NCBI RefSeq assembly: GCF_034313965.1
Contig: NZ_JAVIWQ010000002.1
Coordinates: 3,038,001-3,102,000, forward strand
DNA: 64,000 nucleotides
DNA from: Herbaspirillum sp. RTI4
Lineage (GTDB): Bacteria; Pseudomonadota; Gammaproteobacteria; Burkholderiales; Burkholderiaceae_D
Reading direction: 5' to 3'
In this document: positions 1 to 64,000 of the stretch, piece by piece
Layout of the letters: each line of letters begins with the position of its first letter
How positions within the stretch are numbered: position 1 is the first letter of the stretch
Notes under the pieces: generated by a model
Told to the model about the DNA's origin: nothing
The model's database searches: none
What the model saw: only the letters and a program-made list of their open reading frames with translations
Made by a program: the position numbers and the translations under genes

Positions 1-354
1 ACTGGCATGGAAGGTCACGACGCGCCGTGCGGTAATCGGGATTTCCTCACCAGTCTTGGGATTGCGGCCGGGACGCTGCGGCTTGTCGCGCAACTGAAAA
101 TTACCGTAACCGGAGAGTTTGACCGCTTCGCCGCGTTCCAGCGCGTTGCGGATTTCATCGAAGAATGTTTCCACCATGTCCTTGGCTTCACGCTTGTTCA
201 AACCGACTTGTTCGAACAGCAATTCGGCCAGCTCTGCCTTGGTGAGTGTCGGCAAGCTTTTTTCGACCTGCGAGCGCGCCTGCGCTTCTTGCATGGCGCG
301 CTGTAAATCGCCATCCAGCATCGAGAGCAAGTCCGACGAGATTATATTGTTCAT
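1..354 (-). CDS. ihfA: Integration host factor subunit alpha (3' end outside window)
   Basis: This is the alpha subunit of IHF, a nucleoid protein that bends DNA as a heterodimer with IhfB. The 118 visible codons hold the HU/IHF fold, including [20 protein letters not shown] and the DNA-clasping arm [14 protein letters not shown]. Compared with the 99-aa E. coli protein it has about 35 extra N-terminal residues, as seen in several Burkholderiales. I chose the ATG at 354 because AGGGA lies about 8 nt upstream; an internal Met nearer the core is possible. It follows pheT on the same strand, the usual pheST-ihfA order. The C-terminus lies before base 1. The 143-bp gap to pheT holds a short repeat of the type TCTATCAA at about 464-481. 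Confidence 0.95.
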
Positions 355-497
355 TGCGCTACTGTCCCTGGCGTTGATTTGCACGTTTGCATAATGTTAA
401 AGCGCCCGCTATAGAGCGAACGACTGCGGTGCGAATCCTCCGTTATTGACTGTTTCTCAACGTCTATCAATGTCTATCAATAACGGACAGTGCCACC

Positions 498-2924
498 TCA
501 AGTGCGTAAGCGGGCGCCCAATTGCGCGCTGGCGGCAGCGATAAACGCCTGCATCGCCGCATCCACTGTATCGTCTTGAAGGGTGTTTTTAGTATCTTGC
601 AAGGTAAATCGGAAAGCAAGGCTTTTTTCGTTAATTTCCAAGCCGGCGCCGTGATATTCATCAAATAAAACAATGGCTTGCAAGATCTCGCAATGTGTAT
701 TGCCGTGCTTTTCCGCCGTAAATACATCCAGCAGTTGCTGCACTTGTATTTGTTGATCGACTACCAGCGCCAGATCGCGGGTTACGGCCGGGAAACGGGA
801 AATATCCGCGTAGGAAGGCAGGTCGCGCTGTTGCAAGGCTTCGGCATCGATTTCAAACACCAGCGGCGCTTGTGGCAGGTCATATTTCTGCTGCCATTGC
901 GGATGCAGTTCGCCGATGTAACCGACATTAACCCCCTCGACGAAGACATGCGCGGAACGCCCCGGATGCAAGGCAGGATGTTCGCCTTTCACGAAGCGCA
1001 CAGCGCGCGGCGCAAACAGCGCTTCCAGATCGGCTTTCAGGTCGAAGAAGTCGATTGCCCGGCTCTTCTGCCCCCATTGCTCATCGGCTGCTCCGCCAAA
1101 AGCCAGTGCCGTCACGCGCTTGGGCTGGTCGTAACCGGCCACAGTGAGCGGGCCGTCGGCCACCGCCGCATTGCGCAGATAGACGCCGCCGATTTCAAAA
1201 ATACGCACACGCGCTGCCTTGCGGTTGAGGTTGTAGCGCAAGTTGGACACCAGACTGGCGATCAGCGAGGAACGCATCACGCTCATCTGGCTGGCAATCG
1301 GATTGAGCAGTTTGATCGGCTTCTGGTTATTGCAGAAATCCGCTTCCCAGGCGTCCTCAACAAAACTGAAGTTGATGACTTCCTGATAGTCCAGCGCGGC
1401 CAGCAGGTGGCGGATGTCAAACAGCGAACGGCGGTTTTCCGGTTCGATGCGCATGGTGTTGGGCGCTGTCGGGGGACGCGTCGGGATATTTTCAAAACCG
1501 TAGACGCGGGCGATTTCTTCGATCAGGTCTTCTTCGATTTCGATGTCGAAACGGTAGGACGGCGGCGTCACGGAAAACACACCTTCGGCCACGGTGAAGG
1601 CAAGGCCCAGACGGGTGAAAATATCGGCGATCTGATCTTGCAGGATATCGACGCCGATCACCTTGTTGGCCCGCGCCACGCGCAGACTGACCGGCGGACG
1701 GGCAGGCAGATTAGGCGACTGGTCGTCGACGGCACCAACACGGGTGTCTGGTGTGCCGCAGATTTCAAGAATCAGCGCCGTGATCCGTTCGAGATGTTCG
1801 ACCGTGGTGGCGAAATCGACGCCGCGCTCGAAGCGGTGAGCCGCATCGGTGGAGAAATTGTAGCGGCGTGCCCGGCCCTGAATCGATTGCGGCCACCAGA
1901 AAGCGGCTTCCAGATAAATATTTTGCGTATCGAGGGTGACCGATGTAGCGTCGCCGCCCATGATGCCGGCCAGCGATTCGACCGACTGACTGTCGGCAAC
2001 CACGCCAATCCATCCATCGACCTCGACGGTATTGCCATTGAGCAGCTTGAGCGATTCGCCCGGCTTGCCCCAACGGATTTCCAGGCCGCCGTGAATCTTG
2101 TCCAGATCGAAGACGTGCGAGGGGCGACCCAGTTCCAGCATGACGTAATTGGAGATATCAACCAGCGCCGAAATCGGACGCTGTCCGCTGCGCTCTAGCC
2201 GTTGCTTCATCCATTGCGGTGTTTCAGAACGGGCGTTCAGGCCGCGGATGATGCGGCCGGAAAAGCGGCCGCACAAGTCAGGGGCGGCGATATGCACCGG
2301 CAGCGTTTCATCCAGCGTGGCCTTGACTGGCGGCGACTGTGGCGCTAGCAGAGGCGTCCCGGTCAGCGCGGAGACTTCGCGCGCGACGCCCAGTATCGAC
2401 AGGCAGTCGGCTTTGTTAGGCGTGAGCTTGATGGTGAATTTGAGGTCGTTAAGCTGGTAGTAGTCGCGGAAATTCTGTCCTACCGGCGCATCGTCAGCCA
2501 ACTCCAGCAGGCCGCCTTGGTCGTCCGACAGTTTCAGTTCGCGTCCCGAGCACAACATGCCTTGCGATTCGACGCCACGCAATTGTCCTACCTGAATCAC
2601 GAACGGTTTGCCGTCAGCGCCCGGCGGCAAGATCGCGCCAGCCATGGCGCACGGCACTTTCATGCCGACCCGTACATTCGGTGCGCCGCACACGATGTTG
2701 AGCAAGCCGCCGGTGTTGACGTCTACCTGGCAGACATTGAGTCTGTCGGCGTTCGGGTGCTTGGCGATCTCCATGATCTGACCGACGACGACATGGGAAA
2801 ATGGCGGTGCGACCGGTTCGACCTGCTCCACTTCCATACCGGACATCGTGAGCAAATGGGCCAGATCGTCCGAAGTGATTTTCGGATCGACCATGGTACG
2901 GAGCCAGTTTTCAGAGAATTGCAT
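498..2924 (-). CDS. pheT: Phenylalanyl-tRNA synthetase beta subunit
   Basis: The beta chain of the alpha2-beta2 enzyme that charges tRNA-Phe in the cytosol. The 808-aa length fits the family (about 795). Domains in order are the EMAP-like tRNA-binding domain (about 40-150, with [13 protein letters not shown]), the B3/B4 editing domain (about 210-390), B5 (about 400-475), the catalytic-like core, and the C-terminal FDX-ACB anticodon-binding domain (about 715-808, with [14 protein letters not shown]). It lies 96 bp after pheS on the same strand and before ihfA, consistent with one operon. No strong ribosome-binding site is seen before the ATG at 2924. Nothing is truncated. Confidence 0.98.
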
Positions 2925-3020
2925 ATGCAGGACTTTCAGCTATCGACGTGAACGATGCGCAGAGGAGGGAGTGTGAACTCAACTTCTCCTGCGCAGCCGG
3001 GTGAACGAAAATGGATCGTG

Positions 3021-4037
3021 TCAATTGAATTGCTTGAGGAAGCGCAAATCGCCTTCGTAAAACAGGCGCAGGTCATCGACTCCGTAGCGCAGCATGGTCA
3101 GCCGTTCGAGGCCGGAGCCGAACGCGAAGCCGATGTAGCGTTCCGGATCGAGTCCCATATTGCGTACCACCGAGGGGTGTACCTGACCGGAACCGGAAAC
3201 TTCCAGCCAGCGTCCTTTGAGCGGACCGCTACCAAAGGCGATATCGATTTCGGCGGATGGTTCGGTGAAGGGGAAATAGGAGGGGCGGAAGCGCACCTGC
3301 AAGTCATCCGTTTCGAAAAAGGCTTTGACGAAATTGAGGTAAACCCCTTTGAGGTCAGCAAAACTGATGTCTTCGGCGATCCATAAACCTTCGACCTGAT
3401 GGAACATCGGCGAGTGGGTGGCGTCGCTGTCGACGCGATAAGTGCGGCCGGGGGCGATCACCTTGATTGGCGGCTTGTTCATGCGCGCATAGCGCACTTG
3501 CATCGGGCTGGTATGCGTGCGCAGCAGCAGCGGTTTGCCGTCGGTGTCATTACCTTCGATGTAGAAGGTGTCTTGCATCGAGCGTGCTGGGTGGTTTTCC
3601 GGGCTGTTGAGCGCGGTGAAATTGGTCCAGTCGGTTTCGATTTCGGGGCCGTCAGCCACGTCAAAACCAATCGAGCGGAAAATTTCTTCGACCCGCTGCC
3701 AGCTGCGCATGACGGGATGGATGCCGCCCATGCCGCGGCCGCGGCCCGGCAGGCTGACATCGATCGCTTCGGCATTGAGCCGCTCTTGCATTTGGGCGTT
3801 GCTCAGCGCATCGCGGCGAGCATTCAGCGCAGTTTCGATTTGTCCTTTGGCGGCGTTGATGACGGCGCCCTGGATTTTGCGTTCATCGGGATCTAGCTTA
3901 CCGAGACCCTTCATTTGTTCCGTAATTTGTCCGGTTTTGCCCAGATAACGCGCTTTGGCGTTTTCCAGCGCGGCCACATCCGATGCAGCGGCAAAGTCAG
4001 CTTGCGCTTGTACGACGAGTTGTTCCAGGGGAGTCAT
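3021..4037 (-). CDS. pheS: Phenylalanyl-tRNA synthetase alpha subunit
   Basis: The catalytic alpha chain of Phe-tRNA synthetase, pairing with PheT. The protein is 338 aa with an N-terminal coiled-coil arm (about 1-90) followed by the class II core. Visible motifs include [11 protein letters not shown], the class II motif 2 region [34 protein letters not shown] and the motif 3 region [18 protein letters not shown] chose the ATG at 4037 (MTPLEQLV) because it matches the E. coli PheS N-terminus; an in-frame TTG at 4067 would add ten residues without family support. GGAG lies 13 nt upstream of the ATG. It follows rplT after a hairpin at 4173-4199. Confidence 0.98.
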
Positions 4038-4160
4038 GCTGTGTTTCTCGCTCCAAAAAAGACGCAAAGGAGGCTTGAAAGGGAGCTTAAAAGCCGGAAA
4101 GAATCTAGGGGTATCTGATCAAGCCAGAGTGCAATCGCTACGCTTTTCAGCGGTCCCGAT

Positions 4161-4199
4161 TTAAAACGAAACGGGGCACAGGTTTTCGCCTCTGCCCCG
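4161..4199 (-). terminator. Intrinsic terminator or attenuator between rplT and pheS
   Basis: Read on the minus strand, a 10-bp stem with one mismatch (GGGGCAGAGG against CCTGTGCCCC) closes a CGAAAA loop and is followed by GTTTCGTTTT. It sits after rplT and before pheS. In enteric bacteria a phenylalanine attenuator occupies this place. I see no Phe-rich leader peptide here, so it is more likely a partial terminator that lowers pheST expression. Confidence 0.6.
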
Positions 4200-4285
4200 C
4201 CTGATACTGCTCTGCCGCAATACTTATGCGGCAGGTAATGCTGTCTGCCATGTCTGTTCGACATCGCCGACGTCAAGAGCAAGTC

Positions 4286-4648
4286 TTAACGTGCTGCGAT
4301 AACGACTTTGACTTGAGCGACAATCGCGGCAAAAGCCGGCTTGTCGGTCACGGCCATATCAGCCAGAACCTTACGGTCCAGTTCGATACAGGCACGCTTC
4401 AGACCATTCATGAATACGCTGTATGTCACGCCATGCTCACGGGAAGCGGCGTTAATACGAGCAATCCACAATGCGCGGAACACGCGCTTCTTGTTACGAC
4501 GGTCACGGTATGCATATTGACCAGCGCGCATGACTGCTTGCTTGGCAATACGATAGACGGTACTGCGACGACCGCGGTAACCCTTGGCTTGGGCTAGGAC
4601 TTTTTTATGACGGGCACGCGCTGTTACCCCACGTTTTACTCTAGGCAT
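4286..4648 (-). CDS. rplT: 50S ribosomal protein L20
   Basis: L20 binds 23S rRNA early in 50S assembly. The 120-aa protein matches the family along its whole length, from [18 protein letters not shown] through [22 protein letters not shown] to the globular C-terminal RNA-binding part ([13 protein letters not shown]). In E. coli the C-terminal part also represses translation of rpmI-rplT mRNA. It lies 18 bp downstream of rpmI, and they are surely co-transcribed. Confidence 0.99.
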
Positions 4649-4666
4649 ATTAGCTCCTGTGTGAGG

Positions 4667-4864
4667 TTAAGCGAACGGCAACATTGCACGTACAGACACC
4701 ATGTTAGTCTCATGGACTCCCACAGTACCGCGCAATTGACGTTTGTTCTTGGTGGTCTTCTTGGTCAGGATGTGGCGTTTGAACGCTTGACCGCGCTTGA
4801 CGGTTCCACCTGGACGGACGCGAAAACGCTTTTTAGCGCCGCTTTTCGTCTTCATTTTAGGCAT
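4667..4864 (-). CDS. rpmI: 50S ribosomal protein L35
   Basis: L35 is a small basic protein of the large ribosomal subunit. It has 65 aa starting at [14 protein letters not shown], the canonical L35 N-terminus, so I use the ATG at 4864 and not the longer in-frame start at 4894. Its Shine-Dalgarno AGGA lies in the 3' arm of a small hairpin (4872-4888), which suggests translational control. It sits between infC and rplT as in most bacteria. Confidence 0.98.
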
Positions 4865-4871
4865 GATGCTT

Positions 4872-5089
4872 CTGTCCTTTGGGGACAGCTCCATTTTTTA
4901 TGATTGCAGGTGGCAACACTACGTTGCTCTTGGATGCCTGTTCTCACTTATTAGACAACAGGCCCGATAAAACCAGCCTGTTGCTTCTGCGTTGCAGCGC
5001 CATACCACCGGCACTACATCACAAAATCTGCCGCGACCTGTGATCTGCGGCGATTCTTGCTATCCGACTATTGTTTGAAGAATAGGGAA
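4872..5089 (-). promoter_or_regulatory. infC-rpmI leader with hairpins, candidate L20 autoregulation site
   Basis: The roughly 200-nt spacer between infC and rpmI folds well on the minus strand. CAACAGGC pairs with GCCTGTTG (4956-4983), and CTGTCC pairs with GGACAG (4872-4888). The second hairpin includes the rpmI ribosome-binding site. A third weak hairpin (GCCGC with GCGGC) lies near 5020-5045. In E. coli the same interval forms the L20-binding repressor site. Equivalence here is inferred from position and folding only. Confidence 0.5.
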
Positions 5090-5611
5090 TTACTTCTTTT
5101 TCTTTGGCGACAGCACCATGATCATCTGGCGGCCTTCCATCTTTGGCCACTGCTCGACCTGGCCGTAGGGCTCGAGATCCAGCTTCAGACGTTCCAGCAT
5201 GCGCATACCGATTTCCTGGTGGGCCATTTCACGACCGCGGAAACGCAAGGTAATCTTGGTTTTATCGCCTTCGTCAAGGAAGCGTGTCAGGTTGCGCAGC
5301 TTGATGTCGTAATCGCCGTCATCCGTACCCGGCCGGAATTTAACTTCTTTGACCTGGATGATTTTTTGCTTCAGCTTGGCTTCGTGCGCCTTCTTCTGTT
5401 CCTGATACTTGAATTTGCCGTAGTCCATCAAACGGCAGACAGGAGGCTGGGCGGTCGGCGCGATTTCTACCAGATCCACATTTGCCTCTTCCGCTAAACG
5501 GAAGGCGTCTGCCAAATTCACGATGCCTAAAGCTTCGTTATTGACCCCGGATAAACGCAATTCAGGAGCGGTAATCTCGCCATTGATGCGATGCGACTTG
5601 TCAGTAGCTAT
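5090..5611 (-). CDS. infC: Translation initiation factor IF-3, ATA start
   Basis: IF-3 binds the 30S subunit, prevents premature 50S joining and checks start codons. The C-terminal domain carries [24 protein letters not shown] sequence (here [15 protein letters not shown]) and ends in MVLSPKKKK. The N-terminus must include [19 protein letters not shown], so translation begins upstream of the first in-frame TTG (5560). The best start is ATA at 5611-5609, six nt after AAAGGA, giving 173 aa (E. coli 180). No ATG or GTG is in frame at that point. E. coli infC uses AUU so that IF-3 represses its own translation; an ATA start would serve the same purpose. It follows thrS by 60 bp. Confidence 0.96.
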
Positions 5612-5671
5612 TGTAGTTCCTTTGATATGTCCAATGAATAAGCCGTGCTCTGGCGCTACGGGTTTCCCCGG

Positions 5672-7579
5672 TCAGGCTTTGGTGTGCAGCTCTTCTTTGA
5701 GCCGCTCTACCAGTACATCGATCGGCATGACGCCCAGATCAATATTGCCCCGCGCTCGCACGGCCACTGTGTTCGCATCCCGTTCTTTGTCGCCCACCAC
5801 TAAAATATAGGGGGGCTTCTGTAATGAATGCTGCCGTATTTTATAGGTAATTTTTTCATTACGCAAATCCGATTCAACTCTAAACCCTTGTTTTTTCAGT
5901 GTTTGTGTCAGATTCTTGACGTATTCGGCCTGTGCGTCGGAGATATTGAGGATCATTATCTGCGTAGGCGCCAGCCACAGAGGCATGGCACCAGCGTGAT
6001 TTTCTATCAATATGGCAATGAAGCGCTCAAGCGAGCCGACAATCGCCCGATGCAGCATCACCGGCACCTGACGACCATTGTCCTCAGTCACATATTCGGC
6101 ACCGAGGCGTTCCGGCATGGAAAAGTCTACCTGCATCGTGCCGCACTGCCAGGAGCGCCCGATCGAATCCTTGAGATGGTATTCAATCTTCGGACCATAG
6201 AATGCCCCCTCGCCCGGCAACTCTTCCCACTCGCTGCCGGAGGCACGGATCGCCTCGCGCAGCGCGTTCTCGGCCTTATCCCATACCGCTTCTTCGCCGA
6301 TACGTTTTTCGGGACGCAGCGCCAGCTTGACCGCCACATTGGTAAATCCGAAATCTTTGTAGACCTCGAGCACGATCTTGTTGAATGCCGCAACCTCATC
6401 CTGCACCTGATTTTCGGTACAGAAAATATGACCGTCATCCTGCGTGAAGCCGCGCACCCGCATCATGCCGTGCAAAGCGCCGGAAGGCTCATTGCGGTGG
6501 CACTGACCAAATTCGCCGTAGCGCAATGGCAATTCGCGGTAGCTATGCAAGCCCGCGTTGTAAATCTGGATATGCCCGGGGCAGTTCATCGGCTTGAGCG
6601 CATAAGCACGATTTTCCGATTCGGTCGTAAACATATTGTCGCGGTAGTTATCCCAGTGACCGGTTTTTTCCCACAGCGAACGATCCAGAATCTGCGGCGC
6701 TTTGACTTCCTGATATCCATTGTCCTGATAGACGCGGCGCATGTATTGCTCCACCTGCTGCCAGATGGTCCAGCCCTTCGGATGCCAGAAAATCAGGCCC
6801 GGCGCTTCATCCTGAAAATGGAACAAATCCAGCGCCCGTCCGAGTTTGCGGTGATCGCGTTTTTCCGCTTCTTCCAGCATGTGCAGATACGCTTCCTGCT
6901 CTTCTTTTTTGGCCCAGGCAGTTCCGTAAATCCGTTGCAACATTTCGTTATTTGAATCGCCGCGCCAGTAAGCGCCTGCCAGCTTCATCAGCTTGAACAC
7001 CTTCAGCTTGCCCGTCGATGGCACATGCGGCCCGCGGCACAGATCGGTAAACGCACCTTCGGTGTAGAGAGAGACTTCCTGATCCTGAGGAATCGACGCA
7101 ATGATTTCGGACTTGTAGGCCTCGCCTATCGATGTGAAATACTCAACGGCAGCATCGCGGGCAAGCACCGTGCGCACGACCGGCTCGTCCTTTTTAGCCA
7201 GTTCAGCCATCTTTTTTTCAATCGCAATCAAATCATCCGGAGTAAACGGGCGCTTATAGGCAAAGTCGTAAAAGAAGCCGTTTTCGATGACCGGGCCAAT
7301 CGTCACCTGCGCATCAGGAAACAATTCCTTGACGGCGTAGGCCAGCAAATGCGCGGTGGAATGGCGAATCACATCCAGACCCTCGGGGTCTTTATCCGTG
7401 ATGATGGCGAGATCGGCATCCTTTTCAATCAGGAAAGACGTGTCGACCACCGTGCCGTCGACCTTGCCCGCCAGCGCGGCTTTGGCCAGGCCGGCACCAA
7501 TACTGGCAGCGACCTGAGCAACGGTTTGCGGGGCATCGAACTGACGCAGGGAACCATCGGGAAGTCGGATTGAAATCAT
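5672..7579 (-). CDS. thrS: Threonyl-tRNA synthetase
   Basis: ThrRS charges tRNA-Thr. The 635-aa product has the TGS domain (1-61, [15 protein letters not shown]), the editing domain ([11 protein letters not shown] near 70, later [12 protein letters not shown]), the class II catalytic core ([59 protein letters not shown]) and the anticodon-binding domain (about 535-635). I use the ATG at 7579, with GGAG seven nt upstream; an in-frame extension to 7678 has no family support. It is the first gene of the thrS-infC-rpmI-rplT-pheST-ihfA cluster. Confidence 0.98.
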
Positions 7580-8170
7580 GTGCACTCCATGGGCGCGTGG
7601 CGCCGCTTTTGTTGTTGAACTATTCGAAAACAGGAAATGAAAGACGAAAAAAAACGCGTACCAGCCGCGCTCTTTCAATATGCAGAAAGCTGCCGGCTAA
7701 GGTCGCGTGATCGTGCTTGTACTCGTTCGCGGTGTCATAACCGGCGTGCCTTTCTTTCTCTTACAACTCGCATTTACAAAACAATGAGCGCGCTGCGCCC
7801 GGGTTGCGCCGCAGTATAACAGAGTAAGGGGGAAGCCGATGAATGCATCAGGTAAGCACTACCGATATGAGAGCAGACTCCCGGCACCCAGTCCTATCTG
7901 AAAAGTGGCGCCGCGCAAGGATGAATCTACTCTGATATCGGCAGTGTCGGCACGCTCTCGCATGCACGACAGAACGAATCTGTCTTTCTCAATACCGAAA
8001 CTCATCATTGGATTGTCGGCCTCAGCAACGCAGGGTTGCTGTTTTTATCTCGCCTGTTCCAGGTTAACCACAACTGCCAACCAAGGAAGGGGAGGAAAGA
8101 CCGACTGAAGAAATACGGTGGGCAAATGAATCACCCTAGGAAACCAGAATTCTTACCACATCAAGAAATC
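7580..8170 (-). promoter_or_regulatory. Non-coding stretch upstream of thrS with a possible promoter
   Basis: About 590 bp without a convincing gene. On the minus strand TGTTATACT (extended -10, box at 7818-7813) is a plausible promoter for the thrS operon, giving a leader of about 225 nt with GC-rich inverted sequence near 7790-7812. No good -35 box is visible, and I found no T-box-like element. The short ORFs here look random. Confidence 0.35.
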
Positions 8171-8247
8171 TGGTAGGCACGATTGGACTCGAACCAACGA
8201 CCCCTACCATGTCAAGGTAGTGCTCTAACCAGCTGAGCTACGCGCCT
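8171..8247 (-). tRNA. tRNA-Val(GAC)
   Basis: A 77-nt cloverleaf on the minus strand. The acceptor AGGCGCG pairs with CGTGCCT (one G-U pair), then discriminator A and an encoded CCA. The D arm is normal, the anticodon stem CTACC/GGTAG holds loop TTGACAT with anticodon GAC, and the T arm contains GGTTCGAGTCC. A perfect TATAAT (8264-8259) lies 11 nt upstream of the tRNA start, so the gene likely has its own promoter in the relA-tRNA gap. Confidence 0.97.
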
Positions 8248-8258
8248 AAAGAAGCAAG

Positions 8259-8264
8259 ATTATA
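8259..8264 (-). promoter_or_regulatory. -10 box of tRNA-Val
   Basis: TATAAT on the minus strand, 11 nt upstream of the first base of tRNA-Val, matching the consensus exactly. No clear -35 box is seen at 16-18 bp. Confidence 0.55.
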
Positions 8265-8393
8265 GGGGGCTTTCTTGTTTATGGCTAGGCCTTTTCACAA
8301 TTAATAATAAAAAGACTTCGAAAGACTTCCATTAAGCGCTCATGCTTTAGCAAAATCGCTATGCGCAAGGCGCAATGGGCAATGTTTGATTAG

Positions 8394-10655
8394 TTAGTGC
8401 CGCTTCACTTCCTGCACCCCACTGACTTCAGAAATCACGCCCAATGCCTTCTGCAACTGCTCCGTGGACGCAATTTCCGCCGTAAACGCCATCCGCGCCT
8501 GTCCCTTGATCGATTGGGTACTGACACCAACCACGTTGATTTTCTCGCGCAAGAGAATTTCTGAAATATCCCTCAGCAAACCCTGCCGGTCACTGGCAAG
8601 AATATAAATATCAACCGGATAAACCGTGTCCTTCCCCGAACTGCCCCAAGTTGTAAGAATGACGCGTTCCGGTGCTTTGGAACTCATCTCCACAAAATTC
8701 TTGCAACCGGCACGATGAATCGATACCCCCTTGCCACGCGTGACGAAACCCACAATCACATCAGGAGGCGCCGGTTTGCAGCATCGCGCCAGCTGCGTCA
8801 TCAAGCCGTCCGTCCCCACGACCAGCACACCCGACTTGGCACCCTGCTCCACGCTGGACGCGCGACTCTTGCGGGTAATCGCCGCACCCTCATCAATATC
8901 AACCGGCTTATCCTGCTCATCGCTGCGCAAGGCATGTTCCACCGTGCGCAAACTGAATTCATCCTTACCTACCGACAACAACAAATCTTCCAGCTTGGGA
9001 AACCCCAGCTTGCGCGCCAGTTCTTCCAGATTGACCGCCGTCTTGCCCTCGCGCTGCAAAGTTTTTTCAATCAGCGAACGACCGCTTGCCAGCGTCTCCT
9101 GCTGATCAATGACATTGAACCAGGCCCGCACTTTGGAACGGGTACGGTTGCTTGCCGTATAGCCAGGACTGAGCCAGTCGCGCGAAGGCCCCGCCACACC
9201 CTGCCCGCTCTTGGCGGTAATAATTTCAACCGTCTGTCCGTTTTTCAGTGCCGTATTCAGCGGCACCATCGCCCCGTCCACGCGCGCGCCGCGGCAGCGG
9301 TGGCCAACGTCGCTATGCAGGTAGTACGCGAAATCGATCGGTGTCGCACCGCTAGGCAATTCAATCACGCGCGCCTGCGGCGTGAGGACATAGATATGCT
9401 CATCGAGTGTGGTCGATTTAAGCTTTTCCACCCAATCCCGATGAATTTCTTCCTGCCCGACTACCGCGCTAGAAACCTCCGTCTTCCAGGCCAGCAACTG
9501 TCTCAGCCAGGCGATTTTTTCATCGTATTTTTGCGCGGCGAAATCCGAACCGCCGCTTTCCTTATAACGCCAGTGCGCCGCCACGCCATATTCAGCGAAA
9601 TGGTGCATCTCGTGCGTGCGGATCTGCACTTCCAGCGCACGACCGTCTTCGGCCAGCACCACCGTATGCAAAGATTGATAACCGTTAGGCTTGGGACGGG
9701 AAATGTAATCGTCGAATTCTTCGGGCAAGGGCGCCCAGATATTGTGGACAATGCCGAGCACCGCGTAGCAACTTTTCACATCATCGACAATGACCCGAAA
9801 AGCACGCACATCATGCAGCTCAGAAAAGTCCAGCGATTTGCCGCGCATCTTGTTCCAGATGCTGAAAATATGCTTGGGACGGCCCGACACCTCGACCCTG
9901 ATCTCGGCCGCTGCCAGTTCGGCCCGCAGGCGCTCGATAGCACCACCGACGAAGCTTTCGCGCTCCATCCGTTTTTCTTCAAGCATGCGGGCGATGCGTT
10001 TATAGGTGGACGGATCGATGAAGCGGAAGGACAAATCTTCCAGCTCCCATTTGACTTGCCAGATACCAAGCCGGTTAGCCAGCGGCGCATATAAATCCAG
10101 CGTCTCGCGGGCGTACTGCGCCAACTGCTCATTGTCCTGCTTGAGTTCCGCGAAATAGCGCAAAGTCGTCACGCGCGACGCCAGACGTACCAGCACCACG
10201 CGCATGTCCGTCGCCATCGCCAGCAACATCTTGCGCAAAGTTTCCACTTGCGACGCGGCTTGCTGCACCGAATTCTTGCCGCGCATGACCTCCGGCGACT
10301 GCTTGAAAGTCAGACTGTGAAACCGCATCAACTGACGGATGCCGTCCACCAGATCAGCAATTTCCTTGCCGAACCGCAGCTCTATCTGCTGCGCCAGTTC
10401 TGACTCGGGCGCAACCAATCCCACCTCAAACAACAAGGCGGCAATCCGCGTTTCGGCATCGGCTTTCAAATCGCCGAGGACTACGGCAACGCCCTGCGAA
10501 AATTGAAACGCATCCTGGCCTGAGCCGATCGGCACACCCGAAAACAAGGGCTGCACCAGATCGTAGGCGAGCAGCACACGGTCGCTATCCTCCGGACTCA
10601 GACCGGCAACGATGCGAGTAAACGCGTCGCTTTGCGGCGCGGCAATCGAAACCAT
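8394..10655 (-). CDS. relA: (p)ppGpp synthetase RelA, hydrolase site degenerate
   Basis: This enzyme makes the alarmone (p)ppGpp on starved ribosomes. The 753-aa protein has the bifunctional-family layout: N-terminal pseudo-hydrolase domain (about 30-190), synthetase domain (about 240-350, with RPKPNGYQSLHTVV), TGS domain (about 425-485, EHIYVLTPQARVIELPSGAT), a helical/zinc-finger-like region with conserved Cys (ARCCKPAPPD), and a C-terminal ACT domain. The hydrolase HD signature is replaced by Phe-Glu (AALLFEVG, residues 76-77), as in RelA and unlike SpoT, so it should synthesise but not degrade ppGpp. The ridA-like gene is 6 bp upstream, suggesting a shared transcript. Confidence 0.95.
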   Translation of the reverse strand: MVSIAAPQSDAFTRIVAGLSPEDSDRVLLAYDLVQPLFSGVPIGSGQDAFQFSQGVAVVLGDLKADAETRIAALLFEVGLVAPESELAQQIELRFGKEIADLVDGIRQLMRFHSLTFKQSPEVMRGKNSVQQAASQVETLRKMLLAMATDMRVVLVRLASRVTTLRYFAELKQDNEQLAQYARETLDLYAPLANRLGIWQVKWELEDLSFRFIDPSTYKRIARMLEEKRMERESFVGGAIERLRAELAAAEIRVEVSGRPKHIFSIWNKMRGKSLDFSELHDVRAFRVIVDDVKSCYAVLGIVHNIWAPLPEEFDDYISRPKPNGYQSLHTVVLAEDGRALEVQIRTHEMHHFAEYGVAAHWRYKESGGSDFAAQKYDEKIAWLRQLLAWKTEVSSAVVGQEEIHRDWVEKLKSTTLDEHIYVLTPQARVIELPSGATPIDFAYYLHSDVGHRCRGARVDGAMVPLNTALKNGQTVEIITAKSGQGVAGPSRDWLSPGYTASNRTRSKVRAWFNVIDQQETLASGRSLIEKTLQREGKTAVNLEELARKLGFPKLEDLLLSVGKDEFSLRTVEHALRSDEQDKPVDIDEGAAITRKSRASSVEQGAKSGVLVVGTDGLMTQLARCCKPAPPDVIVGFVTRGKGVSIHRAGCKNFVEMSSKAPERVILTTWGSSGKDTVYPVDIYILASDRQGLLRDISEILLREKINVVGVSTQSIKGQARMAFTAEIASTEQLQKALGVISEVSGVQEVKRH

Positions 10656-10661
10656 GGTTAC

Positions 10662-11012
10662 CTACTTCTGCGCGGCGACGACAACAACTTCAACCAGCAC
10701 CTCAGGACGCGCCAGCTTGGATTCCACGGTAGCGCGAGGCGGCGTATGACCTGGCACAACCCAGCCGTCCCACACCGCGTTCATTCCGGCAAAATCCTTG
10801 ATGTTCGCCAGAAAAATCTGGCAAGACAAAATGCGATCCTTGCCGCTGCCGGCTTCGATCAGTAAACGCTCAACGTGCGCCAGCACTTCGCGTGTCTGGC
10901 CATCGATACCTTGGGAAAGGTCATCAGGTACCTGTCCGGCCAGATACACCACACCTTGATGTATGGCGGCATCGGAGAGGCGGGCGCCTACGTGCAATCG
11001 TGTCAGTGTCAT
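10662..11012 (-). CDS. RidA family protein
   Basis: A 116-aa member of the RidA/YjgF/UK114 family. These are trimeric proteins; the canonical members hydrolyse reactive enamine/imine intermediates from PLP enzymes. The active-site arginine context PPRATVE is present near residue 93, and the family feature LAGQVPDD is near 25-32. It is closer to YoaB-like paralogues than to RidA itself, so its substrate is not known. AAGG lies 6 nt before the ATG. It sits directly upstream of relA on the same strand. Confidence 0.85.
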   Translation of the reverse strand: MTLTRLHVGARLSDAAIHQGVVYLAGQVPDDLSQGIDGQTREVLAHVERLLIEAGSGKDRILSCQIFLANIKDFAGMNAVWDGWVVPGHTPPRATVESKLARPEVLVEVVVVAAQK

Positions 11013-11048
11013 GTTGTACCTTTTTAATTGTCTATGAAAAAACTGCGC

Positions 11049-11918
11049 TTATTCCGCCAGCAAAAATTCGCGCACGGGAGTGATCTGTTCCGTATGTAAA
11101 AACGTCGGCGCATGCCCGACATCGGCAAATTCAATCAGCCTGGCCTTCGGCCCGCGCTGCGTCATCGCCGCCGCTGTCTCCGGCGCCAGCAAATCGGAAT
11201 GTTCGCCACGGATAAGTAAAGTCGGGCAAGTCATCGCATCGTAAGCGGCCCACAACATCTGCTCGCCCATTTGCACGCTCTCCGGCGTCGCCGTCAGGAA
11301 TGGCTGCGCCAGACCCGGATCGTAATGCCGCATCCACTTGCCATCGGCATCCTGGCGCAAGACATCGGCCGCCAGTTTGTGCCATTCCTCATCGGTATGC
11401 GTACCGAAGCTGAGGGAAATGGCGCGAATGTATTGCGCTGCCTCGTCGAAGCTCGAAAATTTTATTTCCTGGCCGATATATTGACCAATGCGCGCCAACG
11501 CCTCGGCCTGCAAAGTCGGTCCGATATCGTTGAGCACCAGCCTGCGGATGGGATTGCCCGGCAGCGATGCCAACCCCATGCCGATCAGCCCACCCATCGA
11601 CGTGCCAAGCCAGTCCACGGTTTCCGCATTCAGACGCGCCAGCAAAGTCACCATGTCGCTGACATATTGCGGAACTACATAATATTGTGGCGCCTTTAAC
11701 CAGCCGGAGCGCCCGCGACCCACGATATCCGGGCACACGACGCGATAGGTATCGCTCAACTCACGCGCAATCCGGTCGAAATCGTCCGACACGCGTGTCA
11801 CGCCGTGGACGCAGAGCAAGACATTGGGATTGTGCGCATCGCCCCACTCCTGATAGGCCATCGTGTGCAAACCCGCAGGCGAGATGCATTGAACTGTTTT
11901 GTGTACCGGATGCGTCAT
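11049..11918 (-). CDS. Alpha/beta hydrolase
   Basis: A 289-aa soluble alpha/beta-hydrolase fold protein. The nucleophile elbow is GTSMGG (Ser near 107), with the likely acid in GEHSDLL and the catalytic His in DVGHAPTF. The oxyanion region is VHGVT. No signal peptide is seen. It precedes the RidA-like gene by 36 bp and may be in the same operon. The substrate cannot be told from sequence; relatives are annotated as generic esterases or C-C hydrolases. Confidence 0.85.
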   Translation of the reverse strand: MTHPVHKTVQCISPAGLHTMAYQEWGDAHNPNVLLCVHGVTRVSDDFDRIARELSDTYRVVCPDIVGRGRSGWLKAPQYYVVPQYVSDMVTLLARLNAETVDWLGTSMGGLIGMGLASLPGNPIRRLVLNDIGPTLQAEALARIGQYIGQEIKFSSFDEAAQYIRAISLSFGTHTDEEWHKLAADVLRQDADGKWMRHYDPGLAQPFLTATPESVQMGEQMLWAAYDAMTCPTLLIRGEHSDLLAPETAAAMTQRGPKARLIEFADVGHAPTFLHTEQITPVREFLLAE

Positions 11919-12048
11919 GGTCGGAAAAGTCCAAAAGTGAAGAGACTCATTCTACTCCTCGTCCCTCCGGGACGGCCCGGGAAGCGGCCGAAGCACGGCG
12001 CTGCAATTTAATTCCTGACGCGCCTGCTGCGACAGCGCGCGGCACTGC

Positions 12049-12054
12049 TATAAT
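12049..12054 (+). promoter_or_regulatory. -10 box of tRNA-Leu(UAA)
   Basis: A consensus TATAAT 40 nt upstream of the tRNA-Leu 5' end, followed by a C-rich run. The -35 region is poor (GCTGCG at 17 bp). The preceding 11919-12048 stretch holds no gene. Confidence 0.5.
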
Positions 12055-12093
12055 GCCCCCCTTACAAATGCAGCAGTTGCAAACGTGTACTAC

Positions 12094-12434
12094 GCCCGAG
12101 TGGTGAAATCGGTAGACACAAGGGACTTAAAGCAATTTGAGCCCTCCGGAGGAAACTCCAGAGGTGACGCCCGTCAAATTCGGTGAAACCCCTGGATGCC
12201 ACAAGCATCCGAGACAACGCCGAGCCAAGCCCCCGTTCCGCAAGGCACGAGGGAAGGTGTAGAGAGCAGACGGCGGGCACCTACGGCAAAGCGGTCATAC
12301 GCAGCGCTACGGTGAAGGCGTGCTCCAGACCACGAACATTTTTTCTTTTTGAAAAACTGGCGGCGAAAGCCGAAGTGGTAAGAAAATCCCTCGACCTAAC
12401 AGTCGTGCCGGTTCAAGTCCGGCCTCGGGCACCA
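12094..12434 (+). tRNA. tRNA-Leu(UAA), split by a group I intron
   Basis: The 5' exon (12094-12128) runs from acceptor GCCCGAG through the D arm to AGGGACTT, ending at U34. The 3' exon (12383-12434) begins AAAATCCCT, continues through a long class II variable arm (CGAC...GTCG) and GGTTCAAGTCC, and ends CTCGGGC, A, CCA. Joined, they give an 87-nt class II tRNA with anticodon loop CTTAAAA, anticodon UAA. The split is after the first anticodon base, the classical position for group I introns in this tRNA. The 3' 17 bases also form one copy of the prophage att repeat. Confidence 0.95.
12129..12382 (+). ncRNA. Group I self-splicing intron (IC3-like) in tRNA-Leu
   Basis: A 254-nt intron between U34 and A35. 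Its core strings match the Azoarcus tRNA-Ile intron as I know it: GTCAAATTCGGTGAAACC (12173-12190), ACAACGCCGAGCCAAGC (12214-12230), GAAGGTGTAGAGA (12253-12265), AGACGGC (12268-12274) and CACCTACGGCAAA (12278-12290). The 5' exon end ACTT can pair with GAG of the internal guide near 12139, with the required U-G pair at the splice site. A GNRA hairpin CGGC-GAAA-GCCG (12361-12372) fits P9. The last base is G (omega-G). No ORF or homing nuclease is inside, so mobility would depend on outside factors. Confidence 0.93.
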
Positions 12435-12436
12435 AT
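12418..12436 (+). repeat. attL core (19-bp direct repeat)
   Basis: TCCGGCCTCGGGCACCAAT, comprising the 3' end of the tRNA-Leu T arm and acceptor plus two bases. It is identical to 53223-53241. The phage copy supplies the same tRNA 3' end, so the tRNA stays intact after integration. Confidence 0.95.
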
Positions 12437-12513
12437 ACAAGGAAAATGGGAACGCGTGTTTACGTGTTCTCCTATGTGGAGCAGGATGGTTATTAATGTG
12501 GGATACTTAGCTC

Positions 12514-12544
12514 CCCGCACGAAACCCGCACAGTAATCCCGCAC
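12514..12544 (+). repeat. Left integrase arm-type sites, CCCGCAC x3
   Basis: Three direct copies of CCCGCAC at 12514, 12525 and 12538, about 80 bp inside attL and immediately before int. Two direct copies with the same 11-bp period occur at 53168 and 53179 beside attR. Short direct repeats at both prophage ends, separate from the core, are the pattern of arm-type binding sites of tyrosine integrases. They may also let integrase repress its own promoter. Confidence 0.65.
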
Positions 12545-12546
12545 AC

Positions 12547-13485
12547 ATGGCCTATATACGAAAATACCGAGATAAGTGGCGCGCAGAAGTGCAGCGCCAC
12601 GGTTTTCGCGTGACGCACGTCACCGAAACAAAACGCGAGGCGCAAGCCTGGGCGCTCAAGAAAGAAGCTGAACTGGACACGCTGCAAGGCAGCGGGGGTA
12701 AAACCCTAGGCGATGCCGTTGAGCATTACAAGAAGACCGTCAGCGTCACGAAGCGCAATCCCGAATGGGAAGCACGGCGCTTCGATTCCATGCTTGCCCA
12801 CTTCGGCTATGCCACCAGGCTGGCGGATATAGATAGCGCAGTCATGGGGGTATGGCGTGACAAGCGACTGGAAACCGTTTCCGGTTCCACCGTCTTACGC
12901 GAAGCGAATCTATTACGCCACCTGTTCAGCCTGGCCGTGGATGAATGGCGCTGGCTGGATCGCAATCCCTTCAAAGGGGTGCGTCTCCCCGCCGAAAACG
13001 AAGCCCGATTCCAGCGCTGGCGCTGGCAACAGATCAAGCGTGTTTTGCGTGCTGGCCAGCGATCAGGTGGCAAGATAGGCGAGATGACGCACGCGTTTCA
13101 CATATCACTGCGTACTGCCATGCGGATGTCGGAAGTGCTGAACGCCCCTGAAGGTTATGATCCCGCACGCCAGGTGGTTGTACTTCCCCGCACGAAGACA
13201 GGCGGCCGTGAAGAAGTACCCGTCGGCCGGATCGCTGCGAAGCTACTCGCCTCCACGGTCTTTACTGTTACCCCAAGCGTGGGGAGCGTGTTGTTTTCTA
13301 AGCTTTGCCGCCAGCAACTAATTAAAGACCTGACGTTTCACGATGCACGCGCTACCGCGTTGACGCTACTGGCGCGCAAAGTGGACGTGATGGTTCTCGC
13401 CCGGATCAGCCGACACAAAGATATTAGCTTGCTGCACCGGGTGTATTACCGAGAATCGTCGGACGAGATCGCCGCGAAGTTATGA
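12547..13485 (+). CDS. int: Tyrosine recombinase, phage integrase
   Basis: A 312-aa site-specific recombinase that inserts the phage into the tRNA-Leu 3' end. The N-terminal part is a SAM-like core-binding domain (about 50-140). The catalytic domain shows R193 (TAMRMSE), K217 (RTKTG), H265 and R268 (HDAR), H290 (ISRH) and tyrosine 300 or 301 (VYYRES). The protein starts 110 bp from attL and reads into the prophage. Its 3' end overlaps the convergent holin-like gene by 6 bp. Confidence 0.95.
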   Translation: MAYIRKYRDKWRAEVQRHGFRVTHVTETKREAQAWALKKEAELDTLQGSGGKTLGDAVEHYKKTVSVTKRNPEWEARRFDSMLAHFGYATRLADIDSAVMGVWRDKRLETVSGSTVLREANLLRHLFSLAVDEWRWLDRNPFKGVRLPAENEARFQRWRWQQIKRVLRAGQRSGGKIGEMTHAFHISLRTAMRMSEVLNAPEGYDPARQVVVLPRTKTGGREEVPVGRIAAKLLASTVFTVTPSVGSVLFSKLCRQQLIKDLTFHDARATALTLLARKVDVMVLARISRHKDISLLHRVYYRESSDEIAAKL

Positions 13486-14013
13486 CTTCGGCGGGGTGCT
13501 ATTGGCCAGCAAGACATCCTTTTGCTGACTTCCCGCGCTGGAACCGAAATAGAAGCCGATAACCTGTTCGCACTTCGCGGACAAGTATCCGACCAGTGTA
13601 CCGGCCAGGGCGCTATCGACTTTCGAGTAACCCATTAGCGTACCGGCCACCATTGCGACAAACGCACCGACGATCAGGAACGCCAATGTCGGGACAGTGA
13701 TTGCCCGGGTGCTGACCTGCATGCCGCGTGCGCTGGCACGATCACTTACTTCTTGCGCGTACATTTGCTGCGCGTGGTTCAAGTGAAGTTGCAGCATCGT
13801 TTCCGTGTGCGTCTCCTGGAACTCCTTTGCTTTCTCCACGGCGTCGGCATTCGCGGTCAGCGTCGCCAGTAGGTCTTCAGGCTTATCACTACCGGAACCA
13901 ATGGCGGCCGCCAAGGCGCTACCGATGGCCGCGCCGCCAGGTATAGGGAGGATTGCGCCTAGGAGCGGCAAGCCAAGTTTAGCGAGTGATTCGCCGAATG
14001 CTTTCAGGTCCAT
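13480..14013 (-). CDS. Holin-like membrane protein
   Basis: A 177-aa protein with a hydrophobic Gly/Ala-rich N-terminus (about 10-40), a polar helical middle (about 45-95) and one or two membrane helices (TVPTLAFLIVGAFVAMVAGTL near 107-127, then a weaker segment near 135-155). It ends in a small-residue tail (GSSAGSQQK). Its place beside the endolysin and its layout suggest a holin of the 3TM type. The start at 14013 has AAGG 8 nt upstream; a TTG 15 nt earlier is less likely. The role is inferred. Confidence 0.6.
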   Translation of the reverse strand: MDLKAFGESLAKLGLPLLGAILPIPGGAAIGSALAAAIGSGSDKPEDLLATLTANADAVEKAKEFQETHTETMLQLHLNHAQQMYAQEVSDRASARGMQVSTRAITVPTLAFLIVGAFVAMVAGTLMGYSKVDSALAGTLVGYLSAKCEQVIGFYFGSSAGSQQKDVLLANSTPPKS

Positions 14014-14074
14014 GTCAATCCTTGTCAATGTATCGTCAATCTTTTGTCAATCTTGTGTCAATCTTTTACGTCAA
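14013..14074 (-). repeat. GTCAAT short direct repeats
   Basis: Five copies of GTCAAT or GTCAAA with variable 5-11-bp spacing between 14013 and 14074, just upstream of the holin-like gene and overlapping the end of the 40-aa ORF. They may be slippage products; no function is evident. Confidence 0.5.
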
Positions 14075-14180
14075 ACCTTGCGGCTTCCAGGGCACGGCGC
14101 TTGACCAGTCCAGGCAACACCCGTCCGCCTCCGCGCACCCACTTGGCAAACTGCGCAAGTGCAAGTGCGATTGGTAGCAT
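14058..14180 (-). CDS. Small basic protein of the lysis cassette (40 aa)
   Basis: A 40-aa ORF whose ATG overlaps the endolysin stop (TAATG), with AGGAG 7 nt upstream. The protein begins with a hydrophobic stretch (MLPIALALAQFAKWV) followed by a basic region (RGGGRVLPGLVKRRALEAAR). It lies between endolysin and holin-like gene. I do not recognise a family. A small membrane-binding lysis accessory is possible. Coupling and ribosome-binding site support that it is translated. Confidence 0.55.
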   Translation of the reverse strand: MLPIALALAQFAKWVRGGGRVLPGLVKRRALEAARFDVKD

Positions 14181-14662
14181 TATTCGGCTCCTATCTTTAG
14201 ATTGTCGGCAATGCGGTTTGACCAGCCCTTGCCAAAGGTGGGCCACGTTTCGAGTGATGTGAAATATCGGATGCGCAAGCTGTTCCAACGCATGATGAAT
14301 TTAAGCGGGTCAGTTGCGGCAACTGCGGCAATGGTTACAGCGCCTAGCAGCCCATCGGCTTTTACTCCCGCAGCACCTTGCATCCAAATGACCGGGTGAC
14401 CGCCGTTGTAATTCGCGTCGAAAATCTGGAAGGCAACGCGAGGATCAAATTCATCCAGGCGCAGCGGGTCCCAGTACTGTTTTTTTGCAATTGCCTTGGC
14501 AGTTTCAATTGGCAGATCGCGCATGGCACCGGCATACCCAAATGCACGCGCCACTCTCAAAGTCACGCCGTACATAGTTTCGCCGCCCGGGTCCGCTGGA
14601 TTATTGACGTACCCGCCTTCATTGCCGATCAGCCGACTAAATGCATCATCGAATGAAGTCAT
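14180..14662 (-). CDS. Endolysin, glycoside hydrolase family 108
   Basis: A 160-aa lysozyme-like enzyme that cuts peptidoglycan at the end of infection. The GH108 signature is clear near the N-terminus: LIGNEGGYVNNPADPGGETMYGV, where the Glu in NEGGY is the expected catalytic acid. The C-terminal half (from about 95, AAGVKADGLLGAVT) is the PG-binding-like part common in this family. No signal peptide or SAR helix is apparent, so a holin is needed. I use the ATG at 14662, which overlaps the stop of the upstream membrane ORF (ATGA); an ATG at 14677 would add five residues. Confidence 0.92.
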   Translation of the reverse strand: MTSFDDAFSRLIGNEGGYVNNPADPGGETMYGVTLRVARAFGYAGAMRDLPIETAKAIAKKQYWDPLRLDEFDPRVAFQIFDANYNGGHPVIWMQGAAGVKADGLLGAVTIAAVAATDPLKFIMRWNSLRIRYFTSLETWPTFGKGWSNRIADNLKIGAE

Positions 14663-14835
14663 TTTGTCGGCACCCATCCATGACTAGCAAGCCATAGGTA
14701 AATCATTCCGGCGAAAGCACTTGCCACCAGCCCGGATAACGTCCACTTTCCGAACGTAGCGAACTGCGAATCCAGCCATTCGCGTAGTGCTTCTTTGACA
14801 GCCTCTTTTTGTACGTCTTTATCGATATCGGGCAT
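14659..14835 (-). CDS. Small single-pass membrane protein, class II holin candidate (58 aa)
   Basis: A 58-aa protein with an acidic/polar N-terminal helix (MPDIDKDVQKEAVKEAL) and one membrane segment (about 33-53, LSGLVASAFAGMIYLWLAS). It overlaps the endolysin start by 4 nt and begins one base after the stop of the 105-aa gene, so all three are coupled. The size and position match small podoviral holins of the T7 gp17.5 kind. With the 177-aa protein at 13480 this cassette would have two holin-like proteins, one perhaps an antiholin. Confidence 0.6.
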   Translation of the reverse strand: MPDIDKDVQKEAVKEALREWLDSQFATFGKWTLSGLVASAFAGMIYLWLASHGWVPTK

Positions 14836-14836
14836 C

Positions 14837-15154
14837 TTAGATTCCAGTTGGTTTTTCAGGTTTGGTTGGCAGCGCTTGCGTCGGATCGCCGCTGATCAAT
14901 TTGCGAAGTACCCGAAGCGCAATATCGTATTGAAGCCATGCCGGAGGATAGGCGACTCCGGCCTTCCCGCAACGGGTGTAAATCACATCGTTGGCTTCGA
15001 GTTCGGCCTGCACGGTTTGCTGGAATTTCTCCCAAGCGGCAACGGTCTGAGTAACGGCGGCGGCAGTTGCATTCGCCACCCATTCGGCTAATTGTGCTGT
15101 TTCTTCATCTGCGGTAAGTTCGATGGTTACGCCATCAACGATTTTTGTAAGCAT
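14837..15154 (-). CDS. Hypothetical protein downstream of tail fibre
   Basis: A 105-aa protein directly after the tail fibre gene. Its start, MLTKIVDGVTIELTADEE, resembles the short N-terminal motif seen in many phage proteins encoded next to tail fibres, some of which are fibre assembly factors. The middle (about 25-55) is predicted helical and Ala-rich. I cannot assign a family. Fibre chaperone is a guess from context. Confidence 0.5.
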   Translation of the reverse strand: MLTKIVDGVTIELTADEETAQLAEWVANATAAAVTQTVAAWEKFQQTVQAELEANDVIYTRCGKAGVAYPPAWLQYDIALRVLRKLISGDPTQALPTKPEKPTGI

Positions 15155-15162
15155 GATTTTCC

Positions 15163-16431
15163 TTAGAAGGCGCGTTTCTTACCGTAAAGAGTAAATGTTC
15201 CACTGGCTATGTTCCCGGCAGCAAAAAACAATCGGAAGCCACTTAGGGCGGCAGCAGGGATTGAAACTTCTCCAAACCCCAGAGTTCCACCAAAGTTTCC
15301 ACCAGTATTAAAGTAATTTCCTTGGTGCGTAAGAACTTTATTATTAGTAGTACTTGCAGCGCCTAACAGCTTGAAAGACCCAGTTGTCCCTCCTCCAGTA
15401 GCTAAGTTATTAACAATCCCCCCTGGTGTTAGATAGATTAAGGAATCACCGGTAACTCCCCCAGGATTTGAAGCTGTATTGAGAAAAGCATAATTTGCAT
15501 GTGTATAGACTGCCGTTGACTGCACCACACCGGCAACTGCTGCACGAAAGCTTAAAGTATCTGAAGTAGCTACAGGAATAATACAAGTGTAGAAAAGTTC
15601 AAAGCTCTCATACGTCGCATTATCCAGAGTGAAGTCAAGGAATGCCGTACTAGAAGAAACTACTACGCTCCGAATAGGAACATCCCCCACCGGCACGCCA
15701 CTGTGGTCAGCCCGCAAGATGCTTAGATTGGCTACGCTCAAACCTGAATCAAGCACTTGCGACAAGTCCATTTGCATAGTCACTGTTGTCAACGCACCAA
15801 AGACACTGGTGACGATGGAGCCATACACCATGCCAGCTGTCGTCGTGAATTGGAGGCGGCGTCCGACGTGGAATTCTGTTGCTTGATTACCGGTCAGCGA
15901 GAAGGAATTTGCACTGATATACGTAGGCGTCAGACCGGACGCCAGCCATTGCGAACCTACCGAAACCGCCGTGGCCGGGTTTAGCAAAACGTAAGCGTTC
16001 AGTGTGGCGCTATACACAAGCCCCATCGGGTACCCGGCTGTACCCGTATCTCCCGGTGCGAGTTGCTGACCGCTGCCCTTTAGAATACTTTTCGACGCCT
16101 GCACGGTAGCGCCCAACGTCAACACCAGTGCGGCGTTGCTAGTGTTCGCACCGGACGAGATAAGCATGATTTGTTGGCCGTTCGTCAGCGCCGTGGCATT
16201 GACGGTGGGTAGCGTGGCCGTAAGAGCGTTGACGGTACCGCCAGTGGTTGCGGTATTGAGCAAGCCGGTTTGCACGTCCGATACCCTTGCCAGGGGAAAA
16301 CCCCCCGTTGTTGCGCCGTCATTGACGACGAGAGTATTTTTCGTGGTATCCACGAAAACCTCCCCCGCCGCTCCGGTAGCAACTGCGATATTCGCCGACG
16401 TATCCCTGCGAAGTTTAAGTGCGCTGGACAT
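15163..16431 (-). CDS. Tail fibre with Mtd-like N-terminal domain
   Basis: A 422-aa probable receptor-binding fibre. Residues 1-55 (KLRRDTSANIAVATG, VFVDTTKNTLVVNDG, GGFPLARV) match the N-terminal domain of the BPP-1 major tropism determinant and similar fibres. The rest is rich in Thr, Gly, Asn and Val, typical of beta-structured fibre shafts and heads. There is no C-type-lectin variable region and no reverse transcriptase nearby, so it is not a diversified Mtd. It lies downstream of the gp17-like fibre gene by 12 bp. Confidence 0.8.
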   Translation of the reverse strand: MSSALKLRRDTSANIAVATGAAGEVFVDTTKNTLVVNDGATTGGFPLARVSDVQTGLLNTATTGGTVNALTATLPTVNATALTNGQQIMLISSGANTSNAALVLTLGATVQASKSILKGSGQQLAPGDTGTAGYPMGLVYSATLNAYVLLNPATAVSVGSQWLASGLTPTYISANSFSLTGNQATEFHVGRRLQFTTTAGMVYGSIVTSVFGALTTVTMQMDLSQVLDSGLSVANLSILRADHSGVPVGDVPIRSVVVSSSTAFLDFTLDNATYESFELFYTCIIPVATSDTLSFRAAVAGVVQSTAVYTHANYAFLNTASNPGGVTGDSLIYLTPGGIVNNLATGGGTTGSFKLLGAASTTNNKVLTHQGNYFNTGGNFGGTLGFGEVSIPAAALSGFRLFFAAGNIASGTFTLYGKKRAF

Positions 16432-16443
16432 GCTTACTCCTAA

Positions 16444-17145
16444 TTAGTGAACCGTTCCGAGATCGATGACGGTGGCCGGCGGCGTGTCGCTAACGAATCC
16501 GAGATCGAAGTTATTGAAAGTGACGATGCCCGCCGCGAGTTGCGTGTTCGAGTAGTTGAGCGCGGCGGCCGCTGCGACGGACGCGGTGGCGCTATTGGCC
16601 GCCGCCGCTGCGCTACTGGCCGCACTGGACGACGACGCGGCGCTGGCGCCAGTGAAGTCGATATTTGTAATGCTGTTGCCTGCGGCGTTCCAGCCCAAGC
16701 CAAGCCCGGCTTTTGGCGCGGGAAGCGTAGTGCTGATGCCGGAGGATTGAAGGGGTATCTGAATGGAATTGCCCACCGAAGTGGCTAACTGCTGAATAAG
16801 GATCGTCAGATAATCCAGCGCATTGTTGACGGTTTGCGGGTAGAAGTTCCCGGCATTCGTGAGATTGGTTTGTTGAAGTTCGGCCACCTGGCTCGTCATC
16901 GTCAACAGGTACCCGGCAGCGGGAGCGCTCACCAGCGTAACGCTCCCGCCGGGGGAAGTATCCTGGTTGCTATTGAGCGTCACGCTATACGCGGATGTCA
17001 GCGCCAATACGGTGTTGTTGCCCGACGTGTTGGTAAGCAGCACCAGCACGTCTGATGCCTGGAACACTTTGAACGCGAACGGGAACGCAGTTTGAAGACC
17101 CGTTCCGGCGTAAGGCCCTGCAAGGCGCGTGGTACTGGTAATCAT
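16444..17145 (-). CDS. T7 gp17-like tail fibre N-terminal protein
   Basis: A 233-aa protein whose first 130 residues match the T7 tail-fibre N-terminal domain that attaches fibres to the tail (FPFAFKVFQASDVLVLL, GGSVTLVSAPAAG, LTNAGNFYPQTVNNALDYL). The remainder is an Ala/Ser-rich helical stretch (about 165-205) and a short end (DLGFVSDTPPATVIDLG). It is shorter than full T7 gp17, so it probably serves as an adaptor for the separate fibre encoded just downstream. Confidence 0.88.
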   Translation of the reverse strand: MITSTTRLAGPYAGTGLQTAFPFAFKVFQASDVLVLLTNTSGNNTVLALTSAYSVTLNSNQDTSPGGSVTLVSAPAAGYLLTMTSQVAELQQTNLTNAGNFYPQTVNNALDYLTILIQQLATSVGNSIQIPLQSSGISTTLPAPKAGLGLGWNAAGNSITNIDFTGASAASSSSAASSAAAAANSATASVAAAAALNYSNTQLAAGIVTFNNFDLGFVSDTPPATVIDLGTVH

Positions 17146-17193
17146 GTGGGATGCCCTCTATCAATGCCGAGAGTTTCCAACATGCCGCACCAC

Positions 17194-17204
17194 GCTTGTA
17201 CACC
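17194..17204 (-). promoter_or_regulatory. GGTGTACAAGC element, copy 1
   Basis: Read on the minus strand, GGTGTACAAGC lies directly after the stop codon of the 2201-aa gene and 48 nt before the fibre gene start. The same 11-mer occurs at 26564, 32815 and 39054, always in this orientation and next to a late-gene stop. A transcription signal for late genes is suspected. Confidence 0.5.
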
Positions 17205-17205
17205 C

Positions 17206-20200
17206 TTACTTTTTGTGAGGAGCGCCTACCACCATCCCCTTCGCGTATTCGAAAGCATTGGCGGGATGTTGCTTACCGCTCTGCACGTCTGACACGTACT
17301 GCGCGGATTTGCCTAACTGGCCAAGGCCGGGGATATGAAGCCCCATGCCAACGGCGTCAGCGATATCGGAAACGGGTTTATTGGCAGGCTTGCCCTGCGC
17401 AGCATGAACCACATCCTTGCCTGCGTTCACCATTGTGGACATCCAGGATTCGGCGCCGATAACCCCCGCGTGGCTAAAGCCCTGTGCCATGCTGTAGGCG
17501 TCACGCACAACCGGAACCATACCAGCGACTTCGCCAGTAATCGCTTTCGCAGCCCATGCACCCCAACTTTCGCCCTCTTTCGCTCCGCCTTCCGATAGGT
17601 AGCCCGCCCACAATGCGGGGACGATGATCGCCATCAAAGTGCGCGCCACGATCTCGGGCTTGCCAAGTCCGGGAGTTTGGAACTTATTAATGCTGTCCGC
17701 CATTTGTCCGTAACTGTTATTCATAAAGCCGTAGAGCGTGGTGAACAACTTCAGCCCTTCGCTTGGCGCAGTCATAATGTTTGAGCGTGCAGCCTCTACG
17801 TTCGATCCGTGGGCTTCGCGCACGATCTTGTTGGCATAGGAAACGGCTTGTGCTTCCGTCATCGGTTTGCCGGTACCGCCTTGCCGAACTGGAATACCTT
17901 CCGCGATAGCCCGGTCATACGCCGCCCAGGCGGTAGGCACTGCCGTCATCATGTCCGACCAGGCTACCGCCGAATGGCCGAAGCGTTCGGCTTGGCTCCT
18001 GACGCTTTCCGGTTCGAACATGCTGGACGCGGTGGCGCGATAATCCCGATCTTGTTGTAACAGGCGCGCATTGATCTCGCCGAACTTTTCCTTAGCTCCG
18101 GTGATCTGGTTCGTGTAATCGCTACCCATTGCGGCGAACCGGCTGGCCAGATACTTTTCCCCGCCGCCGGCAAAGTACCCCAGGGTTTTGATACCGGCGC
18201 TGCCGCCGTGCTTGAGTACGGTGGTGGCGCGCAGAGCGATCGCGTTCATCACCATGCCGGTACGGGTGTACTGCATGAAACGGCCGAACGCCCCCACGGC
18301 GCGGTCAGAGTTGTCCGAGTTCGCTATGCGGCCTATCCAGTCCTGCAAGGCGCTGTAATCCTCCCGTCCGTAGGCTTTTAAAAACGCCTTGCGGAAATCA
18401 GGATGCTCCACGATTTTGTTAGCGTTAATGAGTGCTTCACGGTACGCGAGATCGTGGATTGATTCCTGCAAGCTGCGCTCAATTGTGTGGAAGTTGAGAT
18501 CGATCGCATCGGTATAACCATCAATCCGTTTGTTCATGCTGCCGTTTGTTGTGGCCGACCGGCTGAAGTAGTCCGCACCGAACAATCCCTTACCTGGATC
18601 AATGGCAGCGCCAGCGGCGTCTTTCTCGCCACGACGAGAGCGCAGCGGATCGTACTTGATTGCCGCATAGCCGCCGTCCATTTCACCGAATGGCGTCTTG
18701 AAGGCGCGCGGTTCGATCTTGTCCGGTGTGGTCTGGCCAAGTCGGCGATACATCGCCTGCATGTCCGGCCAGTGCTTTTCATACAGATCCCACACATGCT
18801 GCACGGCGTTCCAGTCGTTTGCTGTCATGTTGTCGTGCAAGAAGCCCCATACCTTTTCTGGCTCCCATCCGTAACCCTTGGTCAGCTTATCGAAGTTAGA
18901 TTCATTGCCAACGTGAAGCGCCATGCCGACCATCTTGCCGCGCGACATTTTCATATACACCGGCACGCCCGCTTCTTTGGTGGCAATAGCGTCCACCAAC
19001 TTGTCGTTCGGCAGCATGTCGTGCAAGCTCTTTTGCCAGTCCCCGCCGAGTTCGTCCGCTTTCACGCGGAAGTCATCGGACAAACCTTTCTGCATCCGCA
19101 CCTTGTTGTAATTTGCGTCCAGGACGGGATCGAACAGCGCCTTGCCGAAAGGCCCTAACAGTTCATGCCGGTCAAAGTCGTTGCGCTTGAATTCCTGTGG
19201 TTTCAATTGCGCGTTAAGGCCACGCAACCAGCTTGACACATGGTCAAGCGCGACGGCCATTTGACTGATACCGCGATCCTCCGGCTTCGTGTAAATCTGG
19301 TCAACGCTGAAACGGTCGCCGCGCTCCTGCAATTTTGGTACCAGTTCGTTATTCACGAAGTCGGACAGGTTTAGCTTCTCGCCGTTGATCGACAGCAAGT
19401 TGCGCTCTTTGCCCATGTGTTCCATCGAACGGATCGTGTCCACCATGCCACGGAACTCTTCCACGGACATCTCGCGGTAAGGCTTGCGGAACTCCGGCGC
19501 CAGCATTTCAGCCGTGACGGTCGGCGAGTACCCGGCCGCCGCCTGGCTTTCGATCCACTTTTCAAGGTTCAACTGTGGGCGTGTCGGGGCATCGGTGGGG
19601 TTAGCGCGTAAGTCGAAGCGCGACAGTATGCCGTCGATCTGGTCACGCACATCGATGTCGATCTTGCCGCGCACACTTGGCTTTTGCAACCTGGACAGGT
19701 ACGTCATGCCCTTGCGCACATCGGTCACGGCTTCACTGGCCGACTTGAATAGCCGATTGTTTAGCAACGCCTCACGTTGCGCGACAGCCGCACCGGCCGG
19801 GTCTTTCGGCGCCAGCTTTAGCAGCGCCCTGTTCGACTTGGTTTCGGCGGCACTGTACTGCGCGGGGCGCAGATCGCCTACGGCCTTGGCAGCAATGGCG
19901 GTATCGGCGGCAGCCTTGGCCGCTTTGTTGATCTCGATCACGGACATCGGCGACTTGGTGAACATCTTTAAGCCGGTGGCCATCATCTTGGCGCGCACTT
20001 CATTATGTATAGCGGCTTCGGCGGCGCGCTCAATGCTCACCGGATCTACCAGTTCGCCGTGGCGCTCAAGCATGCGCTGGTCGGTCATGCCTTTGATGAC
20101 GTTATAGGGTGTATCGGCCTTGGCCAAACTATCCACCATTTCACGGGCAGAGTTAAAGCTGAAGGTATCCGCGATAATTTCAGGATCTATGCCTACTTTA

Positions 20201-23200
20201 TCGCTGGTCATCCGGCGATCCGAAAGCACCCGCCAAGCTGCATCATGCTCTGTGCCGTACATCCCGCGCAGTTCGTCCGTGTTCAGCTTGCCGTGGTATC
20301 GGTCCTCTAAGTCCAGGGGGTTCGACGGGCGCTCTTTGCCTTGTATGTCGTACTGCCATGAATGCTGTTTCGTACCCGCAAACTCCTCGCCGAATTTTTC
20401 CTCGAATTCGTGTAGATCGTGCGCGCTTAGGTAGTGATGTTCCACCAACACTTCCGCCATCCGGTCAATCGATAACCCGCCCTCTTTACGGACAACGGGT
20501 TTGCCGAAAACGTCAGACTCCACTTCTTTGCGTGGGATGCCCCACTTACTTTTGACTTCCTCCTCCTTTAAACCGCCGAACTTAGCGATCGCGGTGAACA
20601 TACTATCCGCTGCGGGATTTACTCTGTCCGGGTCGTTTTTCTCTTTTGCATCGGGGCGTACCTCCGTGGACTCGTGGCCCTTCGTCGTCAAGAACTGCCA
20701 CGCCTGGTACACCGGCTGCCGCATAACTTCCGGCGTTACTTCCCTGCGTATCGCTTCGCGTGCGTCTACCGCTGTCCTTTGCAATTCTTTCAGCGCACGG
20801 CTTTTGGCGTTGCTGGCGTATTTCATATCCCGCATGGATCGCGCTTGCATATCCGCGATCGCTTGCTCTGTCGCTTCGTGGCCGAGCGCTTTGTACTGGT
20901 CGATCATGTCGCCATGCTCGGACGACAAGTCAGGTACCGCGTAAGCCCGAACGCGCTCCGCTTCGTTGATCGCTTCCTGCGAAGCGAACATGCGATCCAT
21001 GACGCCGCGCACTTCTGGCGATACTTCACCTCGCATGGATTGGTACACGCTCATCAACCATGAGCGGAACCGACTAAACATGCTTTGCAGTTCCGGTGTT
21101 GGCGCTTTGCCGGACATCAAGTAGTTCTCGAAGCCTTCGGCGAACTGTTCGTGGCCTCCGCGTTTTTCGTCTAGCGCACGGCCAGACCAGTCAGCCATGC
21201 GGGCTTCGGGTGTTTCACCCTGAACACCAAAGTGTTGCAGCAAAGTATCAAAGTCGTCTTTGATCCCCCGCGGCGCTTCCGGGTGCTGCGCCATCTCGTG
21301 CATACGTTCCAGGAAGAAGTGCCCGGACTCATGCAGGAAGGTGGACAGGTCAGCGTCTTTTAATAGCGCCATCCGGTTTGTGGCGGGATCGTAACTGCCA
21401 CGGTTGCCGGTGCCTTGGTCAAGCACATGCAGGTTGACGCCATCGTCGGTCGGTGCTAAATTTTGCTTTAAGGTTCCTCCTTCAGACGGAAATCCGCCTG
21501 CTTTGTGAGCAGGGTCGGTCCGGTCCTCTGAAGGCAAGGAGCCTTTTTCTATGAGATTGTGGTTGTAATAGAGGTTGCCGTTACCGTCCTCGCGTACAGT
21601 AACGCCAACATGTTTCACTTCGCCGCCTACATTGACGGTGCCAGTCAACCAGTGGTACGCACGCGTGTCAGGCTCTCTGTTTGGGTCTACGGGATTCTTC
21701 GAATTCTCAAGCGTTCCATTGCGGAGCAATTCAGGCAGCGCAGCGAACAGCTTAATCTTTTCAGGATTGGCGCTTGTGCTGAAGGCTTTACGTGAACCCT
21801 CGAATTTGATCTCTCGTCCACTGGCCTCATTCACCACGGTGGTTCCGCGCACATTGTTTTTGTACCAGTCCTTCGCGGCGTTGCGCAGGTCTGCGGTCGG
21901 CGCATCGGTAGCGCCGAACTCGGTACCCGTAATGGCGGTCGCGTGTGCGTCCTCTGAAGCTTGGTTAAAACCGCCCTGCCCGTCCGCCTTGATATCCGGC
22001 AGCGGCATGCGCTCCACCAGCTCTTTCGGCGATATCTTCATGCCCTCGGCTGCCGTATCGTAGAACGCGCCGTATAGCCCTGCTTGTGTTTTCGCCACGT
22101 CGGCAGGGTACCGCCCGGTAGCTTCAAGCCGTTGCTGCACGCCGTCCGTAATGTCTTTCAATTGACCGTCGCGTTCGTTCTTCGCGGCTTGCTCTTCGGT
22201 CAAAACTTTAGCTTGCGCGGTCATCTCGCTTTGCTGATTCGCCAGGTGGTCTTGTCCTTGCTGGAACGTCATGCCATCCGGGTCGGTTTTCAGGTGCGGC
22301 AACAGTCCTTGTTCAAGCGAACCGCCTGCAATATTCGTGGCGTAATCGGCAGTGCTGATCCGCACGTCGCCGTTGGTCTGTAGTGCTTCGTGCATTTGCG
22401 CGGCTACGTCCGGCATTTTGTTTTGCAGTTCGTCCGCCGAAATACCGGACTGGTTCAGCGCATCGGAAAGCGTTTTACCATCCACCCACACTTCGGGCAG
22501 GTGGCCGTCCTCCGTCACTTTTTGCACGAAGTCGTGGAAGGCTTGCGGATCGTTCTGGCGAAGCGTGGACGCTTTCGACAACTCGCCCAGTGCTTGCAAG
22601 CCCTGCATGCCTTGCGTGGCGGATTGCGCTTTATCAGCGTCGGCGTACATTTGCCGGACAGCTTGCTCATGCCGCGCGGGGTTCGCGCCCATTGCCCCCG
22701 CCAAGATAGAACCCGTGATCCCGTTGACAATCGCGTCCTCGACACTGGCCGGTTGTTGCATGCCTGCTGGCAGACTGGCGTTCATTGCTTGGCGATTGAC
22801 TTCGCCGGTCAGCATACCCACCGGCACCCCTGACGCCACTCGCGTGGCTAAGCTGCCCTCCATCGACATCGGAAGGACGCCCATCGCGGTGTTGGTGGCA
22901 TACGCGGCAGTTGCCGCTTTCACCGCCGCCGCCAGGCTACCGGTTTGATTGTAGACATCGGTACCGCTATTGACGGCGGCAGTGATCGAGGGAAACGCCA
23001 TTGACCGCGCTGCGTGCGATACCGCGTTTGTCACGGTGGAAAGCACCGGCGCTGCCGCGTCGGCAACGGCTGGCGCTTCTGACATACCGCCAGTCCCGGC
23101 AATCTGCGCCAGCATGCCGACCAGGTTGCCCACGCCGTGCGTCACCTTCTGCAATGTCGTGGCACCGGGAGCGAGTGCCAATGCGGTGGCGTTCTGGTCA

Positions 23201-23811
23201 AGCGGATCAATGAAGTTTTTGTTGTAAGCGTCGCCGGCTACTGTTGTGTCTTTCCCGGTGAGCATTCCCGCCAGCTTGTCGTATGCCGTAGGGAATACGC
23301 CTAACACCCTGTTGACGGCTTTAGCGGCGGTATTGAACGAGTCACCGACACCTTGCAGAGCATTGAGCGGCAAGGATGGAATCGACTTGACGTTATCGGA
23401 AAGCCACCCTCCCACACTAGGCGAGTCGGAACTCGTCAGCACCGGCGGCGCGCTGGCGGTAGTGGATTGTGGCAACCCCTTAACAGCTTGCTCCGTGGCG
23501 GCCAACGTCGGCAAGTCAGTGTGCGCCATCGCCGCGTTCGTTGGGTTCGTCAGGAACTGCGCAAGGTGCGGGTATTGCGTCACCACCTTGTTCGCATCGA
23601 ACGACTGCATGGCCGCTTGCTGCTTGGCCGTGGCCGGATCGGACTGAACCGATTCCAGTGGGATACCCAGGCTTTGCGCGATCTGTGAATGCTGCGCGAC
23701 TTGTGCAGGGTTTTGGTTCACAGCGTTGTACACGTTGTTACGGATAGCGGCAGTTTGCCCCTGCATTACACTGGCGGCGGCGTCGTCAAATTCGTTTGGG
23801 GTATCAGCCAT
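17206..23811 (-). CDS. Giant polyvalent virion protein with metallopeptidase motif (2201 aa)
   Basis: By position this is the last internal virion (ejection) protein, comparable to T7 gp16 and the very large Bcep22/BPP-1-type proteins. Residues about 640-760 resemble the LPD3/Barnase-EndoU-like polyvalent phage domains (KLFAALPELLRNG, AYHWLTGTVNVGGEVKHVGV). Around 827 is a zinc-protease motif, HESGHFFLE. The central region (about 960-1500) is charged and helical, and the C-terminal third has Gly/Ala-rich, possibly membrane-active segments. The ATG at 23811 overlaps the stop of the transglycosylase gene (TAATG). Substrates of the peptidase and nuclease-like parts are unknown; they may protect or process injected DNA and proteins. 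Confidence 0.85.
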   Translation of the reverse strand: MADTPNEFDDAAASVMQGQTAAIRNNVYNAVNQNPAQVAQHSQIAQSLGIPLESVQSDPATAKQQAAMQSFDANKVVTQYPHLAQFLTNPTNAAMAHTDLPTLAATEQAVKGLPQSTTASAPPVLTSSDSPSVGGWLSDNVKSIPSLPLNALQGVGDSFNTAAKAVNRVLGVFPTAYDKLAGMLTGKDTTVAGDAYNKNFIDPLDQNATALALAPGATTLQKVTHGVGNLVGMLAQIAGTGGMSEAPAVADAAAPVLSTVTNAVSHAARSMAFPSITAAVNSGTDVYNQTGSLAAAVKAATAAYATNTAMGVLPMSMEGSLATRVASGVPVGMLTGEVNRQAMNASLPAGMQQPASVEDAIVNGITGSILAGAMGANPARHEQAVRQMYADADKAQSATQGMQGLQALGELSKASTLRQNDPQAFHDFVQKVTEDGHLPEVWVDGKTLSDALNQSGISADELQNKMPDVAAQMHEALQTNGDVRISTADYATNIAGGSLEQGLLPHLKTDPDGMTFQQGQDHLANQQSEMTAQAKVLTEEQAAKNERDGQLKDITDGVQQRLEATGRYPADVAKTQAGLYGAFYDTAAEGMKISPKELVERMPLPDIKADGQGGFNQASEDAHATAITGTEFGATDAPTADLRNAAKDWYKNNVRGTTVVNEASGREIKFEGSRKAFSTSANPEKIKLFAALPELLRNGTLENSKNPVDPNREPDTRAYHWLTGTVNVGGEVKHVGVTVREDGNGNLYYNHNLIEKGSLPSEDRTDPAHKAGGFPSEGGTLKQNLAPTDDGVNLHVLDQGTGNRGSYDPATNRMALLKDADLSTFLHESGHFFLERMHEMAQHPEAPRGIKDDFDTLLQHFGVQGETPEARMADWSGRALDEKRGGHEQFAEGFENYLMSGKAPTPELQSMFSRFRSWLMSVYQSMRGEVSPEVRGVMDRMFASQEAINEAERVRAYAVPDLSSEHGDMIDQYKALGHEATEQAIADMQARSMRDMKYASNAKSRALKELQRTAVDAREAIRREVTPEVMRQPVYQAWQFLTTKGHESTEVRPDAKEKNDPDRVNPAADSMFTAIAKFGGLKEEEVKSKWGIPRKEVESDVFGKPVVRKEGGLSIDRMAEVLVEHHYLSAHDLHEFEEKFGEEFAGTKQHSWQYDIQGKERPSNPLDLEDRYHGKLNTDELRGMYGTEHDAAWRVLSDRRMTSDKVGIDPEIIADTFSFNSAREMVDSLAKADTPYNVIKGMTDQRMLERHGELVDPVSIERAAEAAIHNEVRAKMMATGLKMFTKSPMSVIEINKAAKAAADTAIAAKAVGDLRPAQYSAAETKSNRALLKLAPKDPAGAAVAQREALLNNRLFKSASEAVTDVRKGMTYLSRLQKPSVRGKIDIDVRDQIDGILSRFDLRANPTDAPTRPQLNLEKWIESQAAAGYSPTVTAEMLAPEFRKPYREMSVEEFRGMVDTIRSMEHMGKERNLLSINGEKLNLSDFVNNELVPKLQERGDRFSVDQIYTKPEDRGISQMAVALDHVSSWLRGLNAQLKPQEFKRNDFDRHELLGPFGKALFDPVLDANYNKVRMQKGLSDDFRVKADELGGDWQKSLHDMLPNDKLVDAIATKEAGVPVYMKMSRGKMVGMALHVGNESNFDKLTKGYGWEPEKVWGFLHDNMTANDWNAVQHVWDLYEKHWPDMQAMYRRLGQTTPDKIEPRAFKTPFGEMDGGYAAIKYDPLRSRRGEKDAAGAAIDPGKGLFGADYFSRSATTNGSMNKRIDGYTDAIDLNFHTIERSLQESIHDLAYREALINANKIVEHPDFRKAFLKAYGREDYSALQDWIGRIANSDNSDRAVGAFGRFMQYTRTGMVMNAIALRATTVLKHGGSAGIKTLGYFAGGGEKYLASRFAAMGSDYTNQITGAKEKFGEINARLLQQDRDYRATASSMFEPESVRSQAERFGHSAVAWSDMMTAVPTAWAAYDRAIAEGIPVRQGGTGKPMTEAQAVSYANKIVREAHGSNVEAARSNIMTAPSEGLKLFTTLYGFMNNSYGQMADSINKFQTPGLGKPEIVARTLMAIIVPALWAGYLSEGGAKEGESWGAWAAKAITGEVAGMVPVVRDAYSMAQGFSHAGVIGAESWMSTMVNAGKDVVHAAQGKPANKPVSDIADAVGMGLHIPGLGQLGKSAQYVSDVQSGKQHPANAFEYAKGMVVGAPHKK

Positions 23812-25985
23812 TATTGTGTTTTCCGCGCCCAATAGGTACGCATAATTTGATCGTTGGAAGGGTTTGTGTTGCCGTTCTTCGCCAGTGCGGCCTTCACCTG
23901 GTCAAGTTGATCGCCCGGTATATCGCCGGTCGCCATTTTCAGATACGGGGTTTGCTGCGTGCCGGACGTGGGGATGCCCATGAACGTGCTATGGAACTGG
24001 AAGTTTTTAAGAAACTGCTGATCCACGAATTGCGTGACTTCTTGCGCGGTCATCTTTCGGCCAAGCTGCTGTTGTTGCGCAAAAATACCGTCCGTCACGA
24101 ATTTCTGAATTGTGCCGATTTGCTGCTTGCCCGCTTCGTCTTTGGGCTTCGTCTCGATGCCTAAGGATGTCAACCGGTTGCCGAGTTCGGTAGTGAGCGC
24201 TTTCGAGTTCAGGCCGCCGGCACTCAGGTCGGCAGTGCCGTTGATCTCGTCTTGCCGGATCTTGGCGACTTGCTTCTGCGTTGCCTCCGCGAAATTGGTA
24301 GTGGCGAACTGCTGAAATTGGGCGTCCGTCATTTTTGCCAGTTCGTCAGGGTGTTCGATAGCCGTGTGGTAAGCGGCCATGTTGTCCGTCTTTGGAGGAT
24401 TGGCAATGCTTTGCGCGTAGGTCTGCAAGCCGGGCAACTTGTCCGGTGCCAACGCTACGATCTGCGACTTCATTGACGCGGGTAAGGCGTCGAAGTTGCC
24501 ACCGTTCTGCGCGAGATAGGTCTGCGCTTGCTGTACGGCGTTATCGGCTTGCGTAGATCGATCTTTCACCGCGTCGTTGTACTGGCGTGTGCCCTCTGTC
24601 AATGCCGCCGACAACACGGAAGGGTCGGCGTTCGGCCCGGCCTGTGTGCGGATGTTGTTGTGTATATCCTGCAATGACGGCATAGGAGGTACGCCGCCAC
24701 CGCTTTGCAACTGCTTCACGTTGCTGTTGACGTAATTCAATGTCTGGGTGTGGTTCGCGGGCGACTGGTATTGTGCGAGTGCGGTCATCCAGTTACCGCC
24801 TGGCCCCGCGTCCTTAACCGCTTTGTCCACGTTCCCCTCGCCAGCGTTGTACGCGGCCCATGCTTTCGCAGGATCGCCAGCGTATTTCTGTACCAGCGCA
24901 CCAAGTAACTGAACGCCGACGCGCTCTTTATCGCCGGGCACACCTGGATTTTCGGGGGCAATACCGTGACCGGGATTCGCGGCAGTCGCGTCCATTACCT
25001 GCATAGCGCCCTTGGCAGTGCCTTGCCCTGGCACGTTCGGCCCCACCGCATTCGGATTGTTAGTGCTTTCTGCTTGCCGCGTAATCTGCGTTATACGGTC
25101 GAAGTCTGTCGGTTGAAACGCCGGGGCATAGTTAGTCATCGCGTTCAGCGCCATCGACGTGGATTGCCGCGCACGCATATCCGCCGTAATCACGCCCTGC
25201 GCTTTAAGCAAGTCACCGGCTGTCATATCGTCTTTGTATTTCTGAATATACTGCTGCGCGTATTGCGGATTGTTGTTTTGTACCGCCGCGTTGATAACGC
25301 CGGAATGGATGCCGCTCGTGGTCTGCAATGTTTTAGCTTCGATCAGGTTCCCCGGATCCCCGTTGATCTGTCCGGCCTTCCACACTGCTGCCTTTGCGCT
25401 TTCGATCTGCTGATCGATGATGTCGGGGTTTTGCCAGTTCTTTTGTGCAGTATCGCCAGCAAGAGCCACCGTGCCCTGCTGCGTTTCCAATCCGAATTGT
25501 TTGTACTCCTGCAATACGTGGCTTTGAATCTGCCCGTCGAACTGCGTGGACAGTTGTGAAGCGGAGCGCGCGAACACTTGACGCTGCGCGCCATTGGCCA
25601 GGCCATCCGACGCGCTACCGATCGCGTCTTGTAGCTTCGCCCCATACTGGTCTTGTAAGCCTTGCCCCTGATCGTTCGGCTGTACGGCCGCCGCGCCTTT
25701 TTGGTTTAGATACCCGGTTTCAGGGTCATAGGTAAGTTTTTGCTGCGCGGCGCGAACGTTGTTCAATGCCGCATCCACCCGCACCTGGTTCGCCATCATT
25801 TGCGCTTTAGCGTTGGCGTCCACGTCCTGCACGCCAAGATTTAGCGCGTTCTGGCCGGCGAGTTCGGTTTGTTGGCCGCTGATCTCACCTTGCGCAAGTT
25901 GTCGGGGTGTAAGGCCTTGTATCTGCGCGTTCGGAACACCCGCTGGCGCTACCTGCGCGGTGTCATACGAGGGTACGGTCGGCAT
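23811..25985 (-). CDS. Internal virion protein with lytic transglycosylase domain
   Basis: A 724-aa ejection protein. Residues about 290-390 form an SLT-type transglycosylase: the catalytic Glu is likely in RQAESTNNPNAVG, followed by GQGTAKGAMQVM and AAYNAGEGNVDKAV. Such domains open peptidoglycan locally during DNA entry. The flanks are Gln/Ala-rich and helical, as in T7 gp15/gp16-like proteins. Its stop overlaps the start of the giant protein gene, and its start abuts the upstream 177-aa gene. Confidence 0.9.
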   Translation of the reverse strand: MPTVPSYDTAQVAPAGVPNAQIQGLTPRQLAQGEISGQQTELAGQNALNLGVQDVDANAKAQMMANQVRVDAALNNVRAAQQKLTYDPETGYLNQKGAAAVQPNDQGQGLQDQYGAKLQDAIGSASDGLANGAQRQVFARSASQLSTQFDGQIQSHVLQEYKQFGLETQQGTVALAGDTAQKNWQNPDIIDQQIESAKAAVWKAGQINGDPGNLIEAKTLQTTSGIHSGVINAAVQNNNPQYAQQYIQKYKDDMTAGDLLKAQGVITADMRARQSTSMALNAMTNYAPAFQPTDFDRITQITRQAESTNNPNAVGPNVPGQGTAKGAMQVMDATAANPGHGIAPENPGVPGDKERVGVQLLGALVQKYAGDPAKAWAAYNAGEGNVDKAVKDAGPGGNWMTALAQYQSPANHTQTLNYVNSNVKQLQSGGGVPPMPSLQDIHNNIRTQAGPNADPSVLSAALTEGTRQYNDAVKDRSTQADNAVQQAQTYLAQNGGNFDALPASMKSQIVALAPDKLPGLQTYAQSIANPPKTDNMAAYHTAIEHPDELAKMTDAQFQQFATTNFAEATQKQVAKIRQDEINGTADLSAGGLNSKALTTELGNRLTSLGIETKPKDEAGKQQIGTIQKFVTDGIFAQQQQLGRKMTAQEVTQFVDQQFLKNFQFHSTFMGIPTSGTQQTPYLKMATGDIPGDQLDQVKAALAKNGNTNPSNDQIMRTYWARKTQ

Positions 25986-26518
25986 TAGCTAGTCGCTCCG
26001 TTGGTTGCAGTATTGAAGGTGCGCCATGCGCTTGACAGCGGGGAGGCGCTACCCATGAGCGAAGTCAATCCTGCGTTGGTCGGATTAATAGAGGACTGCA
26101 TGGATGTGAGTGCTTTGGCGTTGTTCGTGTCATCGGCGGCTTGCGTGGAGTAGCCCCAGGCTTCGCGCATAGCGTTGGTCTGAAGTTGATCGGCGTCGCG
26201 GGCACCCATCATGGTGGTACTGGTCAGGATGTCGTTTGCAGAGCCGGAACCCAAGTCCACCCCGTTCGCAGCCAGGCCGGCACGTTGCATGCCGAAAGTC
26301 TGTGCGGTTTTGAGGTCTTGATTCTGGACAGCAATTTGCCCATTGTCCTGCGTGATGCTGGCCTTGTCCTGCGCGATAATGGCGTTGTTTGCCGCCACGG
26401 ACGCCTGGTAGCCAAGCGAAGCCTGTTGCGCACTGGCGGCGTTGGAAGCCCCCGCCGCTTTCGTCCCGGCGCCCATTGTTGCCAGTAGACCGCTCATTTC
26501 ATTAACATTTGCGCCCAT
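25985..26518 (-). CDS. Internal virion protein, T7 gp14-like
   Basis: A 177-aa Ala/Gln/Ser-rich helical protein at the position of T7 gp14, the smallest ejection protein. A motif-like stretch, GMQRAGLAANGVDLGSGSANDIL (about 80-102), recurs in podoviral gp14-like proteins. I start it at the ATG at 26518 because the upstream in-frame sequence runs through a strong hairpin and the tail gene. It overlaps the transglycosylase gene start by one base. Confidence 0.75.
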   Translation of the reverse strand: MGANVNEMSGLLATMGAGTKAAGASNAASAQQASLGYQASVAANNAIIAQDKASITQDNGQIAVQNQDLKTAQTFGMQRAGLAANGVDLGSGSANDILTSTTMMGARDADQLQTNAMREAWGYSTQAADDTNNAKALTSMQSSINPTNAGLTSLMGSASPLSSAWRTFNTATNGATS

Positions 26519-26524
26519 GAAAAC

Positions 26525-26564
26525 CCCTAAAAAGTCGTTCCAGCATAACGATGACTTTTTAGGG
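26525..26564 (-). promoter_or_regulatory. Perfect 12-bp stem-loop in 5' leader of the ejection genes
   Basis: CCCTAAAAAGTC and its exact complement GACTTTTTAGGG enclose a 16-nt loop. The stem starts directly after a GGTGTACAAGC element and ends 6 nt before the gp14-like ATG. It lacks a following U-run on the minus strand, so it is more likely an mRNA-stabilising or RNase III-type site than a terminator. Confidence 0.6.
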
Positions 26565-26574
26565 CTTGTACACC
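26564..26574 (-). promoter_or_regulatory. GGTGTACAAGC element, copy 2
   Basis: This minus-strand 11-mer overlaps the last stop codon base of the tail nozzle gene and directly precedes the 26525-26564 stem-loop. See the copies at 17194, 32815 and 39054. Confidence 0.5.
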
Positions 26575-28874
26575 TACCGCACGTCCATGTCCGTGGCGAT
26601 AGAGCAGATCGTGAGCGGTAAGGGATCTGTCTGCTGAATGAACACCGAACCGTCAAAATTCCAGTCTGGCTGTATCACCACTTCTACCACTCCGCTGGCG
26701 AGTGCAGGCTGCGAGCCTGGCAGGTCGGTACTAGACCGCTGAGTGGAATACGTCAGGTTATTTGCATCCGGCCCTACATACCCTCCGCTAGAGCGAAACA
26801 CCCGCATGTACACCCGGTTCACGTTTTTCTGAAGCGTCTCGCCGAAACCTGCGTCCACCGTCAGCGCGGCCGGCAGTGTTTGTACTTGGCAAGTGATAGG
26901 CAACCCCACAATGACTTTGGTGGCAGGGTATGGCAACGTGATGGTGCCGGTCGCGCTAACGACTTGCAGCGGAATCGGCGCGCCATCGGCAAGTACATTG
27001 ACAGTCTGGTTTGCCAGCCATGTCAATCCGCTTACCGTCGTCACCTGGTACGTCGGCGTCATGGCGACGGTACCGAGTTCCTGGGCGTTAGTGGATGCGG
27101 TCAGCGTGATGTTGTTCACATCGATCACTGTGGTTACCGAGTAAGTGCCCGACAATGTGGGATCGCTGAACGTGAAGTATTGGGATTGTCCTGCGGTCAC
27201 GCCATGCGCAGGGATGTTGCAGGTAATCGTTGTGCCTTGCTGCGCAAAGGTGCCGGGTAAAAAGTTCGTCGCGCCGCTATCGACGAAAAACGCATCACTG
27301 GCCGTATTGAAATACCGGGTATGCAAGCGCTCCACGTACCGGCGCGTAACACCATTCAAAACCCGATTGACGATCAGGTAAAGCATATCCTCGCTGGCCA
27401 CCGTGCCGGCCGGCTGCTCCGTGATCGTGCATACCGATTCTACGAAGCCGCTAAACTCATGGTGGTGCCATGCGGCCACCTGCTGTTCGGGCACGTAGGT
27501 CAGACTCGCCAGGTTGCCGTTACTCGTCACACAGTGCAGGAACTGGTACGGCGCTTTGCTAAACGTCATGTCCAGGATGTTTTGATAGTCAAACAGGTGC
27601 GAGGCCATGACGCTAATGTCGTTCGTCAAGTACGCTTGCGATTGCCAGTTATAGGACATTTCCCGAATACGGCAGCCCCGCGACTGGCTGAACAACAAGG
27701 CGTTGCCAACGACGATAGGCGTGACGTTGTTCGCACCCACATAGCTTTGTGGCTGCACGCTGATGTTGCCAGCCCACACGGCATTGCCATCGGTGGACGA
27801 CACCCGCCACTCCGTTGAAGCCGTCAACATAACCAGATTGGCGATTGGGACGAGGTGCCGGATACCGGACGCTTCGCGCGCGGCGATCTTGAATGAGATA
27901 CGGTTTTGCGCTTGCACCGGCAAGGTATACGTCATATTCGATTCGGTGCCGCTCATGGTCCACCAGGCATTCTGTGGCGCGTTTGTACTTCCGGCAAAGC
28001 ATCGCCGTTGTTGGAAGTACGTGACGGCGCCGGGGTAGTTGCCCACGGCGTCATTGAAACCGCTGTCCATGATCGGCGGAGTTTGTGCGGTATTCGGGGT
28101 GATGTTGTTATCGATGAAGCTGGTGGCCGTGGCCGCCGCTTGGCCGATATAACCCCATAGGCCATTGAGGTACTTGTACACGTTGAAGCGCACCGGGATA
28201 ACACCGGAGGGTAACGCCCAGGTGATCGTGTTGATATTGCCGACAAGGGTTAAGTCGTTGTTCACCGCCCCGGTAACGTTGGACGCAATCGATTCTTGCA
28301 GGTCGGTCACTTGCACCGTGGTAACACAGTACTGACAATTGAAAGGGTTCCAGGTGGTCGCATGGGGTGTCGTGGCGACGGCGCTGGCACTGGTTGGGCA
28401 ATACGTGGGGATAGCGAAACTCGGATTGGTGAGCGCCCAGTTCGTCGCACCAAGTCTGCGAAGTTCTGCCACCGGATAGTTCGGATGCACGAGCGTCAGC
28501 ACGTCGGCCGACTGTGTGTAGTGGATATTCATCAAGTCCGCTTGCGCGTAGCTGTTCGCCACTTCATAAGGGACTCCTGCGCTCAATAGCGTACCGGCCT
28601 GCGTGTGGAACCGGAAGTAACCGGCGCCGACTTCGATCGCCATAGTCTGCGTGAAGTTAAAGGTGAAGGGAATCAAGCGTGCCGCGTTCGCGCTGTTCTT
28701 GATCTCTGCCACAAATTCCGTACCTGGCCGATTCTCTACCGGACCATGTGGCAACACAAACGCGTTGCGGCATGTTGCCAGTCCGGTTTGGTATTTGGCC
28801 AGATCCACACGCCCGTACATATCTGGCGATATTTCACCGCCGGCGAACGATCGGTCTGTTGATTTTTCACCCAT
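26574..28874 (-). CDS. Tail nozzle protein (T7 gp12-like)
   Basis: A 766-aa protein with the typical start of podoviral tubular B / phage stabilisation proteins: SFAGGEISPDMYGRVDLAKYQTGLATCRNAFVLPHGPVENRPGTEFV. Later segments (QRRCFAGS, QNAWWTMSGTESN, TASTEWRVSS, GCRIREMSYNW) also fit this family. It forms the distal tube of the short tail. I use the ATG at 28874, overlapping the stop of the small ORF upstream by 8 nt, which suggests translational coupling; a GTG 9 nt earlier is possible. Confidence 0.88.
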   Translation of the reverse strand: MGEKSTDRSFAGGEISPDMYGRVDLAKYQTGLATCRNAFVLPHGPVENRPGTEFVAEIKNSANAARLIPFTFNFTQTMAIEVGAGYFRFHTQAGTLLSAGVPYEVANSYAQADLMNIHYTQSADVLTLVHPNYPVAELRRLGATNWALTNPSFAIPTYCPTSASAVATTPHATTWNPFNCQYCVTTVQVTDLQESIASNVTGAVNNDLTLVGNINTITWALPSGVIPVRFNVYKYLNGLWGYIGQAAATATSFIDNNITPNTAQTPPIMDSGFNDAVGNYPGAVTYFQQRRCFAGSTNAPQNAWWTMSGTESNMTYTLPVQAQNRISFKIAAREASGIRHLVPIANLVMLTASTEWRVSSTDGNAVWAGNISVQPQSYVGANNVTPIVVGNALLFSQSRGCRIREMSYNWQSQAYLTNDISVMASHLFDYQNILDMTFSKAPYQFLHCVTSNGNLASLTYVPEQQVAAWHHHEFSGFVESVCTITEQPAGTVASEDMLYLIVNRVLNGVTRRYVERLHTRYFNTASDAFFVDSGATNFLPGTFAQQGTTITCNIPAHGVTAGQSQYFTFSDPTLSGTYSVTTVIDVNNITLTASTNAQELGTVAMTPTYQVTTVSGLTWLANQTVNVLADGAPIPLQVVSATGTITLPYPATKVIVGLPITCQVQTLPAALTVDAGFGETLQKNVNRVYMRVFRSSGGYVGPDANNLTYSTQRSSTDLPGSQPALASGVVEVVIQPDWNFDGSVFIQQTDPLPLTICSIATDMDVR

Positions 28875-29010
28875 TGCCGACACCGTAAAGAGCTATTTCC
28901 AGTGACCAACAATAGTACGCAACGCATACCGTGAAATAGCCCTCTTCATCCACCCAACAGCAAATAGTCGGCGTGAGATAAAACACCTCTTGTAGTGTGC
29001 GGAAAATCAT
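28867..29010 (-). CDS. Small Cys/aromatic-rich protein between tail genes (47 aa)
   Basis: A 47-aa ORF filling the space between the two tail tube genes. Its ATG overlaps the stop of the upstream adaptor gene (ATGA), and its end overlaps the nozzle gene start. It has four Cys and many aromatics (TICCWVDEEG, VCVAYYCWSLEIALYG). No family is recognised. The tight overlaps on both sides are the evidence that it is real. Confidence 0.55.
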   Translation of the reverse strand: MIFRTLQEVFYLTPTICCWVDEEGYFTVCVAYYCWSLEIALYGVGNG

Positions 29011-29678
29011 CGGTTCACGATCCAGTCAACGCTTTGCGCGGGGTTCTGCCGGTGCTGGTTCGCATCCGACGCGGTAGCCAGGGAGAAGAACGCCTGGAAG
29101 GATTGTAGTTGCGCCTTCGCTTCGGCACGACCTTCGGAACCCTTGATCACTGGCCCGGCCAGCTTCGATGCCAGCAAGCGCGTCAACGCCTCCGTAAAGA
29201 GTGGGCCGAATGTCGTCGTGTCGGTGACGCGTCCGGTGTAGCGGAGCATCGCGTATTGCTGATTGGTGTAGATAACCTGATTGCCGTTCGCGTCCATTTC
29301 GACGGCGAAGGGTTGCGGGGTATAAAGCCCGATGTTGTACTGACTGGCGCCGGTAATACTGCCGTACTGCTGCAAGCCCTGGCTGTAATCGTCGGTCGCA
29401 TTCGGATCAAGGATAGAAAGGAAATTCAGTACATCACTTGGCGCTTGATAAGAGTATGCCCACGGTGCGGGCGGTGTCCCAGACAATAGCGCAGGCTGGA
29501 CGCGTTTTGTTGCGAACCCCCAGGTGTGCATTTCAAGTAACTGGTCACGCGCCATCGGATAGAACCGTGCGCAATGCACGGCCTGAATGCTGCCGCTTGG
29601 CGGGTTAAGTGCCGATACGTTGGCGGTGTCGCCGAGCAGCGCCAGCGCGCCGTTTGCGATGTCTGTTTCTGACGCCAC
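29007..29678 (-). CDS. Tail adaptor protein (T7 gp11-like)
   Basis: A 223-aa protein with the tubular A / adaptor signature: an N-terminal helix with IANGALALLGDTANVSAL, then FYPMARDQLLEMHTWGFATKR, and a C-terminal helix bundle (LFTEALTRLLASKLAGPVIKG). It connects portal and nozzle. It lies just downstream of an intrinsic terminator (29692-29717) and upstream of the 47-aa ORF. Confidence 0.88.
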   Translation of the reverse strand: MASETDIANGALALLGDTANVSALNPPSGSIQAVHCARFYPMARDQLLEMHTWGFATKRVQPALLSGTPPAPWAYSYQAPSDVLNFLSILDPNATDDYSQGLQQYGSITGASQYNIGLYTPQPFAVEMDANGNQVIYTNQQYAMLRYTGRVTDTTTFGPLFTEALTRLLASKLAGPVIKGSEGRAEAKAQLQSFQAFFSLATASDANQHRQNPAQSVDWIVNR

Positions 29679-29691
29679 GCGAACACCTCTT

Positions 29692-29717
29692 AAAAAGAAC
29701 GGGACCGAAGCCCCGTT
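29692..29717 (-). terminator. Intrinsic terminator with UUCG tetraloop, inside the late region
   Basis: On the minus strand AACGGGGC, UUCG, GUCCCGUU form an 8-bp stem (one G-U pair), followed by CTTTTTA. It lies after the capsid/cement/120-aa genes and before the tail adaptor. Its placement recalls the T7 terminator downstream of the capsid gene, which lets capsid transcripts outnumber tail transcripts. Confidence 0.8.
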
Positions 29718-29735
29718 AAAGCCCGTCGGAAATAA

Positions 29736-30098
29736 TTAAACCAGTTCGGATTCGTTGGTCGCTGCGCCAGCTGCGACGGCTTTGGCGGCATCCGAGACAG
29801 CGGTTTCGGCATCCAGCACTTTTTGCACCAGATCGCCACGCGTGGGATCGGCGTCAAGTTCTGCTTTCAAAGCGTTGAAGTGCGTGCGCAAGGCCGCCTC
29901 TGTGTCTTCCAGCGTTTTTTGTGCATCGGCTTGCACCTTTGCAAAAGCGGCATTGGACTTCTTCGTGACCAGCTCCATGCCTTCCGACACTTCGCCTTTC
30001 AGCTTCTTGGCAAGATCATCCGCGTATTCAAAAACGTCGCCCGCATTGACGAGCATGCCGTTATGGAAAAGCGTAGTAAGGGCGCGTACTTGTGCCAT
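29736..30098 (-). CDS. Hypothetical virion-region protein (120 aa)
   Basis: The N-terminus (VRALTTLFHNGMLVNAGDVFEYADDLAKKLKG) resembles short phage proteins with a KOW/SH3-like beta module found after capsid genes. Residues 45-110 form a strongly charged Ala-rich coiled coil. It lies between the cement gene and the internal terminator. A minor head or head-completion protein is a guess from place. Confidence 0.6.
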   Translation of the reverse strand: MAQVRALTTLFHNGMLVNAGDVFEYADDLAKKLKGEVSEGMELVTKKSNAAFAKVQADAQKTLEDTEAALRTHFNALKAELDADPTRGDLVQKVLDAETAVSDAAKAVAAGAATNESELV

Positions 30099-30142
30099 GT
30101 TTTATTCTCCGTAAAGATCGGCCCGAAGGCCGACCGTGTTGA

Positions 30143-30634
30143 TTAGGCCACCGAGAAGCCGGAGTTGAACAGAGTGTTGTTACCCTTGTCCTGCACGTCG
30201 CGCACCATCGCAGCAGTAACCGAACCGGCAGTCATCGTGCCGACGGTGGTGTATTGCAGCGCCATGTAACGCTTGGCTGGCAACGGTGCCGCACGATCCA
30301 CATGAATCGGGATCAGGGTACCGGCCGGGAGTTGAGCGATGGTCAGTGGCGCTTCAAGCAAAATCTGCTCGACGTTGACCGAGATCGCCGCGTCATCGGC
30401 GAGAACAAGCGCGACTTGCATGGAAGTACCGCCGGCGAAAGCCTGAACGACTTCCACCATAATTTCCAAGCCGCCACCTTGGCCGAGATCCCGTGCGGTG
30501 TTGCCGGTACCGACACCGGCCAAGTCCACGACGTTAGTCGAAGTGGTGGTAGCTGCCACACCGACCAACGACTGCGCAGTGACGGTGTTGCCGAGAATAG
30601 TCCCGGAGAATTGCAAAAGTGCGTCGATAATCAT
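30143..30634 (-). CDS. Bbp16-like capsid cement protein
   Basis: A 163-aa protein starting MIIDALLQFSGTILGNTVTAQ, as in the BPP-1 Bbp16 family of capsid cement proteins (jelly-roll trimers that stabilise the expanded head). It continues GGGLEIMVEVVQAFAGGTSMQV and ends GNNTLFNSGFSVA. It lies directly downstream of the major capsid gene, as in BPP-1. Assignment is from remembered family pattern. Confidence 0.8.
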   Translation of the reverse strand: MIIDALLQFSGTILGNTVTAQSLVGVAATTTSTNVVDLAGVGTGNTARDLGQGGGLEIMVEVVQAFAGGTSMQVALVLADDAAISVNVEQILLEAPLTIAQLPAGTLIPIHVDRAAPLPAKRYMALQYTTVGTMTAGSVTAAMVRDVQDKGNNTLFNSGFSVA

Positions 30635-30691
30635 TTTGAATATCCTTTATTGAACGTTTTGGCCGGTGGCCGGAATAGCTGCCAGGTACAA

Positions 30692-30730
30692 GAGCCAAGG
30701 CTGCACGGAAGGCCGTGCGGGCCAAGGCTC
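30692..30730 (-). promoter_or_regulatory. Stem-loop between capsid and cement genes
   Basis: An inner stem GCACGG/CCGTGC with a 4-nt loop, and an outer GAGCC/GGCTC, with a direct repeat GCCAAGGCT in its arms. It has no U-run on the minus strand, so a processing or stability element is more likely than a terminator. Confidence 0.45.
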
Positions 30731-30770
30731 TGACCAGATCACGAATTGCGTATCCATGATCCGGTTCCTG

Positions 30771-31778
30771 TTAGGAGATTTGCGTTTCGGTGGTCAACAG
30801 CTGATCCACACGACGCAATGGCACACCTTCGAAACTCAACCAGGACTGTGGCGTACCGAACTGGTTCAGACCTTTTTCTACGCTCAAGGCATAGTTCGAC
30901 TTGTTCAATGCTTGAATACGCAGGAACGAGTACACGGTGCGGTTCATGTAGAAGCAAGCGCGGCCGTTGGCCAAGTTCGGAATGCGATCCAGAGCGCGGG
31001 ACAAGAGCGAGATCAGATCGGCAGGCGAAGAGTTCGCTACCAAGTTGGTCACGCTGATGTTGGCGATACGGACAACATAGCGCCAGTCCTTAACGACCAG
31101 GCCGTTCTTCCACTGATAGTGGGTCTGGAACGCTTGGTATGGGCTGCCGCTGTTGTCGTACACCGTCATCTGACCACTGTCTTCATGGATCAGTCCGGCT
31201 TTCGAACCTTTAGGGAACGGGCAGAACACGGTGTTTTCGCCCCATACAACCAGGTAGATCGATGTGTTGGTGGCGCCAGCGGTGCCGATAGCGTTCAGAA
31301 TATTCTGAGAGTTGTTCGCGCCGGAGATCGCGCCGTAACGAGTAGCCAGGCCAAGATACTGACGTGGATCGCTTGCGGGATTACCGTAAAACATTGTCTG
31401 TGCTTGTGCCTGGTTCATCGCTTCCAGGAACGCGCTATCTTCAGACAAACGGAACTGACTGGTATTGCCGTTCAATTCAGCCAGGTCTTTATCGACGCGG
31501 CTGTACGCTTCCAGCATGCCGACCGACTCATCGACTTGCGCGGTGGTGGATTTACTGGACGGGACACCTTGGTTCAGCGAACGCCAGTACACAGCTGGCA
31601 GACCGGTGCGGATGGTGACGCGGTGGCCGGTCGGCAAGTTGCCTTCCATGAACACGGCGTCTTCAAGAATTTCATTAGACTGCGAGAGCAGTTCGGCGAC
31701 AACAGGAACCTTACCATCCGGGTCCAGTCGTTTCGCCCAATCTGCAAGGGTTAGTGCGCCAGTAGAGAGAACAGCCAT
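30771..31778 (-). CDS. Major capsid protein
   Basis: A 335-aa protein at the capsid position, between scaffold and cement, of the BPP-1 type. Family-like stretches are LADWAKRLDPDGKVPVVAELLSQSNEILEDAVFMEGN at the N-terminus, LPAVYWRSLNQGVPSSKS, and the C-terminal YFMNRTVYSFLRIQ-like YMNRTVYSFLRIQALNK. It shares the HK97-like fold by family knowledge. AAAGGA precedes the start. Confidence 0.88.
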   Translation of the reverse strand: MAVLSTGALTLADWAKRLDPDGKVPVVAELLSQSNEILEDAVFMEGNLPTGHRVTIRTGLPAVYWRSLNQGVPSSKSTTAQVDESVGMLEAYSRVDKDLAELNGNTSQFRLSEDSAFLEAMNQAQAQTMFYGNPASDPRQYLGLATRYGAISGANNSQNILNAIGTAGATNTSIYLVVWGENTVFCPFPKGSKAGLIHEDSGQMTVYDNSGSPYQAFQTHYQWKNGLVVKDWRYVVRIANISVTNLVANSSPADLISLLSRALDRIPNLANGRACFYMNRTVYSFLRIQALNKSNYALSVEKGLNQFGTPQSWLSFEGVPLRRVDQLLTTETQIS

Positions 31779-31857
31779 TTTTATTTCCTTTCAGCGCATC
31801 ACTGCGTTAGATTGGTGGGTAGCCCGAGGCCTCGCGGCGGTGGGGCTAAAAGTAAAT

Positions 31858-32487
31858 CTACTTCATTGAGGGGTAGAGTTTCGAACTCGCGTTCGAAGTC
31901 TGCGAAGTGCCTTGGCCTGACGGTACAAAGTTTCCCGGGCTGATTTTCTGACCTGCACGCAAGAAGGCCCGGATGATCTCGGGATGGTTGCCCATACCGG
32001 AATCGTTGAGCATCTTGGTCAGTTCCGGCGTGCCAAACGTGTCCAGGGCTTTCTTTGCGATTGCCAGGTTCTCGTTCAGCTTGTCGCCGCCGATTTCCTT
32101 ATCGGCTTTCGCGGCGTCTGCCCAGGCCGAAACCTGTGCGTCCTGACGGGCCTTTTGAGCCTGTGCCACTTGCGGTGCCAATGTGTCGATCAGCTTTGCG
32201 GCTTGGTCCTGCGTCAAGTCCAGTTCGCGTGCAACACTTTCGAACTTGGTCAGGACACTGGTATCAACCTTGCCGTCTACGGTTTTAAAGTCGTACTTCT
32301 CGGGAGCTTTGGGCGCGGGCGCCTGTGGCTCTTCGCTTGCGGTAGGTGCTTCGGCCGGGACTATCGCAGCGGGTGCGGCAGGCGTGGCGTCTGCGGGTGT
32401 GGCGGCAGCGATCGCCGTAGCGGGTGCAGCAACGGCTTCGGTACTTGGTGTGTTCCCGGCTGGTGCTGCGGTGGTTTCGGTTGTCAC
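31858..32487 (-). CDS. Capsid scaffolding protein
   Basis: A 209-aa acidic protein. Residues 1-60 are an Ala/Pro/Thr low-complexity arm. Residues 61-210 start with APEKYDFKTVDGKVD and contain helices (ELDLTQDQAAKLIDTLAPQVAQAQKARQD) typical of podoviral scaffolds encoded before the capsid gene. The C-terminus is polar (SNASSKLYPSMK). Its start overlaps the upstream gene by 4 nt. Confidence 0.8.
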   Translation of the reverse strand: MTTETTAAPAGNTPSTEAVAAPATAIAAATPADATPAAPAAIVPAEAPTASEEPQAPAPKAPEKYDFKTVDGKVDTSVLTKFESVARELDLTQDQAAKLIDTLAPQVAQAQKARQDAQVSAWADAAKADKEIGGDKLNENLAIAKKALDTFGTPELTKMLNDSGMGNHPEIIRAFLRAGQKISPGNFVPSGQGTSQTSNASSKLYPSMK

Positions 32488-32786
32488 TGCTTGGCCTCTT
32501 CAATCATTTCAGCGTATCGTTCAGGGCATTGTTCGGTTATTGCCGCCAGGAGCATTAAGCCCGTGTTGCGGTTGCCTTCGTTAAAGGACATTTGCAGCGC
32601 GTTGGTGTGAAACGACAAGCGGAAAACACCGGCATTCTGCAAAAGGCCATTGACGATGCGCCGTCCCCTCTTGGAACTCATAAGCCACTTGATATCCTCT
32701 GCGTCCTTGTGCTTCGCCAGGCTGTCCATGCTGGCCCTTGCCTTGCGTAACTCATCGTTTGCTTCGGTATTAAGTGGATCAATCAT
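32484..32786 (-). CDS. Bbp19-like phage protein
   Basis: A 100-aa protein with the Bbp19 family pattern: WLMSSKRGRRIVNGLLQNAGVFRLSFHTN, MSFNEGNRNTGLMLLAAI, and PERYAEMIEEA. Its function is unknown in BPP-1, but it sits between portal and scaffold there too, suggesting a role in head assembly. It ends overlapping the scaffold start (ATGA). A GGTGTACAAGC element lies upstream. Confidence 0.75.
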   Translation of the reverse strand: MIDPLNTEANDELRKARASMDSLAKHKDAEDIKWLMSSKRGRRIVNGLLQNAGVFRLSFHTNALQMSFNEGNRNTGLMLLAAITEQCPERYAEMIEEAKQ

Positions 32787-32814
32787 GGCGTGACTTTATT
32801 CGCACGACGTGGAG

Positions 32815-32825
32815 GCTTGTACACC
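32815..32825 (-). promoter_or_regulatory. GGTGTACAAGC element, copy 3
   Basis: A minus-strand 11-mer placed 1 nt after the stop of the 163-aa gene and about 28 nt upstream of the Bbp19-like start. It is the same sequence as at 17194, 26564 and 39054. Confidence 0.5.
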
Positions 32826-32826
32826 C

Positions 32827-33318
32827 CTATTTTGCAAGCCCGGGAAAGAGTTTCTCCGCTAGCGTTTGGAGTAGTGTTTTGGACGCATGAGGTATGTTCA
32901 ACTTCACTTCTGGTTCGACTTCTGCGAGATACTTCCCCAGGTCTTCCGCACTCATGTTTTTGAGATTAGTGGCGCTTGGCGTGAACGATGTGGTCTTGCC
33001 TTGATCGTCAACACCCCAACTCCCGCCGTCTTGCCCATCGATACCGTGGTACATGCTTTGATCGCTAAACGTGGGGTGATTTGGCTTCTTAAACTTATCC
33101 CCCAGGTGCCCACGTTCGTCCGCCGTCATGTCCCCTGATTGGAGTTCCTGCCAAGCGCCGCGCGAATCGTAGTCGTATGTACTGCGTTGCTGTGGGCTTT
33201 CCGCTTGCCACGCTTGAAACTGTTCTTCTTGCGCAGGCGGCAACGCAGTGTTGTAAAGATCCGTCATATCTTTCGGATCAGGTGGGTCACTCGTGAGAAG
33301 CGTACCGTCATCCGCCAT
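32827..33318 (-). CDS. Hypothetical phage structural-region protein (163 aa)
   Basis: An acidic 163-aa protein with a tract common to several podo- and siphophage proteins near the portal: TYDYDSRGAWQEL, then GHLGDKFKKPNHPTFSDQSMY and GGSWGVDDQG. The remainder is polar. No enzymatic motif is seen. It is probably a minor head protein by position. Confidence 0.6.
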   Translation of the reverse strand: MADDGTLLTSDPPDPKDMTDLYNTALPPAQEEQFQAWQAESPQQRSTYDYDSRGAWQELQSGDMTADERGHLGDKFKKPNHPTFSDQSMYHGIDGQDGGSWGVDDQGKTTSFTPSATNLKNMSAEDLGKYLAEVEPEVKLNIPHASKTLLQTLAEKLFPGLAK

Positions 33319-33326
33319 GTCACCCC

Positions 33327-33653
33327 CTATGCGCCGTAGAGCGCATTGGCTGCATCAGTCGTGGTTTGCGCGCTGGAAGTCACTTCCATCCCGGTGATTT
33401 GCAAGGACAGCGACGTTTCCGCTTCCCCACCGTCCTGTGCGTAAGACGAGGTGCCGCACACTTCTGCCACGGCGTTAAAGCTGATCTTGCTGCCGACTGC
33501 GGGCAGCGAAGTAAGGCCGAGTTTTTCCAGCGCATCGTCGTCCAGGGATACCCGCAACCCATACGGGTATTGCGATTCCGATTCAGAGGACTCTGAAGGT
33601 GCGGTTTGCTCCTTCGCTTCTTCCGCGCTCATTTTCATATCGATCATTGCCAT
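33327..33653 (-). CDS. Possible capsid staple protein (108 aa)
   Basis: The pattern MIDMKMSAEEAKEQ, YPYGLRVSLDDDALEKLGL, LPAVGSKISFNAVAEV and a beta-rich end (LSLQITGMEV) is shared by small phage proteins that some annotations call capsid staple proteins. It lies just upstream of the 163-aa gene. The family name is from memory; I am moderately sure of similarity and unsure of function. Confidence 0.55.
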   Translation of the reverse strand: MAMIDMKMSAEEAKEQTAPSESSESESQYPYGLRVSLDDDALEKLGLTSLPAVGSKISFNAVAEVCGTSSYAQDGGEAETSLSLQITGMEVTSSAQTTTDAANALYGA

Positions 33654-33663
33654 GCCGAACTCC

Positions 33664-33948
33664 TTAGTAACAAGCGGCGATGCTGGACGCCGCGATGGTT
33701 GTGCCGGTTGCCCAAATACGGTTTGCGCGGATGTAGGTAACGCCGAACCAGTTAGCCGATACGGTCAGCGTGACGGTGGTGCCTGCCGGGGTGGTTAGCT
33801 TGATCGTTCCGGCCCCCATGAAAATGAGCGCTTTACACGGCCCATTCGGTAGGTCGGCGGCGTCGTTCGGCGTCACGATCTGGATATCGTTGATCGGCGT
33901 GTAATCGTTCGTCGTATCGAGGAACGGATATTTAGTATTGAATGTCAT
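33664..33948 (-). CDS. Small beta-rich phage protein (94 aa)
   Basis: A 94-aa protein with alternating polar/hydrophobic pattern (KALIFMGAGTIKLTTPAG, VTLTVSANWFGVTYIRANRIWATGT). This looks like the small all-beta proteins encoded after portals and in spike bases. It starts 3 bp downstream of the portal stop. Function uncertain. Confidence 0.55.
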   Translation of the reverse strand: MTFNTKYPFLDTTNDYTPINDIQIVTPNDAADLPNGPCKALIFMGAGTIKLTTPAGTTVTLTVSANWFGVTYIRANRIWATGTTIAASSIAACY

Positions 33949-33951
33949 GGT

Positions 33952-35643
33952 TTAGCTTCCTTGTTGTGCGCCAAGTCCCTGGCTGAAAAGGTTCATCACG
34001 TCACTGGCAGCCGTGCCGCCGGTGGTGGGGGTTTGCCCTAGGTTTTTCGCGGTCTGCGAAGCGGCAGCCATTTGCTGCTGCTGCGCGGCGGCCTGCTGCT
34101 GCTTGGCGCGTTGTGCGCGTAACGCTTGCACTTGATCCTCGGGAAGGATGAGATCGGGATTGACGCCCAAGGCGTCGCTGTACTCCTCCGCCCATCGGTC
34201 GGCGTCGAACTTGTCCAGCACTTCAGGCTTGAACTGCGCGACGGCACCCATGCTTTGCGTGAAGCGGTCAATGCCGTTCGTGGCGATGGCGCGCTGCGCT
34301 TGTGCCAGCATGGACACCAGTTCGACGGAAAGCTGCTGGCCTTGCATCTCAGGTGGCGACGGTGGGAGGATGTTGGACTCCACCATTCGCTGAAACGTGA
34401 CCTCGATCAATGGATCCAGCAATTCGTCTTGCAAGCGTTCCAGCACCGGGCCGAGCATGAGCATCTTTTCTTCATGCCGTTCGGTGACTTCGGTAGCGGT
34501 CATGCGCGTGGTAGACGCGTTGTCCTGCGAGATCATCATGAACAGATCCACGAAGAACGCGCTGTTGATACGGCCGCGCACGTCTTGAATATCGGCCAGC
34601 AACTCGCCCAGGTTCAACTGCACATCGAATGCTGTCTGGATCGCCTTGCCTGATCCTGCGGTATCCACGAAGCTGATACCGCCCGGTAAGCGTTCGATGT
34701 CGCGGTTCTTGTAACTGGTAGGCACTTGCAAAGGAGGATTGACTTGCAGATCGATCGCTTGTGATTTGCGAAGCTGCTCATGTTGCAGCTGTTTGATGTC
34801 GCCAAGCGCTTCTTGCCCCGGGCTGTTGCCGTAGATATCGCCGCCTTCCACGTCCCACCGTGGGCAGACCGCCGGGAACTTATTGAAACCGGACTCGCGC
34901 AGGAACTGCTCACCGGTGGCGCTTAGTTCCATGTACGTGTCGGACCAGGCCATATTCTTAGAATCCAACATTGCCGGATCCCGGTCGGCGCGCGGTTCAA
35001 TGGCGTGCAGGACGGTGATCCACGCATCAAGCGATCCACGGTCGTACATGCTTTTGGTGGCTGGCGCTACGTTCTCAAGCCCGAACTCCTTGACCAGCTG
35101 GCCGACCGTCATTTGAAATTCGCGGTACAGGGTATCGACACGTCCCTGGAAGTTCACGGCCACGGCGTATTCGCCGATGGTGATCGGGTGAACGTGGATC
35201 ACGTTGTCGAAGTCCGCGGTGATAATCGCCGCGCCAGTGCCGAACGCACCGAGTTCTTTGTAAATGCTATGCAGCGCACGGTACGTGTTCGACTTTTGAA
35301 AGATCGTCAGCATCAAGTCAGTGACGTCGTTCAACCATTGCTTCACGGCGGGTTGCTTATTTAACTTGGCGTCACTTGTCGCCAAGCGGAACCAAGGACG
35401 CGCGGGACTGGTCAAGCCGCCCATAAGTCCGGCGGCCAGCACGTTCAAAGCGCGGGAACCGGTGCTGTCATAGATATTGTTGTGCCGGCGCTGGCCCTTG
35501 TTGCGGTCTTGCGCAAAGTAGCGGCCTTGTCGCGGCGTAATGAATTGCGTGATCTCAGACCAGTGTTGCCACCAGGAGGCGCGTTCGGTTTTCAGCTGTC
35601 CCCATCGAGAGAGGATTTGCTGCCGTTTGGTTTGTTCAGCCAT
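33952..35643 (-). CDS. Portal (head-tail connector) protein
   Basis: A 563-aa portal of the T7/BPP-1 class, the dodecameric ring through which DNA is packaged. Family-like stretches: RASWWQHWSEITQFITPRQGRYF, YDSTGSRALNVLAAGLMGGLTSPARPWFRL, TGAAIITADFD, and TTRMTATEVTERHEEKMLMLGPVLERLQDELLDPL. The C-terminal 90 residues are Gln-rich (the barrel/crown region). It starts right after the stop of the Ala-rich gene (TAAATG). Confidence 0.93.
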   Translation of the reverse strand: MAEQTKRQQILSRWGQLKTERASWWQHWSEITQFITPRQGRYFAQDRNKGQRRHNNIYDSTGSRALNVLAAGLMGGLTSPARPWFRLATSDAKLNKQPAVKQWLNDVTDLMLTIFQKSNTYRALHSIYKELGAFGTGAAIITADFDNVIHVHPITIGEYAVAVNFQGRVDTLYREFQMTVGQLVKEFGLENVAPATKSMYDRGSLDAWITVLHAIEPRADRDPAMLDSKNMAWSDTYMELSATGEQFLRESGFNKFPAVCPRWDVEGGDIYGNSPGQEALGDIKQLQHEQLRKSQAIDLQVNPPLQVPTSYKNRDIERLPGGISFVDTAGSGKAIQTAFDVQLNLGELLADIQDVRGRINSAFFVDLFMMISQDNASTTRMTATEVTERHEEKMLMLGPVLERLQDELLDPLIEVTFQRMVESNILPPSPPEMQGQQLSVELVSMLAQAQRAIATNGIDRFTQSMGAVAQFKPEVLDKFDADRWAEEYSDALGVNPDLILPEDQVQALRAQRAKQQQAAAQQQQMAAASQTAKNLGQTPTTGGTAASDVMNLFSQGLGAQQGS

Positions 35644-36285
35644 TTAGGTGCCTAGCAGAGTGTTCTTGCCCAGGTTCAGGCTATTAGGATCGACGCCACC
35701 GGCGCCGGTCAGGAGAGTTTGCGCGACGCCTGGGGAACCGCCGGCCTGACCGGTGCCGGACATTACTGTCTGCGCAGCGGAACCGCCCGCCTGCGCGGAT
35801 TGCACAGCGGGTGCGGTGGATACTGGCGCGGGTAACGCCACGGGTGCGGTGGCTGTGGGAATGGTGGGCGTCGGCGTCATCAACGTCGTTGCCAGGTTAG
35901 CAACCGATAGCGCTGTCTTTGCGCCACTGAATATCTGGTTGGCCGTAATCCCGGATCCCGTATCTACCCCGGCAGCTGCGGCGGCTTGCGCTGCTGAAAT
36001 GGTCGGGCTAACCTCGGCGGCAGTAGCGCCGTCCACGCCGGCAGTGAGCGCCATATCGGAAGCCGTGAGCGCGCCGCCATCAGCGGCACCTGCTACTGCG
36101 GCGCCTGCCCCGGCGTCAGCAGCTCCCGCGACAGCGCCATCCGCTGCGATAGCACCCGCGCCATCCGCTACTGCCGCACCTGCGGCAGCATCCGTTCCGG
36201 CGGCGACAGCGCCATCCGCGGCTACCGCTTCGCCTGCGCTCTTCGCGCCTTCTGCTGCTGCGGCTTCGCCCACGCCTGCGTCCAT
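35644..36285 (-). CDS. Ala/Gly-rich low-complexity protein
   Basis: A 213-aa protein, mainly Ala, Gly, Asp and Val in its first 90 residues, built from irregular AGAAVADGA-like repeats. A short hydrophobic helix follows (SGAKTALSVANLATTLM, near 118-134), then a Pro/Thr-rich segment. It sits between terminase and portal. Homologues in this phage group are uncharacterised. Possibly a minor virion protein; no enzymatic features. Confidence 0.55.
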   Translation of the reverse strand: MDAGVGEAAAAEGAKSAGEAVAADGAVAAGTDAAAGAAVADGAGAIAADGAVAGAADAGAGAAVAGAADGGALTASDMALTAGVDGATAAEVSPTISAAQAAAAAGVDTGSGITANQIFSGAKTALSVANLATTLMTPTPTIPTATAPVALPAPVSTAPAVQSAQAGGSAAQTVMSGTGQAGGSPGVAQTLLTGAGGVDPNSLNLGKNTLLGT

Positions 36286-36286
36286 G

Positions 36287-36775
36287 TCAAATATCCTTTA
36301 CGGTGTTGAAGCCGATCACGCGGAACCCGCAATGCCGGTATAGTTTTGTGGTTCGCCCGATGTCTATCGCGGTGGACTGTCCGACCATGACCTTCTTGGC
36401 GCCGCGTTCTTTGGCCCATACTTCAAACGCCGCAAGCAGCACCACGGCGGCAGCGGTACCGCGCTTGTCGCGTAGCACCCACCAGCCCATGTCATGCGCG
36501 AGAAGTTCGTCACAGAAAAATGCGCGGGAGTAGTGGCCGTAAAATCCACCCATCACTTCGCCCTTGCGGACAGCGAGACGAAAGAAGCGATCAGGCGCAA
36601 TGTTTCCGCACGCGGCGAGTTGCCGGATAACCTTGTCTTCGTCCAGGGGTAAGTCGGCATAGATCGAATCAGCGTGCATCTGATGCGCGCCAGCGATAAC
36701 CTGATCGCGGTACTCGTCGGAGTATTCGACAATCTGAATGCTGCTATGCCGTGCGGCTATGCGCTCTGTGTCCAT
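36287..36775 (-). CDS. GNAT-family N-acetyltransferase
   Basis: A 162-aa protein of the acetyl-CoA-dependent N-acetyltransferase fold. The acetyl-CoA loop region is WVLRDKRGTAAAVVLLAAFEVWAKERGAKKV, followed by the C-terminal LYRHCGFRVIGFNTVK. It is encoded between TerL and the structural genes in the same transcript. Similar GNATs occur in podoviral packaging regions; a target (virion or host protein) is unknown. Confidence 0.75.
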   Translation of the reverse strand: MDTERIAARHSSIQIVEYSDEYRDQVIAGAHQMHADSIYADLPLDEDKVIRQLAACGNIAPDRFFRLAVRKGEVMGGFYGHYSRAFFCDELLAHDMGWWVLRDKRGTAAAVVLLAAFEVWAKERGAKKVMVGQSTAIDIGRTTKLYRHCGFRVIGFNTVKDI

Positions 36776-36786
36776 CGATCCGCCCT

Positions 36787-38400
36787 TTAAATGTTTGCGA
36801 AAGGATCGTAGCCTTGAAAATTATCGCCTTGTACACCGGCGAATGGGTTGTGTGATCCGCTGCGTGACATACGGCGCACCATGTTCAGCGGTGGCGTGTC
36901 AATCAGGGCAAGGATGTAGGCGGACGCCCAATCGGGGGAGCGGCCTATCCGCTTGTAAATGTCTTCTCGGGATTCCACCTGGATCGTGCCGGCCTGCACT
37001 TTCCACTTCGGCGCGCACAAGTCGGCCAGCAATTCGGATTCGGGAGGCAGCATGATGCCGGTATTGTTCGCCGGTTCAAGTGCTTCGCGCATCTTCCACC
37101 AGTACTGTGAGCGCTGATTCATGAAACGCAGGCGGCCGGACAGATCCGTCGCCGTGGCTTTCTCGGAGACGTTGATACCGATCACATGCTGGCCGTTCGA
37201 GTTCAGGAAGTCGTAAGGACTGGCGCCCACGCCGATGATGTCGATGTGCATGGCCGCGCCGTCACGCGTGGCCGCCATCGTCAAACCGGCAACGGTAGGA
37301 CCATCCGGCGTTTGCGTGCCGGGATAGACAAGGGCCTTATCGAACCACATCTCATGACGCCGGGCGATTACCGTTTTATCTTTGCCGCCACGCGCCACAT
37401 CAATGCCAACGCTGGTCATAGGTGGCTTGGGGTAGAAGTCCATCCACCGCGCTTGTGCTGCTTCTACCCATGCGGTCGGAATAAGTTGCATTGCATCGTC
37501 TTCGATACCCGCCATAAAGTCGCCTTTCAGCATTTGTGAGCGCAGCGGTTCCGGCAAGCCTTGCAGGACTGACACGTATGCCGTGCCCATGAGGTAGGGG
37601 TTATCTGTTACGCGGGAAGGAATGAAAGTGCGAGACAGCGGCGTGATGATGTCAGTGGCGTCGTACAGCAATGGATCAAAGTCGTACCGCCGTTCGCCTT
37701 TCTCAAGCACGAATGAACGACCGTCTGGCACTTCGATGTCTTTCTCATTGAGCGTTGCGAAGAAACGCAATTCGCCCGGCTTTGCGGGACTTGGGTGTTT
37801 CTTGTCCAGCCAGGGGGCGAAGAACGCAATGATCCAGCGACCTTCTGCACTTGTCGGGGGGTTGAACGTTAGCAATGCGCGGCAGCGCGATTGATCCGGG
37901 TCAGTGGAGCGCATCCACCCCATGAGGAAACGCACAGCGGATTCGCGCATGTTGGCTGCTTCATCGAATACGAGCAAATCGTGGTCACGGCCTTGGTACT
38001 TCGATTCGTCGCCGGGATTAGGGAAAGAGCCGAATTCGATTTGAACGGGGATCGCGTCACCACGCTTGGTTCGCCAGATTTTGTCTTGGCCGTTATAACC
38101 GTCACGCCCATGCAGCAGTTGCGTGAAGCGATCAATAACGCCGGTAAGCTCTGTGCCGTTCTCGCGGAATATCGCAATTTTGCGATGCTCAGTCAGCGAT
38201 AATCCACACGCCAAGTCGGTCTTGCCGCCGCCGGCAGCGCCACCGAACCCAGTGATATCGGCCAACGATTCAGCGGCTTGCGATTGCGGTCCGGGTAAGG
38301 CGCGCCACAGTGCAGCGTCACTGGCAACAAGGGCTTCGAGTTCCTCGCGCTCTGCGCGGGATAAGAACGGCAATAGCCTTTTTACTTCGGCAATGTCCAC
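36787..38400 (-). CDS. terL: Terminase large subunit
   Basis: A 537-aa DNA-packaging motor. The ATPase part has Walker A GGAAGGGKT (residues 53-61) and Walker B LLVFDEAAN (142-150). The nuclease part begins about 315 with VGIDVARGGKDKTVIARR, a RuvC-like acidic motif, and HIDIIGVGASPYDFL follows. It lies 49 bp after the small subunit. Near its 3' end (36827-36837) the coding sequence contains a 10/11 match to the GGTGTACAAGC element. Confidence 0.95.
   Translation of the reverse strand: MDIAEVKRLLPFLSRAEREELEALVASDAALWRALPGPQSQAAESLADITGFGGAAGGGKTDLACGLSLTEHRKIAIFRENGTELTGVIDRFTQLLHGRDGYNGQDKIWRTKRGDAIPVQIEFGSFPNPGDESKYQGRDHDLLVFDEAANMRESAVRFLMGWMRSTDPDQSRCRALLTFNPPTSAEGRWIIAFFAPWLDKKHPSPAKPGELRFFATLNEKDIEVPDGRSFVLEKGERRYDFDPLLYDATDIITPLSRTFIPSRVTDNPYLMGTAYVSVLQGLPEPLRSQMLKGDFMAGIEDDAMQLIPTAWVEAAQARWMDFYPKPPMTSVGIDVARGGKDKTVIARRHEMWFDKALVYPGTQTPDGPTVAGLTMAATRDGAAMHIDIIGVGASPYDFLNSNGQHVIGINVSEKATATDLSGRLRFMNQRSQYWWKMREALEPANNTGIMLPPESELLADLCAPKWKVQAGTIQVESREDIYKRIGRSPDWASAYILALIDTPPLNMVRRMSRSGSHNPFAGVQGDNFQGYDPFANI
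36827..36837 (-). promoter_or_regulatory. Near-match GGTGTACAAGG inside terL
   Basis: GGTGTACAAGG on the minus strand, one base different from the repeated element. It lies inside terL coding sequence (Gly-Val-Gln-Gly) and 52 nt before the GNAT start. It may be chance; listed because its spacing along the late genes fits the other four. Confidence 0.25.
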
Positions 38401-38449
38401 GTGAATGCCTCAAGGAACCGCTGCTTGGCACCGTGGCGCCACGCAAACG

Positions 38450-39031
38450 TTAAATGAGATCGGAGACATCGGATTCGGTGAGAGGCGCTTCCACAGCCCG
38501 CTTTTGGGCCAGGGCAACCAGGGCAGCGATGCGTGCTGCTTTTTCCGTATCATTGAACTGCACCGCGCCACCACCTTTGCCGGTCAGTTCGATGCTGGTG
38601 TTCTCGCGGTACTTCTGCGGTGCATGCGCTTTCAGAGTGAAGATCAGCAGTGTGTCGCTGTACTTCTTCATCGTTGCGTATTGCGGACTTCCATCCGCAT
38701 TACGCTTGACTGGTGCCAATTGCGGGATGAACTTCTCGTTGGTCAGCGGATCGATCGCGTCGAAGTCAACGACCGGAGTGAACTGACCTTGATGCACGAG
38801 CGGTTCGTCAAAACCTTCGTGCCCGCGCCGGATTGCTTCGTCTTCCAATGCGCTGACGGCCACCTGCATCGCTTCGTCCCATGCCAGGGCAAAGTCTAGG
38901 TTCTGCCTACGCCACTGATACGCGGTTTGTCGGGCAATACCCACGGCAGAACACGCTTTGGATACCTGTGCGGTTTCCGAAAGTGCAGCGCAAAACGCGG
39001 TAAGTTTTTCTGGTGTCAGTTTCATGCGCAT
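38450..39031 (-). CDS. terS: Terminase small subunit
   Basis: A 193-aa DNA-recognition subunit. The N-terminal helix-turn-helix is clear (KLTAFCAALSETAQVSKACSAVGIARQTAYQWRRQNLDFALAWDEAM), typical of phage terminase small subunits. The C-terminal part carries helices for oligomerisation. It precedes terL. Two ATGs (39031 and 39025) are possible; neither has a strong ribosome-binding site. Confidence 0.85.
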   Translation of the reverse strand: MRMKLTPEKLTAFCAALSETAQVSKACSAVGIARQTAYQWRRQNLDFALAWDEAMQVAVSALEDEAIRRGHEGFDEPLVHQGQFTPVVDFDAIDPLTNEKFIPQLAPVKRNADGSPQYATMKKYSDTLLIFTLKAHAPQKYRENTSIELTGKGGGAVQFNDTEKAARIAALVALAQKRAVEAPLTESDVSDLI

Positions 39032-39053
39032 AGGCTAAAGCGACGCGCAATAC

Positions 39054-39064
39054 GCTTGTACACC
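39054..39064 (-). promoter_or_regulatory. GGTGTACAAGC element, copy 4
   Basis: A minus-strand 11-mer right at the stop of the 65-aa HTH gene and about 22 nt before the terminase small subunit start. It is the most upstream of the four exact copies on the late strand. Confidence 0.5.
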
Positions 39065-39262
39065 CTAACGGCATCGGTACTTGCACAACCTCACAACGTG
39101 ATCTTTGCTGATCTCGAACACCTTGGCCAGTTTGCCATACGACCAGTTTTCTTCTTCGCGTAATCGGCGAAGCGCTTCGACTTCCCGGTCCGACAATTTC
39201 GCTTTCGGGTGAAGCTGTCCGGTGTTTCGATGCTCGTTATCTGAATGTGTTGTTTTTCGCAT
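39065..39262 (-). CDS. Small helix-turn-helix protein, possible late regulator (65 aa)
   Basis: A 65-aa basic protein. Residues 16-60 (HPKAKLSDREVEALRRLREE then WSYGKLAKVFEISKDHVVRLCKYR) form a sigma-region-4/resolvase-like HTH. AAGGA lies 9 nt before the ATG. It sits between replication gene and terminase, where phage late regulators often lie. A role acting at the GGTGTACAAGC elements is an inference from place only. Confidence 0.6.
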   Translation of the reverse strand: MRKTTHSDNEHRNTGQLHPKAKLSDREVEALRRLREEENWSYGKLAKVFEISKDHVVRLCKYRCR

Positions 39263-39337
39263 ATTCCAGTCCTTAAGAGTGAATGCGTTGTTTTTGCAGA
39301 TTCATATCTAATTTAGCGTTTAAAGCCCTCATTCCTC

Positions 39338-39443
39338 GTTCCATTCGTTCCTTCCTCATAGAGGGATGGAACGGAACGGAACGATTAAAGGTATGTGCGG
39401 GTTCCACTTGGAACGGTTTGGAACGGAACGGAACGAATGGAAC
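39338..39443. repeat. GGAAC repeat cluster, candidate iterons
   Basis: This 106-bp non-coding stretch holds eight GGAAC units on the plus strand and three GTTCC on the same strand in opposite sense. An exact 18-mer TGGAACGGAACGGAACGA occurs twice (39367-39384 and 39419-39436), 52 bp apart. An AT-rich segment precedes it (39300-39325). It lies just beyond the 3' end of the primase-helicase gene, so a replication origin is the leading idea; an operator or late-transcription site is the alternative. Confidence 0.6.
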
Positions 39444-39452
39444 ACGCAAAAA

Positions 39453-41441
39453 TTACGCATTTGTATTTAGAGGGATGCGAATAACCCCGTTCAAAATCTC
39501 ACATTCGCCACTCGCAATTAGAGATGTGAGACCTCGACTACAGTTGCGGCCACGGTTATCTTGTTTCGTTTCGCCTCTAGGAGTGCGCGATTTATATTCC
39601 TCAATCAGGTCAAACTCCGAAACCGTATCGCCCGACAAACCTGTCAGATCATGTAAAACAGAAAGTACCGGGAGCGCATGGACGCTAGGTTTAGCCTGCT
39701 TGCCACGTTTAGGTACTTTCCCCCCGCCGTATTCCACGATACAACTGGTGATATCGTCCCCATCGTCATCGGTCCCTAGGATCACGTCGTGCAGCTTGAA
39801 ACCGAACTCCGCGCCGTCCATACCGTCCTTTTGTTTCGTGACGCTGATACACCGATCGTTCTCGAATCGTGTCACTTCAAGCACCACATCCGCGGCAGCG
39901 TGGGTGCCAGACCAGCCCCGCGCACCCTTGCTAGCATCCTTGCCGCTGTGATGGACCAGCAACACCATTGCGCCACTGGACTGGCTGATCTTGCGGCAGT
40001 ACCCGAGTGCGCGGCCCATGTCTTCGCCGCTGTTCTCGTTCGCACCAGGCGTTACCTGGGCGAAGGTATCCATGACGATCATGTCGTAAGGCCCGCAGGT
40101 TTTGATGTCGGTAATTAGATTGGTGACGCTGGCCACATCCATGAGATTGGGCGTTACGTCGCTGATGATGTCGATACCGAGATCCGCCGCCCCAACTCCT
40201 GCCTGATGGCAATAAGCTCTAATTCGGTTATTGAACCCGCCGGCGCCTTCAGCGACAACGTAAAGGACACGCGCGCGTTGCCCACGTAAGCCGTTCCAGT
40301 CAATACCGCGCCCGAGAGCGGCGCAGATATCGAATGCGATAAAACTTTTGCCTGAACCTGATTCTCCATACAGCACTCCTAAAGTTGATTTTGGCAAGAA
40401 GCCCTTGATAAGCCAGCTAACCGGTTTCACGTTGTGCATGAAGTCGGCAGCGGACCGAATTTTGAAATACCCACCCGCCGGCGCGACGGGTTCCGGCAAT
40501 ACTTCGAAGTCAGACGGCGAAGCGACATCAATTTCAATACCGGCACCGAGTTCATTGGCCGCGCGCACGAGCGACCTGGCCGTGACGGGACGCCCTCCTC
40601 CTGCTTGGCCGAAAGAAACCCATCTGGCTTCGTTATATTCGTGTGTGGAATATTTAGGAGACGCTCGACTCCACTCATCCCATATTTCAAAGCCGTCGCC
40701 CCCGGTTTCATGGTGCAAGGCCATCCCGACTTGGAGCCAGGCGTCATAGTCCAAGTCCGAAGGCAAACAGTCCAAACACTGGCGAATCTGATCCTCCGTC
40801 AAGCCTAGGATGGGTTCGTATTCGGCCGTGTAGTCGCCGCTGACGGTTTCACTAAAGCGTTGAGCATGCAGCGCCAGCACAGCATCCGAGGGGGCATTAA
40901 TAGTATTTTCCGAGCCGGTAAGTTCGGTAATTTCCAGCGGTGTGCCGGTGAACGTGACGAAACCCTTATCGGAAAACACTTCGAAACCAAAGCTGTTGTG
41001 CCCAGGTTTCGAGATAGATTTTTGGTTCCCTAAGCGCCCGGTGACGAAAGCACGAACGCCGCGACCGGACGGACTGTATTCAGCGTATGTACCGGCCACC
41101 ATCGATTCGACGGAAGGATCAAGACCGTCCGGCCCGACGCAATCGTCGTAATCCAGCGCGGTGATGCCGAACTCCGACAGTAGCGCCAGCCCTACACCGT
41201 CAAAGCCACGCATGGCGGCGTTCTTCTTTGCTACATCGAACGCGACCAGCTGCGCACGATCTTTAGGCGAACCCTGGACGCCGAAGCGCCTGGCGCCAGA
41301 AGCGTAGTACGGGATCTTGCGGGCCTTCGTTTCGCCGTCGGTGTGTTCGTAGCGCCACAATAGCCAGCCTTGCAAAGCGCGGAGCGGTGCCGGGGCTTTC
41401 AAGGTTTGAAGGTGGGGAGTGATAGGGTTGATTGCAGCCAT
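39453..41441 (-). CDS. Primase-helicase replication protein
   Basis: A 662-aa replication initiator/primase-helicase. The N-terminal third (about 20-200, with FGITALDYDDC and YSPSGRGVRAFVTG) matches bifunctional primase-polymerase (AEP) domains of phages and integrative elements. A PriCT-type helical linker follows (about 215-290, YDAWLQVGMALHHETGG). The C-terminal RecA/KaiC-like ATPase has Walker A GESGSGKS (about 358-365) and Walker B DMIVMDTF (about 453-460). Its HTH partner Cro is 6 bp upstream. The GGAAC cluster lies directly downstream. Confidence 0.88.
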   Translation of the reverse strand: MAAINPITPHLQTLKAPAPLRALQGWLLWRYEHTDGETKARKIPYYASGARRFGVQGSPKDRAQLVAFDVAKKNAAMRGFDGVGLALLSEFGITALDYDDCVGPDGLDPSVESMVAGTYAEYSPSGRGVRAFVTGRLGNQKSISKPGHNSFGFEVFSDKGFVTFTGTPLEITELTGSENTINAPSDAVLALHAQRFSETVSGDYTAEYEPILGLTEDQIRQCLDCLPSDLDYDAWLQVGMALHHETGGDGFEIWDEWSRASPKYSTHEYNEARWVSFGQAGGGRPVTARSLVRAANELGAGIEIDVASPSDFEVLPEPVAPAGGYFKIRSAADFMHNVKPVSWLIKGFLPKSTLGVLYGESGSGKSFIAFDICAALGRGIDWNGLRGQRARVLYVVAEGAGGFNNRIRAYCHQAGVGAADLGIDIISDVTPNLMDVASVTNLITDIKTCGPYDMIVMDTFAQVTPGANENSGEDMGRALGYCRKISQSSGAMVLLVHHSGKDASKGARGWSGTHAAADVVLEVTRFENDRCISVTKQKDGMDGAEFGFKLHDVILGTDDDGDDITSCIVEYGGGKVPKRGKQAKPSVHALPVLSVLHDLTGLSGDTVSEFDLIEEYKSRTPRGETKQDNRGRNCSRGLTSLIASGECEILNGVIRIPLNTNA

Positions 41442-41447
41442 CAGTGT

Positions 41448-41663
41448 CTACTCCCCTACGCCGAAGCGCTCAGGGTAAAGAATTTGAATTTCGGTGATAG
41501 CGTAGCCGAAGACCTTGGCTAGTTTTTCGGCGAGAGCCGGAGAGGCGGTTTGCTGACAGGTTTCAATGCGAGAGAGATTGCCGGGATTCGTACCAACATC
41601 GTGAGATATTTCGGCCAACGTCTTACCCTGGCGAAGGCGTGCAGCGCGGAGCGGAGATGTCAT
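41448..41663 (-). CDS. Cro-like repressor, XRE family HTH
   Basis: A 71-aa protein almost wholly an XRE helix-turn-helix: LRAARLRQGKTLAEISHDVGTNPGNLSRIETCQQTASPALAEKLAKVFG. AGGA lies 8 nt upstream of the ATG at 41663. It is divergent from the S24 repressor and first in the leftward transcript, the usual Cro position. It would favour lytic growth by blocking repressor synthesis. Confidence 0.85.
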   Translation of the reverse strand: MTSPLRAARLRQGKTLAEISHDVGTNPGNLSRIETCQQTASPALAEKLAKVFGYAITEIQILYPERFGVGE

Positions 41664-41707
41664 GAATTAGTTCCTGTGTGTAGTTTGGTGGCTGTACCAA
41701 TGGAAAG

Positions 41708-41783
41708 TATGCGTTCAAAGCAAATTAAGGTCAACAATATTTACTTTTAAAGTATTGCGTCAAACGCAAAATGACCGTATAAA
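41708..41783. promoter_or_regulatory. Divergent promoter region with two repressor operators
   Basis: Two operator copies are seen. O1 at 41753-41770 contains the perfect inverted repeat TTGCGT-CAA-ACGCAA. O2 at 41708-41724 reads on the minus strand TTTGCTTTGAACGCATA. For the repressor, TTGCGT (41755-41760) and TATAAA (41778-41783) are 17 bp apart. For cro, the minus strand has TTGACG (41763-41758) and AATATT or ATATTG 16-17 bp on. O1 covers both -35 boxes and O2 lies just downstream of the cro start point. A third copy lies at 43520. Confidence 0.75.
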
Positions 41784-41789
41784 TGTGGG

Positions 41790-42494
41790 ATGAAAAAAGA
41801 ACTTGCACAGATAATTAAGCAGTTCCGCACCTCGAAGGGCATGACGCAGGCTGAATTAGGGAGCCTCATAGGCGTGGACGCAGGTAACGTATCCCGGTAC
41901 GAAAAAGGCATAAACATGCCGGAATTCGAACGGCTGGTGGCGCTCGCCAGCGCGCTCAACGTTCCCCTGTCCAACATGATCGCGGCAGCCGAACGCCAGG
42001 ACCCGGACGCACCGCGCAACGTGATCGCGTTACATCCCGACGACGATCTACCCCCAGGCGTTGTACAAGTGCCAGAGTATCGAATCAGTTTCAGTGCAGG
42101 CAACGGCTATCAGGTACAAATGGACATAGTAGAAGAAAGCGAACCCGCAACCTATCGGTTGACGTGGTTCCAAAAGTACGGCATCAACCCTGCGAAGACC
42201 CGACGTTTTCGCGTTACCGGCAACTCGATGGAACCGTTCGTGTATGAAGGAGATTCGGTACTGGTCAACCTGGCCGAGAACGACCCGACACGGATTATCG
42301 ACGGTGCCGTCTACGCAATACGCTACGGCAGCGAATTGCGGGTGAAACGACTCTTCCGCAAGCTAGACGGCACTTTGACCCTGCGCAGCGAGAATCCAGA
42401 CTACAAAGACGAGGACGTGCCTCCGCAATTGGCAGAAGAACACATCTCGATCATTGGGCGTGTACGCGATAAAAGCGGTGCCGGCGGTTTATAA
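41790..42494 (+). CDS. CI-type prophage repressor (XRE HTH + S24 peptidase)
   Basis: A 234-aa lysogeny repressor. The HTH spans about 8-60 (MTQAELGSLIGVDAGNVSRYEKG). The S24/LexA-like domain has Ser146 in TGNSMEPF and Lys186 in ELRVKRLF, the autocleavage dyad. Ala103-Gly104 in FSAGNGY is a plausible cleavage site. The likely -10 box ends 6 nt before the ATG, so the transcript should begin at or next to the start codon (leaderless). SOS-coupled induction is expected from the family. Confidence 0.92.
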   Translation: MKKELAQIIKQFRTSKGMTQAELGSLIGVDAGNVSRYEKGINMPEFERLVALASALNVPLSNMIAAAERQDPDAPRNVIALHPDDDLPPGVVQVPEYRISFSAGNGYQVQMDIVEESEPATYRLTWFQKYGINPAKTRRFRVTGNSMEPFVYEGDSVLVNLAENDPTRIIDGAVYAIRYGSELRVKRLFRKLDGTLTLRSENPDYKDEDVPPQLAEEHISIIGRVRDKSGAGGL

Positions 42495-42514
42495 AAGCAA
42501 AATGAGGAGAAGGT

Positions 42515-42832
42515 ATGAAGAAAGTTCTCACGCTACTGGCGGTTGCCACATTAACCGGCTGCGCGTCAGCACCACCACTATCTGCCGGCGCGGCCCGGGT
42601 GCAAATTCAATCGCAGAACAGTAACTTGTTGGCGAAATGCACGACACTCCGCCCCGTCAGCGCTACCGCGTCAGCGATCGATCCCTATGCGGCGGACACT
42701 CGCGCACGGAACGCGCTACGAGAACAAACCGCCAGCGTCGGGGGTGATGTCGTTGCTGTCACGGATAAACATGTTGACCCGAACGCGATGACCATCACGC
42801 TTCAAGGCACCGCTATGAAGTGTTACTCCTAA
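42515..42832 (+). CDS. Small lipoprotein, DUF4156-like
   Basis: A 105-aa exported lipoprotein. The signal peptide is MKKVLTLLAVATLTGC with a lipobox LTGC (Cys16). The mature part has three other Cys or so and the segment NALREQTASVGGDVVAVTD, as in DUF4156 lipoproteins (the E. coli YjeI type). GAGAAGG precedes the ATG. Located right after the repressor on the same strand, it is likely expressed in the lysogen. Lysogenic conversion or superinfection exclusion is possible but not shown. Confidence 0.75.
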   Translation: MKKVLTLLAVATLTGCASAPPLSAGAARVQIQSQNSNLLAKCTTLRPVSATASAIDPYAADTRARNALREQTASVGGDVVAVTDKHVDPNAMTITLQGTAMKCYS

Positions 42833-42836
42833 CACC

Positions 42837-43340
42837 ATGTTGAAACTCGTCCCTATCCAGCGCGGTGCGATTGTAGTTTTCGTGGCTAGTACCGCCCCCC
42901 TGTTAATCTTTTCATTATCGGATGGGAGCTTTGCGACGCACGTGGAAGATATCTTGGAACGGGCTTTCTGGGGCGGCAATTCTGCATATAGATACGTCCC
43001 ACCCTTTATCGACGGCTGTTCAAAAGTGGCACTCATATCCTTAACCGTGGCGTTGCTTTACCCAAAGGTTCTCCGCATGACCCGGTGGATATGGGGATGG
43101 ATAATGCGCGGCAGTCTATCGAAAGCGAAAAGGGTGCAAAGCCCTCTTGTACTCGCCTTTGAAAAAGAGATATCTACATGGCCGACGCACCAGGCTAAAT
43201 TGGCGGTGCAGATGATACATGCCACGTTACACGGAACGTTCAAACCGGAGAATTACGAATACAAAGCACTTACCCTTTACCAGTTCAGGACAGTTTTAGA
43301 TTTTATCGATAAAGCCTACGTGCACAAAAGTGCGCAATAA
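42837..43340 (+). CDS. Membrane protein of unknown function in the lysogeny operon
   Basis: A 167-aa protein with two membrane helices (about 9-28 and about 61-80) and a cytoplasmic C-terminal half with basic residues (RGSLSKAKRVQS) and an amphipathic end. No family is recognised. It is 4 bp downstream of the lipoprotein gene and upstream of a terminator, so repressor, lipoprotein and this protein probably form one lysogenic transcript. A receptor-masking or exclusion pair with the lipoprotein is an inference. Confidence 0.6.
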   Translation: MLKLVPIQRGAIVVFVASTAPLLIFSLSDGSFATHVEDILERAFWGGNSAYRYVPPFIDGCSKVALISLTVALLYPKVLRMTRWIWGWIMRGSLSKAKRVQSPLVLAFEKEISTWPTHQAKLAVQMIHATLHGTFKPENYEYKALTLYQFRTVLDFIDKAYVHKSAQ

Positions 43341-43435
43341 TTTCACTACTTACCGCCAAGTGGCCGACGACATCCGCGAATACATCCGCCTAGACAAGCC
43401 GTAACGCCCTCCCCGGCACACTAAACGCAACACCT

Positions 43436-43458
43436 GCCCGCGCGATGCGGGCTTTTTT
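43436..43458 (+). terminator. Intrinsic terminator of the lysogeny operon
   Basis: GCCCGC, loop GCGAT, GCGGGC followed by six T. It ends the plus-strand repressor-lipoprotein-membrane protein unit and insulates the early promoter that follows. Confidence 0.85.
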
Positions 43459-43519
43459 ACGTCCAATAAATAGTCAAAAACTATCAATATTTATTTTCGA
43501 TTAAAAACTATTACACAGA

Positions 43520-43555
43520 TTTGCTCTTGACGCATATCGCATTTGCCTTTAAAGT
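43520..43555 (+). promoter_or_regulatory. Early rightward promoter with repressor operator O3
   Basis: TTGACG (43527-43532), 17-bp spacer, TAAAGT (43550-43555). The -35 box lies within TTTGCTCTTGACGCATA (43520-43536), matching the two operators at the cro/repressor region at 14-15 of 17 positions. The leader to the first early gene is about 45 nt. The preceding 43459-43519 is AT-rich and holds no gene. This should be the repressed early lytic promoter. Confidence 0.8.
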
Positions 43556-43605
43556 CTATTCCATTATGTGAATAACGCAATAAGACCAGAGGACGAGAAC
43601 GCAAA

Positions 43606-43932
43606 ATGGAAGACCATCAAATTACCGCCGCCAGCTATAAGCCATTCCAACTCCAAACGTACAAAGCTGGAATCAAGGACGTCATCTTAGAAGTGCCCCG
43701 CTTCATCAACCCAGGCGAAGACATTAAAAAGGCGATCAAACGCCGGATGAACCTTTGCAAGCCGAAAGCGCTTTCCCGCAAATTCCCAAAGAGCTTTTCA
43801 AGCACCGCCGATTACTTCCGGCAATACAAAGCCATCAACTCCGCCGCATGCCTTGAGTTCACAAACCTGAGCTTCTCTGGCTTTGCCATGAACGAAGGCC
43901 CCGAAGTTGTTTATAGCGAGGTGGACGAATGA
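43606..43932 (+). CDS. Hypothetical early protein (108 aa)
   Basis: The first gene of the rightward early transcript. The protein has a mixed basic middle (KKAIKRRMNLCKPKALSRKFPKSF) and an acidic tail (EGPEVVYSEVDE). No domain is recognised. Phage genes in this place often act on host functions; nothing in the sequence shows which. Its end overlaps the next gene by 4 nt. Confidence 0.65.
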   Translation: MEDHQITAASYKPFQLQTYKAGIKDVILEVPRFINPGEDIKKAIKRRMNLCKPKALSRKFPKSFSSTADYFRQYKAINSAACLEFTNLSFSGFAMNEGPEVVYSEVDE

Positions 43933-44144
43933 GAGACGCCGCAATGACGATCTTAGGCGGCTTGGCCGTCGCGGCCGGGTTCTGTGTAGTCAGCGGGATG
44001 GATTACCAGGATCGCGTCACCGAAGCCGCACACGTCCAAGAGATTTTGCAAGACGCACGACTGACCGCCCAGGAGCGGAAAGCAATCGAACGTAGCTTGA
44101 AATACATGACGAGCTACGACCAAATCACCCCAACGGAGAAATAA
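43929..44144 (+). CDS. Small membrane-anchored early protein (71 aa)
   Basis: An N-terminal hydrophobic helix (MTILGGLAVAAGFCVVSGM, about 6-24) is followed by a charged helical tail (VQEILQDARLTAQERKAIERSLKYM). The ATG overlaps the upstream stop (ATGA) and the stop abuts the next start. Unknown function. Confidence 0.6.
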   Translation: MRDAAMTILGGLAVAAGFCVVSGMDYQDRVTEAAHVQEILQDARLTAQERKAIERSLKYMTSYDQITPTEK

Positions 44145-44549
44145 ATGTCCCTCGAAATCGCTATCCAAGAAAACACACAAGCCCTTCACGCCTTGATCCT
44201 GGCCTGGTCGGCAAAAGCCCACCCTGAAGAAACCGCCGCGCATACCGCAAAGACCGTGACGAAAGCAGAAGCAAAAAAGCCCGCCGCGTCCTTACCGGCA
44301 CCTGCCCAAAGTGCGGAACCGGAAACTGTGGCCACTACTGGTACGACTGAAGGCGTTACCTTCGCCGCTGCCCGGGAACTGGTATTGCAGCTTGCAAAAA
44401 CACACCGCGAAGGCATCAAGACAATTAACGCCGCGCACGGTATTCCAAAGCTGTCCGCACTGCTCACGGATGAAAACGATTTCGAGAGCGTGGCCGACCA
44501 GGCAAAGCTGGAAGCCGTGTACGCCGACCTGCAAGCATTAGGGGCATAG
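44145..44549 (+). CDS. Hypothetical early protein (134 aa)
   Basis: Residues 1-25 are helical. A Lys/Ala/Pro/Glu-rich linker follows (about 30-65), then a compact C-terminal domain (TFAAARELVLQLAKTHREGIKTINAAHGIPKLSALLTD, about 70-130). That C-terminal module recurs in phage and plasmid single-strand-binding and replication neighbourhoods, but I cannot name a family. Confidence 0.6.
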   Translation: MSLEIAIQENTQALHALILAWSAKAHPEETAAHTAKTVTKAEAKKPAASLPAPAQSAEPETVATTGTTEGVTFAAARELVLQLAKTHREGIKTINAAHGIPKLSALLTDENDFESVADQAKLEAVYADLQALGA

Positions 44550-44553
44550 GGAT

Positions 44554-45570
44554 ATGAAAATCACCAAAGAGCTTTTGAAGGAATGGGCTGCTTGCCACAG
44601 CGGGTACCGTTGGTTCATTGAAAAATTTCCTCAAGGTGGTGACGTGCATGAGGTCGGAAAGGCCTTGAGGGCGGACGGGCGTACCGATGATGCCGGTTGG
44701 CTCACTAATTGCGTGTTTGATCACTTTATTAAAGAGCCAACGGCGATTGCAGAGTACGTAGCCGCCGACGTGAAGGGCACGCTTGAGGATACCGCTAATT
44801 CACCTACCTCCGCGTCCGGCAATTCCAGCAAAGCGGCAGCGTCCGGCGATTACAGCAAAGCGGCATCGTCCGGCCATTCCAGCACAGCAGCATCGTCCGG
44901 CGATTCCAGCACAGCGGCATCGTCCGGCGATTCCAGCACAGCGGCATCGTCCGGCTATTCCAGCACAGCGGCGTCGTCCGGCGATTCCAGCACAGCGGCG
45001 TCGTCCGGCTATTCCAGCACAGCGGCATCGTCCGGCGATTCCAGCAAAGCGGCATCGTCCGGCAATTCCAGCAAAGCGGCATCGTCCGGCAATTCCAGCA
45101 AAGCGGCATCGTCCGGCGATTCCAGCACAGCGGCATCGTCCGGCTATTCCAGCACAGCGGCATCGTCCGGCTATTCCAGCACAGCGGCATCGTCCGGCGA
45201 TTCCAGCAAAGCGGCATCGTCCGGCAATTCCAGCAAAGCGGCATCGTCCGGCAATTCCAGCAAAGCGGCATCGTCCGGCGATTCCAGCACAGCGGCATCG
45301 TCCGGCTATTCCAGCGCAGCGGCATCGTCCGGCCATTCCAGCACAGCGGCATCGTCCGGCTATTCCAGCAAGGCAGAAGCGAGTGGAGAGAAAACCATCG
45401 CAATGGTGGCAGGCATAGAAGGCGCGGCGCGCGCCGGTGAAAAAGGGGCTTTCGCATTGGCGTGGCAAGACGACGAACAAATCCGAATCGCGGTTGGCAT
45501 CGTTGGGGAAGATGAAATTAAGGCTGACGTGTGGTACCGCGTCGCGGAAGGGAAACTGGTAGAAGCATGA
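44554..45570 (+). CDS. Repeat protein with 21 SGxSSxAAS units (338 aa)
   Basis: Residues 1-85 are a compact helical domain (LLKEWAACHSGYRWFIEKFP, ADGRTDDAGWLTNCVFDHF). Residues 88-276 are 21 tandem nine-residue units, SG-[N/D/Y/H]-SS-[K/T]-AAS. Residues 277-338 are a conserved ending (TIAMVAGIEGAARAGEKGAFALAW, RIAVGIVGEDEIKADVWYRV). The ends match a known phage family with variable repeat numbers and unknown role. The repeats, one Gly and three Ser per nine residues, suggest a beta-helix or a flexible fibre. There is no signal peptide. It is the first larger gene of the early replication cluster. Confidence 0.75.
   Translation: MKITKELLKEWAACHSGYRWFIEKFPQGGDVHEVGKALRADGRTDDAGWLTNCVFDHFIKEPTAIAEYVAADVKGTLEDTANSPTSASGNSSKAAASGDYSKAASSGHSSTAASSGDSSTAASSGDSSTAASSGYSSTAASSGDSSTAASSGYSSTAASSGDSSKAASSGNSSKAASSGNSSKAASSGDSSTAASSGYSSTAASSGYSSTAASSGDSSKAASSGNSSKAASSGNSSKAASSGDSSTAASSGYSSAAASSGHSSTAASSGYSSKAEASGEKTIAMVAGIEGAARAGEKGAFALAWQDDEQIRIAVGIVGEDEIKADVWYRVAEGKLVEA
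44815..45381 (+). repeat. 27-bp tandem repeats x21 with higher-order blocks
   Basis: Twenty-one in-frame 27-bp units encoding SGxSSxAAS. Units differ mainly in the third residue (D, Y, N, H) and the sixth (K, T). The order DT-YT-(YT)-DK-NK-NK occurs twice (units 7-11 and 12-17), so blocks of five to six units have themselves been duplicated. All other frames stay open across the array, giving shadow ORFs on both strands. Confidence 0.95.
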
Positions 45571-46931
45571 GCGGACACGCTTTCCTTTCCCCAAGCGGCG
45601 CACCCGCCTGGCTTCGTTGCCACGCGAAAGTGTGGCGCGAAAAGGGTTTGCCGGATGATTCCAGCGAGTTCGCTGACGAAGGTATCGCCGCTCACTTCCT
45701 GCGCGACGTGTGCCTGACGGACGGCTTCGACACTAAGCATTTTTTGGGGCGCTGGATCGCCGTCACGCCTATCGGTGGCACCTGGATGACAACTGCGGGG
45801 CACTCAGCCGCACCGAATTTTCAGGCTGACGCCGACATGTGCCGCGAAGTGCAGAAGTCCATCGACGTGATCCGTTCTTTGACCAAAGGTGGACAACTAC
45901 ACCCCGAGCAAAAGTTATCAATCAGTTTCATTACCGGGGAGGAAGATGCAACAGGCACCGCCGACACTGTTATCGAACAGCCGAAGGAACTGATCGTTGA
46001 CGATCTGAAGTACGGCATGGGCGTACCGGTGTACGCCGAGGACAACGAGCAACTGCTGATCTACGGCGCCGCCGCTTTAGAAGAGTTCGACGTGTTGGGT
46101 GAAATCGAAGAACTCACCATGCGGATCAGCCAGCCCCGGATCAACAACGATAGCGAATGGACGTTGCCAGTAGCGGAAGTGCGCCGCCGCATTATCGACA
46201 TCCGCGCCGTCGCTGACAAGATCATGGCCGGGCCTGAGGGACTGGAAGCCACGCCAGGCGAAAAGCAATGCCGCTGGTGCAAGGTAAAAGCAACGTGCGA
46301 AGAAAACCGAAACTTCATTCTCGGTACCGTCGCTGACGACTTCGTGGATCTGAACAAGGGTGAGATGGCAGTCAGCGCGCAGGACGCCGAAAGGATCATC
46401 GCCCAGGCATACGGAGTAAAGCCAGGCGCGGTATCTGTGACGGGTAGCGCGATCGTTTGCAAGCCCTCGATCCTCCCGCAGCTAGAAGCGGCCGAAGAGC
46501 GCATTGTGGCAAGCGACGATCAACACCTGGCGACCTGTATGGATGCCCTGGACATGATCGAAAGCTGGTGCAAGTCGGTACGTGCTGAAACCGAACGCCG
46601 CTTGCTTCTCGGAGAATTTTCCGACGCACGTTACAAGCTGGTGGAAGGCAAACGCGGATCGCGTAGTTGGATCGACGTGGCTGAAGCCGAAGCCGCAATG
46701 AAAGCGATGCGCTTGAAAGTCGATCAGATGTACGACTTGAAAGTAATCAGCCCGACCAGCGCCGAAAAGTTACTGGCGGCAGACAACCCACGCAAGTGGA
46801 AAAAACTGCAAGACCAGATCACACAAACGCAGGGAAAACCCTCGGTAGCGCCGGCCAGCGACAAGCGCCCGGCAATGAACCTGACGATTAAATTCGAAGC
46901 GCTGCCGGAAGAAACGGAGGGCTTGATATGA
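45567..46931 (+). CDS. DUF2800 protein, PD-(D/E)XK nuclease-like
   Basis: A 454-aa protein. It starts with FLSPSGAPAWLRCHAKVWRE and the conserved ADEGIAAHFL of DUF2800. The nuclease core is ATGTADTVIEQPKELIVDDLKYGMG, where Asp...Asp-x-Lys is the expected active-site pattern. Four Cys near 235-262 (CRWCKVKATC) may bind an Fe-S cluster, as in Cas4/AddB-type enzymes. It is paired with the DUF2815 gene, as in many phages. The ATG at 45567 overlaps the repeat gene stop. Confidence 0.88.
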   Translation: MSGHAFLSPSGAPAWLRCHAKVWREKGLPDDSSEFADEGIAAHFLRDVCLTDGFDTKHFLGRWIAVTPIGGTWMTTAGHSAAPNFQADADMCREVQKSIDVIRSLTKGGQLHPEQKLSISFITGEEDATGTADTVIEQPKELIVDDLKYGMGVPVYAEDNEQLLIYGAAALEEFDVLGEIEELTMRISQPRINNDSEWTLPVAEVRRRIIDIRAVADKIMAGPEGLEATPGEKQCRWCKVKATCEENRNFILGTVADDFVDLNKGEMAVSAQDAERIIAQAYGVKPGAVSVTGSAIVCKPSILPQLEAAEERIVASDDQHLATCMDALDMIESWCKSVRAETERRLLLGEFSDARYKLVEGKRGSRSWIDVAEAEAAMKAMRLKVDQMYDLKVISPTSAEKLLAADNPRKWKKLQDQITQTQGKPSVAPASDKRPAMNLTIKFEALPEETEGLI

Positions 46932-47098
46932 CGACAAGCACCGAACGCACTGCGCATGTGCTGCCCCCCGAAGTTATACGGCGACTTTCAGAAGCAGCGA
47001 AGAGTCACCCGAACGACCCGAACCGGCGCAACCAGGCCATCGACGACGCAATACGTTTTGCCCGCAACCACTACCCGAAACTATTTAACAAGGAGTAA
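46928..47098 (+). CDS. Small hypothetical protein between DUF2800 and DUF2815 (56 aa)
   Basis: A 56-aa basic protein (TAHVLPPEVIRRLSEAAKS, NRRNQAIDDAIRFARNHYPKLF) that may be a ribbon-helix-helix-like or helical DNA-binding fold. Its ATG overlaps the upstream stop in the context TTGATATGA, and its last codons contain AAGGAG for the next gene. Confidence 0.6.
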   Translation: MTTSTERTAHVLPPEVIRRLSEAAKSHPNDPNRRNQAIDDAIRFARNHYPKLFNKE

Positions 47099-47104
47099 TA
47101 CCAA

Positions 47105-47656
47105 ATGAAAATCACCATCACCAACGTCCGACTGGCTTTCCCTAATATCTTTGAACCGAAAGTCAACGAACAAGGCAAGGCGCAATTCGGTGCCGCGTTC
47201 ATCTTCGCAGCGGATCACGCGGTCAAAAAGCAACTTGATAAAGCCATCGATGAAGTCGGCCAAGCTAAATGGGGCGCAACGAAGTGGCCGGCGATGAAGA
47301 AGCAAATGATGGCCGGCGATAACCTGCTGATCCACAACGGTGACGCCAAGGCTTCGCTAGATGGTTACGAAGGCAATTTGTATGTCAACGCTTACAACAC
47401 CGTGCGCCCTACCGTCGTTGACCGCGACACTTCGCCCTTGGTAGCAGCCGATGGCAAGCCGTATTCCGGTTGCTACGTGAACGCTGTCCTAGACATATGG
47501 GCGCAAGACAACCAGTACGGCAAGAAAGTCAACGCTCAACTGCAAGGCGTTCAGTTCTCCAAGGACGGTGACGCGTTCGCCGGCGGCGGTAAAGCGGCCG
47601 AAGCCAGTGACTTCGAAGCAATCAGCGAAGGTGCTGACGCGGAGGAGTTGGTGTAA
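47105..47656 (+). CDS. ssDNA-binding protein, DUF2815 family
   Basis: A 183-aa protein with the DUF2815 pattern: NVRLAFPNIFEPK, AQFGAAFIFAADH, LLIHNGDAKASLDGYEGNLYVNAYN, RPTVVDRDTSPLVAADGKPYSGCYVNAVLDIWAQDN. The family is an OB-fold ssDNA-binding protein like T7 gp2.5, with an acidic C-terminal tail, here EAISEGADAEELV. AAGGAG lies 9 nt before the ATG. Confidence 0.88.
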   Translation: MKITITNVRLAFPNIFEPKVNEQGKAQFGAAFIFAADHAVKKQLDKAIDEVGQAKWGATKWPAMKKQMMAGDNLLIHNGDAKASLDGYEGNLYVNAYNTVRPTVVDRDTSPLVAADGKPYSGCYVNAVLDIWAQDNQYGKKVNAQLQGVQFSKDGDAFAGGGKAAEASDFEAISEGADAEELV

Positions 47657-47880
47657 TGGCCCTCATCGTTATCACTATCAAAGACCAGCCGGACGGTAGC
47701 GTTTCCGTTCAGCTGACCGATGAACCGGCATGCACACCGGATCAAAAAGACTTCACGCCAGCGCAACACATCGGCGCGATTGCATTGAACGCCGTGGATA
47801 AAGAAATACGCGAACCGAAGGTATTCGATCCGACCAGTCAAAAGTTGATCGTCGTCGGCGCTGACGGCCAAACCATTTAA
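47656..47880 (+). CDS. Hypothetical early protein (74 aa)
   Basis: Starts at the TAATG overlap with the DUF2815 gene. A short two-part protein: a beta-like start (LIVITIKDQPDGSVSVQL) and a helical middle (FTPAQHIGAIALNAVDKEI). No family recognised. It is followed by the folded non-coding element. Confidence 0.6.
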   Translation: MALIVITIKDQPDGSVSVQLTDEPACTPDQKDFTPAQHIGAIALNAVDKEIREPKVFDPTSQKLIVVGADGQTI

Positions 47881-47903
47881 ATCGATCTTAGTTGATCCCT
47901 AAA

Positions 47904-48008
47904 CCTGCGCCGGGAAAGAGCGCAGGGCCAACACGAAGCCCCACTCGCAACAGCCGAAGCCTATTGAAGAAGTCGGGGGAGTGTAAGCCGAGGCGGGCTT
48001 CGTGTTGG
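47904..48008 (+). ncRNA. Structured intergenic RNA candidate
   Basis: Hairpin 1 is CCTGCGC/GCGCAGG (47904-47910 with 47920-47926). Next, a perfect 14-bp long-range stem joins CCAACACGAAGCCC (47928-47941) to GGGCTTCGTGTTGG (47995-48008). Inside it are CACTC/GAGTG (47942-47946 with 47979-47983) and CCGA/TCGG (47954-47957 with 47973-47976). There is no U-run and no credible ORF with a ribosome-binding site. It lies between the ssDNA-binding gene cluster and the polymerase gene. Confidence 0.6.
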
Positions 48009-48032
48009 ACACAAATTCACCAGACTAAAAAT

Positions 48033-49097
48033 ATGACCATACCCCTATTCCTGGACACCGAAACGTACTGCGAAACGCCAATCACCAACGGCACGCACCG
48101 GTACGCGGAAGACGCTGAAATCATCATGTGGCAATGGGCTATCGACGACGGCGAAGTCATCGTGCGGGATCACGACGAAGACATTACCGATCTGCTGGCG
48201 CTGCTGGACGATCCGCAATACGAGATCGTTTGCCACAACACCGCGTTTGATCGCACCGTCATGCGGCACAACGGTATCGATATTCCTGTACGTCGTTGGT
48301 TCGACACGATGGTTTGTGCGATGGCACATAGCTTGCCCGGAGCATTGGGAACGCTCTGCGAAATTCTCGGGATACCAAGCGACAAGGCGAAGGATAAAGA
48401 AGGTAAGACCTGGATTCAATTGTTTTGCAAACCTCAGCCGAAAGGCAGAAAGGTACACCGTGCAGACAAACACACCCACCCCCTTGAATGGCAGCGGTTT
48501 AGAGAATACGGGAAGCTTGACATCGTGGCCATGCGTGAAATTTACAAGCGACTGCCCCGGTGGAATTACCGTGACGCTGAACGCGCCTTGTGGGAACTTG
48601 ACCAGCGAATTAATGATCGCGGCGTTGCGATGGACACTTCACTTGCACACGCAGCGATCCGCGCCAGCACCCGCGCACAGTCCGAGTACGCCGAGCAAAC
48701 CGTTGAGCGAACTGAGGGTGCCGTAGCGAGTACCAATCAGCGCGACAAGTTGCTGGCACACGTACTGGAAGCCTACGGCGTATCGCTGCCGGATATGACA
48801 ACGGCGACGCTAGAACGCCGTGTTGAGGATCCTGATCTGCCAGTCGCATTGCGTGAACTACTAGCAATCCGGTTGCAAGCCAGCAAGACCAGCGTGTCGA
48901 AGTACAAGCGCGTCATCAACGGCGTGAACACGGACGGCCGACTGCGCGGACTGTTGGCGTTCTGCGGTGCGTTGCGCACAGGGCGATGGGCTGGCCGGTT
49001 ATTGCAGCCGCAAAATTTACCAAGACCATCTTTAAAAAATGAAGCTATTGAGCGCGGTATTGAAGCGCTGAAAGCAGACGCAGAGGATTTGATATGA
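48033..49097 (+). CDS. DNA polymerase I-like, N-terminal half (exonuclease and palm start)
   Basis: A 354-aa protein. The DEDD 3'-5' exonuclease has D8 and E10 (FLDTET), D73 (HNTAFD) and Y159-x3-D163 (YGKLD). The polymerase part starts near 300 and ends shortly after the GALRTGRWAGRLLQPQNLPRP region. The ORF stops at AEDLI, before motif A. The rest continues in the ORF at 49318. In relatives these are one protein of roughly 650-700 aa. I start it at the ATG at 48033; longer in-frame sequence runs through the folded RNA. Confidence 0.85.
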   Translation: MTIPLFLDTETYCETPITNGTHRYAEDAEIIMWQWAIDDGEVIVRDHDEDITDLLALLDDPQYEIVCHNTAFDRTVMRHNGIDIPVRRWFDTMVCAMAHSLPGALGTLCEILGIPSDKAKDKEGKTWIQLFCKPQPKGRKVHRADKHTHPLEWQRFREYGKLDIVAMREIYKRLPRWNYRDAERALWELDQRINDRGVAMDTSLAHAAIRASTRAQSEYAEQTVERTEGAVASTNQRDKLLAHVLEAYGVSLPDMTTATLERRVEDPDLPVALRELLAIRLQASKTSVSKYKRVINGVNTDGRLRGLLAFCGALRTGRWAGRLLQPQNLPRPSLKNEAIERGIEALKADAEDLI

Positions 49098-49321
49098 AAG
49101 CAGAACCCGGTAGCCCCCTAGCAAGAGCGCGTATGTCGGCGCACAACGCCTTTGATCCAAAGTGGCAAAGTCGGCAGATGACGCGCAGCCAAGCATACAA
49201 ATGGTTAGCGCAGCAGCTTGGTGTATCTGAGCGTGAATGCCACATGTTGAAGTTCGATATTCCAATGTGCGAAAGAGTTATTTCGGTCTGCTGCATTGAT
49301 AGTTTCAAGGATTTGATATGA
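49084..49321 (+). repeat. 14-bp direct repeat flanking the polymerase interruption
   Basis: AGGATTTGATATGA occurs at 49084-49097 and 49308-49321, at the end of the first polymerase ORF and at the end of the small ORF between the halves. The period is 224 bp. Each copy contains an ATGA stop-start overlap. Confidence 0.8.
49094..49321 (+). CDS. DUF3268-like fragment between the polymerase halves (75 aa)
   Basis: A 75-aa protein that resembles the C-terminal part of DUF3268 zinc-finger-containing phage proteins (SAHNAFDPKWQSRQMTRSQAYKWLAQQLGVSERECHMLKFDIPMCERVI). The zinc-finger half is absent, so it is probably a fragment. Its last residues, FKDLI, repeat the end of the preceding polymerase ORF (AEDLI) because of the 14-bp duplication. 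Both boundaries are ATGA overlaps. Confidence 0.6.
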   Translation: MKAEPGSPLARARMSAHNAFDPKWQSRQMTRSQAYKWLAQQLGVSERECHMLKFDIPMCERVISVCCIDSFKDLI

Positions 49322-50367
49322 GTACGGTAATGGAATTAACCAGTAGCGCGATCCGTGGCGTCATCGTCGCGCCACCCGGCAAGAAGCTGGTGGTGGCTGA
49401 CTTGTCGAACATCGAAGGCCGCGTACTGGCTTGGCTGGCCGGCGAAGAGTGGAAGCTGCAAGCGTTCCTCGACTTCGACACCTTCAAATTGGACGCTGCC
49501 GGCGAACGTATCCCCTCCGGTAAGAAAAAAGATCCGTGGGAGCGCTGTGGCCACGATCTTTACAACTTGGCCTACGCCAAAGCGTTCGGCGTCAACCCTG
49601 AACTGGTGACGAAGGACGAACGCCAAGTCGGCAAGGTCATGGAGTTGGCGCTGGGCTATCAGGGCGGCGTCGGTGCGTTCCTGACTTTCGCCGCGGCCTA
49701 CGGGATTGACCTGGAAGCAATGGGCGAAGCAGCGATCGCCGGTATCCCGAAAGACATTCTTGCTGAAGCGCAGGACTTCATGCACTGGCAACGTGACCAG
49801 GGCCGCGACCAGTACGGCTTATCAAACACCGCGTTCCTCGTGTGCGAATCGTTCAAACGCTTGTGGCGCGAGGCCCACCCGGCTATTGCAAGCGGGTGGA
49901 AGGAACTCGAAGGGGTTTGTATTGCAGCGGTAGACAACCCTGGCACGACGCTTACCTGCCGGCGCCACAAGATTCGAAGAGATGGCGCTTGGCTTCGCGT
50001 TCGGTTGCCAAGCGGTCGGTATCTCTGCTACCCCTCGCCGCAAGTCAACGATGGAAAGCTGACCTACATGGGGATCGATCAGTACACGCGGAAATGGCAA
50101 CGGTTGAAAACCTACGGCGGAAAGATTGCGGAAAATATTACCCAAGCTGCCGCGCGTGACGTGTTGGCGTCAAGCATGCAACCGATTGAGGACGCCGGTT
50201 ACGAGATTGTCCTGACCGTTCACGATGAAATTATTGCGGAAGCCCCGGACGACGAGCGTTACAACTGCGAACACCTGGCAGCGTTGATGTCCGAAGTACC
50301 CGAATGGGCCACTGGCTTACCACTGGCCGCCGCGGGATTTGAATCTTACCGCTACAAGAAAGAATGA
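49318..50367 (+). CDS. DNA polymerase I-like, C-terminal half (palm and fingers)
   Basis: A 349-aa protein carrying the catalytic polymerase motifs: motif A VVADLSNIEGR (D28), motif B RQVGKVMELALGYQGG (R102, K106, Y114) and motif C VHDE (H302, D303). All key residues are present. Its N-terminus, MSTVMELTSSAIRG, joins where continuous homologues have a linker before motif A. Together with 48033-49097 it makes a full set of exonuclease and polymerase motifs, so activity may be restored by association of two chains. Confidence 0.9.
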   Translation: MSTVMELTSSAIRGVIVAPPGKKLVVADLSNIEGRVLAWLAGEEWKLQAFLDFDTFKLDAAGERIPSGKKKDPWERCGHDLYNLAYAKAFGVNPELVTKDERQVGKVMELALGYQGGVGAFLTFAAAYGIDLEAMGEAAIAGIPKDILAEAQDFMHWQRDQGRDQYGLSNTAFLVCESFKRLWREAHPAIASGWKELEGVCIAAVDNPGTTLTCRRHKIRRDGAWLRVRLPSGRYLCYPSPQVNDGKLTYMGIDQYTRKWQRLKTYGGKIAENITQAAARDVLASSMQPIEDAGYEIVLTVHDEIIAEAPDDERYNCEHLAALMSEVPEWATGLPLAAAGFESYRYKKE

Positions 50368-50368
50368 C

Positions 50369-50908
50369 ATGGATACATTGAATATTGAGCAAGAGCGGCG
50401 GGAGTTTGAGGAGGCTTTTGCGGGGAGCGTGGAAGACTACGATCTGATGTTCCTTGAGAGGAATTCTGAAGGAGACTATGCTTTCCAATCGGAACGAAGT
50501 GCTTGGCAAATGTGGCTATTTGCAAAGCAGGCGGCGCTAGATAAGGCGGCTACCGCGCCACAAGGGCAACCGGCAAAGGCGGTAGTGCCGGAAGGCTGGA
50601 AACTGGTACCAGTAAGGCCAACGCGAGCTATGCTTATTGCGGCAGACTATTGCCGCTTTGAAGGCGAATATGAATGGGCTGCAATGCTTGCCGCTGCACC
50701 GACTGCCCCGGCTCTGCCAGCAACCGATACGGCGAGTGCGGATATAAATGCTGAAGAAGTACGGGATGCTGCGCTGGAAGAAGCCGCCACCACCTGCGAA
50801 ATGCAAGACCGCGTGGGATATGAATGGGTGAGAGATAGCGTGTGGGATAACGTGTTGAAGCGTGGCGCATCGGCTATCCGCTCCCTAAAAACCGGGGTGA
50901 AGACATGA
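50369..50908 (+). CDS. Hypothetical phage protein (179 aa)
   Basis: An acidic protein with a tract common in many phage accessory proteins (VVPEGWKLVPVRPTRAMLIAADYCRFEGEYEWAAMLAAAP, about 70-110). The N- and C-terminal parts are helical. No enzymatic motif. It starts one base after the polymerase stop and overlaps the VRR-NUC gene by 4 nt. Confidence 0.6.
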   Translation: MDTLNIEQERREFEEAFAGSVEDYDLMFLERNSEGDYAFQSERSAWQMWLFAKQAALDKAATAPQGQPAKAVVPEGWKLVPVRPTRAMLIAADYCRFEGEYEWAAMLAAAPTAPALPATDTASADINAEEVRDAALEEAATTCEMQDRVGYEWVRDSVWDNVLKRGASAIRSLKTGVKT

Positions 50909-51243
50909 CGCTAGAACGGAACATCGAAGCGCACTTGGTCAAACGGTGCAAAGAGTGGGACATCCTGTGCGAGAAGTTCACCAGTCCGCAACGTCGCAAT
51001 GTACCGGATCGCATCCTTACCTGCCGGCGCAGCATTATTTTTGTTGAGCTGAAGGCCACCGGCAAGAAGCCAAGCGAAGCGCAAATGCGGGATCACATGC
51101 GGCGGATTGATGCAGGTGCCTGCGTAGTGTGGACGGATAGCATCGAAGGCGTGAACGTGATAATCGAACACCTGGCTGTCCACATGCCGATACCTTACCT
51201 GCCAGTAATCGATGGTGGCGCACCGTTTAAGGTGAGAGTGTAA
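50905..51243 (+). CDS. VRR-NUC domain nuclease
   Basis: A 112-aa minimal VRR-NUC protein (PD-(D/E)XK superfamily, holiday-junction/flap-type nucleases). Visible motif elements are NVPDRILT, IIFVELKATGKKPSEAQMRDH (Glu-x-Lys) and the C-terminal valine-rich strand. It is encoded between a hypothetical gene and the SNF2-like helicase, a frequent phage arrangement, and the three likely act together in replication or recombination. Confidence 0.9.
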   Translation: MTLERNIEAHLVKRCKEWDILCEKFTSPQRRNVPDRILTCRRSIIFVELKATGKKPSEAQMRDHMRRIDAGACVVWTDSIEGVNVIIEHLAVHMPIPYLPVIDGGAPFKVRV

Positions 51244-52619
51244 TGGCGATTGACTTCAAACCCCACGGATACCAGGTACTCATTATCGCGTTCATCCAAA
51301 CAATGAAGCGGTGCGCGATATGGGCGGGTATGGGTCTTGGCAAAACGGTCAGTACGTTGACGGCGCTGGAAGAGTTGAGCCTTGTCGAAGACGTGTACCC
51401 GATACTGGTATTGGCCCCCTTGCGTGTTGCCCGCACCACTTGGCCGCAGGAGGTACGCAAGTGGAACCACCTGAAGCATTTGCAAGTGATGCCAATATGC
51501 GGAGGCCTATCCGAACGGCAAGCCGCGCTAAGGGTGAAGGTGCAGATTTACACCACGAACTACGAACAACTGCCGTGGCTTGTCGAATACCTGGGCGAAA
51601 AGTGGCCGTTCAAAACTATCGTGGTGGATGAAGCCACGAAGCTAAAGGGTTTCCGTTTGCGCCAGGGTACGCAGCGCGCCAAGGCATTGGCCAGAGTAGC
51701 GCACACCAGAGTGAAGCGGATCATCCTGCTGACCGGTACCCCAAGCCCGAATGGCTTACAGGATTTGTGGGGACAGATGTGGTTCGTCGATGCCGGCCAG
51801 CGCCTTGGCCGCACCTTCGATTCTTTCAAACAGCGATGGTTTCGCAAGTCACATACCGGGTTCGGTGTGGACGCCACGGACGAAGCACAAGGCCAGATAC
51901 AAGCCGCGCTTGGCGATGTGTGTATCACGATTGACGCCGCCGACTGGTTCGATTTGCAGAAGCCGATCGTGAACACGATCCTCCTGACGTTGCCGCCGAA
52001 AGCCGCGATTCTTTACAAGGACATGGAAAAGAAAATGTTTATGGAATTGGAAGGCAACGAGATCGAAGCCCTGAACGCCGCCGCCAAAACGATGAAATGT
52101 TTGCAGATCGCCAACGGTGCGGCGTATCTGGATGGTGGCGTGGAGTGGAAGACGATCCACGACGAGAAGCTGGACGCGCTGGAAGAGATCATCGAAGAGT
52201 CAGGTGGCATGCCGGTGCTGGTGGCGTACCACTTCAAGAGCGACTTGGCCAGGTTAAAAGCACGTTTCCCGGAAGGCCGGCAGCTGGATGCAAGAAGCCA
52301 AACGATCGATGACTGGAACGCCGGGAAGATCCCGCTGATGTTCGCCCACCCGGCCAGTGCCGGCCACGGTTTGAACTTGCAGGATGGCAGCAACATCCTG
52401 GCGTTCTTTAGCGTGAACTGGAACCTGGAAGAACACCAGCAAATCATTGAGCGTATCGGCCCGGTGCGACAACTTCAAGCCGGGCACAAGCGGCCGGTGT
52501 TCATCCACTTCATCCTCGCCGCCGACACCGTGGACGAAATGATTTTAGAGAGATTACAAACCAAACGTGAGGTGCAAGACATCTTACTTGACGCAATGAA
52601 AACCAAGGGGTACGCATAA
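51243..52619 (+). CDS. SNF2-like DEAD/DEAH helicase
   Basis: A 458-aa superfamily 2 ATPase. Motifs in order: Q-like HGYQ, motif I GMGLGKT (about 30-36), motif Ia LVLAPLRVARTTW, motif II VDEATKLKG (DEAT), motif III LLTGTPSPNG, and in the second RecA domain FAHPASAGHGLNLQDGSN and QQIIERIGPVRQ. Its start overlaps the VRR-NUC stop. It belongs to the phage replication/recombination module. Confidence 0.92.
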   Translation: MAIDFKPHGYQVLIIAFIQTMKRCAIWAGMGLGKTVSTLTALEELSLVEDVYPILVLAPLRVARTTWPQEVRKWNHLKHLQVMPICGGLSERQAALRVKVQIYTTNYEQLPWLVEYLGEKWPFKTIVVDEATKLKGFRLRQGTQRAKALARVAHTRVKRIILLTGTPSPNGLQDLWGQMWFVDAGQRLGRTFDSFKQRWFRKSHTGFGVDATDEAQGQIQAALGDVCITIDAADWFDLQKPIVNTILLTLPPKAAILYKDMEKKMFMELEGNEIEALNAAAKTMKCLQIANGAAYLDGGVEWKTIHDEKLDALEEIIEESGGMPVLVAYHFKSDLARLKARFPEGRQLDARSQTIDDWNAGKIPLMFAHPASAGHGLNLQDGSNILAFFSVNWNLEEHQQIIERIGPVRQLQAGHKRPVFIHFILAADTVDEMILERLQTKREVQDILLDAMKTKGYA

Positions 52620-52780
52620 TGGACGATACGCAATACGCCACCGACTTCACTACGTGGAGCAAGACCAACTTGGCGCGTCTTGTAAACGATCTGCGAGAAC
52701 GCAACGCCGAATTGGAAAACGAAATGCGTACCGCAATCGACGCTTACCGCGCATTGCTTTTAGTAGGGGTAGCGAAATGA
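52619..52780 (+). CDS. Small coiled-coil protein (53 aa)
   Basis: Begins at the TAATG overlap with the helicase stop. A helical, charged protein (NLARLVNDLRERNAELENEMRTAIDAYRALLLVG) that likely forms a short coiled coil. It ends in an ATGA overlap with the next gene. No family recognised. Confidence 0.55.
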   Translation: MDDTQYATDFTTWSKTNLARLVNDLRERNAELENEMRTAIDAYRALLLVGVAK

Positions 52781-52983
52781 CGCATATCACCACCACCGGC
52801 GTCGCGGTTGACCCTGATTACTTCTGGCGCCCGATGGATACCTGCCCGCGCAGCGCCAAGGTTCAGCTTCTCAACCCTGGCGGTGTCGCCGTGTATAGCA
52901 CTTTCAACGGTACCGAAACCACATGGCGCGGATGGGCACCTTTACCCAAGATTCCGAAATTAGCAGGAGTGCAAAATGTCTGA
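52777..52983 (+). CDS. DUF551-like small phage protein (68 aa)
   Basis: A 68-aa protein with the pattern DPDYFWRPMDTCPRSAKVQLLNPGGVAVYST...WRGWAPLPKIP, close to the short WxPMxxxPxxxxVxLLxxxGxxxxG...WxPLPxxP module found in many phage early regions. Its role is unknown. The ATG overlaps the upstream stop, and its end overlaps the excisionase-like gene by 8 nt. Confidence 0.65.
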   Translation: MTHITTTGVAVDPDYFWRPMDTCPRSAKVQLLNPGGVAVYSTFNGTETTWRGWAPLPKIPKLAGVQNV

Positions 52984-53206
52984 AAATAAAATGAGTAGTT
53001 CAGAATTGATGACGCTGACGGACATTGCTTTGCTGCACCAGTGTTCAGTCCGGCACGCGCGGGACGTGATCGTAAAGACGCCCGGTTTTCCTCCCGAATC
53101 CCCGACCAGTCGGATCAAGCATAAGCTGTGGGTTCGCACCGAAGTTAGAGCGTTCGTAACACGAAAACCCGCACCAATCCCGCACGCACCTCGGAAAGCC
53201 GCATGA
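52976..53206 (+). CDS. xis: Excisionase-like HTH protein (76 aa)
   Basis: A 76-aa basic protein with a winged-HTH-like start (MTLTDIALLHQCSVRHARDVIVKTPGFPPES) comparable to AlpA/MerR-type excisionases. It is the last gene before attR. The integrase arm-type CCCGCAC copies (53168 and 53179) lie in its final codons. Excision function is inferred from fold and place. Confidence 0.6.
   Translation: MSENKMSSSELMTLTDIALLHQCSVRHARDVIVKTPGFPPESPTSRIKHKLWVRTEVRAFVTRKPAPIPHAPRKAA
53168..53185 (+). repeat. Right integrase arm-type sites, CCCGCAC x2
   Basis: Direct copies at 53168-53174 and 53179-53185, 11 bp apart and about 40 bp inside attR. The local sequence CACGAAAACCCGCAC then AATCCCGCAC is nearly the same as the block at 12517-12544 beside attL. 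Confidence 0.65.
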
Positions 53207-53222
53207 ACACTAGGCATTGCAT

Positions 53223-53241
53223 TCCGGCCTCGGGCACCAAT
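53223..53241 (+). repeat. attR core (19-bp direct repeat)
   Basis: An exact copy of TCCGGCCTCGGGCACCAAT at 12418-12436. It marks the right edge of the prophage and is followed by the original tRNA-Leu terminator. Confidence 0.95.
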
Positions 53242-53244
53242 TTG

Positions 53245-53284
53245 AAAGCCGTCTCTGTTTAAACATAGAGGCGGCTTTTTTTTT
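53245..53284 (+). terminator. Bidirectional terminator, originally of tRNA-Leu
   Basis: AAAGCCG-T-CTCT against AGAG-G-CGGCTTT with a GTTTAAAC-like loop, followed by nine T on the plus strand and a shorter T-rich run on the minus strand. It lies 4 nt after attR. Without the prophage it would directly follow the tRNA 3' end, and it also faces the end of the hydrolase gene at 53292. Confidence 0.8.
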
Positions 53285-53291
53285 CGGGCTT

Positions 53292-54158
53292 TCAGGCAAC
53301 GCAAGTAAGCATAACCCTCTGCTCCCGCCCAATCTCCACCTCCATCCAAGCAATCAAATCCTGCTGCACTCGCTGTCGCAACGGCTGCGATTCATTAAAA
53401 ATCTCGTGGTAAGCCTCCGCGTACCAGTGCAGGGTTTTGCGCCCCTCTGGCAGTTGCGCAAAAAAACGCTTACTGCCAGACGCATCCACCAGCGAATCAT
53501 TGCCGGCCACTTGCAACAACACGGGGATAGTCAGCTGCGGCGCATCGGCCTGGCAGCGGGCAATCGCATCGAGCATGAAGCGCACCACTCGGGACGAGAC
53601 GCTACTGTGGTTCAAGGTATCTTCACGACTGGAGCGCAGTACCTCGGGATCATGCGTTATTCCCTCCGGCGGTAGGCCGGACGATATCGCCAGTCCCGGT
53701 GCCAGCGCACTCCCGAGTGCCAGCAATACGCGCTGAAAGCGGGACAATCTGATCGCCAGTGCCGGCGACGACAACATCAGTCCGCGCACCGGACCAAAAC
53801 CGCCGGTAGCAAAGCGCGCCGCAATCAGACCGCCCATGCTATGCCCGAACAAAAACGGAACGCTGTTGGTGGCATGAGAAAAATGCGCGAACGACTGCTT
53901 CAGATCGAGCAAAAAATCCTCGCCCTTGTCGATGCTGCCCCGCGCGCCGTCCGATCGGCCATGCCCACGATGATCCTGCGCTCGCACCGACAAACCCATT
54001 GCATTAAAAAGGGCGGCCAGTTCGCCATACCGGCCGCTATGTTCGCCCAGACCGTGAACGATCTGCACCGCCCCGCACGCATTCTCGACCAGCCACTCGC
54101 GATAAAACAAGGCAGCGCCATCCGCATCATGCAACCAGGCTTCCGTCATCACCGCCAT
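53292..54158 (-). CDS. Monoacylglycerol lipase / lysophospholipase-like hydrolase
   Basis: A 288-aa alpha/beta hydrolase of the S33/Hydrolase_4 group. The nucleophile elbow is FGHSMGG, the oxyanion region is QIVHGLGEHSGRY, then QDHRGHGRSDG; the acid lies in AGNDSLVD and the His in EAYHEIFNE. This matches monoacylglycerol lipases and PldB-like lysophospholipases. I use the ATG at 54158; the ATG at 54149 is possible. The longer in-frame ORF begins with TTG and would include a nine-base tandem repeat (54173-54208). Confidence 0.85.
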   Translation of the reverse strand: MAVMTEAWLHDADGAALFYREWLVENACGAVQIVHGLGEHSGRYGELAALFNAMGLSVRAQDHRGHGRSDGARGSIDKGEDFLLDLKQSFAHFSHATNSVPFLFGHSMGGLIAARFATGGFGPVRGLMLSSPALAIRLSRFQRVLLALGSALAPGLAISSGLPPEGITHDPEVLRSSREDTLNHSSVSSRVVRFMLDAIARCQADAPQLTIPVLLQVAGNDSLVDASGSKRFFAQLPEGRKTLHWYAEAYHEIFNESQPLRQRVQQDLIAWMEVEIGREQRVMLTCVA

Positions 54159-54172
54159 AGAGTCATTCGCTT

Positions 54173-54208
54173 TTGTGTTGATTGTGTTGATTGTGTTGGT
54201 TATGTTGA
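54173..54208 (-). repeat. Nine-base tandem repeat upstream of the lipase gene
   Basis: Four copies of TTGTGTTGA (the last two with one change each) 15 nt before the chosen ATG. The 9-bp period keeps frame with the gene, so if translation started upstream it would read Asn-Thr-Ile repeats. It could vary in length by slippage. Confidence 0.7.
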
Positions 54209-54266
54209 AGATCGCCGCAGTGGCGGAATCACAGAAAGCATCCACCGGCAATCCATGCCAGGGGCA

Positions 54267-54521
54267 TCACTCCGGTTCGTTATGGACTGAGCGCTTGACC
54301 GCGCGATAGCCCTTGCGCGAAGAACTCGCCACGTCATGCCCCATCCGTCTGGCGGCATGCCCGGTGGCGCGCCCGGCCTTTTTGAACACGGCACCGGTTT
54401 TCTTGACGACATGCACTGTCGATTCCTTGACCTCATGCGCAGCTTCCTTCACATCGGCTTGCGCCAGCGGGCTGAAGACAAGAAAACACAATGTCGCTGC
54501 TAATAATTTATGGAGTTTCAT
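54267..54521 (-). CDS. Small basic exported protein (84 aa)
   Basis: The signal peptide is MKLHKLLAATLCFLVFSPLAQA with cleavage after AQA. The mature 62 residues are rich in Lys, Arg, His and Ala (VKEAAHEVKESTVHVVKKTGAVFKKAGRATGHAARRMGHDV) and should form an amphipathic helix. Similar small periplasmic proteins are common in Burkholderiales without known function. Located between the lipase and the DeoR gene, minus strand. Confidence 0.65.
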   Translation of the reverse strand: MKLHKLLAATLCFLVFSPLAQADVKEAAHEVKESTVHVVKKTGAVFKKAGRATGHAARRMGHDVASSSRKGYRAVKRSVHNEPE

Positions 54522-54760
54522 GTGGGCCTCTGAAAAAAATCAAGCGAATCAGGGCCTGTTAGGAGGCTTCTGGGAAAGAGGAACAAGCCGCGCATACGGC
54601 ACATGGCCGAAATAATCCGCGTCCCAGTATAAGCGCAGAAATCACTTCCCCTCCCCCGCATATTGAATTACCCGCAAAGCGGCGCTCCGCACCAAGGGGT
54701 CCATTGTTTCGTTCATATGAGTGTCATACCGCAGTAACACTCGGTAGCCATAATTTTCAT

Positions 54761-55615
54761 ATGAACACACGCATGCTCAATCGAACAAGCAATACTCCAA
54801 CCGCCCCGCTGTCCGCAGAGGATCGCGTTCGCCTCATTCTTGAACTCGTCGTCGAACAAGGTTTTCAGTCGGTCGATTCACTGGCCATCCGTTTTGGCGT
54901 CAGCACTCAAACCATACGACGCGATGTCAACGCGCTATGCGACAGCCGGATGTGCCGTCGCCGTCACGGTGGCATCGACATTTTCCATGATGCCGAAAAC
55001 GTCCACTATTCGTCGCGCCGCATTCTGCACCACGAAGCCAAGCTCCACATTGCCCGTTGCGTCGCGGAAGCAATCCCTGATGGCGCATCGCTATTCTTCG
55101 GCATCGGCACCACGCCGGAAGAATGCGCGCAAGCGCTCGTTAAACGGCAGGGCTTGCGCGTCATGACCAACAATATCAACGTCGCGCTGGCACTCACTCG
55201 CAATGCGTCGTGCGAACTCACCATTGCCGGTGGACGATTGCGTAACCCGGATGGTGATGTCGTTGCCGGCGAGGCGCATGGATTTTTCTCGCGCTTTTCA
55301 GTCGATATCGGCATCTATGGCGTGGGCGGCGTTGCAGAAGATGGCAGCCTGCTCGACTTCAGCCATGACGAAGTACGCATGCGCACTGAACTCAGCAGCC
55401 ATTGCCGCGAACGCTTCCTGGTGCTCGATCATTCCAAGTTCGGCCGCAGAGCCACCGTACGCGGCGGCCATATCACCGATGCCAGCTGCGTCTTTACCGA
55501 CAGCCCGCCACCGCCACACATCACTGACATGCTCAACGAGCGCGGTATCAAGCTCATCGTTGCGCAAACATTGCCCCTGCCGTCCCCCGCTGTTTTTTCT
55601 CAAGGAGAAATCTGA
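54761..55615 (+). CDS. DeoR-family transcriptional regulator
   Basis: A 284-aa regulator. The N-terminal DeoR HTH is VRLILELVVEQGFQSVDSLAIRFGVSTQTIRRDVNALCD, and the C-terminal sugar-phosphate-sensing domain carries GIGTTPEECAQAL, MTNNINVALAL and FSHDEVRMRTEL. Two TTCATATGA copies (54712 and 54756, the second covering the ATG) may be its operator. The start at 54761 lacks a strong ribosome-binding site. It heads the ABC operon, with the substrate-binding gene one base after its stop. Confidence 0.85.
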   Translation: MNTRMLNRTSNTPTAPLSAEDRVRLILELVVEQGFQSVDSLAIRFGVSTQTIRRDVNALCDSRMCRRRHGGIDIFHDAENVHYSSRRILHHEAKLHIARCVAEAIPDGASLFFGIGTTPEECAQALVKRQGLRVMTNNINVALALTRNASCELTIAGGRLRNPDGDVVAGEAHGFFSRFSVDIGIYGVGGVAEDGSLLDFSHDEVRMRTELSSHCRERFLVLDHSKFGRRATVRGGHITDASCVFTDSPPPPHITDMLNERGIKLIVAQTLPLPSPAVFSQGEI

Positions 55616-55616
55616 A

Positions 55617-56648
55617 ATGTCATTTTCAAACCTCAGGCGTCATGCCCTGCTGGCTGCACTGGCCATCAGCGCCCTCGTCACCACCGTCACCATCGCCCCG
55701 GCCCATGCCGAACAACGCGCCCTTTGCTACAACTGCCCGCCTGAATGGGCCGATTGGGGCTCGCAACTGAAGGCCATCCATAAACGTCTCGGCATTGAGA
55801 TGCCATCGGATAATAAAAACTCCGGCCAGTCGATCGCCGCCATGATTGCTGAAAAAGCCAGTCCGGTCACTGACATGGTCTATCTCGGTGGTATCGCCGC
55901 CGATCCGGCGCGCGACGCGGGCGTGCTGACGCCGTACAAGCCAAAGGGTTGGGAAAAAATTCCAGCCGATCTGAAGGACCCTGCGGGCAACTGGTTCACC
56001 ATCCACTCCGGCACGCTTGGCCTGTTCATCAATACCGCTGCATTAGGCAAACGGCCGGTGCCGCAAAGCTGGGCCGATCTGCTCAAGCCGGAATACAAAG
56101 GCATGGTCGGTTATCTCGACCCTACCTCGGCGGCAGTCGGTCAGCTCGGCGTGATGGCAGTCAATCTGGCACTGGGCGGCACTTACGACAACCTCGATCC
56201 GGGCATTGCCTTCTTCAAGGCATTGGCAAAAAACCAGCCTATCGTGCCGAAGCAGACTTCCTACGCACGCGTCATTTCGGGCGAAATTCCTATCCTGATC
56301 GACTACGATTTCAACGCCTATCGCGGTCAGTACACGGATAAGGCCCCGGTGCGTTTCGTCATCCCCAAAGAAGGAACGGTCGTATTTCCTTACGTGATGG
56401 GTCTGGCCAAGAACGGGCCTAATCCCGACAACGGTCGCAAGGTTCTCGACTATCTGCTCTCGCCAGAAAGTCAGGCCATGTGGGGTAATGCTTATCTGCG
56501 TCCAGTCTTTGCCGAGTACCTGTCGGCCGAAGCGAAAGCGAAGTTTTTGCCGGACAGCGAATATGCCCGCGCCAAGCCGGTTGATCTGAAAAAGCTGGCG
56601 GCAGCGCAGGCAAAGATCGTTGAGCGATATAAAAACGAAGTGAACTAA
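55617..56648 (+). CDS. ABC transporter periplasmic substrate-binding protein
   Basis: A 343-aa exported binding protein with signal peptide ending in PAHA (residue 31). The mature part belongs to the family 1-like Fe/polyamine/phosphonate binding-protein class: TDMVYLGG, WFTIHSGTLGLFINTAAL, WADLLKPEYKGMVGYLDPTSAA, YARVISGEIPILIDYDFNAY, VFPYVMGLAKNGPNPDNGRKVLDYLLS. AAGGAG is 9 nt upstream of the ATG. A hairpin after the gene may limit read-through to the permeases. The ligand is not shown; operon context points to a phosphate ester. Confidence 0.85.
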   Translation: MSFSNLRRHALLAALAISALVTTVTIAPAHAEQRALCYNCPPEWADWGSQLKAIHKRLGIEMPSDNKNSGQSIAAMIAEKASPVTDMVYLGGIAADPARDAGVLTPYKPKGWEKIPADLKDPAGNWFTIHSGTLGLFINTAALGKRPVPQSWADLLKPEYKGMVGYLDPTSAAVGQLGVMAVNLALGGTYDNLDPGIAFFKALAKNQPIVPKQTSYARVISGEIPILIDYDFNAYRGQYTDKAPVRFVIPKEGTVVFPYVMGLAKNGPNPDNGRKVLDYLLSPESQAMWGNAYLRPVFAEYLSAEAKAKFLPDSEYARAKPVDLKKLAAAQAKIVERYKNEVN

Positions 56649-56663
56649 ATCTGCAGTTGTATG

Positions 56664-56700
56664 CGGGCTGACGCCGTCGGTGTCAGCCCGTCCCTCTTTT
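56664..56700 (+). terminator. Attenuator between binding-protein and permease genes
   Basis: CGGGCTGAC and GTCAGCCCG form a 9-bp stem with a 9-nt loop, followed by TCCCTCTTTT. A partial terminator at this place is common in importer operons, giving more binding protein than permease. Confidence 0.65.
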
Positions 56701-56726
56701 GAATTACCGGACACGGCCACCCCTTC

Positions 56727-57524
56727 ATGCTTCTTTTACTGATGCCCACGGTCTTATTTTTCACGGCCTTTTTTATTCTGCCCATGTGCCGCCTGTTTCT
56801 GGTCGGCGGCAGCGGCAGCATGGGATGGAGCGCCTACGCCGCCATCCTTACCGACACCGGTTACTTCAATGCCTTACTTGCGACGCTCGGCATCTCGGCC
56901 GCTACCACAGTGGCTACGCTGGTCATTAGCAGCATCGCAGGCGTCTTTTTACAGCGCCACAAATTTCCCGGCAATGCCGCACTGGTCGCCATGCTGACCT
57001 TGCCGCTGGCGTTTCCCGGCGTGGTCATCGGCTTCATGGTCATCATGCTGGCCGGTCGTCAGGGCCTGATCGGTTCCGTGAGCGAAGCGCTCACCGGCGA
57101 GCGACTGGTCTTTGCTTATTCCATGTTCGGCCTGTTCATGGGCTATGTGTATTTTTCCATTCCGCGCACCATCCTGACGGTAATGGCCGCCACAGAAAAG
57201 CTAGACCCGCGCCTGGAAGAGGCAGCACGCTCGCTCGGCGCATCGACCTGGCGCGTGACGCTGGATGTCATTGTGCCGGGATTGAAACCGGCCTTGATTT
57301 CCTCCGGAGCCATTTGCTTCGCCACCGCCGTCGGCGCATTCGGTACGGCGTTCACACTGGCCACACGGATCAATGTGCTGCCGATGGTGATCTATACCGA
57401 GTTCACGCTGTCGGCCAATATTTCCATGGCAGCAGCGCTCAGTTTCATGCTCGGCGCGATCACCTGGCTGGTACTGTCGCTGGCGCGCACCGCGGCCGGT
57501 TCCACTGTCGCGGCTGCGGGCTGA
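56727..57524 (+). CDS. ABC transporter permease, first subunit
   Basis: A 265-aa inner-membrane permease with six predicted helices. The EAA coupling motif is EEAARSLGASTWRVTLDVIVPGLKPALIS (about 170-198), which contacts the ATPase. It belongs to the PotB/FbpB class. The ribosome-binding site is weak, and the in-frame sequence upstream has a stop, so the ATG at 56727 is the only good start. Confidence 0.88.
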   Translation: MLLLLMPTVLFFTAFFILPMCRLFLVGGSGSMGWSAYAAILTDTGYFNALLATLGISAATTVATLVISSIAGVFLQRHKFPGNAALVAMLTLPLAFPGVVIGFMVIMLAGRQGLIGSVSEALTGERLVFAYSMFGLFMGYVYFSIPRTILTVMAATEKLDPRLEEAARSLGASTWRVTLDVIVPGLKPALISSGAICFATAVGAFGTAFTLATRINVLPMVIYTEFTLSANISMAAALSFMLGAITWLVLSLARTAAGSTVAAAG

Positions 57525-57535
57525 TCGGGACCATC

Positions 57536-58405
57536 ATGCGCAAACATAAACTCATTTTTTCGCTGCAACTCGGCTTCACGCTGCTGGTGTGCGCTTTCCT
57601 CATTGTGCCAGTCGTGCTATCGATTCTGGCCGGACTGACGGCCAATTACTTTATCGGCCTCGAAAGCGGTCTGACGCTGCGCTGGATCATGGAAGTCTGG
57701 GATGGGTATCGCGACACCATCTTCCGTTCGGTTGGCATTGCCGTCGCTTGCCTGGCGCTGACCTTGCTGCTCGGCATTCCGACCGCCTATGTGCTGGCGC
57801 GCACCCGCAATCGTCTGGCGCGATTGATTGAAGAGCTGCTGGTATTGCCTATTGCCATGCCCGGGTTGGCTACTGCACTGGCCCTGATCGCCACGTATGG
57901 CGCGATGAGAGGCTTTCGCACTTCGTGGGCATTCATCCTGGTTGGTCATGTGCTGTTTACGCTGCCGTTCATGGTGCGTTCGGTGCTGGCGGTGTTATCG
58001 GCCATCGATCTGAAAACGCTGGAAGAAGGAGCGGCCTCGCTAGGCGCGGGTTTCCGTCAGCGTTTTTTTGATGTGGTGCTGCCCAACTGCCGCAACGGGA
58101 TTCTCGCCGGATCGCTGATGGTGGTGACACTGTCGATGGGCGAATTCAATATGACCTGGCTGCTCCATACGCCACTGACCAAAACCCTGCCGGTCGGGCT
58201 GGCCGATGCCTATGCCTCGCTACGACTGGAAATCGGCAGCGCCTACACCCTGATTTTCTTTCTGATGATCATGCCTTTGCTGTTGGGCATGCAGGCACTG
58301 GCACGTCCCCGCCCGACTCGCTTTAATAAAGACGATACCAGCGACGATGCCAGCAAGCTCCTCGGCATGTCGCTTCGCACCCCGCTCATTCCGGAGAAAA
58401 AATAA
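57536..58405 (+). CDS. ABC transporter permease, second subunit
   Basis: A 289-aa six-helix permease of the PotC class. The EAA motif is EEGAASLGAGFRQRFFDVVLPNCRNGILA (about 161-189). It starts 11 bp after the first permease and its stop overlaps the ATPase start (TAATG). The C-terminal tail is polar. Confidence 0.88.
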   Translation: MRKHKLIFSLQLGFTLLVCAFLIVPVVLSILAGLTANYFIGLESGLTLRWIMEVWDGYRDTIFRSVGIAVACLALTLLLGIPTAYVLARTRNRLARLIEELLVLPIAMPGLATALALIATYGAMRGFRTSWAFILVGHVLFTLPFMVRSVLAVLSAIDLKTLEEGAASLGAGFRQRFFDVVLPNCRNGILAGSLMVVTLSMGEFNMTWLLHTPLTKTLPVGLADAYASLRLEIGSAYTLIFFLMIMPLLLGMQALARPRPTRFNKDDTSDDASKLLGMSLRTPLIPEKK

Positions 58406-59454
58406 TGTCTCACCCTATCGCTGCACCTTTGTCGATTCACCTGCAATCGTGCGCCAAAACCTTTGCTGATGGCACCCGCGTGCTGGAGCCGCTCGATCTG
58501 CATGTCCATGCCGGCGAAACGCTGGTCTTGCTTGGCCCGTCCGGCTGCGGCAAAACCACCACGCTGCGTCTGATCGCCGGACTGGAACAGCCGGACGCGG
58601 GCGGCAAGGTGCTGTTTGACGGCATCGACGTCACCTCGCAAAGCATTGAAGCGCGTAACGTGGGCATGGTGTTTCAATCGTATGCGCTGTTTCCCAACAT
58701 GACGGTGGCGGAGAACATCGGCTACGGCTTGCGCATCCGCAAGCTGCCGGCCGCCGAACAACGCAGTCGGGTAGAGGAAATGCTGGCCATGATGCGCATC
58801 GAAGCGCTGGCCGACCGCCACATCGATCAGCTCTCCGGTGGTCAGCGTCAGCGTGTGGCATTGGCACGCGCCCTGGCGGTACGTCCGCGCGCGTTGCTGC
58901 TCGACGAGCCGCTGACGGCGCTCGACGCCCAACTGCGCGATGCATTGCGGGTAGAAATCAATCTGCTGCTGCGCCGCCTCAACATCACTACGGTCTATGT
59001 CACGCACGATCAGGATGAAGCGATGGCTTTGGGCGACCGCATCATTGTCATGTCGCATGGCCGGGTCGCGCAGAGTGGCACGCCGCGTGAGATTTATCAT
59101 GCGCCGGCTTCGGCTTTCGTCGCCAATTTCATCGGTACCATGAACCGTGTGCAAGGCCACATGACGCCGGAGGGTTTTGCCTGCGCTGGCGGTCTACTGC
59201 GCTGGAACGGGCCGGCCTCTTCTGCCAACGAACTGCTGTTCCGTCCGGAAGATGTGCGCATCGTTGAAGCGAATGAACATGCCGACCTCGACGGCAGCGT
59301 CGCCGCTGCGTTTTTCCTTGGCGATCGCACCCGGCTTTTTATCGATGTCGGCGAAGCGCAACCGCTGGTGGTGGAAAGTCTGGCGCGCTGCACCTTGCAA
59401 GTCGGCCAGCCGGTGCGCTTGCAAGTCGATGCGCAAGGCTTGCTGGCGCTGTAA
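58405..59454 (+). CDS. ABC transporter ATP-binding protein
   Basis: A 349-aa ATPase. Walker A is GPSGCGKTT (about 44-52), the Q-loop is VFQSYALFPNMTV, the signature LSGGQRQRVALARAL, Walker B LLLDEPLTALD, and the H-loop VTHDQDEA. A C-terminal TOBE domain follows (about 275-349). It belongs to the PotA/FbpC/UgpC group and energises the two permeases. Confidence 0.92.
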   Translation: MSHPIAAPLSIHLQSCAKTFADGTRVLEPLDLHVHAGETLVLLGPSGCGKTTTLRLIAGLEQPDAGGKVLFDGIDVTSQSIEARNVGMVFQSYALFPNMTVAENIGYGLRIRKLPAAEQRSRVEEMLAMMRIEALADRHIDQLSGGQRQRVALARALAVRPRALLLDEPLTALDAQLRDALRVEINLLLRRLNITTVYVTHDQDEAMALGDRIIVMSHGRVAQSGTPREIYHAPASAFVANFIGTMNRVQGHMTPEGFACAGGLLRWNGPASSANELLFRPEDVRIVEANEHADLDGSVAAAFFLGDRTRLFIDVGEAQPLVVESLARCTLQVGQPVRLQVDAQGLLAL

Positions 59455-59505
59455 GACTGCCATGAACTGTATTGAATTGATCCTGCCCACGATGAAAGAA
59501 TGGCC

Positions 59506-60324
59506 ATGCTAATCGCTCAAATTACCGATCCCCATATCAAAATGCCCGGCAAACTGGCGTATCGCCGGGTCGATACCGAGACCATGCTCAGACGTTGCAT
59601 AGCCGAAGTGGCCGCGCTCGATCCGCAGCCGGATCTGATCGTGATGACCGGTGATCTGGTCGATCTTGGACGGCCGGAAGAATATGCCTTTCTCAAGACC
59701 TTGCTGACTCCCTTGATTGCGCCGGTCATCATGATTCCTGGCAATCACGATGAACGCGAAGCGATGCGGGAGGCTTTCGGTAGCGACGGTTATTTGCCGG
59801 CGAGTGGTTTCCTGCATTTCAGCATCGACGATCGCTATCCCTTGCGCATCATTGGCCTCGATACGCTGGTGCCGCGCGAAGGACGCGGCGAGCTCTGCGC
59901 CGAACGGCTGGCGTGGCTGGAAGAAACGCTGGCGCGCGCGCCCGGCCGACCGACGCTGGTGCTGATGCATCACCCGCCTTTCCTGACCGGCATCGCCCAC
60001 ATGGATGCCATCGGACTGACCGGACGTGAAGCGTTCGCGGAGATCGTCAGCCGCCATCCGCAAATCGAACTGATTTTGTGCGGTCATTTGCATCGGCATA
60101 TTCAAACAATGATCGGTGGTCGGCGCGTTTTGACCTGCCCTAGTCCGGCGCATCAGGTGGCGCTCGACCTGAAACCGGCAGCGCCGAGTTGCTTTCGGAT
60201 GGAGCCGCCCGGTTACATGCTGCATCGTTGGGAAGACGGCAATATGGTCAGCCATGCGGTCGCCATCGGTGACTACGATGGCCCTTATCCTTTTTTCGAT
60301 GCGGCAGGAAAATTAATCGATTAG
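59506..60324 (+). CDS. GpdQ-like metallophosphodiesterase
   Basis: A 272-aa class III phosphodiesterase with a two-metal site: D8-x-H10 (TDPH), GDLVD, GNHDE, HHPPF and GHLHRH. The layout and the ending (HRWEDGNMVSHAVAIGDYDGPYPF) closely follow Enterobacter GpdQ, a glycerophosphodiesterase, rather than cAMP-specific CpdA. Encoded last in the ABC operon, it could hydrolyse the imported diester in the cytosol. An ATG 6 nt upstream is also possible. Confidence 0.82.
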   Translation: MLIAQITDPHIKMPGKLAYRRVDTETMLRRCIAEVAALDPQPDLIVMTGDLVDLGRPEEYAFLKTLLTPLIAPVIMIPGNHDEREAMREAFGSDGYLPASGFLHFSIDDRYPLRIIGLDTLVPREGRGELCAERLAWLEETLARAPGRPTLVLMHHPPFLTGIAHMDAIGLTGREAFAEIVSRHPQIELILCGHLHRHIQTMIGGRRVLTCPSPAHQVALDLKPAAPSCFRMEPPGYMLHRWEDGNMVSHAVAIGDYDGPYPFFDAAGKLID

Positions 60325-60381
60325 ACTGCAGGCCGTGTTACCGCCAACATCAAACCATCAAATCATCTTCCTTTCTGCTCC

Positions 60382-61044
60382 ATGACTCTCGCACTTTTTG
60401 ACCTCGACCATACTTTGCTTGACGGCGACAGCAACTCTCTGTGGCTTAACTATTTGGTACGCAACGCCCATCTGCCAGCCTCGATACTGGAACAGCAAGC
60501 CGATTACATGGCGCGTTATGCGGCAGAAAAACTCGATATCGCCGACTACCTCGGCTTTCATCTGGAGTTGCTGATGCACAAGCCACTGGCCGAATGGCTG
60601 CCGGTGCGCGCCGATTTTGTCGCGACGGAAATCACTCCCCGCATCAGTCAGGAAGCCTACGAAACCGTTACCTTGCACCGGGCGCAAGGGCATGTGCTGG
60701 CCATCATTACGGCGACACACAGCTTTCTATCATCGGCAATCGGCGCACTGTTTGACGTGCCGGTCATTGCGCCTCAGGCGGAAATACGAGATGGTCGCCT
60801 GAGCGGGAAAATCGACGGCCCGATCAGTTTCCGCGAACAAAAACTGACCTGCCTGGACCTGTGGCTGAGCAGTCAACAGCTGGACGTCAATGCAACAGCA
60901 ACCCGATTTTTTTATTCTGATTCATCGAACGACCTTCCCTTGCTCGATGCCGTCAGCCATCCTATCGTCGTCAATCCGGACGCGCGATTAGCCGAACTTG
61001 CGCAACAGCGCGATTGGCCCGTTCAGCACTGGCATTGCAACTGA
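60382..61044 (+). CDS. HAD-superfamily phosphatase (HAD-IB)
   Basis: A 220-aa hydrolase. The catalytic motif I is LFDLDHTLLDGD (D7, D9), motif II lies in AIITATHSF, and motif IV is YSDSSNDLPLLD. The family includes SerB/CicA-type phosphatases with a helical cap. It lies 57 bp after the phosphodiesterase gene on the same strand, perhaps acting on its product or unrelated. Confidence 0.82.
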   Translation: MTLALFDLDHTLLDGDSNSLWLNYLVRNAHLPASILEQQADYMARYAAEKLDIADYLGFHLELLMHKPLAEWLPVRADFVATEITPRISQEAYETVTLHRAQGHVLAIITATHSFLSSAIGALFDVPVIAPQAEIRDGRLSGKIDGPISFREQKLTCLDLWLSSQQLDVNATATRFFYSDSSNDLPLLDAVSHPIVVNPDARLAELAQQRDWPVQHWHCN

Positions 61045-61322
61045 CATGCCGCCGCTGATTGTTTAATCATCCGTACTTAAAAAATATCAGGTATCAAACG
61101 ACAATGCGGCGCTCCATTACGCTGACAGCCGGCGATCTGTTTTCAAACATTGAGGGTATTAATACAAAAACCCGAATAAATGAATAAAAGAATAAAATGC
61201 ACACTTATTGCGTAAATTATCTGAATGCACCATTTAGGTAGTCATACATCCATTCATCGCCAACAACCAGTCTGCTATGCCGGCGGTTAATAAAGAGTCC
61301 GCTCGAACCGCATGAATACCCT
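61045..61322. other. AT-rich intergenic region before the hydrolase gene
   Basis: 278 bp without a gene, including AT-rich direct repeats of AATAAA-type (about 61170-61200). No clear promoter could be set apart. Confidence 0.4.
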
Positions 61323-62207
61323 ATGAATTCCAAACCACGCAGTCAATATGAATCAGAACGACGCAGGGAACGCCGTGCAGATCATGCAGTGATCTTGCTG
61401 CACGGACTCTGCGGCTCGGTGCTTGAGATGGGTTCCATTCCCAAAGCACTGAAAGCGATGAATTGCACCTTGGTCATCATGAACATCCCCAACTACTCCG
61501 CCGCGCTCACCGACCCTCTGGTGACACCGAACTGGATGGATTGGTGCGCCGCTGTGGAACACAAAGTATTGCGATTGAAGGAAGAATTCAAAACTGTTTC
61601 CCTGTGCGGGCTCAGCATGGGTGCCACACTGGCCCTGGCAGTCGCGTCCAGGCACAATGAATTGCTGAGCATCGTGCTGCTTTCTCCTGTGCTGCAATAC
61701 GATGGCTGGTCCATTCCGTGGTATCACCGGATGATGAACATCCCTTACATGCTGGGCTATCGCAACTGGTCTTATAAAGAGCGCGATCCTTACGGCATCA
61801 AGAATTTTGTCATGCGGCAACGCGTGGCCAATGCACTCAAAAAAGAAGGTGTGGCGGAAGTCGGCGCCAGCGCTATTCCTGCGCGGCATCTGTGGGCGGC
61901 GCAGAAATTGATGGCCTACGTGCGACATTCGCTGTCACTGGTGCGCGCCCATACGCTGGTCATCCATTCAATCGACGACGAAACCGCCTCGCCTAAAAAT
62001 GCCGAAATGGTGCTGAAGAATATTCATGCGGAAGTCAGGAAAGCGGTCTGGCTGGGAGACTGTTACCACATCATTACGGTCGACAATGAACGTGAAATTG
62101 TGACGAATGAAACCGTTCAGTTTCTCAAGCGCAGTATTGATTTTCATGGTGACGATGTCGCCCGCAAGGATCTTGCAAGCAACTCAGCGTTGAAAGACCG
62201 ACGTTAA
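61323..62207 (+). CDS. Alpha/beta hydrolase (carboxylesterase-like)
   Basis: A 294-aa cytosolic protein. The nucleophile elbow is LCGLSMGATLAL, the oxyanion region is LLHGLCGSVLEM, the acid lies in SIDDETASPKN, and the likely His is in DCYHIITVDNE, matching esterase/acyl-hydrolase patterns of the Est30 kind. The first 20 residues are very basic (RRRERR). There is no signal peptide. Substrate unknown. Confidence 0.8.
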   Translation: MNSKPRSQYESERRRERRADHAVILLHGLCGSVLEMGSIPKALKAMNCTLVIMNIPNYSAALTDPLVTPNWMDWCAAVEHKVLRLKEEFKTVSLCGLSMGATLALAVASRHNELLSIVLLSPVLQYDGWSIPWYHRMMNIPYMLGYRNWSYKERDPYGIKNFVMRQRVANALKKEGVAEVGASAIPARHLWAAQKLMAYVRHSLSLVRAHTLVIHSIDDETASPKNAEMVLKNIHAEVRKAVWLGDCYHIITVDNEREIVTNETVQFLKRSIDFHGDDVARKDLASNSALKDRR

Positions 62208-62313
62208 GGAGTCTCTACGCAAGCAAGCAGGAATTTTATTAGCGCCCTTAAACAGTGCCTGTTTTCCCTTTGTTTCATGCATACTCAATCCATGCAAATG
62301 GTAGAAAACCCTC

Positions 62314-62838
62314 ATGAGCTCCATCACATTTAGAAATGCGAAACGCTGGCGACCAACCGGCTTTCTGCCGGTTATCATATGCGCTTGCGGTTTCACCGTC
62401 GCGTTTGCCATTCGTTTCGCTCTCTCGCCTTTTGTAGGAGAGTCACTTTCGATGCTGTTTTTTTGGCTCAACTGCATCGTCATGAGCTTTTTGTTTGGCT
62501 ACGCTTATTCGCTGGTGTTGCTGTCGATCAGCCTTCCTACCGCCCTGTTTTTTTTCCGCCAGCCTTATTACGCAGTCAGTGACATGACGCATGCTGATTA
62601 TTTCCTGATCATCATGTACAGCGTCACTTGCATTCTTACCACCATCATTATTGAATGGTTGCAGCGAGAACGCTACGTTGCCAAACTTCAGCAACGGGTG
62701 TCAGAAACGCGCTACCAATTGCTCATTGAGTCGGATCAGGCCAGACGGGCTGAATATGCAAAGCAATTTATCAACGTCAGCGAAGCGACAAATTCCCCCG
62801 ATACAAGAATAATCCCCAAAGAAGCTAATCAGGGGTAA
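62314..62838 (+). CDS. Membrane protein with four helices, DUF4118-like sensor module
   Basis: A 174-aa protein. About four membrane helices (16-110) are followed by a coiled-coil (LQRERYVAKLQQRVSETRYQLLIESDQARRAEYAKQF). The pattern resembles the DUF4118 membrane region that precedes kinase domains, but there is no kinase domain, so it is a stand-alone or truncated sensor. The C-terminus is a polar tail. Confidence 0.65.
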   Translation: MSSITFRNAKRWRPTGFLPVIICACGFTVAFAIRFALSPFVGESLSMLFFWLNCIVMSFLFGYAYSLVLLSISLPTALFFFRQPYYAVSDMTHADYFLIIMYSVTCILTTIIIEWLQRERYVAKLQQRVSETRYQLLIESDQARRAEYAKQFINVSEATNSPDTRIIPKEANQG

Positions 62839-63165
62839 CACACCCTCAACAGGACGTCTGTCACTGATACATCCTGCTGTTATTCTTTTCTGCTGAGGCA
62901 TTAGGGCGTATTGTCGGCTCACCTGCGAGTGCGGCAGGCGGCCGCTGCCCAAACGCAGCGGCATGTCTAGCGAGGCTACGGCAAGGAGTTGCAACAATGG
63001 CAACACGCGCTGATAACTAACAAAGTTTGCCTGTATTGCAGCATCGGTGCCATCATGCACAAGGCCCATTGAATCATCCGGGCGCGAATTCCCGACTCCC
63101 CGTTAATTCAACTGTATTTCCAGGCGGGTAGTTACCTTGTCAACTACCCTGCTGCGCCACCAGAG
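62839..63165. other. Intergenic region with two hairpins
   Basis: 327 bp with no convincing gene. GCCGCTGC/GCAGCGGC (62941-62962) and GGGTAGTT/AACTACCC (63126-63149, 8-nt loop) are perfect hairpins. The second ends 16 nt before the sensor gene start and could affect its translation. Neither is followed by a T-run. Confidence 0.5.
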
Positions 63166-64000
63166 ATGACCAATCTGCATCAGACTCCACAAAAAAATAC
63201 TGTACTCGGTCATCGCTTGCCTTTAATGTCGCTGGCGATATCCTTCGTCTTGCTGGCGTGTTGTTCTCTCATCGTTATTAACGGCTGGCTTTCATGGAAT
63301 GGCAGACAGCACAAATTGCAAGATGCAGAAAAAACGGCGGTCAATCTCTCCAGCGCACTGAGCCAGCAAGCCGATGACACCTTCAGCAAAATCGATACGG
63401 TGCTGGCAACGATCGTGCAAAGATGGGAGGGCGACAATGAAACCCCACATTTCATGCTCTATCCCTGGCTGGCATCCATCGTTAGTCAGGTGCCAGAACT
63501 TGAGTCTCTTTTTCTGTTCGACGAAAACGGCAATATCCTGCTCAGTTCGATGGACGATGTTTGGCGGCCATCCAATCCCATCGACTTACCCTACCTGAAC
63601 TACCATCGTTCGCAATCTACTCGCAGCCCGCGCATTGGATTGCCGATGCGTAGCCGCCAAAGCCACGACTGGGTCATCCCGGTTTCAAGACGCCTTAATA
63701 ACCCCGATGGATCGTTCGACGGCATGGTGGTCGCTTTCCTGAAAGCAAGCGCTTTCTCCCAGTACTACGGCAGCTTCGATATCGGCCGCCAAGGCGTCAT
63801 TCTGCTTTCGCTGGATGACGGCATGCCACTCCTTCGTCAACCTTTCCTCAGCAGCGCGAGCAGTCAGACCGAGCTGGGAGTTTCCTTGTCCGACTATCCA
63901 TTACCATCCAATTCCAATGGAATACTGAGGGCCGTTTCACCCGCTGACAAGGTAGAAAGAATCATTGCGTATCGTCATTTGCCGCACTATCCCTTAGTCG
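63166..64000 (+). CDS. Double-Cache membrane sensor protein, N-terminal part (runs off window)
   Basis: An open frame continues past the last base. The visible 278 codons hold a short cytoplasmic start, a membrane helix (PLMSLAISFVLLACCSLIVING, about 19-40), and a periplasmic dCache/PDC sensor (NLSSALSQQADDTFSKIDTVLATIVQRWE, then LFDENGNILLSS, DWVIPVSRRLN, GMVVAFLKASAFSQYY). Such N-termini usually precede GGDEF or histidine kinase domains; the output domain is outside the window. GAG lies just before the ATG; the site is weak. Confidence 0.8.
   Translation, partial: MTNLHQTPQKNTVLGHRLPLMSLAISFVLLACCSLIVINGWLSWNGRQHKLQDAEKTAVNLSSALSQQADDTFSKIDTVLATIVQRWEGDNETPHFMLYPWLASIVSQVPELESLFLFDENGNILLSSMDDVWRPSNPIDLPYLNYHRSQSTRSPRIGLPMRSRQSHDWVIPVSRRLNNPDGSFDGMVVAFLKASAFSQYYGSFDIGRQGVILLSLDDGMPLLRQPFLSSASSQTELGVSLSDYPLPSNSNGILRAVSPADKVERIIAYRHLPHYPLV

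Follow-up and report, generated by a model that had tools for sequence, protein, structure and literature searches.

The window analysed here, a stretch of 64,000 nucleotides from Herbaspirillum sp. RTI4, contains a tRNA-Leu(UAA) gene that is divided by a group I intron and occupied at its 3' end by a prophage. This locus raises the question of how the intron came to lie in this gene, and whether intron and prophage have anything to do with each other.

The tRNA-Leu(UAA) gene and its group I intron

When introns were allowed, ARAGORN identified positions 12094-12434 of the forward strand as a tRNA-Leu(taa) gene interrupted after position 35. The 5' exon (12094-12128) has U34 as its final base, the intron (12129-12382) is 254 nt long, a size at which no ORF is expected, and the 3' exon (12383-12434) includes the CCA. 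Joining of the exons gave an 87-mer that ARAGORN again read as tRNA-Leu(taa), in agreement with the first-pass annotation, which had described a perfect class II tRNA-Leu. The tRNA-finder search suggested there was successful with introns allowed, but the default ARAGORN run did not call a gene at 12094-12434. A match to the Rfam model Intron_gpI (RF00028), also proposed there as a check, was obtained with 35.3 bits (E 1.8e-7), yet this score does not reach the curated gathering cut-off of 50 bits. Therefore, a default Rfam scan misses the intron at 12129-12382. Four of seven cmscan matches in other tRNA-Leu or group I loci were likewise not above the cut-off, and two of the five intron matches in those loci scored 49.8 or more.

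The fold was analyzed in an alignment of 99 introns that excludes seven long-branch tRNA-Leu rows, all tRNA-Leu(CAA) rows and the tRNA-Arg intron of the window's genome. The 54 proposed group I pairs had standard pairing in 91.9% of the cells, and changes on both sides were observed at 30 of them. P7 was paired in 99.6% of the cells, its third and fourth pairs alternating between two types (GAGCA/TGCTC and GACTA/TAGTC). The weakest helices were the P1 extension (72%) and the outer P2 (79%). The P3b register as proposed was not the best one; sliding it by +3 columns resulted in 100% pairing. All 99 introns end with G and have GAG within their initial 30 nt, and U34, which precedes the 5' splice site, faces a G. 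The intron class of the window has a group I P3-P9 core with P7 and conserved pairing. The Rfam match and the covariation among the 99 relatives support the earlier assignment of a group I intron in tRNA-Leu(UAA), and by resemblance the window intron is probably of the IC3 type. A T-rich run (TTTTTTCTTTTT) was seen at 12340-12356 in the P9 region; among the close relatives printed, only the window intron has it.

A whole-genome tRNA scan returned 49 tRNAs. Other leucine genes found, as class II genes read with ARAGORN, were those for CAA, CAG (two), TAG and GAG. A second group I match in the genome, at G000:C2:3312340-3312609 (L003), lies in a gene reading as tRNA-Arg(CCU) and is also under the Rfam cut-off (28.6 bits). 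Neither the scan nor ARAGORN revealed another tRNA-Leu(UAA) gene in the genome, consistent with the sole copy assumed before. TTA codons were present in four of the six long window ORFs checked, with 0 to 4 per ORF. Since a second tRNA-Leu(UAA) was not found, the transcript of this gene must splice for UUA to be read, and splicing of the pre-tRNA in the cell is thus probable. Judged from its sequence, the locus is most likely a functional tRNA-Leu(UAA) gene, with a group I ribozyme dividing its anticodon loop after U34.

The position of the intron had been regarded as unusual for a betaproteobacterium, a view that had to be given up. An intron-spanning match was found in 10 of 60 genomes of the window's family, and an Intron_gpI match in 23 of 200 genomes of its order. 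One genome per species was scanned with an exact 3' splice junction pattern of the tRNA-Leu intron, which gave at least 119 stretches with the same junction, at least 100 of which parse as tRNA-Leu(UAA) with an intron below 400 nt. The junction matches listed span Alpha-, Beta- and Gammaproteobacteria, Acidobacteria and Bdellovibrionota. Nineteen stretches do not parse; nine of these are tRNA-Leu(CAA) introns, and two others (L118, L153) lie in coding sequence and probably match by chance. At 254 nt the window intron is longer than most of the parsed relatives (195-247 nt). A gammaproteobacterial tRNA-Leu(UAA) intron has reportedly been described before (Vepritskiy, 2002). The proteobacterial and cyanobacterial tRNA-Leu(UAA) introns share with the window the gene, the place after U34 and the group I core. 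Cyanobacterial group I introns in this gene are known (PMC4476775). A query with an approximate Anabaena tRNA-Leu intron sequence gave no match against plasmids.

Further introns were noted in these searches. The tRNA-Leu(CAA) group I introns (L088, L091, L121, L127, L151, L152, L163, L173, L176) follow a 5' exon that ends with C34, and the splice-site pair would be C-G in place of the usual U-G. Large Mycetohabitans plasmids (H9-H17) hold sequence resembling the tRNA-Leu intron, with 67-68% identity and 98% of the query covered. Ten viral contigs (L050, L051, L052, L058, L059, L060, L063, L065, L066, L068) have tRNA-Leu(UAA) introns of 200-204 nt, and in three others (L062, L064, L070) the intron-bearing tRNA has a short variable region. 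According to a review (PMC3984707), the phage introns known by 2014 were all in protein genes.

The prophage at the 3' end of the tRNA gene

The prophage (about 40.8 kb, 12418-53241) was delimited by att repeats and phage gene families. Its attL core of 19 bp (12418-12436) starts 35 nt beyond the 3' splice site, within the 3' exon, and is repeated exactly in the attR core (53223-53241), both read on the forward strand. The attachment site named in the first-pass annotation was thereby corroborated. A tyrosine integrase of 312 aa is encoded at 12547-13485 on the forward strand (PHROG 1, E 3.6e-34; Pfam PF00589), and the families detected besides integrase were terminase, portal-like head-tail adaptor, major head (capsid), tail, endolysin, repressor and DNA polymerase.

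The core includes the final 17 bases of the tRNA, which are identical in attL and attR. Thus integration leaves the tRNA sequence unaltered, and the phage-supplied 3' end, to which importance had been attached, makes no difference to the tRNA. What integration does change is the position of the terminator. No terminator-like site was found between the tRNA and the integrase gene of the lysogen (shuffles gave a mean of 1.2). The terminator-like site of the tRNA gene is located at the far end of the prophage (53244-53279, forward strand), displaced 40.8 kb from the tRNA; a similar hairpin directly follows the tRNA in relatives such as L021. An effect of integration on the ribozyme fold, raised before as a question, was not seen in prediction: in a nested model the pair probabilities of P4, P5, P6a and P9 were equal within 0.01 with either 3' flank. 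The acceptor stem had a pair probability of 0.98 in the lysogen and 0.81 in the empty site. P3, P7 and P8 had low values (0.07-0.09) in every context, because the nested model has no pseudoknots.

A related integrase adjoins intron-bearing tRNA-Leu at seven other loci (L053, L054, L056, L067, L069, L095, L023), and in G254, a genome of the same genus, an integrase with 76% identity adjoins an intronless tRNA-Leu. Similar integrases beside both kinds of gene argue that the intron is irrelevant to the phage, and the combination of prophage and intron, earlier taken as special, is not so. The window prophage is ordinary. Like other temperate phages that integrate in the 3' end of a tRNA gene, it has a short core, here 19 bp, and restores the tRNA; we saw no difference. 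Taken as a whole, the earlier reading of this locus was partly supported.

Gene replacement in the genus and Tn4371-like ICEs

The gene that neighbours the tRNA, encoding a hydrolase, is retained in 32 of 34 genus genomes, the window included. Eight members (L233-L237, L243, L245, L253) have the tRNA-Leu on the opposite strand relative to it. An intronless tRNA-Leu(UAA) was read in 30 of the 33 other genomes (G277, G257 and G274 gave no reading), and these genes represent three exon types (23, 4 and 3). Among the 33 relatives, 30 of them read, the window is the sole intron-bearing member seen. Its exons were identical at 73/93 and 74/93 positions to two alleles of the first native type, and at 66/87 and 74/87 to the other two types. 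The values rose to 85/87 with the intron-bearing gene of Glaciimonas (L021), and to 85/87 and 84/87 with those of G012 and G053; the G012 intron is the same as that in the Glaciimonas record L182. Upstream, a -10-like box (CTGCTATAATGC, 12045-12056, forward strand) has been retained from the native locus, the same 12 bases being found upstream of tRNA-Leu in 14 aligned genus loci. The terminator behind attR resembles the ICE-type terminator directly behind the tRNA in L021. Because the exons match Glaciimonas and not the native alleles, the tRNA body was replaced while the native promoter was kept. At the level of sequence, these comparisons show that the window gene is not native to the genus, and that tRNA body, intron and terminator replaced an intronless gene in place.

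Intron-bearing tRNA-Leu(UAA) genes are also carried by Tn4371-like ICEs. These elements insert at a 9-bp core (CTTAAAATC) in the host's tRNA-Leu(UAA) anticodon loop, and the host gene is split. The gene carried by the ICE starts approximately 150-200 bp inside one end (298 bp in L183, whose sequence includes a stretch of N). Its intron interrupts the same core after the third of the nine bases (CTT|AAAATC), and none of 23 ICE-borne tRNA genes contains the core intact. Comparison of the named loci, all against all, revealed long shared stretches around the 3' splice site, reaching 0.2-0.5 kb upstream and 5-7 kb downstream of it. The betaproteobacterial Eoetvoesiella locus (L128) is 99.6-99.9% identical over 5.7-5.9 kb to loci of the gammaproteobacterial Lysobacterales and Dokdonella (L179, L177). 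Genes for TrbI, CagX, VirB8, TrbL and a TraG-like ATPase follow downstream on the other strand.

We corroborated the split of the host gene by locating its halves. In 23 of 100 parsed loci among the matches listed, the tRNA-Leu 5' half of the respective host was present upstream; it ends at the core and is followed by a conserved end of the TTGTCAAGTC type. An exact 5' half was detected in 12 of 25 chosen genomes and, by coordinates, adjoins the intron-bearing gene in 10 of the 12. The 3' half gave a match in 8 of 14 genomes searched, a single one in seven of them. These single 3' halves are preceded by the conserved ICE end and the same nine bases, and the core is present at both ends in seven genomes. 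Where both host halves are on one contig (four genomes), they are 51, 66, 41 and 63 kb apart. The joined halves were read as tRNA-Leu(taa) in 7/7 genomes, the halves alone in none, and neither half pattern revealed a further intact gene in the seven split-gene genomes. Beside the right end, all seven genomes have a tyrosine integrase that shares 78-100% identity with the L297 enzyme. The element ends show features of the Tn4371 family, namely the att repeat of ICEKKS102Tn4677, a tyrosine integrase beside one end, and trb genes beside the opposite one. In Lysobacter defluvii (G308), an intronless 5' half lies 39 kb from the intron-bearing gene, and its 3' half was not found by pattern.

The ICE end alone was also used as a query, against 399 genomes from the order to which the window belongs and 398 from that of Stenotrophomonas. 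It was found in nine genomes (3 and 6, respectively), all of which carry an intron-bearing tRNA-Leu(UAA) inside; G286 was known beforehand, L302 is on the contig of L138, L304 resembles L179, and in L303 and L306, with a variant 3' splice site, the gene was read by eye. A recognisable tRNA-Leu 5' half surrounds the end in eight of the nine, L308 being doubtful.

Some elements are arranged differently. In Sphingobium (L166) the ICE end is in a different gene and the native tRNA is intact. Two Cupriavidus megaplasmids (L309, L310) have a similar ICE end outside any tRNA, and their intron-bearing tRNA is truncated, with the 3' part lost. The trbI region is common to 1492 plasmid records, none of which covers 80% of the query, and the best 15 start behind the tRNA unit; the tRNA is thus not a general companion of trb genes. 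All three observations fit a role of the supplied tRNA in rescuing the host. In L138, L182, L183 and L187 the tRNA terminator runs into TTTTTCAT, which is given in published work as Tn4371's own att repeat; it is possibly a relic of the event that brought element and tRNA together.

The ICEs described here resemble ICEKKS102Tn4677 and ICEbphKF708 of the Tn4371 family. According to the passages available (PMC9960961, PMC11448139, PMC6563109), the att repeat of the latter two is GATTTTAAG, the reverse complement of CTTAAAATC, and by published description they likewise have trb transfer genes and a size of about 62 kb. The same passages place the site upstream of a Gly-tRNA, or at a tRNA-Leu 3' end, and, unlike what we observed, mention neither a split anticodon loop nor an intron-bearing tRNA. 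Genomic islands that target tRNA genes share the tyrosine integrase, the tRNA target and its splitting, but as outlined in published work (PMC4383910) they restore the tRNA gene from matching end sequence, whereas the ICEs here supply a whole second gene with an intron. In the portions of the open-licence literature accessible to us, no paper was found that links Tn4371-type ICEs to group I introns, and the system of split anticodon loop and intron-bearing replacement was not found in print.

Probable descent of the window gene and a possible role of the intron

In the intron tree the window falls within a group of 10 rows with support 89/94, which is below the starred level of the tool, the bootstrap not being settled. 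The group consists of five ICE-borne copies, G053, Glaciimonas L182, L149, L172 (Herminiimonas) and the window. In G053 and L182 a decayed host 5' half is still present upstream of the intron-bearing gene. A Castellaniella copy (L144) belongs to the ICE clade and has no ICE; the sequence just upstream of it resembles, by eye, the spacer of the L166 ICE, which suggests that it was captured from an ICE. In the window's genome we found neither a remnant of the native tRNA half nor a close ICE integrase (remote integrases only, the best at 28% identity), and there is no ICE spacer beside the tRNA. Neither an ICE integrase nor a split tRNA thus marks an ICE in this genome, and for this reason descent from an ICE is the favoured route rather than a demonstrated one.

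We consider it fairly probable that the locus as a whole is a working split gene, replaced in place, most likely from a Tn4371-like ICE lineage, and later joined by an ordinary phage. Recombination of an ICE at the anticodon-loop core would split the host tRNA-Leu(UAA) gene, while the ICE would supply, a short way inside one end, an intron-bearing tRNA-Leu(UAA). With its core divided by the intron, the supplied gene would not itself be a target of the ICE. Loss of the ICE would leave the intron-bearing gene as the sole copy, and in a later step a temperate phage of the ordinary kind would have integrated in the tRNA 3' end.

The gene may instead have been acquired from another Oxalobacteraceae-like bacterium by simple horizontal transfer or gene conversion, without an ICE. 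Such a route would look the same in the window, and the missing ICE traces in its genome as well as the non-ICE chromosomal copies that group with it (L172 Herminiimonas, L149) are in line with it. We nevertheless regard it as unlikely, given that five of the 10 rows are ICE-borne and decayed split halves accompany two others. Much less probable still is that the intron homes alone into intronless tRNA-Leu genes, by reverse splicing or a homing endonuclease, as the exons of the window changed together with the intron and 254 nt are too small for an endonuclease gene. Homing by an intron-borne endonuclease in the window was rejected for this lack of room. What speaks for homing is the huge phage L049 (LR756511.1, 408669-410453), whose tRNA-Leu(UAA) intron, about 700 nt long, contains an HNH-like ORF (556-1140).

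The role of the intron on the ICE is a separate matter. As the intron divides the core, the supplied gene lacks the ICE target, and splicing should restore the core in the RNA; the ICE-borne gene would thus be immune to its own element. The ICE may instead bring its extra tRNA for rescue only, the intron being a passenger without protective role, and tRNA-Leu introns are indeed common on chromosomes without any ICE. This appears doubtful to us, however, as the intron was found in 9/9 copies located by the ICE end and in 23/23 ICE copies located by pattern among the matches listed. The core is absent from all 23 of the latter, and an intronless replacement would hold the ICE's own target, so that the intron may matter. 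We therefore lean towards the reading that the self-splicing intron is an immunity device of a conjugative element, its core split in DNA and healed in RNA, and that the window gene is a leftover after decay of the ICE.

The usual view of mobile elements entering tRNA genes is that they mend their targets by means of matching ends. Here, by contrast, an essential tRNA gene would be destroyed and replaced by a spliced version that the element cannot attack. If this is true, a host whose ICE has decayed would keep the intron, and its gene would stay protected against new ICE insertions. The window gene would be such a leftover, whose other end was later used by a phage. This would give bacterial tRNA group I introns a selectable role, and would explain their patchy spread between beta- and gammaproteobacteria.
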